Part shown: piece after piece, positions 1 to 20,211 of the stretch | Layout: the number at the start of each line of letters is the position of its first letter | How positions within the stretch are numbered: position 1 is the first letter of the stretch | From: a virus | Strand: one strand, 5' to 3' | DNA length: 20,211 nucleotides | Virus record (IMG/VR): IMGVR_UViG_3300031673_004602 | Coordinates: 1-20,211 of that record | Position numbers and translations under genes: made by a program | The notes under the pieces: model-generated | The model's input: only the letters and a program-made list of their open reading frames with translations | Database searches by the model: none | Told to the model about the DNA's origin: nothing

Positions 1-601
1 GAAAACCAACATTGATTTTAACGTCGTTCACCTTTATTTCTGGTTTATAGAATGTATTATCTTCGCCCATTAGACTAGATATAATTTTATCTAATTCTAT
101 GGTTGCTTGTATGTCAGATAGAGCATCGTGGGCATTAATTGTGATCCCATATAATTCTGCTAATGCAGCTAATTTAAGAGACTTAGATGCTATCTTAGTT
201 TTGATATCTTTGGCTCTTTTAAAAGTGCAATGTACATCAATTGTGAACATGCCAAAGAATTCTCTAGTCTTATTAAGTTTACGAAATGTAGCTGAAAGGA
301 ATCGTTTATCGAACGGTACGTTATAACCAGCTATAGTAAACTTAACACCAAATGATTCAACATAAGCAATAAACTTCTCAATCATCTGTTCGGGTGTTTG
401 AAATGTTCTCAGCTGCTCTACTGTAATACCGTGGATATTAAGAGCTTCTTGTTCTATTGTCTTATAATTTATTGGTTGACAGAATTCATTGAATGGCTTC
501 TGAGGGACACCATCTATAATGGGTATACATGCTAGTTGAATTATGTCTTGTTTGTTTTCGTTGAGACCGGTTGTCTCAACATCTGTCCATAAAAAATTCA
601 T
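1..601 (-). CDS. DnaQ/RNase T-like DEDDh 3'-5' exonuclease (3' end beyond window)
   Basis: The ORF starts with ATG at 601, preceded by AAGGAG four bases upstream, and stays open for 200 codons to the window edge, so its C-terminus is missing. The product begins MNFLWTDVETTGL. All five DEDDh exonuclease residues are visible: D7 and E9 (DVETTG, Exo I), D98 (NVPFDKRF, Exo II), and H158 and D163 (HDALSDIQAT, Exo III). The family removes nucleotides from DNA or RNA 3' ends (proofreading epsilon subunit, RNase T, oligoribonuclease-like phage enzymes). The substrate here cannot be told. Roughly 35 residues after the last motif look like an extra tail. It lies downstream of a terminator-like hairpin that carries a promoter motif in its loop, so it probably has its own transcript. 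The family call is firm; the biological role (repair, replication or host-DNA breakdown) is inference. Confidence 0.9.
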   Translation of the reverse strand, partial: MNFLWTDVETTGLNENKQDIIQLACIPIIDGVPQKPFNEFCQPINYKTIEQEALNIHGITVEQLRTFQTPEQMIEKFIAYVESFGVKFTIAGYNVPFDKRFLSATFRKLNKTREFFGMFTIDVHCTFKRAKDIKTKIASKSLKLAALAELYGITINAHDALSDIQATIELDKIISSLMGEDNTFYKPEIKVNDVKINVGF

Positions 602-645
602 TATGCTCCTTAGACCTCTATCTTAAGAGGGGGTTAAGAATTAGA

Positions 646-683
646 TAAAAAAATCCCTGTACGAATTATACGTATACAGGGAT
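646..683 (-). terminator. Rho-independent terminator (minus strand)
   Basis: Read on the minus strand, ATCCCTGTA pairs perfectly with TACAGGGAT (9 bp, arms at 675-683 and 653-661) and is followed at once by a run of seven T, the classical intrinsic terminator layout. It lies about 30 bases after the stop of the 114-aa gene and would end the transcript coming from the HNH/91-aa/114-aa side. The 13-base loop contains the GTATAAT promoter-like motif listed separately. Confidence 0.8.
665..671 (-). promoter_or_regulatory. GTATAAT -10-like motif inside the terminator loop
   Basis: The heptamer GTATAAT on the minus strand lies in the loop of the 653-683 hairpin, upstream of the exonuclease gene. 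The same heptamer occurs at most gene junctions in this window. A start site about seven bases downstream would give the exonuclease mRNA a leader of roughly 57 bases that contains only the descending arm of the hairpin. Confidence 0.5.
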
Positions 684-713
684 CACATATGGTCTAATTT
701 AATGTGTGTGCGC

Positions 714-1058
714 TTAGCTACAAAAAGCGAAATTGAAATCTACGCTAGTAGTTGTCTGATCTGAGACATTCAAAACTAAAGTAATCTCATAATCATAGAT
801 TTCTTCAGTACCCAATTGGTGTTTAATTCCGGCGAAATATGATTGTTGATGGATGCCGTTGAGTCTCAAATTGGCGGGCTCAAAAGAGGTCTCTAAAGTG
901 ACAGTGAATGTCTTTAACCCCTTAGCTGCGTTAGTTTGAAGCGAAGTAGTTAAGGCGGCTAAGCTGGCAGTCACAAATGATTGTCCGGCAACGAATGCAT
1001 CATTCATCTTTGTATTGAAGCCGTTTGCCCCATCAAAATAGTCAGTTTTTAAGCTCAT
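714..1058 (-). CDS. Hypothetical protein, 114 aa
   Basis: ATG at 1058 with AGGAG six bases upstream; the stop is TAA. I do not recognise the family. The first half (about residues 10-45) is Ala/Thr/Gly rich with small polar residues. The second half (about 50-110) alternates hydrophobic and polar residues (KTFTVTLETSFE, YDYEITLVLNVS) as expected for beta strands. There is no signal peptide or membrane segment. It is the last gene before the terminator at 646-683 and appears co-transcribed with the 91-aa gene upstream (50-base gap). The mixture could suit a small structural or decoration protein, but that is a guess from composition. Confidence 0.75.
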   Translation of the reverse strand: MSLKTDYFDGANGFNTKMNDAFVAGQSFVTASLAALTTSLQTNAAKGLKTFTVTLETSFEPANLRLNGIHQQSYFAGIKHQLGTEEIYDYEITLVLNVSDQTTTSVDFNFAFCS

Positions 1059-1107
1059 ATTTGTCTCCTAATAGATATAAATCTATTTTACCAGAATGTA
1101 TAGTTAA

Positions 1108-1383
1108 TTATGTGGTGCTGGCTGATCGTCTGGCTTCAATTTGCTCAAGAAGGAACTCAATCTTAGCCTTCTCATATTTAATAGCCGAAGAAAATCCAGC
1201 ATTTAGATCTTTAACGATCTCTTTAGCAGCATTAAGCTGATCGTGGTTGTCTCGCTCTTCTAGAGCAGCTCTGATCTCAAACTCAGAATCAACCAATTTT
1301 GCCTTAGCTTCATCCTCAGAAAGACTGCCATTCTGACTTACCCATGATTCTGTTAATACTTTTTCCCATTTAATTTTAGCCAT
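1108..1383 (-). CDS. Hypothetical helical protein, 91 aa
   Basis: ATG at 1383 with a strong GGAGG six bases upstream; the stop is TAA. The product is charged and almost entirely predicted helix: after a short N-terminal segment (MAKIKWEKVLTESWV) come Glu/Lys/Ala-rich stretches with a heptad-like hydrophobic pattern from about residue 22 to 85, suggesting a helical hairpin or short coiled coil. There is no membrane segment and no known catalytic motif. A GTATAAT motif lies 35 bases upstream of the start, so this gene probably heads a two-gene unit with the 114-aa gene. Function unknown. Confidence 0.8.
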   Translation of the reverse strand: MAKIKWEKVLTESWVSQNGSLSEDEAKAKLVDSEFEIRAALEERDNHDQLNAAKEIVKDLNAGFSSAIKYEKAKIEFLLEQIEARRSASTT

Positions 1384-1418
1384 TATTTTCCTCCGTGATT
1401 GTTCAATATCGTGTGGAG

Positions 1419-1425
1419 ATTATAC
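1419..1425 (-). promoter_or_regulatory. GTATAAT promoter-like motif for the 91-aa/114-aa pair
   Basis: CCTGTATAATC on the minus strand in the 50-base gap after the HNH gene. TATAAT ends 35 bases before the ATG at 1383, leaving room for a leader with the GGAGG ribosome site. No TTGACA-like -35 box is seen 16-18 bases upstream. Confidence 0.55.
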
Positions 1426-1433
1426 AGGATATA

Positions 1434-1865
1434 TTATTCAGTTAGTTTTTGCTTTCTGATAGCTCTTTCTTGTTGGGTCTTCTCGTGATGACATGAGAGT
1501 TTATCATTATGCTTACCCTTATCTTTAATTTTATATGAACACAGAACCTGGAGGTTTTTCTTATCACAGAATAATCTGGATACAAATGTGTCCCAATCAG
1601 TGAATTCTTTATCTAATGGTATGACCGGGTCAATGTGATCAACTGCAACTTGGGTGCGCATAAATAGTTTTCCACACATGGCACACTCATATCTTACGGC
1701 CTTCTTCTTACCTAGAGAACCATCTTTATTATACTGGTCATGTTCTGATCTAACTGACTGAAGAACCTCTTGTACAAGTGGTGACCTAGAAAACGTCCTG
1801 CGGATAGCAGAACGTACTTGTGAGTTTTGGTTATATTTCGGTTTCTTCTTTTTCTTCTTGGCCAT
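1434..1865 (-). CDS. HNH endonuclease
   Basis: 143 aa, stop TAA. The first ten residues are mostly Lys (MAKKKKKKPK), a basic DNA-binding-type tail. The HNH core follows: zinc pair C61/C64 (CAMC), catalytic D76-H77 (VDHIDPVIP), conserved LFCDKKNLQVLC with N104 and C109, then C125 and H126/H127 (CHHEKT). In the usual phage version the last two metal ligands are close (CxxCH); here about 15 residues (SYKIKDKGKHNDKLS) separate C109 from C125. Phage HNH proteins are free-standing homing or nicking nucleases, or packaging cofactors next to terminase; terminase is not in view. The ATG has no Shine-Dalgarno sequence and lies six bases after TATAAT, suggesting a leaderless mRNA. It is also exactly in frame with the PhoH gene, separated by one TAG and four codons. 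Confidence 0.85.
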   Translation of the reverse strand: MAKKKKKKPKYNQNSQVRSAIRRTFSRSPLVQEVLQSVRSEHDQYNKDGSLGKKKAVRYECAMCGKLFMRTQVAVDHIDPVIPLDKEFTDWDTFVSRLFCDKKNLQVLCSYKIKDKGKHNDKLSCHHEKTQQERAIRKQKLTE

Positions 1866-1871
1866 ATAGTG

Positions 1872-1878
1872 ATTATAC
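1872..1878 (-). promoter_or_regulatory. GTATAAT promoter-like motif at the HNH start (leaderless geometry)
   Basis: TAGTATAATCACTATATG on the minus strand. The PhoH stop codon TAG is directly followed by TATAAT, then six bases, then the HNH ATG. With a -10 hexamer at -12 to -7 the A of ATG would be +1. No ribosome-binding site is present. Confidence 0.6.
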
Positions 1879-3170
1879 TACAAAAGCTTTGTTGCTATAT
1901 CGGCAAGCTCAGAGCGTTCACCCTTACTTAACTCAACATGGGCAGTTATAGTCTCTTGTTTCATCTTATCTACAGCATATGTTAGACCATTATTAATAGA
2001 GTCCAAATATGGATTGTCGATCTGTTCACAATCGCCAGTGAGAACAATTTTAGTTCCTTCGCCTGCCCTTGTGATGATGGTCTTAATTTCGTGGGGTGAT
2101 AAGTTTTGAGCCTCATCAACAATTAAGAACTGAGAAGGAATAGATCTTCCGCGTATATATGTTAGCGCTTCTATCCTGATCAACCCTTGGTCTACTAACT
2201 GTTGCCATTGATTAGAATTCCTTTGTTGGTTGCCAAACAAATGATCTAAGTTGTCATAGATTGGTTGCATCCATGGATTTAATTTTTCATTGATATCACC
2301 AGGTAAATAACCTAGATCTTTACCCATAGGAACAATAGGTCTGGAAATTAATATTCTTTTATATGCAGAGTCTTCTAGTGTTTTACATAAACCAGCAGCA
2401 GCAGCTAGAAGTGTTTTACCAGTTCCTGCTTTACCAAGTAATGATACAAGTTTAATTTCATCATTTAAGAGTGCATCACATGCAAAGCGCTGTTCAGCAT
2501 TGCGTGGAGTTATTCCCCATAAAGATTCTGGTTGGATAAGTGGAACAATTCCACCTGACCTTTTGCAATATCTACCTAATGCAGAATTCTTTTCATTAAA
2601 ATCTTCTTTAATAATTAAATACTCATTTGGATAGTTTCCAGTAAATTGAACAAACTTATTTTCACGAAATTCTTTTATTTGCTCATTAGTTAATCGTAAA
2701 ATACGATTTCCCTTTAATGCTCCACCATCTTCAATTTCCATTTTTGCAGCTTTATAATCCTCTGCAGGTATACCAAGTGCATCGGCTTTCAACCTTACAT
2801 TGAGATCTTTGGAAACAACAATGCCATCTAATTTAAGAGCGGTATATAGGATCATATCATCGTTGATATTTAGGTCCATGCCCATAGGGACATCATCTTC
2901 TTTAGCAACGATAGTGGCAAATATTTTTCCACCATTTTTAAGTTCAACACCAGTAGATAACTTATTATTTAGTCGTCTACCTTTAGCCATTAACTTATCA
3001 AGTGTGCGGGAAAACATACGAGCATTTCGTGCTTTTTCGTCTTGACCTTTTTTAAGCTTATCTAATTCCTCAATTACAATTAGAGGTATATGGATTTCGT
3101 TTTCTTCAAATTTTTTAATACACTGTGGATCAGAAATGATGACATTTGTATCTAAGATGAATTTTTTCAA
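1878..3170 (-). CDS. phoH: PIN-PhoH family protein (YlaK/PhoH2 type)
   Basis: 430 aa, the usual length for the PIN+PhoH architecture. An N-terminal PIN RNase domain (about 1-130) keeps its acidic residues: D7 with N9 (LDTNVIISDP), E34/E35, D104/D105 and D122 (SKDLNVR). The C-terminal PhoH ATPase (about 215-430) has Walker A GKAGTGKT at 246-253 and Walker B LIVDEAQN near 350. Related bacterial proteins couple ATP-driven RNA unwinding to RNA cleavage; in phages, and marine phages especially, phoH is common but its role is unsettled. The start is TTG at 3170, five bases after AAGGAG; no in-frame ATG fits. The gene ends in TAG, a minority stop here, and an amber-suppressor tRNA is encoded at 13105-13180; read-through would add YNHY and then the whole HNH protein. 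Confidence 0.93.
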   Translation of the reverse strand: MKKFILDTNVIISDPQCIKKFEENEIHIPLIVIEELDKLKKGQDEKARNARMFSRTLDKLMAKGRRLNNKLSTGVELKNGGKIFATIVAKEDDVPMGMDLNINDDMILYTALKLDGIVVSKDLNVRLKADALGIPAEDYKAAKMEIEDGGALKGNRILRLTNEQIKEFRENKFVQFTGNYPNEYLIIKEDFNEKNSALGRYCKRSGGIVPLIQPESLWGITPRNAEQRFACDALLNDEIKLVSLLGKAGTGKTLLAAAAGLCKTLEDSAYKRILISRPIVPMGKDLGYLPGDINEKLNPWMQPIYDNLDHLFGNQQRNSNQWQQLVDQGLIRIEALTYIRGRSIPSQFLIVDEAQNLSPHEIKTIITRAGEGTKIVLTGDCEQIDNPYLDSINNGLTYAVDKMKQETITAHVELSKGERSELADIATKLL

Positions 3171-3181
3171 TATTGCTCCTT

Positions 3182-3346
3182 TTAGCTAGGAGGATTATAC
3201 TTAGAGTCACACATAGGTATGCAATTTTTAACTAATAGATTTTCTAGTTTTTGCATTACCAGTCGACGATGAAGCATTTCCGCTAGAGATAATATATAAA
3301 TAGCCTCGACAATCTTTTTAACGTTTGGACTTGCTTGCTTTTTCAT
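3182..3346 (-). CDS. Small ORF, 54 aa (hypothetical)
   Basis: ATG at 3346, stop TAA at 3182. It overlaps the end of the 211-aa gene by 29 bases in another frame and ends 12 bases before the PhoH start, filling what would otherwise be a 147-base gap. The product begins MKKQASPNVKKIVEAIYI and continues as a Leu-rich, Lys/Arg-rich helix (LSLAEMLHRRLVMQKLENLL), ending with two Cys and PPS. GAAGG lies about nine bases before the ATG, a weak ribosome site. Amphipathic composition and tight fit between neighbours favour a real gene; the lack of a known family and the short length argue for caution. Confidence 0.5.
   Translation of the reverse strand: MKKQASPNVKKIVEAIYILSLAEMLHRRLVMQKLENLLVKNCIPMCDSKYNPPS
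3194..3200 (-). promoter_or_regulatory. GTATAAT promoter-like motif upstream of phoH
   Basis: AAGTATAATCC on the minus strand, 23 bases before the TTG start of phoH, with the AAAGGAG ribosome site in between. It lies inside the last codons of the putative 54-aa ORF, so it may be partly fortuitous (Tyr-Asn codons). Confidence 0.4.
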
Positions 3347-3953
3347 TAACTAATGCCTTCATCTTTATTTGGTAGTTTTTCAACTTCCTTGGTGTCATTG
3401 AAACCGTAGTTGTTTCGCCAGTTTCTGGATGCTTATGCGTCCATTTAACTTCATTCTTTGCTGAGGCACGTTTTGATGCGGCAGCCTCGCGTGAGGCAGC
3501 ACTTGGCCCAGAACCACCATATTCTTTAACTCTAGGCATAGCTTTGACATCTGTATCTATAGTTAAATTATTGGCTTTACGTTTAGCATTATCGGCTTCA
3601 TTATAGCCCTTATAATTTGATTTTTCAACTAAACTCCACTGGCCATTCTTCTCAAATTTAATCATTTGTGGTGCTTTCTTGCCCATTGCGGCTTGAGCTT
3701 CTTTCATCTTCATATCTTTGATATCTTTATTTTGAGTCTGTTCTGCTGAATTAATGGGGTTTACTTTAGATGGTTGCTTAACACCTGGAATACCCGTCTT
3801 ACCTGCTAGAGAATTATTTCCTGGCTTAGGAACCAATGTATTGATATTAGGGAGGGATGCACCAGACTTAATGCTACCCAGGCCACCGATACCAGCATTC
3901 CTCATAGCTTTTTTAAGTTCTTCTAGCTTCTTTTTAATAGACTTAGTACTCAT
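3318..3953 (-). CDS. Hypothetical basic, low-complexity protein, 211 aa
   Basis: ATG at 3953, stop TAA. The product is Lys-rich and mostly disordered in character. It has an N-terminal Lys/Leu helix (MSTKSIKKKLEELKKAMRN), a Gly/Pro/Asn-rich stretch (about 20-70), a small possible folded patch MIKFEKNGQWSLVEKSNY (about 97-114), an Ala/Ser/Lys segment (about 150-165), then KWTHKHPETGETTTVSMTPRK and a Lys-rich tail. No catalytic motif, signal peptide or membrane helix is seen. Such basic proteins are often nucleic-acid-binding or packaged internal virion proteins, but nothing here proves it. There is no Shine-Dalgarno sequence; ATG follows TATAAT by exactly six bases, consistent with a leaderless transcript. 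Confidence 0.75.
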   Translation of the reverse strand: MSTKSIKKKLEELKKAMRNAGIGGLGSIKSGASLPNINTLVPKPGNNSLAGKTGIPGVKQPSKVNPINSAEQTQNKDIKDMKMKEAQAAMGKKAPQMIKFEKNGQWSLVEKSNYKGYNEADNAKRKANNLTIDTDVKAMPRVKEYGGSGPSAASREAAASKRASAKNEVKWTHKHPETGETTTVSMTPRKLKNYQIKMKALVNEKASKSKR

Positions 3954-3959
3954 GCTAGT

Positions 3960-3966
3960 ATTATAC
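3960..3966 (-). promoter_or_regulatory. Extended -10 promoter (TGGTATAAT) for the 211-aa gene
   Basis: CCTGGTATAATACTAGCATG on the minus strand carries a TGn extension before TATAAT and places ATG exactly six bases after it. No Shine-Dalgarno sequence lies between. It is located in the 19-base gap after the gp46 homologue. Confidence 0.6.
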
Positions 3967-3972
3967 CAGGGT

Positions 3973-5679
3973 TTAGACTATTTTTGATATACCAGCGCGC
4001 TTCTCTACTCTAACTATATCATTGAATAGAGCCTTTGACTCTGAAGCATGATCAACTACCCAGACTTGCCTATTCTCAGAGAATTTAGTAAGGATATCAA
4101 TGACCATCTCTCGTCCAGTGGAATCTAGACCATTAAATGGTTCGTCTAATATGACAGGATTAAGAGATAGGCTATATTTAGATCCCAACACCTCTATGAT
4201 AGAGAAATCTAGTGCTAAAGAAAGGGCCCTAATTTCTCCACCAGATAAAGAGCCAATTGATCGCTCTTTTCCATTTATAGTGAGTGACTCCGAGAACTTA
4301 GCTTTAATAGTCTTATCTTTATTATACTTGTAGGTTTGTAAAGAGTATGAGGCATTAGGCCAAATCTCATTAATATAGTCAGTTACAGACTCATTAAAAG
4401 AATCTATTATAGAATCCATTATATATGCCGGTGCACCGGTGGTATCAAATATATTTTCAACTGATTTTAGAATTATTATCTCTGTTTCTATCTCTGCTAA
4501 TCTTGTCTGTAAGACTTTAGTATCACCTATAATCTTAGCTATCTTGATTTTAATATCATTGCTTTTTTCAAGTTTAGCTGTCAGGTCTTTAATTATCATT
4601 TGTTCCATGTTGATTGAATGTTTATATGTAGCTATACGAGATTGAGCTTCGTGAAAATCTTTATATTCTTCCTGTTTCTTATGTTTGATTTGGTTAAGAA
4701 GATTTTGTATATTAGGCTCTTGAGCAATATCTTCTTCATAGTCATTGATCTGCCTAATAACAATCTTTATCTGCTCTTCTGTCTTGGAGAAGTTATCAAC
4801 CTTAAATGCCTTGCCATCAATAATATTTAAACTTTCATTACACTCTGGACAATTGGTATCTGGTGAGGAATGTTTGAGTTTATGTAATTCAGTACGTTTC
4901 ATTTCCAATAAGGTTTTAGAAGATCTAAGATTCATAAGCTTGGATTGTATCTTTGTTTCTGCTTCTACGTATTTAGTTAAATCTGGCTCTCTGATATGTT
5001 CTAGTTTCTTGATCTCTGCCTTGGCTAAGGTTATAGACTCATTGCAACTAAACAATTGAGAGTTTATCTCTAGTGGATCTATGACGTTAGATTTGTAGAT
5101 ATTGATATTGGATTTAAAACCTTCAATCTTTGCATTTATGGAGTTTTCTTCTTTTTCTAGCTTAGATATACCCTTAGTTGTGTCTTCTCTATATTTTGAG
5201 AATTCTAAGTTCATTATCTTTAAGATAAAATCTTTCTTACCAGAGTCATTTAGTGCTATAAACTTGTTATCTGAATCTTGTGCTGTATACATTGTAATAA
5301 GGAATTGATCATAGTTCATGCCTATGTGTTTTTCGAACTCCTCTTGAGTTATAGGGGAAATAACTCCGTCAATAAAATATGTACATCCAGTGGGACGCGA
5401 CCTTCGTACAGCGAACGTTCTTGTGCCAACTTGGACCTCAACTTGACTCCAGCCAGATTTAGTTCCGTTCCGAAGAATTTCGGATTTAGTAATTCGTCGC
5501 GGTATTTTGTCGTATAGAGCAAACGACAAAGCGTTAAATATAGACGACTTGCCAGCTCCGTTTGCTCTTCCAGTATCATAATCAAATCCCTCCACTAGAA
5601 TAAGTCCACTGTCGCCAAATGTTAGCGAAGCATTCTCAATAGATAGAATATTATTTATTTCTAAGCTTTTTAATTTCAA
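3973..5679 (-). CDS. SbcC/Rad50-type recombination nuclease ATPase subunit (T4 gp46-like)
   Basis: 568 aa, close to T4 gp46. Head domain: Walker A GRANGAGKSS at about 37-46; coiled-coil arms of about 170-265 and 290-400; zinc hook CPEC at 277-280; ABC signature LSGGE at 478-482; Walker B VILDEPFNGLD with D512/E513; and a switch His in VVDHAS. The family pairs with an SbcD/Mre11-type nuclease (gp47) to resect DNA ends and feed recombination-dependent replication. The gp47 gene is not in this window and should lie elsewhere. The start is TTG at 5679 with AAGGAAG suitably placed upstream, following the exported 108-aa gene by nine bases, so the two are probably co-transcribed. The stop is TAA, seven bases before the next promoter motif. 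Confidence 0.93.
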   Translation of the reverse strand: MKLKSLEINNILSIENASLTFGDSGLILVEGFDYDTGRANGAGKSSIFNALSFALYDKIPRRITKSEILRNGTKSGWSQVEVQVGTRTFAVRRSRPTGCTYFIDGVISPITQEEFEKHIGMNYDQFLITMYTAQDSDNKFIALNDSGKKDFILKIMNLEFSKYREDTTKGISKLEKEENSINAKIEGFKSNINIYKSNVIDPLEINSQLFSCNESITLAKAEIKKLEHIREPDLTKYVEAETKIQSKLMNLRSSKTLLEMKRTELHKLKHSSPDTNCPECNESLNIIDGKAFKVDNFSKTEEQIKIVIRQINDYEEDIAQEPNIQNLLNQIKHKKQEEYKDFHEAQSRIATYKHSINMEQMIIKDLTAKLEKSNDIKIKIAKIIGDTKVLQTRLAEIETEIIILKSVENIFDTTGAPAYIMDSIIDSFNESVTDYINEIWPNASYSLQTYKYNKDKTIKAKFSESLTINGKERSIGSLSGGEIRALSLALDFSIIEVLGSKYSLSLNPVILDEPFNGLDSTGREMVIDILTKFSENRQVWVVDHASESKALFNDIVRVEKRAGISKIV

Positions 5680-5688
5680 TGATCTTCC

Positions 5689-6015
5689 TTATCTAGGAGG
5701 ATTTCCACAAGCTGGAACAAGTACCGTTTGGAGTAAGAAACGATTCATTTCACCTTGAATCATACCAAGTTCCGTTAGTGCCTGTACCCTAGAATCGCAC
5801 TCTTCACCAGTCTCGGCACCTAAAAATCTACAGAGATCTGCTTCTGCTTTCTCTTGATTGTTTATTGTTTCATTAACATATGCCATGGCTCGCCTTTGAA
5901 CACACTCAACCCAGGCTTGTTGCTCAGGTGTGGGCTGTTGAAAATCTTGAGCAGCCAAAAATTGACCACCTAATGCGATGATTGCAACTACAACTATAAA
6001 TAAAAAAGTTTTCAT
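5689..6015 (-). CDS. Exported Cys-containing small protein, 108 aa
   Basis: ATG at 6015 with AAGGAG five bases upstream; stop TAA. A textbook signal peptide covers about residues 1-22 (MKTFLFIVVVAIIALGGQFL, then AAQ). The mature part is about 86 aa, helical in character, with four cysteines (C38, C62, C73, C103) that could form two disulfides once in the periplasm. The C-terminus is Pro/Gly rich. I recognise no family. An exported disulfide protein expressed with phage genes could act at the envelope (superinfection exclusion, lysis timing), but only export is supported by the sequence. The genome also encodes an exported thioredoxin (13877-14260). Confidence 0.8.
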   Translation of the reverse strand: MKTFLFIVVVAIIALGGQFLAAQDFQQPTPEQQAWVECVQRRAMAYVNETINNQEKAEADLCRFLGAETGEECDSRVQALTELGMIQGEMNRFLLQTVLVPACGNPPR

Positions 6016-6033
6016 AATTTCTCCTTATAGATG

Positions 6034-6040
6034 GTTATAC
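6034..6040 (-). promoter_or_regulatory. GTATAAC promoter-like motif upstream of the exported protein
   Basis: CTTAGTATAACC on the minus strand, a one-base variant of the common heptamer. It directly follows the TAG stop of the zinc-ribbon gene and lies 18 bases before the ATG at 6015, with AAGGAG in between. Confidence 0.45.
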
Positions 6041-6393
6041 TAAGATTTCTGTGGAGGCTTAGTTCTTGTGATAAGATTATGTTTCTCGTCATAGTATACC
6101 CACTCTCTTTCAAGCATAGTATCTAACTCATATATACCAGATTCAACCATCTTAGGAACCTCTACGGACCAGTAATAATCTTGTTTTCTTTCATTTAAGA
6201 TTTCTTTGTGATCTGCAACAAGAGACTTATTGGAGTATTTATCTACAAGTTCATTAGTTTGAATACCACCGATATTTGGCAGTGCACGTTTCATCTCTGC
6301 TCCGCAAGTACAGGGACACTGCTTCGTAGAGCTAGAAACATAGATTTGCTTTGTATTGTTACATTTTTCGCAAATGAAAGTATATTTAGGCAT
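6040..6393 (-). CDS. FmdB-type zinc-ribbon protein, 117 aa
   Basis: The N-terminus MPKYTFICEKC reads like the FmdB/YdzI zinc ribbon, with C8/C11 as the first knuckle and C26, C28 and C30 (CPCTCG) supplying the second. The rest (about 35-117) is unfamiliar: a charged helix with a Trp/Tyr-rich patch (QDYYWSVEVPKMVESGIYEL). FmdB-like ribbons are widespread in phages and are presumed to bind nucleic acid or protein partners; no activity is established. The ATG overlaps the TAA of the preceding gene by one base (TAATG), implying translational coupling. The stop is TAG; read-through would add only four residues before TAA. Confidence 0.8.
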   Translation of the reverse strand: MPKYTFICEKCNNTKQIYVSSSTKQCPCTCGAEMKRALPNIGGIQTNELVDKYSNKSLVADHKEILNERKQDYYWSVEVPKMVESGIYELDTMLEREWVYYDEKHNLITRTKPPQKS

Positions 6394-7121
6394 TAGAATC
6401 TAAATCCTACACCTACACCTGCTCCAGAGTCTGAAAAGCTACTATCTGATTCTAGGTGGAAATCTAAGAATAAGGGACCAGCAAGATCATAAGATATGCT
6501 AGAAAAGTACTTATCATAAGTTGTATATCCTAATGATACACCAAATTTTCGTTCATTAATTTTGATAGTTTCTTTCTTAGAATAGGTATCTATAATATGT
6601 TGCTTATCTGATAGTTTCTTTTCATATGTATCGCGAATAGCTACAACTCTAGTTTCATGAACCTTTTTCCACTTACTCTCGATAGAAGTAACTTTCTCAT
6701 TAAACTCCTGTTTAATATCAGTAATGATCTGAGATACTATTTCCGTATCAGATTCTCTCACGATTTCTTCGGTAATAGTTCCATCTGGTTTAATAATCTT
6801 AACTATTCTTTCTTTAGTCTTCTGTTTAAGATGGGTGTTCTCGGTACGTAAGGAAGAAATCTTCGATTCAGATTCTCGCTTATATTCCTTATGTGATTCT
6901 TCCATTGCTATAAAATTAGCCTTAAAATCTTGTTCTATTTCCCTATTCTCATTTTCTAATTTCTCTATCTTAGCTTCGTATCTAGCAGTTTCTTCTCTTG
7001 TGATAGTCTTAGAGGGATAAAATACAGCACCGATAACTATACCGCCTAATAATGCTATAACAGGAATAGCCCATTTATTATTTAATAGTTTCTTTAGCAC
7101 GTTTAACTTCCTTCTTGGCAT
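6393..7121 (-). CDS. Membrane-anchored coiled-coil protein with beta-rich C-terminus, 242 aa
   Basis: Three parts are visible. Residues 17-35 form one strongly hydrophobic helix (WAIPVIALLGGIVIGAVFY) after a Lys/Arg-rich start, giving an N-in anchor. About 40-190 is a long charged coiled coil with a Val/Ile/Thr break (KIIKPDGTITEEIVRESD). About 193-242 alternates hydrophobic residues and glycine (VSLGYTTYDKYFSSISYDL, GVGVGFRF) and ends in Phe, like the closing strands of an outer-membrane protein. A link from inner membrane across the periplasm is plausible, but no family function is known to me. ATG at 7121 lacks a ribosome site and overlaps the next gene by 44 bases; GTG at 7100, six bases after AAGGAAG, is a credible alternative start. 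Confidence 0.8.
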   Translation of the reverse strand: MPRRKLNVLKKLLNNKWAIPVIALLGGIVIGAVFYPSKTITREETARYEAKIEKLENENREIEQDFKANFIAMEESHKEYKRESESKISSLRTENTHLKQKTKERIVKIIKPDGTITEEIVRESDTEIVSQIITDIKQEFNEKVTSIESKWKKVHETRVVAIRDTYEKKLSDKQHIIDTYSKKETIKINERKFGVSLGYTTYDKYFSSISYDLAGPLFLDFHLESDSSFSDSGAGVGVGFRF

Positions 7122-7245
7122 CTTTAATTATTTGATTTGCAAATTCTTCTGCCATCTTCTTAAATTCTTTAAAAGACATATTTAAGTCTTTTTTACTTTC
7201 ATCGTATATCTTTTTAAGACTTTCGTCTTTGTATTTCCATCCCAT
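7078..7245 (-). CDS. Small basic helical protein, 55 aa
   Basis: ATG at 7245, two bases after the TAA of GroEL; stop TAA at 7078, overlapping the start of the 242-aa gene. The product begins MGWKYKDESLKKIYDESKK and continues as one Lys/Glu-rich amphipathic helix (FKKMAEEFANQIIKDAKK). AGGGACAG, about 11 bases upstream inside the end of groEL, is a possible ribosome site. Codon usage and gap-filling position support a real gene; its function is unknown. Being immediately downstream of a chaperonin gene is suggestive only of co-expression. Confidence 0.65.
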   Translation of the reverse strand: MGWKYKDESLKKIYDESKKDLNMSFKEFKKMAEEFANQIIKDAKKEVKRAKETIK

Positions 7246-7247
7246 TT

Positions 7248-8921
7248 TTACTGTCCCTGTGAGGCCATCATGTCTTTAAATGCTTGTTTAGACATTGCCA
7301 ATTGATTTTCAAGACCACTATCACGAGGTGTAACAACGATCCCACCCAAAGTAATAAGCAGTGAAGCAACTGATAATGCATTGCCAATAGCAACTCTTGC
7401 AACCTTAGCTGGCTCTATAATTCCAGCTTCATAAGGATTAACAAGTTTATGCAAGTTAGCATCAAATATGGTATCACCCTTAATTAAAGGGTATATTGCA
7501 TCAAAACTTTCACCGCAATTTTCCAATAACAATCTAAAAGGTTCTTTAAGAGCTTGAACCATAATATTCCAAGATGGTTTGTATGCTGGGTGCTTCTCTA
7601 TCAACTTTGCTAATTCAATTTGAACTTTACATCCACCAGCTATATATCCTTCAGCAATTGCTGAGCGAACAGCTTCAACAGCATCTTCTACTCGGGCTTT
7701 ACGCTCTCTCACTTGAAGATCAGATACACCACCTACGTAGATGGTAGAGATGCCGCCAGTTAATTTTGCAATATTGGCGCGAACATGCATCTTGTCCATA
7801 TCAGAAAAGCAAGAGTCCTCGATAGCCTTTAGTTCGTTTAATCGGCTTTCTATGTCGTTAGGGTCCGAGAGAGAAGTGATGAAGGTCTCATACATATTGC
7901 ATTTAGCAAATGTAAATTGACCAAAAACAGTTTCGTCCATTTCATCAATATTAGAAGGATCAATAACTCTACCACCAGTATAGGCAGCCATATCTTCAAG
8001 GAATATAGTTCGTGAATTTGGCAAACCAGACCTAGGAGTCTTAACTGGGCATAGAGTAATTCCACCTTTAATATTTAAAGCCAATTTATCCATAACGGAA
8101 TCTGCAAAGTCATGAGCCATTATAATAAGAGGAGAACCATACATTTCAGTACCCTCAATAGCATCTTGAATATATGCTGTAACCTTGAGATCGTTGATGG
8201 ATCCATTGTAAAGGAATACATATCCGTTATCCATCTTAACTTGTTGGTTCGTCTTGTCGTTTATAAACATTGGACCTAGTTGTCCTAATTCTTTCAATCC
8301 AGATGTAATTATATAGCCATCGATATTCTCGACACGCATTTGATTGCCCTGTGCTTCTTCAATAAGAACTTTACCGTCATCACCGGCAGATAATACCGCT
8401 TCTACAACTACATTAGCAATACGAAGATCGCCATTAGCAGAAATAGTAGCTACATTCTTAAGCTTATCTTCGTTATCTACGGGTCGTGATTGCTTCTTAA
8501 TATAGGGAACAATGACATCTTCGTAAACGTCTTCAAGATCATTTACAATTCTCTGTGGATTGTATTTCGCATTTTCTCTTACAAAGTTTTGACCGTGTTT
8601 AACTATAGCATTAGCTAACACGATGGCTGTAGTTGTACCGTCACCAGCATCTTTGGCTGTATTGATACAGATTTCTTTGGCAGCTTCTATAATAATATTA
8701 TTTTCAGCTTTATCCATGCCTAAAGCCTTAGCTACAGTAACACCATCTTTTGTAGCTAAAGGCGGAAGTCCGTCTCGCTCAATAAGAACAGCATTTCCGC
8801 CAGGTCCAAGAGTTGAACCTACACTAGTAGCCATAATATCTAAGGTCTTGCTGACAATACTAGCAAGTCGCTCCTTATCGGCAATTATATCTTTGGCTTT
8901 GCTTTTCTCGTAAAGTGACAT
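7248..8921 (-). CDS. groL: Phage-encoded GroEL-type (group I) chaperonin
   Basis: 557 aa, full length (E. coli GroEL has 548). Equatorial ATP-site motifs are present: STLGPGGNAVLI (about 36-47, normally LGPKGRNVV), ATKDGVTVAK (56-65) and AGDGTTTA (92-99). The intermediate-domain stretch RVEDAVEAVRSAIAEGYIAGG keeps the Asp equivalent to GroEL D398, while the usual GGG is GGC. The C-terminus lacks the GGM-repeat tail. The family folds proteins in an ATP-driven double or single ring; phage versions (for example from phages EL and OBP) fold phage proteins and can work without a co-chaperonin. No GroES-like gene is visible here. ATG at 8921 follows GGAGG by four bases. It sits in the long unit with dUTPase and methyltransferase-like genes. 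Confidence 0.95.
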   Translation of the reverse strand: MSLYEKSKAKDIIADKERLASIVSKTLDIMATSVGSTLGPGGNAVLIERDGLPPLATKDGVTVAKALGMDKAENNIIIEAAKEICINTAKDAGDGTTTAIVLANAIVKHGQNFVRENAKYNPQRIVNDLEDVYEDVIVPYIKKQSRPVDNEDKLKNVATISANGDLRIANVVVEAVLSAGDDGKVLIEEAQGNQMRVENIDGYIITSGLKELGQLGPMFINDKTNQQVKMDNGYVFLYNGSINDLKVTAYIQDAIEGTEMYGSPLIIMAHDFADSVMDKLALNIKGGITLCPVKTPRSGLPNSRTIFLEDMAAYTGGRVIDPSNIDEMDETVFGQFTFAKCNMYETFITSLSDPNDIESRLNELKAIEDSCFSDMDKMHVRANIAKLTGGISTIYVGGVSDLQVRERKARVEDAVEAVRSAIAEGYIAGGCKVQIELAKLIEKHPAYKPSWNIMVQALKEPFRLLLENCGESFDAIYPLIKGDTIFDANLHKLVNPYEAGIIEPAKVARVAIGNALSVASLLITLGGIVVTPRDSGLENQLAMSKQAFKDMMASQGQ

Positions 8922-8931
8922 TCATCCTCCA

Positions 8932-9600
8932 TTAAAGTAACTTAGGTGGTAATCCACCTTCACAAAATTCTAAATCTGTTGGGTTAGCAAGTAAATATTG
9001 CTCACCCAAATCTGTAACAGCAACATATGTCATAATAATCTTTTTAGAACTCTCATTGCTGTCCAAATGATCCATTAGTCTTATTTTACTAAGCTTGCAC
9101 AAAGCACCTTTAATAAAGCCTCTTTTAGCAAGTGGTTCTAGAACTTCTGCTAAAGCTTTAGCAGCCGTTGAATCTCTCCTGTTCTTGTCTAAGGTACATC
9201 CAAAATATTTTACTAAAGCTATCTTTCTAATCCAATCATATTCATATTCCATTCCTAGTCTACATAGTGTTCTATATAGATCTATTTTTTCTGGAGCCCA
9301 TCCAAGTACACGAATGGCATAATCTCTACTTTTTATAGAAGCATCATCTGGATATGGATCATGGGGAGCTTTTAACTTAGCAGTTGCTATATTAGTCGGC
9401 TCATCGTATTGATGACATAGATTTAGAATCTTATTACTCATAATATTCTGTAGAAATGGAGAAAAGTGATTATTATGCTTATCCCAAATGTCTTCAACTT
9501 TCAGTTTTGGTACGGATAACTTTTTAGGTTCTTTGGCACCAGAGTTTATTAGATTAGACATCGCTTTAGATATACTTTTTTTATTACTAAAATTACTCAT
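8932..9600 (-). CDS. Hypothetical protein, 222 aa
   Basis: ATG at 9600 overlaps the TGA of the preceding gene (ATGA); AGGAG lies about 12 bases upstream. Stop TAA, ten bases before groEL. I do not recognise the family. The N-terminal 45 residues are Ser/Lys-rich and probably flexible; the remainder is helical with conserved-looking aromatic positions (IRVLGWAPEKIDLYRTLCRLGMEYEYDWIRKIALVKYFG). The C-terminal 70 residues, with AEVLEPLAKRGFIKG, SKIRLM, YVAVTDLGEQYLLAN, resemble a winged-helix unit (a recognition-helix-like segment, then a strand pair and TxxG), so DNA binding is possible. It precedes GroEL directly; a co-expression link is all that can be said. Confidence 0.75.
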   Translation of the reverse strand: MSNFSNKKSISKAMSNLINSGAKEPKKLSVPKLKVEDIWDKHNNHFSPFLQNIMSNKILNLCHQYDEPTNIATAKLKAPHDPYPDDASIKSRDYAIRVLGWAPEKIDLYRTLCRLGMEYEYDWIRKIALVKYFGCTLDKNRRDSTAAKALAEVLEPLAKRGFIKGALCKLSKIRLMDHLDSNESSKKIIMTYVAVTDLGEQYLLANPTDLEFCEGGLPPKLL

Positions 9601-10166
9601 ACTAATCCCAATCTCCTAATTGTATCCATTATTAGTACATTGGATACATATCTTCCATATTTAGGTTCAACCATTATATATGGACATTTTTCTTTTGAAT
9701 GAATGGCAGCAAAATGCTTAGGTTTATATATAATTAAGGCACCATGGTTGGGTCCCATCTGCTTAAATACTATACTGTCAGGTTCTGTAAAATCACCCAT
9801 AATTATAACATTAGGATTAAATATTACTGCATGAGTTGGACTACCGAACTGATTTAAACATTCACAGGCTGCGTCATTCATTGCATCATCGAATGTTGAT
9901 CCACTTGATTCAACAACATTTCCATATATATCTCTAACTAAAGAGTCTAAGATAAAATCCTCTACATCAACAAATGGCTCAATCATTTTAACCTGTCTAT
10001 TATAGGTGGCAGTCGTAATTGGTGACGGAGACCAAGTAGCCGGCGGTAGTGGTAGTGTTGTATGGTATTGCTGAACGGTTTGATGAACATTATCCACTGG
10101 CAATATTTTAAGAAGATCTCTGGGGTGTATGATTTCTACATCACCAGATACCGTATTAAATTTCAT
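9597..10166 (-). CDS. Hypothetical protein, 189 aa
   Basis: I place the start at ATG 10166 (AGGGGAG five bases upstream) rather than the GTG one codon earlier. It overlaps the end of the methyltransferase-like gene by 11 bases and the next gene by four. No sure family. The N-terminal third is Pro/Thr-rich (TTLPLPPATWSPSPITT), then a mixed domain with DDAMNDAACECLNQFGSPTHAVIFNPNVIIMGDF. That segment faintly recalls the 'yG.PTh.flsP' stretch in some phage coat proteins, but the protein is too short for a capsid and I do not rely on it. The C-terminus is beta-rich. No signal peptide or membrane helix. Confidence 0.75.
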   Translation of the reverse strand: MKFNTVSGDVEIIHPRDLLKILPVDNVHQTVQQYHTTLPLPPATWSPSPITTATYNRQVKMIEPFVDVEDFILDSLVRDIYGNVVESSGSTFDDAMNDAACECLNQFGSPTHAVIFNPNVIIMGDFTEPDSIVFKQMGPNHGALIIYKPKHFAAIHSKEKCPYIMVEPKYGRYVSNVLIMDTIRRLGLV

Positions 10167-10860
10167 CACTACTCCCCTGATGTTGGTTTATTACTTTTTT
10201 ATATCTCTTTAACTTGCGTTGATCTATTTCAAAACCATAAAATGAGTGTCCATATTTTAAACTAGCCTGCAAAGAAGCAGATGTTCCCATGTAAGGATCG
10301 AATATAACAGAACCTGGTAGTGCATCTGTCATCTGTATTAGAAGCTGTGCGAGATCCAATGGATAAGACTCTTCTAAGGAACCAGTTTCTACTTTCCATG
10401 TATTTCCTGGACAAGAAGCATCATCACTTAGTTTCAAATACTCTTTAATAGGAAGTCTATCAAGATTCCAAACTTTACCATTGCAAAAATGTAATACATA
10501 CTCGTGAGAATTAACTAGGTTAGATTCGCTGCGTTTACCTGGTAACCATGATTTTTCAATTATGATATTGTCTATATGATTGAAGCCGGCTTCAGTCATT
10601 ATGTTTGCTACTTCAAATGGTCTAGCTTTACATTCATTAGGTGCATAGCAAATAAAAAAAATAACTCCATTTTTAACTGTATTATTCTTAAGTTTTTCTG
10701 CGAGCTTTTTAAGGTTCTCCGGTGAGTAACCGTCTCGCTTGCGAATAGGAATGCGGCAGATAGTAACCTCTATTTGATTAGGCCACACTGCATTAGCATC
10801 TAGGGGATCAATGTTATTAATTCTTATATTAGTGGAAAACAAGTTATTTATATCCATCAT
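10156..10860 (-). CDS. N4/N6 DNA methyltransferase-like protein, catalytic motif missing
   Basis: The longest frame begins at TTG 10884; ATG at 10860 (or 10857) is more likely, giving 234 aa. The C-terminal half matches the beta-class amino-methyltransferase fold (PF01555 type): PLDLAQLLIQ, then FDPYMGTSASLQASLKYGH with D188-P189 and G192 (SAM-binding motif I), then YGFEID. HEYVLHFCNGKVW also fits the family. Where motif IV (D/N/S-P-P-Y/F) is expected, after IDPLDANAVWPNQIEV, the sequence reads TICRIPIRKRDGY, with no PPY. The fold and SAM site therefore look kept while the base-flipping and catalytic residues look lost. It may be inactive, act as a regulator or SAM binder, or be unusually divergent. 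It overlaps both neighbours. Confidence 0.75.
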   Translation of the reverse strand: MMDINNLFSTNIRINNIDPLDANAVWPNQIEVTICRIPIRKRDGYSPENLKKLAEKLKNNTVKNGVIFFICYAPNECKARPFEVANIMTEAGFNHIDNIIIEKSWLPGKRSESNLVNSHEYVLHFCNGKVWNLDRLPIKEYLKLSDDASCPGNTWKVETGSLEESYPLDLAQLLIQMTDALPGSVIFDPYMGTSASLQASLKYGHSFYGFEIDQRKLKRYKKVINQHQGSSDEI

Positions 10861-11347
10861 TCTCTTTATTATACTCACCTTCAATTAAGTGATTGTCCAC
10901 TTCTTTATCAAATTCTTCTTCATATATCTTAAGCCTATAATCTTTAGTGGCATGTCTGAGCTCTGCTATAAAGCCATCTACTTTCCAATCTTCTAGTTGA
11001 ATATCTATACTTAATCTATATATCTTTACATGTTCTATATCTAAGCTCATTGTAAAATTGAAAGCATCCTCTTCTGATTGGAAATATCCAGCAGTTGATT
11101 CTCTAATCTCTTCAAGGTTAACCATAGGCTCTCTTCTAATCTCTTCACACTTACCAAGGTGTCTTAAATTATGCCATAGTTCCTCTGAAATTTCTGTATT
11201 GATCTGTATCAACATTACAAAATAAGGATGAGGAAGAGTTAAAGATGGCATCTCGATTCGTTCTAACACTTTAACAGAAAATGGCAATTTTAACGCTTTG
11301 AATTCATCACCTAGCTTATGTAATAGGTCTACACTATTATAGTTCAT
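10844..11347 (-). CDS. Hypothetical protein, 167 aa
   Basis: ATG at 11347 overlaps the TAA of the upstream gene (TAATG); stop TAA at 10844. Soluble, acidic, mixed alpha/beta; no signal peptide or membrane helix. Repeated motifs of the type 'strand-EELWHNLRHLG' and 'HVKIYRLSIDIQLEDWKVDGFIAEL' suggest a small alpha/beta sandwich, with an acidic tail (YEEEFDKEVDNHLIEGEYNKEND). I recognise no family. It lies in the middle of the dUTPase-to-GroEL unit, translationally coupled to the gene above. Confidence 0.75.
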   Translation of the reverse strand: MNYNSVDLLHKLGDEFKALKLPFSVKVLERIEMPSLTLPHPYFVMLIQINTEISEELWHNLRHLGKCEEIRREPMVNLEEIRESTAGYFQSEEDAFNFTMSLDIEHVKIYRLSIDIQLEDWKVDGFIAELRHATKDYRLKIYEEEFDKEVDNHLIEGEYNKENDGYK

Positions 11348-11718
11348 TATTCACACAGCCATTTTTCAATATCTTCATCGACTTCTTTATTGAGTTTCTT
11401 ATACACATAGTTTGCTCGTGCTTCTTTTAGTTTAAAAATAAACATTCGGTCTACATTAAATGTCATTTCCATAGTTGTAGGAGAATGCTCAGCCACATCA
11501 AGTTTGCCCAATATATCAATAGGTTCTAATTGAGCAATATAATTAACATTTTTGGCTATCTTCATTAAAGCCGGAGGCATTTCATTTTCACAATCTTCAT
11601 ATGCCATAACTGTTATTTCACTGTTTAAATTACCATGCATACTCATGTTACTAGAATAACTTACAACCTTAACGCCATCAAATTCTTCTAATATATTAGA
11701 TACCATTTTCATGTCCAT
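11347..11718 (-). CDS. Hypothetical protein, 123 aa
   Basis: ATG at 11718 overlaps the TAA of the dUTPase gene by one base (TAATG) and its own TAA overlaps the next ATG in the same way, so three genes are tightly coupled. The product (MDMKMVSNILEEFDGVKVVSYSS...) is soluble and mixed alpha/beta, with strands VKVVSYSS, SEITVMAY and EMTFNVDRMFIFKLK, and an acidic helical end (LNKEVDEDIEKWLCE). Its size class and strand/helix rhythm resemble the 167-aa neighbour, but I see no alignable similarity. Function unknown. Confidence 0.75.
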   Translation of the reverse strand: MDMKMVSNILEEFDGVKVVSYSSNMSMHGNLNSEITVMAYEDCENEMPPALMKIAKNVNYIAQLEPIDILGKLDVAEHSPTTMEMTFNVDRMFIFKLKEARANYVYKKLNKEVDEDIEKWLCE

Positions 11719-12155
11719 TAGTATCCTCGTTCTTGCCTGTCAAAATTCTCTTTGTTCTTTGTTATATACAATTTCTCAAATGTTTCTCCGTCAATACCTA
11801 ACGCCAGGCCAATATTCATAAAGAAGTGAAACATATCTATATATTCATAGTACGTTTCTAACATATCTTCTTCATCTTTGAAGCCATTTAATACTTCGTC
11901 AGGATAAGTCTTCCACTCTTTAAAGGGACAGCGCTCAAGTAGTTCAGCAAACTCTAATGTCATGTTTCGCCATTGAACAGATATATCATCTATTTTTTGT
12001 TTATGTGTAGCCTTAGAAAGATCTAATGCTCTACCTGTTGCTGCAAGTCTATCTTGTAAAGATCGTTGCATATTAAACATATCTACTACTGGATTTTCTA
12101 ATTTAGGAACATCTTTAAATAGATCTGCACATTTGTTTTCTGGATTTAATGCCAT
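11718..12155 (-). CDS. All-alpha (dimeric) dUTPase-like NTP pyrophosphatase
   Basis: 145 aa helical protein of the MazG/dimeric-dUTPase superfamily. Metal-binding acidic motifs are ExxE at 71-74 (ELLE, preceded by E68) and ExxD at 104-107 (EYID). The KEWKTYPDE insertion, the HFFMNIGLALGID segment and the ending YITKNKENFDRQERGY match the type-2 dUTPase pattern Y..KN..N..RQ..GY. Such enzymes hydrolyse dUTP (some also dCTP or others) to the monophosphate, keeping uracil out of phage DNA. ATG at 12155 follows GGAGG; a GTATAAT motif lies 24 bases upstream, so this is probably the first gene of a long unit running down to the zinc-ribbon gene. Confidence 0.8.
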   Translation of the reverse strand: MALNPENKCADLFKDVPKLENPVVDMFNMQRSLQDRLAATGRALDLSKATHKQKIDDISVQWRNMTLEFAELLERCPFKEWKTYPDEVLNGFKDEEDMLETYYEYIDMFHFFMNIGLALGIDGETFEKLYITKNKENFDRQERGY

Positions 12156-12179
12156 ATATCCTCCGTTTGATTTTATAGG

Positions 12180-12186
12180 ATTATAC
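12180..12186 (-). promoter_or_regulatory. GTATAAT promoter-like motif upstream of the dUTPase unit
   Basis: TCCTGTATAATCC on the minus strand, 24 bases before ATG 12155 with GGAGG in between. It sits in the largest minus-strand non-coding gap (12156-12321) and no TTGACA-like -35 box is seen. Confidence 0.55.
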
Positions 12187-12245
12187 AGGAATGAATTAGG
12201 AATAGTGTCTGCCTTTTTCTTAGAATAGAGTTGAATAGTAAAGAT

Positions 12246-12259
12246 CTAGTCTAGACTAG
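12246..12259. repeat. Perfect 14-bp palindrome CTAGTCTAGACTAG
   Basis: The stretch reads the same on both strands and is flanked by further CTAG units (AGATCTAG and CTAGCTAG). It lies between the two GTATAAT motifs of the 12156-12321 gap, 60 bases upstream of the dUTPase motif. It has no T-run, so it is not a terminator; an operator or protein-binding site is possible. Confidence 0.45.
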
Positions 12260-12280
12260 CTAGAAGGTGCGGTTGAGGGA

Positions 12281-12287
12281 ATTATAC
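12281..12287 (-). promoter_or_regulatory. Second GTATAAT motif in the 12156-12321 gap, within a small inverted repeat
   Basis: On the minus strand TGAGG-TATAATTC-CCTCA places the motif in the loop of a 5-bp inverted repeat, about 35 bases after the stop of the 86-aa gene. It would drive the same dUTPase unit from a more distant start. The rest of the gap holds no ORF I can support. Confidence 0.4.
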
Positions 12288-12321
12288 CTCACTCATCTAC
12301 AAAAGAAGTAAGATTTTAAAA

Positions 12322-12582
12322 CTATTTGTAAGCTTTATTTCCAAGCTTAAAGATGTTTATAACAGTAGAGAATAGACACATTGTGTAATAGAGATCGGCC
12401 TCTATAAACTCATAGGCACTATAGGTACATAACTCACCTAGGTCGTTATAGATGATGATATGTCCTTCCTCTAATCTTTGAACCACATATTTTTTGTTGG
12501 TTGTAATGTTCTTTATAATAGTTGGAGTTACCACTACTAATCCTACCTTCATCTCTGGTATGAGCGGTATGGCGGTAGACAT
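12322..12582 (-). CDS. Hypothetical protein, 86 aa
   Basis: ATG at 12582 abuts the TAA of the M15 peptidase gene, implying coupled translation; the stop is TAG, and read-through would meet TAA one codon later. The N-terminal 60 residues look like a small beta barrel (MKVGLVVVTPTIIKN, KKYVVQRLEEGHIIIYNDLGEL) and the C-terminal 25 contain a moderately hydrophobic helix (YYTMCLFSTVINIFKLGNK). That helix is short and interrupted for a membrane span. Its place directly after a probable endolysin raises a lysis link (holin or regulator), but nothing else supports it. Confidence 0.7.
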   Translation of the reverse strand: MSTAIPLIPEMKVGLVVVTPTIIKNITTNKKYVVQRLEEGHIIIYNDLGELCTYSAYEFIEADLYYTMCLFSTVINIFKLGNKAYK

Positions 12583-13053
12583 TTACAAACCTAAGTCTTT
12601 TTCAATATCTTCCAGGGATATGTCTATATCGTCTTCAGAAGGACCCTTAGGCAAATGCTCAGTTTTTCTAGTACGTTTATCCCAGCGTGCCTTAGAACCT
12701 CTAGAGTCTATGTGTGTGAAACTGTCATAGCGTCCTAATCCATCAAAGTGTTCGCAGGCATCTTGTACTGCTCCAGGCTCCATTCCTGATACTTGAATAT
12801 CAGTTGCAGTTCCTTTCTTATGCTGAGAGTCCGCAGTGCCTCCTACTGCAGCGTTGTGCGTTGGACAACGGTAGGCAGAAGTAATGCGAACTGACGCACC
12901 CAGGTCTTCTCTAAGTTTTTGGAGTTTTCTAACGTGATCTAAGTCTACAAGAGTTTCACTACAGTGGGAACATGAGCACTCATACTCACGCAAGTGAAAG
13001 TTTTTTGAGAGTTTAACATTCTCACCCTTCTTATACTTTTTAATATTCGCCAT
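12583..13053 (-). CDS. M15-type peptidase (putative endolysin)
   Basis: 156 aa. The core matches Peptidase_M15_3/VanY-like enzymes: FHLREYECSCSHC at the start, TSAYRCPTHNAAVGG, then the zinc ligands H78 and D85 (SQHKKGTATDIQ) and H114 (FTHIDSRG). This family cuts D-Ala-D-Ala or L-Ala-D-Glu type peptide bonds in peptidoglycan; in phages it acts as an endolysin or tail-associated lysin. No signal peptide is present, so release would need a holin, none of which is clear here. Unusually, after the domain the last 20 residues form an acidic tail (SEDDIDISLEDIEKDLGL). ATG at 13053 follows AGGAGG by five bases. It lies 51 bases downstream of the tRNA. Confidence 0.85.
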   Translation of the reverse strand: MANIKKYKKGENVKLSKNFHLREYECSCSHCSETLVDLDHVRKLQKLREDLGASVRITSAYRCPTHNAAVGGTADSQHKKGTATDIQVSGMEPGAVQDACEHFDGLGRYDSFTHIDSRGSKARWDKRTRKTEHLPKGPSEDDIDISLEDIEKDLGL

Positions 13054-13074
13054 AGAAACCTCCTCTATAGCTAT

Positions 13075-13081
13075 ATTATAT
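13075..13081 (-). promoter_or_regulatory. Possible promoter (ATATAAT) for the M15 gene
   Basis: TTGATATAATATAGC on the minus strand, 21 bases before ATG 13053 with AGGAGG in between. It keeps TATAAT but lacks the preceding G found at the other sites, so it is weaker; the gene may instead be read from the promoter before the tRNA. Confidence 0.3.
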
Positions 13082-13104
13082 CAATAAGGTCAGTTAGGAG
13101 TAAA

Positions 13105-13180
13105 TGGAGGTTCTGAGGGGAATCGAACCCCCGACGCACCTTTTTAGAGAAGGCCGCTCTGACCGCTGAGCTACAGAACC
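13105..13180 (-). tRNA. Amber-suppressor tRNA (anticodon CUA), CCA encoded
   Basis: The minus strand folds as a complete 76-base tRNA. Acceptor stem GGTTCTG/CAGAACC is 7 of 7. D stem is GCTC/GAGC with loop AGCGGTCA. Anticodon stem is GCCTT/AAGGT (one G-U) with a seven-base loop CTCTAAA. Variable loop is GCGTC. T stem is GGGGG/CCCCT with loop TTCGATT. Discriminator is U73, then encoded CCA at 13107-13105. With U33 in place the anticodon is positions 34-36, at 13147-13145: CTA, which reads the codon UAG. This is therefore a suppressor-type tRNA. The identity elements do not let me name the amino acid (Gln is the usual choice in amber-recoding phages; U73 is not typical of bacterial Gln tRNA). 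The 5' end lies exactly six bases after a TATAAT. Confidence 0.9.
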
Positions 13181-13186
13181 GATTAA

Positions 13187-13193
13187 ATTATAC
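13187..13193 (-). promoter_or_regulatory. GTATAAT promoter-like motif directly before the tRNA
   Basis: GATTAGTATAATTTAATC on the minus strand: the motif overlaps the TAA stop of the PTH2-like gene, sits in the loop of a 5-bp inverted repeat (GATTA/TAATC), and is followed by six bases and then G1 of the tRNA. If TATAAT is the -10 element, transcription would begin at or next to the mature tRNA 5' end. Confidence 0.6.
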
Positions 13194-13487
13194 TAATCTA
13201 TAATTATCCAACATATCTGGGATGCCATCTGTACCAAGTATAGCCAATGCAGTTATCTCATTATCTATATCTGGTTCATAGAAAGGCATGTAAGGAGCTC
13301 CTTTCTTTAGAGCTCCTTCCATATTGTTGTAAAGATCCCAATCTCCAGGAGATCTTAGATATACAAGTATTCCATTCTTCCATTCTGTATCTTTATGAAA
13401 GAGTAGGAACTCAGCTACAGCATGTCCAGCTTGAACAGCTTGCTGAGACTTAGATAAGTCACTCCGCACTAATACATACAGCTTCAT
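13188..13487 (-). CDS. PTH2-like (peptidyl-tRNA hydrolase 2 family) protein, 99 aa
   Basis: The N-terminus MKLYVLVRSDLSKSQQAVQAGHAVAEFLLF follows the PTH2 pattern: a first strand, then a 'K..aaQagHA' helix with the catalytic-type His22-equivalent in AGHA. A middle strand (NGILVYLR) and late strand (ITALAILGT) complete the alpha/beta fold. It is slightly short (archaeal and eukaryotic PTH2 domains are about 115-120 aa). The family frees tRNA from peptidyl-tRNA dropped by ribosomes, although many short bacterial and phage members are untested. ATG at 13487 follows GGGGG by about six bases and overlaps the preceding gene by 29 bases. It ends seven bases before the suppressor tRNA, which makes a translation-linked role attractive but unproven. 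Confidence 0.65.
   Translation of the reverse strand: MKLYVLVRSDLSKSQQAVQAGHAVAEFLLFHKDTEWKNGILVYLRSPGDWDLYNNMEGALKKGAPYMPFYEPDIDNEITALAILGTDGIPDMLDNYRLV
13292..13318. repeat. 9-bp perfect inverted repeat inside the PTH2-like gene
   Basis: AAGGAGCTC (13292-13300) and GAGCTCCTT (13310-13318) are perfect complements around a nine-base loop, and GGAGCT is also a direct repeat encoding two Gly-Ala pairs. It lies within the coding sequence (GALKKGAP) and could form an mRNA hairpin; it may be only a by-product of the repeated codons. Confidence 0.35.
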
Positions 13488-13764
13488 TCTGTTCCCCCTT
13501 TACTTTCTCGACTAAAGCTTCTGCTTGCTTCCAAACATACTTCTTTTCATCCAATTTATCGGGTTTCCATCTATTCTCTATTTGTTCGGGGGATCTACCC
13601 CTAAGTAGACAATAGGCTATATGCTCTATCCTATATCTCATTTGTATAGAACCTAGACCAGATACATATCCGTTTTCACATTGTTTTCTTGTTGATTTAA
13701 GAGATCTTATTTCTAGAGCTCTCTCTTTTTGCTCTTGTTTCATTGATTTGATTTTTGTCTTCAT
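13459..13764 (-). CDS. Hypothetical basic protein, 101 aa
   Basis: ATG at 13764 with GGAG seven bases upstream; the stop TGA lies within the PTH2-like gene (29-base overlap). The product is Lys/Arg/Glu-rich and helical. About residues 1-30 form a strongly charged helix (KSMKQEQKERALEIRSLKS), then a compact part GLGSIQMRYRIEHIAYCLLRGRSPEQIENRW that looks like a small helix-turn-helix or an HHE-type pair, then KKYVWKQAEALVEKVKGE. A nucleic-acid-binding role is possible from charge alone. No family recognised. The 112-base gap upstream holds only a ribosome site followed by ATG AAA TAG. Confidence 0.7.
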   Translation of the reverse strand: MKTKIKSMKQEQKERALEIRSLKSTRKQCENGYVSGLGSIQMRYRIEHIAYCLLRGRSPEQIENRWKPDKLDEKKYVWKQAEALVEKVKGEQNEAVCISAE

Positions 13765-13876
13765 TGACTTTCTCCATAAAAAATTAAAGTTGATCTTATT
13801 AATTTGATTTATAGAGATTCTTTAAGGTGGTATTTTAATCTATTTCATATTTGCTCCTTTAGTATATTTTACCATA

Positions 13877-14260
13877 TTAGGGTTTAACACCGTGGTACTT
13901 TTCAATATATTCCACTAAGCCTTTAACATCCCTAGATTTTAATTTATTTAAGGATTCATTATTAAATTCCCCTGTAATAAAAGACGTCACATAGGAAGGT
14001 AGGTACGGTATACCTTCAATCTGTACTTTATCTACATCCATATATACAAAGATTACTTTGCCCTTATATAATTTCTCAGCTTTGATAAAAGCAGGCATAG
14101 CTTCTTTACAGTATGGACACCACTCAGCTCCGAACATTATAATCACTGGCTTTACTTGATTAGTGACAGCTTGATGTTCAACTTGATTAGTTACTTCAAC
14201 AACTGCCGTAGCGGAAATCGGGCCTAAAATTAATAGTAGTGCTGTTAAAAATTTGATCAT
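13877..14260 (-). CDS. Exported thioredoxin-fold protein
   Basis: 127 aa. A signal peptide spans about 1-20 (MIKFLTALLLILGPISATA), then a short linker in which VTNQV occurs twice nine residues apart. The thioredoxin fold follows: PVIIMFGAEWCPYCKEAMPAF with the redox pair C48/C51 (CPYC), strand KVIFVYMDVDK, and the GIPYLPSYV segment supplying the cis-proline region. CPYC is closer to the glutaredoxin and DsbA-like active-site type than to CGPC. Export puts it in the periplasm, where it could reduce or form disulfides in envelope or phage proteins. ATG at 14260 overlaps the TGA of the PQ-loop gene (ATGA), with AAAGGA upstream, so the two are translated together. Confidence 0.88.
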   Translation of the reverse strand: MIKFLTALLLILGPISATAVVEVTNQVEHQAVTNQVKPVIIMFGAEWCPYCKEAMPAFIKAEKLYKGKVIFVYMDVDKVQIEGIPYLPSYVTSFITGEFNNESLNKLKSRDVKGLVEYIEKYHGVKP

Positions 14261-14589
14261 TTATTTTCCTTTGGTTTTATTCTATAGTAAACGATTATAC
14301 CCACAAAAATAGTGTTTATAGCACAGTTAAAGACAATGGGCATTTGCCATAAACCAAAGCCATATACTAGTCCAGCTACTTCACCCAACATCCATAGAAG
14401 TAAAGTGCCATCAGCAACTCCACTTGAGTGACCTTCTTTGATTGACCTGATTGCTTGAGGAAGAGCAGACAAAGCAAATGCTAAAGAATATACCCATCCG
14501 AATGCCTGTATCCAACCTATATTAATAAGTATATATAAGAAAGCGACGATAGACACTGCTACAGAAAGAAATTTAACGTATTTCCACAT
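14257..14589 (-). CDS. PQ-loop (SemiSWEET-like) small membrane protein, 110 aa
   Basis: Four hydrophobic segments are visible: about 5-25 (VKFLSVAVSIVAFLYILINIG), 31-46, 62-82 and 84-104. After segment 2 comes the PQ-loop signature ALPQAIRSIKEGHSSGVADGTLLLW, including the Pro-Gln pair and the following S-x-G-V turn typical of half-transporters of the SWEET/PQ-loop superfamily. A short Lys-rich tail (KPKENK) would face the cytoplasm. SemiSWEETs dimerise to pass small solutes; the substrate here is unknown. ATG at 14589 overlaps the end of the helicase gene by 17 bases in another frame, and the gene's own end overlaps the exported thioredoxin. Confidence 0.8.
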   Translation of the reverse strand: MWKYVKFLSVAVSIVAFLYILINIGWIQAFGWVYSLAFALSALPQAIRSIKEGHSSGVADGTLLLWMLGEVAGLVYGFGLWQMPIVFNCAINTIFVGIIVYYRIKPKENK

Positions 14590-15949
14590 GCCCTACAATA
14601 TCCTTATAATAACCGATTCGTTGTTTAGCATGACGGGATAGCATTTTTGATCCCATCGGGATGTAGTCTCTGACGATGCATTCGGTCTTGTTGCCGTATA
14701 TTCGTAATCCTCTTCCAACTGCTTGGATGACTGGTCCTTTAGATGCCATAAAGTTAGCAAGGATAAGAACATCAACCCGCTTAGTATCAGAACCTTCACC
14801 GATTTTTCCACCGGTACCGATGAGCCCTGTGATTTTTCCATCATTTAATTCCTCCACGTATTGCTGGCTCTTCTTATCTTTGCCCTGAGCGAAGGGTATA
14901 CCAAGTTGCTGAGATAGTTCTACACCATGTGATACTTCAGCAACCAAACACAGAACAGATTTGCCTTGGTTCATATAATTCTGGATATCATTTTGAATCT
15001 GATCTTTCATTGTCTTATCATTGAGAACATGTTCTTTATAGTTCTTAAGTTTATCATAGCCTATATCTGCACCTTGTGTAGCTACTTCCGTAACTATAAA
15101 CCTAGGCTTAGCTAGCCATTTATTCTCTATTCCCCACTTAACATCTCTATTTATTATAATATCCCCGCACCCAGCATTGATCATAATGTCTTTTCCATCT
15201 GATCTATAATCTGTCGCTGTTAGTCCATAGATACGTCCTACGTCTCCAAGGGCAGTTGCTATCTCATAAAAGGTAGTAGCAGCAATGTGATGTACTTCGT
15301 CAAATATAATAACACCTAGATCTGTAAAATCTTTAGGGTTCTTAATAACAGAAGCGGCAATACCAACGGTGATATCTTTAATCTTCTTCTTTCCGCCACC
15401 GTAGAATCCAACACGGTTTTCACCAAAAGCGTCTGATAATTCTTGGTAGAATTGTTTTGCGATTGAATCTGATGGAACAACTATTAGAGCTTTTCGTTTT
15501 AATCTTTTAACAAGGTGTACAGCAGTCAATGTCTTCCCCAGTCCAGTTGCGAAGTTTATTATTCCTCGCCAATTCACCAACGCAAGATCAACTGCTTCTT
15601 CTTGATAAGTACGAAGTTTATGTGGGGATTTTTTCCACGGCAAGGCTATTGTGGACCCTGTATCAACTCTACGATCTTCCACTTCCATATGGTTTTGATC
15701 CAAGAGATAAGATAGGCCAGAGTTGAAAGCAACATGTCCACCATTCATCTCTCTAAGCAAACTACAATTAACTTCTTTCTTAAGCTTAGCTATATATCCG
15801 GTGTTCTTTTGGAATGGGTTTCGCTCCATCCGCTTTACAAGATATTCTTTCTGTTTGTCTTTAAACGACATCAAATCGGTCAATGATCGTACAATAATTG
15901 CAGACGGATTTTGAATGACAGTGAATTTGTTCGTTATTACGGCTTTCAT
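14573..15949 (-). CDS. UvsW-like superfamily 2 DNA helicase
   Basis: 458 aa. After an N-terminal region of about 105 residues come the SF2 motifs in order: Q-type motif LRTYQEEAVDLAL (about 112-124), Walker A FATGLGKTL (133-141), IIFDEVHH (motif II, DEVH), GLTATD (motif III), an accessory lobe, LIGTGGKIGEGSDTKRVDVLI (motif V) and QAVGRGLRIYG (motif VI). T4 UvsW and its relatives unwind branched DNA and R-loops, promote fork regression and switch replication from origin- to recombination-dependent mode; this fits with the gp46 homologue in the same window. ATG at 15949 has no Shine-Dalgarno sequence and lies exactly six bases after TATAAT, suggesting a leaderless message. It is divergently oriented to the replication operon. 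Confidence 0.9.
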   Translation of the reverse strand: MKAVITNKFTVIQNPSAIIVRSLTDLMSFKDKQKEYLVKRMERNPFQKNTGYIAKLKKEVNCSLLREMNGGHVAFNSGLSYLLDQNHMEVEDRRVDTGSTIALPWKKSPHKLRTYQEEAVDLALVNWRGIINFATGLGKTLTAVHLVKRLKRKALIVVPSDSIAKQFYQELSDAFGENRVGFYGGGKKKIKDITVGIAASVIKNPKDFTDLGVIIFDEVHHIAATTFYEIATALGDVGRIYGLTATDYRSDGKDIMINAGCGDIIINRDVKWGIENKWLAKPRFIVTEVATQGADIGYDKLKNYKEHVLNDKTMKDQIQNDIQNYMNQGKSVLCLVAEVSHGVELSQQLGIPFAQGKDKKSQQYVEELNDGKITGLIGTGGKIGEGSDTKRVDVLILANFMASKGPVIQAVGRGLRIYGNKTECIVRDYIPMGSKMLSRHAKQRIGYYKDIVGHVEIR

Positions 15950-15955
15950 CTGTCT

Positions 15956-15962
15956 ATTATAC
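15956..15962 (-). promoter_or_regulatory. GTATAAT promoter-like motif for the helicase unit (leaderless geometry)
   Basis: TTAGTATAATAGACAGATG on the minus strand: TATAAT, six bases, ATG. It forms the leftward half of the divergent control region 15950-16033. Confidence 0.6.
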
Positions 15963-15983
15963 TAAGTTGTATATTATCATTTT

Positions 15984-15990
15984 GTATAAT
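15984..15990 (+). promoter_or_regulatory. GTATAAT promoter-like motif for the plus-strand replication operon
   Basis: TTTTGTATAATTAATATATG on the plus strand, the only plus-strand junction copy, placed back to back with the minus-strand copy at 15956-15962. It lies 43 bases before ATG 16034; AGGAGG ten bases before that start supplies ribosome binding. No convincing -35 box. Confidence 0.55.
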
Positions 15991-16033
15991 TAATATATGA
16001 ATTTGTAAACGTTTTTTAGGAGGTTGAAAGAGC

Positions 16034-16228
16034 ATGGAATCTTATAAGGATAAACTTAAAGATTCACTTACATATTGGCTTGGAAAGAAAAAGCCATTCA
16101 TCATCAACGATGAATATGAGATAAAACTACTTTTTATCGACAAAGTGAATCATTCTGCTAAAATAGAAATTACAAACATTAAAACTAAAGAAGTGAAAAC
16201 TTTGGAGGTTGCTGATGCGCAAGAATAA
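16034..16228 (+). CDS. Hypothetical protein, 64 aa
   Basis: ATG at 16034 with AGGAGG ten bases upstream; first gene of the replication operon. The product MESYKDKLKDSLTYWLGKKK continues into a short beta-rich part (FIINDEYEIKLLFIDKVNHSAKIEITNIKTKEVKTLEV), like a small barrel of four or five strands after one helix. No family recognised. Its stop overlaps the start of the next gene by 14 bases, so the two are coupled. Confidence 0.8.
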   Translation: MESYKDKLKDSLTYWLGKKKPFIINDEYEIKLLFIDKVNHSAKIEITNIKTKEVKTLEVADAQE

Positions 16229-16721
16229 AGCTGAACTTATATTTGATAAGTGGAAAGCAGAACTTGTTGGTAAGGATCGCTCCAGAGCTGCAGTAGCAGG
16301 TAACTTTGATGAACTATTTAGTAGCTGGCACAGATCTAAGGTTCCATTCGATGAAGCTTATGCTCTATTAGATACCGCAATCAAGGCTCATCTCCCCACA
16401 GATTATATTGCAAAAACAACATATCGTTCCCTAAAGAGAACGGCGGGCATAGCTAAAAATGAATTAGAATTTACAACTGAATGGAAACAAAACATTGCTG
16501 CAACCGGCAAACAGGTATTCTATTCTCTATACGATATTGATGGCACTTCTCCTCAAAAAGAAGATATTAAGTATGGCAACATGAGTGCTCAGGAATACCG
16601 TAAACAACAAAAATATGCTGATAGTCATCCCACATTAGATTGGACTAAAATCAAGATAGACCCCATTGATGAAGATGAAGTTGATTTTGATGATATGAAC
16701 GTTGATTTGGGGGACCTATAA
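16215..16721 (+). CDS. Hypothetical replication-operon protein with acidic tail, 168 aa
   Basis: I choose ATG 16215 (GGAGG six bases upstream) over the TTG two codons earlier. The N-terminal 100 residues are helical (KAELIFDKWKAELVG, FDEAYALLDTAIKAHLPTDYIAKTTYRSLKRTAG). The last 20 are strongly acidic with interspersed hydrophobics (IDPIDEDEVDFDDMNVDLGDL), reminiscent of the acidic C-terminal tips by which single-strand-binding proteins recruit partners. It is immediately upstream of, and overlaps by one base (TAATG), the DnaB-like helicase, the position where phages often place a helicase loader. Loader or SSB-like function is inference; no motif proves it. Confidence 0.8.
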   Translation: MRKNKAELIFDKWKAELVGKDRSRAAVAGNFDELFSSWHRSKVPFDEAYALLDTAIKAHLPTDYIAKTTYRSLKRTAGIAKNELEFTTEWKQNIAATGKQVFYSLYDIDGTSPQKEDIKYGNMSAQEYRKQQKYADSHPTLDWTKIKIDPIDEDEVDFDDMNVDLGDL

Positions 16722-17746
16722 TGAGTAAGCTCACGGATGCAGAAATTGCAAAAGCATTGAATGCTACACCATCTACTCCAAAAGTACAAGTAAATGCACC
16801 GACAGATATCAATGTCTCACTAGATGAAGTTGAATCATTTGGAGATAAACAATCTATATCTAAGATGTATCAAGATATATCCTCTTACAATAAGATGTTA
16901 AAGCAGAAGATTACGTTTATTAATCCTGCTTTGTCTGCTGCAATACCATTTACCAGAGAGAATCTATATCTTATATGTGCATATACTGGAAACGGTAAAT
17001 CTACAATCGCAGCTAACATATCTTATCCACTTTGGAAAGAGGGCAAAAAGACGTTAGTTATATCAAATGAAGAACCACAACAAGATGTGATGTATAGGAT
17101 TGCCTGTCTAGAACTTGGATACAACTTTAATGATTACAAGAAGGGTACACTACCAATGCAGCACCAAAAAGAGTGTGCATTGTTATTCCCTGAAATATCT
17201 AAGTATGTTAAGGTAATTGATGTAAACTATAAGGGTGGATTGTCTACTAAGATCGAAGGTGTTAAGAATGCACTTCTAGCAGTTAAACATGCTGACTATA
17301 GTGCTGTTATGATTGATTACTTCCAGTTGATACAATACTCGGTCAGTGATCCACAGAGATCTAGATACAACGTGTTGAATGATCTTAGAATTTGGCTTGG
17401 TCAATATATAAGGAGTTCTAATATTCCAGTGGTTATGTTTGCACAATTGCATTCAATGGCTAAGAGAACAAATGTCGAACTTGATTCAAGGATTAAAGAA
17501 TGTCCAGGAATATTGGAGCCGGCAACCGTCGTATTAGAAGTTATTCCTGACTTTGAAAACAAGTCAACTAAGTTCCTTATTAAAAAGGATCGCTTTGGTT
17601 TTCAAGGTATGAAAGTTGAGTGTGCTTTTACTAAAGGTAGATATGTAGAGATGACTGCTGAACATATATTAGCCACACAACAAGACAAGGTAGATGAACT
17701 AATGGATAAGGTAGCTGACGATGTCACAGATCAAGAATCTACTTAA
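16721..17746 (+). CDS. DnaB-like replicative helicase (RecA-fold domain)
   Basis: 341 aa. After about 75 residues of linker-like sequence comes a RecA-type motor: Walker A CAYTGNGKST (86-95), NEEPQQDVMYR (the H1a-like segment), Walker B VMIDYFQLIQ, VVMFAQLHSMAK (H3-like Q motif), PGILEPATVVLEV in place of DnaB's SG-IEQ-AD, and KKDRFGFQG near the end. This fits DnaB-family 5'-3' helicases, but the N-terminal primase-interaction domain of DnaB or T4 gp41 is largely missing, as in other short phage forms. ATG at 16721 overlaps the previous stop (TAATG). It shares an operon with a stand-alone TOPRIM primase, giving a split helicase/primase pair. Confidence 0.88.
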   Translation: MSKLTDAEIAKALNATPSTPKVQVNAPTDINVSLDEVESFGDKQSISKMYQDISSYNKMLKQKITFINPALSAAIPFTRENLYLICAYTGNGKSTIAANISYPLWKEGKKTLVISNEEPQQDVMYRIACLELGYNFNDYKKGTLPMQHQKECALLFPEISKYVKVIDVNYKGGLSTKIEGVKNALLAVKHADYSAVMIDYFQLIQYSVSDPQRSRYNVLNDLRIWLGQYIRSSNIPVVMFAQLHSMAKRTNVELDSRIKECPGILEPATVVLEVIPDFENKSTKFLIKKDRFGFQGMKVECAFTKGRYVEMTAEHILATQQDKVDELMDKVADDVTDQEST

Positions 17747-17870
17747 TAATCTATATGGCAATCACGATGCTATTAGATACAAATTTCTAATGACATTAGC
17801 TAAATTAAACTTGTATAAATTTCCAGATTTGCCTACTGGCAGAAGACCAAGATCAGGACCAAAGAGATGA
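17721..17870 (+). CDS. Small basic protein, 49 aa
   Basis: ATG at 17721 lies inside the end of the helicase gene (26-base overlap, other frame); stop TGA at 17870 overlaps the next ATG (ATGA). The product starts MSQIKNLLNNLYGNHDAIRY and ends with a very basic Pro-rich tail (TGRRPRSGPKR). AAGG lies about nine bases upstream. A TAG four codons upstream limits the frame, so no longer start exists. The ATGA junction, the filled gap and the biased composition support a real gene. The tail suggests nucleic-acid contact; function unknown. Confidence 0.7.
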   Translation: MSQIKNLLNNLYGNHDAIRYKFLMTLAKLNLYKFPDLPTGRRPRSGPKR

Positions 17871-18115
17871 GTAAAATAACACCAAAAGAAGTAGATGCAC
17901 TCTCTAAAGCATTGAGTTGTGATGGATTTAGGGCTATTCATGATGAGATATCTTGTAAATTACTTGAAACTTTAGCTAGATTAGGATTGGGTAAATTACC
18001 ACTAACTTATGGTGCTATATTACAGGTTGAAAATATAGATTTAAGTAAATTAATAGTACAAACATTTGATTTTAAAGATTTAAAGTTATGGAAAGACATA
18101 GGGAAAAAGAAATGA
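17867..18115 (+). CDS. Hypothetical protein, 82 aa
   Basis: ATG at 17867 overlaps the stop of the 49-aa gene and its TGA overlaps the primase start (ATGA), so it is embedded in a translationally coupled chain between helicase and primase. The product is mostly helical: MSKITPKEVDALSKAL, DEISCKLLETLARLGLGKL, then DLSKLIVQTFDFKDLKLWK. No signal peptide, membrane span or known motif. Its constant neighbours suggest a helper of the helicase or primase, which is inference from position alone. Confidence 0.75.
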   Translation: MSKITPKEVDALSKALSCDGFRAIHDEISCKLLETLARLGLGKLPLTYGAILQVENIDLSKLIVQTFDFKDLKLWKDIGKKK

Positions 18116-18975
18116 ATACTAAACAATGTCTAATATGCAAAAGAAGCAACAATACTTTGCACTGGCATTCCGACGCCGACAACGGTAGTATTTGGGTTTG
18201 GTGCAATGGTAAATGCCAGCGTGGTTATGGTCTAAGGGACTACTGCCACACAGCTGGTATTGATCTAAACGAATTTCTTAAAGCTGATTTTGATTTTACA
18301 GAAGCTGCACCCAATGAAGTATCTAGATTAGATTGGCCATCTAGTTATGTACCACTATCTGACCCACGTGCAGAAGAAGGAGTAAATTATGTTAGGAGCC
18401 GTGGCCTCGATCTTAAAGGTGATATGTATTTCGATCTCAAGCAAAAGTCTATTGTGTTTCCTTATTATTTTGGTAGTACTTTTGTTGGTGCTCAGATGAG
18501 ACTTATAGAACCGTGGATCAACGAAGATGGTGATCCCGTTAAGATGCTCACTTTACCTGGAAGCAGAACCGGATTGTTATTCTATAACTGGAACCAAGAA
18601 GCATTCATAACTGAAGTCAAGGGTTTAGTATTGTGTGAAGGTGCATTCAATGTACTGGCTCTTCAACAGAGCCTAGACAAGATGTACGGTAGTGTTATAA
18701 AGAATCCTTGGAAAGTAGTCGCAACATCAGGTTGTGGTACTACATCTCATCAGATGGATAAAATTAAAGAGCTTAAAGAAGCTGGCATAAAAACTGTTTG
18801 TGCATTTGATTCGGATGAACCTGGTTTAAAGGGTCTGAAGAAATTAGTTGAGGAAAATGCTGTTACACATTATGCTTTAGTTGAAGATACCAAATTAGAC
18901 TGGAATGACATGCTTGTTGAATTGGGTAATGAAGGTTTAGCTAAGTATTTCTTATCTAGAATTAAGAAGATTTAA
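18112..18975 (+). CDS. TOPRIM DNA primase
   Basis: The longest frame starts at ATG 18088, but ATG 18112 (AGGGA upstream, ATGA overlap with the preceding gene) is better, giving 287 aa. An N-terminal zinc ribbon has C6/C9 (CLIC) and C31/C35 (CNGKC), as in T7 gp4-type primases that read the template start site. The TOPRIM core has E176 in LVLCEGAFNVLAL and the DxD pair D233/D235 in VCAFDSDEPGLKGLKKL. There is no helicase domain, so it probably works with the DnaB-like protein of the same operon to lay RNA primers for lagging-strand synthesis. It is the last gene of the plus-strand unit and stops two bases before the convergent tail gene. Confidence 0.88.
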   Translation: MNTKQCLICKRSNNTLHWHSDADNGSIWVWCNGKCQRGYGLRDYCHTAGIDLNEFLKADFDFTEAAPNEVSRLDWPSSYVPLSDPRAEEGVNYVRSRGLDLKGDMYFDLKQKSIVFPYYFGSTFVGAQMRLIEPWINEDGDPVKMLTLPGSRTGLLFYNWNQEAFITEVKGLVLCEGAFNVLALQQSLDKMYGSVIKNPWKVVATSGCGTTSHQMDKIKELKEAGIKTVCAFDSDEPGLKGLKKLVEENAVTHYALVEDTKLDWNDMLVELGNEGLAKYFLSRIKKI

Positions 18976-18977
18976 GA

Positions 18978-19922
18978 TTAAGACTCTAAAGCCTTTATAA
19001 CAACATAACCACTTCCACCGTCACCACCATTACCACCAGAGTAAGTTGCATTCCCTGCACCGCCGCCCCCTCCGCCACCAGCACTAGAATTTGCATTGGC
19101 TGCTGTTCCAGAAAAACCATTGCCTGTACTTGCAATTCCAAGTCCCCCAATACCGCCGGCTTTAAAACCAGAACCACCAGAACCACCACAGCCACCAAGT
19201 GTAGAGCCAGATACACCAGGTGTTCCACTTGCAAAGTTTGACCATCCCCCATTACCACCATTACCAGAAGAAGAACCAGCTCCGCCACTTCCACCACCGC
19301 CAGCTCCACCAAATGGTTCATGTGCTGCAGCACCACCGGCACTTGTACCAGCTGCAGAACCGTTACTGCCGCCACCGCCATTTGCCCAAAATGAAGCTCC
19401 GCCGCCGCCACCGCCGCCGCTATTAGAACCTACACCGCCACCGCCGCCGCCAGAATGAAGACTTGTACTTCCACCAGATGCTCCAGATGCTCCAGCAACA
19501 GTTCCTCTACCGCCATACCCACCACCAGCACCACCTTCAGCAAGAAGATTTACTCCAGTTCCAGTTATGGTTGTATCAGTTCCAGCAGAACCTGATGTTC
19601 CATTGTTACCACTAACCCCTACTCCTGCTATACCACCAACACCAATTGTTATTGTTAAGATGTCTAATGGGATAACATTAATAAGTTGATCAAATATTAA
19701 TTGGCCTGCACCACCACCACCAGCTCCACCGCCATGAACGGCTGCAGCAGTTCCACCACCACCACCACCAGCTCCACCAGCTCCGCCATAAGTAATAGAA
19801 AGTTGTGTGACACCCTCGGGAACTACAAATGTATCGTCAGAAAGAAATTCTTGCACTAAGATTAGTTCTTTAGCAATTGCTTTGATATTTTCTTTACTTC
19901 TAGATAGTTTTAAATCTGCCAT
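18978..19922 (-). CDS. Glycine-rich tail-fibre tip / adhesin
   Basis: 314 aa. The first 45 residues are ordinary (MADLKLSRSKENIKAIAKEL, then FLSDDTFVVPEGVTQLSITY). From about 46 to 300 the chain is dominated by Gly runs with Ala, Ser and Asn, broken by short hydrophobic stretches (LINVIPLDILTITIGVGG, AEGGAGGGYGGRG, HEPFGGAGG). It ends GGSGYVVIKALES, the common ending of phage glycine-rich domains. 'F.VP.GVT.l.i...GaGGgGG' at the start is also typical of this domain, used at tail-fibre tips to bind host receptors through polyglycine sandwiches, as in T-even gp38-like adhesins. ATG at 19922 follows AAAGGA; a GTATAAT motif lies 19 bases upstream. Confidence 0.85.
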   Translation of the reverse strand: MADLKLSRSKENIKAIAKELILVQEFLSDDTFVVPEGVTQLSITYGGAGGAGGGGGGTAAAVHGGGAGGGGAGQLIFDQLINVIPLDILTITIGVGGIAGVGVSGNNGTSGSAGTDTTITGTGVNLLAEGGAGGGYGGRGTVAGASGASGGSTSLHSGGGGGGVGSNSGGGGGGGASFWANGGGGSNGSAAGTSAGGAAAHEPFGGAGGGGSGGAGSSSGNGGNGGWSNFASGTPGVSGSTLGGCGGSGGSGFKAGGIGGLGIASTGNGFSGTAANANSSAGGGGGGGAGNATYSGGNGGDGGSGYVVIKALES

Positions 19923-19941
19923 TTATATTCCTTTAAATTAC

Positions 19942-19948
19942 ATTATAC
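19942..19948 (-). promoter_or_regulatory. GTATAAT promoter-like motif before the glycine-rich gene
   Basis: TGAAGTATAATGTAA on the minus strand overlaps the stop codon (GTA TAA) of the upstream tail gene and lies 19 bases before ATG 19922, with AAAGGA in between. Confidence 0.5.
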
Positions 19949-20211
19949 TTCAGGGGTTGGTTCGGCAGGCCACACTACTGTGTCTAAACTCTGATATGAC
20001 TCTGTAATATCTCTCAATGCTTGCCGATATGTTGCCCAATTTGCTTTTTCACTAGATCCAAGTGGTACATCCGCTAATTGTGTCCAATCGCTTTCTGTTA
20101 ATTTAGTAGCCCGCACTGTTCTTAAATCTGCAAGTTTTGCAATATCTTTCGAAGCAGTGTCTTCAGATACAACTAGTTCACCATCGACATTTGCAACAAA
20201 AGCCCATTGAA
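19943..20211 (-). CDS. Tail fibre assembly/chaperone-type protein, C-terminal part (5' end beyond window)
   Basis: Eighty-eight codons are visible, open at the window edge, ending in TAA at 19943. The segment LRTVRATKLTESDWTQLADV, followed by PLGSSEKANWATYRQALRDI and then TESYQSLDTVVWPAEP, fits the phage tail assembly chaperone pattern (Phage_tail_APC type: R...L..tDWtQl.D.pl......w..YRqaLRdi.....vvWP). Such domains help fold or trimerise tail fibres, as separate proteins or as fibre C-termini. It sits directly upstream of the glycine-rich adhesin, matching a tail-tip cluster. Without the N-terminus I cannot tell a stand-alone chaperone from a large fibre. Confidence 0.8.
   Translation of the reverse strand, partial: QWAFVANVDGELVVSEDTASKDIAKLADLRTVRATKLTESDWTQLADVPLGSSEKANWATYRQALRDITESYQSLDTVVWPAEPTPEV

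Follow-up and report, generated by a model that had tools for sequence, protein, structure and literature searches.

Amber-suppressor tRNAs paired with PTH2-like genes in phages, and an in-frame TAG in some of the partner genes

Why does a phage whose genes read intact under the standard code carry a tRNA for a stop codon? The window studied here, by which we mean the whole stretch of DNA analysed, is an entire IMG/VR record of 20,211 bases, and it raises this question with a single tRNA. Suppressor tRNAs without evident recoded genes have been described in Xanthomonas phage XacN1, where a read-through search found no target (PMC5852040), and in Agrobacterium phage Atu_ph07, with the anticodon UCA (PMC6102473). 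Both papers also list peptidyl-tRNA hydrolases, with no link drawn to the suppressor.

A CUA tRNA among standard-code genes

ARAGORN and Rfam find one tRNA in the whole window (Table 1). With 61.3 bits (E 2.4e-11), the Rfam match to RF00005 (13108-13180, minus strand) is above the gathering score of 29, and the fold is an ordinary cloverleaf with all stems paired and an anticodon stem of 5 bp. A preliminary description made from the letters had proposed a complete, paired tRNA with the loop CTCTAAA, the anticodon CUA and an encoded CCA; both programs agree, and neither the tRNA finder nor the covariance model shifts the anticodon away from CUA. What was found is thus what defines an amber suppressor tRNA, a complete tRNA fold with a CUA anticodon. 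ARAGORN labels it tRNA-Pyl solely from the anticodon. A pyrrolysine identity was rejected, since tRNAPyl has a 6-bp anticodon stem and this cloverleaf is ordinary; no PylS or other pyl-like gene was seen among the window proteins examined. The discriminator is U73 as first described, and it varies among relatives (A, U, G). The evidence supports a genuine phage-encoded tRNA that reads UAG by its predicted anticodon, its amino-acid identity being left open, as it was in the preliminary description.

The 30 complete genes of the window end in TAA (23), TGA (4) or TAG (3), and an in-frame TAG occurs in no gene of the window; all are intact under the standard code. This matches the earlier count of at least three TAG-ended genes and no in-frame UAG. 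Extensions past the terminal TAG in these genes were checked, and none is conserved. The in-frame extension of PhoH proves to be the following gene, which encodes an HNH protein and starts from an ATG of its own, and long extensions of TAG-ended genes in the window group are likewise mostly the next gene with its own start, so that read-through of these genes was rejected. TAG-read segments were also compared all against all, but antisense shadows dominated the result, which was discarded. A promoter, 'TAGTATAAT', seemingly common to two TAG-ended genes was also dropped, its match frequency being no higher than chance. Conserved genes crossed by many in-frame TAGs, the mark of code 15, were seen neither in the window nor in its longer relatives.

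Two other window genes may be recorded here. The gene at 7248-8921 (minus strand) encodes a phage GroEL whose closest isolate counterpart, in Myxococcus phage Mx1, shares only about 33% identity with it, and the gene at 18978-19922 (minus strand) encodes a very glycine-rich protein of 314 aa, probably structural.

A PTH2-like neighbour and its cassette

The gene adjoining the tRNA went unrecognised in the preliminary description. Its stop codon is separated from the tRNA start by 7 nt, and its 99-aa product matches phrog_3668, annotated 'hydrolase' (E 2.4e-7), and phrog_1866. The AlphaFold model (pLDDT 97.1) aligns over its full length with Pth2/Bit1 structures (Foldseek E 4.8e-7; VIA Z 15.6 to human Bit1, 1q7s), Z running from 14.6 to 15.6 and rmsd from 1.8 to 2.0 over 1q7s, 1xty and 2zv3; the predicted fold is therefore that of a complete PTH2. 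The phage protein differs from this family (PF01981) in its low identity (16-26%), in a Pfam score of 15.1 bits, below the gathering score of 23, and in the lysine of the GK-x2-AQ motif, which is replaced in PTH2-like proteins, mostly by Q or Y, while the Gln and His that follow this position are nearly invariant. Because the lysine is not conserved we file the protein as PTH2-like rather than PTH2, and because it is replaced, peptidyl-tRNA hydrolysis is uncertain. Scans for cellular homologues, which reach close relatives only, gave a single hit, on a Saprospiraceae MAG contig, for one PTH2-like clade and none for the other, so within that reach the family appears mainly phage-borne.

Neither DNA matching nor the DnaB-like helicase found a close isolate relative of the window phage; the helicase did find relatives at 14 IMG/VR loci. 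In five of these phages a CUA tRNA lies on the strand opposite the helicase, at a distance of a few kb, with the discriminators A (G001), U (G005), U (G006), G/U (G010, two copies) and A (G012), against U in the window. The tRNA bodies differ greatly among the relatives, and the anticodon loop is nearly constant. A near-identical loop within very different bodies, at the same place in five related phages, takes the window tRNA beyond chance. An exact search of IMG/VR with the anticodon arm gave no match, the tRNA bodies diverging too fast for it.

Upstream of the PTH2-like gene, and overlapping it by 29 nt, is a 101-aa gene (u13459). The cassette of u13459, PTH2-like gene and CUA tRNA is present in all six CUA-bearing phages (G000, G001, G005, G006, G010 and G012), and in G006, G010 and G012 the two protein genes are fused. 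In G004 and G009 the region is complete, yet all three components are missing. G005 has 14 other tRNA matches at 106-111 kb, and its CUA tRNA stands alone beside the PTH2-like gene at 35 kb, about 70 kb away. A second tRNA-like RNA was noted upstream of the fused gene (Table 1); its anticodon arm is over-long and no anticodon is clear (ARAGORN gives aaa, taaa, tc, gga or tga). L077, L081, L084, L090, L094 and L111 have it too, some 730 nt upstream of where PTH2 ends.

Table 1. Positions of the cassette features in the window and of the second tRNA-like RNA in two relatives
Feature	Position	Strand	Basis
tRNA, anticodon CUA, loop CUCUAAA, U73, encoded CCA	13105..13180	-	ARAGORN, Rfam RF00005
Anticodon CTA, tRNA positions 34-36	13145..13147	-	ARAGORN anticodon start at position 34
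PTH2-like protein (predicted fold), 99 aa	13188..13487	-	phrog_3668, phrog_1866, weak PF01981, AlphaFold, Foldseek/VIA
Small protein, 101 aa, motif R-x2-H-[IV]-A-x-C-x2-RGR	13459..13764	-	alignments, tblastn neighbourhood, fused relatives
Second tRNA-like RNA	L026:1501-1581 (G010:7284-7364)
Second tRNA-like RNA	L024:1501-1579 (G012:4785-4863)	-

Stop-anticodon tRNAs beside PTH2-like genes

An alignment search for the PTH2-like protein gave 80 IMG/VR loci; further queries, isolates and huge-phage records brought the set to 111 distinct domains, nearly all from phages. Of 98 stop-anticodon tRNAs, mostly CUA with a few UUA, 85 are no more than 1 kb from the PTH2-like gene and share its strand, where 19.5 were expected; sense tRNAs show no such enrichment (62 of 351 within 1 kb, against 62.5 expected). 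By locus, 90 carry a stop-anticodon tRNA (the nearest being CUA in 86 and UUA in four), and in 80 of these it is within 1 kb, always on the same strand. These are linkage counts among related sequences, which are not independent, and should not be read as probabilities. As a control, 31 PhoH-centred windows from the same collection held no stop-anticodon tRNA.

The pairing could be a by-product of tRNA clusters, and some loci do lie within tRNA arrays. The suppressor is however the sole tRNA in 26 loci, and a cluster effect should have enriched sense tRNAs as well. G028 has only one tRNA in 98 kb, and its anticodon is CUA. In LR745208 (L173) a UUA tRNA lies directly downstream of the PTH2-like gene. 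XacN1 has a PTH2-like gene too; a search to 4 kb from it found no tRNA. Several loci have two tandem CUA tRNAs beside one PTH2-like gene (L012:4657-4812; also L081, L094, L121 and L145), with bodies that differ within the pair in L012 and L094. The tRNA beside the PTH2-like gene at L110:5870-5941 seems to have an eight-base loop around CUA, and so does a tRNA in W04:279500-282500 (L413), which ARAGORN is unable to assign; such loops are read as ctaa or tcta.

The loop YUCUAAA is kept while the bodies and discriminators of the suppressor tRNAs vary freely, which fits a role where the inserted amino acid is irrelevant. The same pattern is expected under counter-defence or ribosome rescue, where the tRNA would serve as a decoy or as a replacement for cleaved tRNAs, and the PTH2-like protein would free peptidyl-tRNAs on jammed ribosomes. 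The PTH2 fold also agrees with such a role, and jumbo-phage PTH2 has been proposed as a ribosome rescue factor by Iyer et al. 2021, who do not discuss suppressor tRNAs (PMC7824862). Rescue leaves unexplained why stop-anticodon tRNAs alone are enriched and why the partner gene has an in-frame TAG (see below), and we regard it as unlikely. None of the open-licence papers examined connects suppressor tRNAs with peptidyl-tRNA hydrolases.

An in-frame TAG in the partner gene

About one third of the 111 PTH2-like domains carry exactly one in-frame TAG; in the same pipeline neither TAA nor TGA occurs in frame in any of them. In nine distinct genes the TAG is in mid-domain (L079, L093, L095, L099, L104, L116, L131, L149 and L235), and a separate tool reported '1 TAG' and no other stop in eight of these. 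In 28 others it comes early, as ATG, one or two codons and TAG directly before the domain. The early count was 29 before Cane17 was dropped, the GTG of its ATG-TAG-GTG being the annotated normal start. Tenacibaculum phage pT24 has an early TAG with a longer spacer. Eight of the nine mid-gene TAGs are followed by a purine, and most of the early ones by A. In the tree the mid-gene TAGs turn up on scattered branches; the early TAG, by contrast, belongs largely to a single lineage that has retained it, so the early ambers represent few independent events.

Together with the cluster by-product discussed above, the TAGs might be put down to assembly errors or decaying genes. Errors or decay should produce TAA and TGA too, and the TAG is carried by two sequenced isolates, pT24 and Acinetobacter phage ME3, which makes an assembly error unlikely in both. 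We give this combined account hardly any credence.

A second account treats the early ATG-x-TAG as a leader mini-ORF, with the PTH2-like protein started at the next AUU by termination and re-initiation, and the tRNA linkage as a separate matter. AUU is a known weak start codon (infC), and ATT directly follows the early TAG in 22 cases (ATA in two, ATC in two). Some early cases continue instead with AGC or AAT, the early class uses TAG only and never TAA or TGA, and the nine mid-domain TAGs are left unexplained. Apart from a few genes (L140, L246), the first usable start after the early TAG falls within the first strand or past it. Re-initiation strikes us as improbable.

A third possibility is that part of the genome uses UAG as a sense codon, as in crAss-like or Lak phages, the PTH2-like gene being one of many with UAG. 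The Prevotella Lak phages, which use code 15, do have a PTH2-like gene (L161, L162), and a UUA tRNA lies roughly 1 kb upstream of it; recoding in late genes had been raised for this locus in the preliminary description. That suggestion found no support. The window, its longer relatives and the amber-bearing phages keep full-length standard-code ORFs; ORF lengths, computed for six of the eight amber-bearing records named below, do not increase when TAG is read, which gains no more than reading TGA. TAG-split genes show no genome-wide excess in eight amber-bearing records (ME3, G013, G014, G015, G017, G018, G019 and G020). We think recoding very improbable. With the standard code kept elsewhere in the amber-bearing phages, only the PTH2-like gene stands out clearly as requiring that UAG be read. 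Read-through as a use of the tRNA, also suggested at first, is thus borne out by relatives, though in an unexpected place, the partner gene; the window's own PTH2-like gene has no in-frame TAG, and the window phage shows only the linkage and the fold.

Two observations from these scans are given for the record. Another candidate ATG-x-TAG start in ME3 is that of gp270 (165383, minus strand), 1.5 kb away from its PTH2-like gene; as a class such starts are no more frequent than chance, TAG showing no excess outside PTH2 in a genome-wide scan for ATG-x-stop. At G019:C1:52288 (plus strand) one TAG separates two ORFs of 188 and 248 aa in the same frame, the following start being 18 codons further along; together they may form a further read-through gene.

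Having weighed these alternatives, we think it probable that a suppressor tRNA for UAG, or rarely UAA, and a dedicated PTH2-fold protein form a linked two-gene phage module. Given what is established about suppression, the phage tRNA would be charged by host synthetases and would then read UAG during infection. An amber-bearing PTH2 gene would give intact protein only when charged suppressor is present. The protein may in turn bind and clear the peptidyl- or aminoacyl-tRNA of the suppressor, whereby the module would limit its own stop reading; this is the most speculative step. Production of the PTH2-like protein by amber suppression and its action on the peptidyl-tRNA of the suppressor are what we infer from the pairing and the in-frame TAG. 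Joined in a self-sensing circuit, in which the suppressor enables its amber partner and the partner clears the suppressor, they would set the level of UAG reading by negative feedback; we offer this circuit tentatively, as a possibility somewhat short of an even chance. Gating cannot be the sole purpose of the module, since about two thirds of the PTH2-like genes, that of the window included, have no amber. Two early-amber records (G027, W03) showed no CUA or UUA tRNA in the tRNA-rich stretches examined, and G020 and G017, with mid-gene TAG, are fragments without one.

The autoregulation of RF2 (prfB), by an in-frame stop and +1 frameshifting at UGA, is a similar case: close to its start, the gene for a translation factor is gated by the very stop codon that the factor deals with. 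Here the mechanism would be in-frame reading of UAG by the suppressor tRNA of the linked pair, in place of a frameshift. Code-15 phages (crAss-like, Lak) resemble the present ones in that a phage CUA or UUA tRNA reads a stop codon while the host code is standard; they differ in that here the phage's own genes are also in the standard code, a PTH2-like gene is linked to the tRNA, and it is in this partner that the UAG most clearly in need of reading is found. The components are of known kinds; their pairing and the amber in the partner are new as far as the open-licence papers examined show.

The purpose of suppressor tRNAs in standard-code phages is a standing question, for which a partner protein with its own amber gives a concrete target, testable in the cultured phages ME3 on Acinetobacter and pT24 on Tenacibaculum. 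If the module is real, it would be a new form of translational control, in which a tRNA and a tRNA-handling protein are joined through the codon that the tRNA reads.
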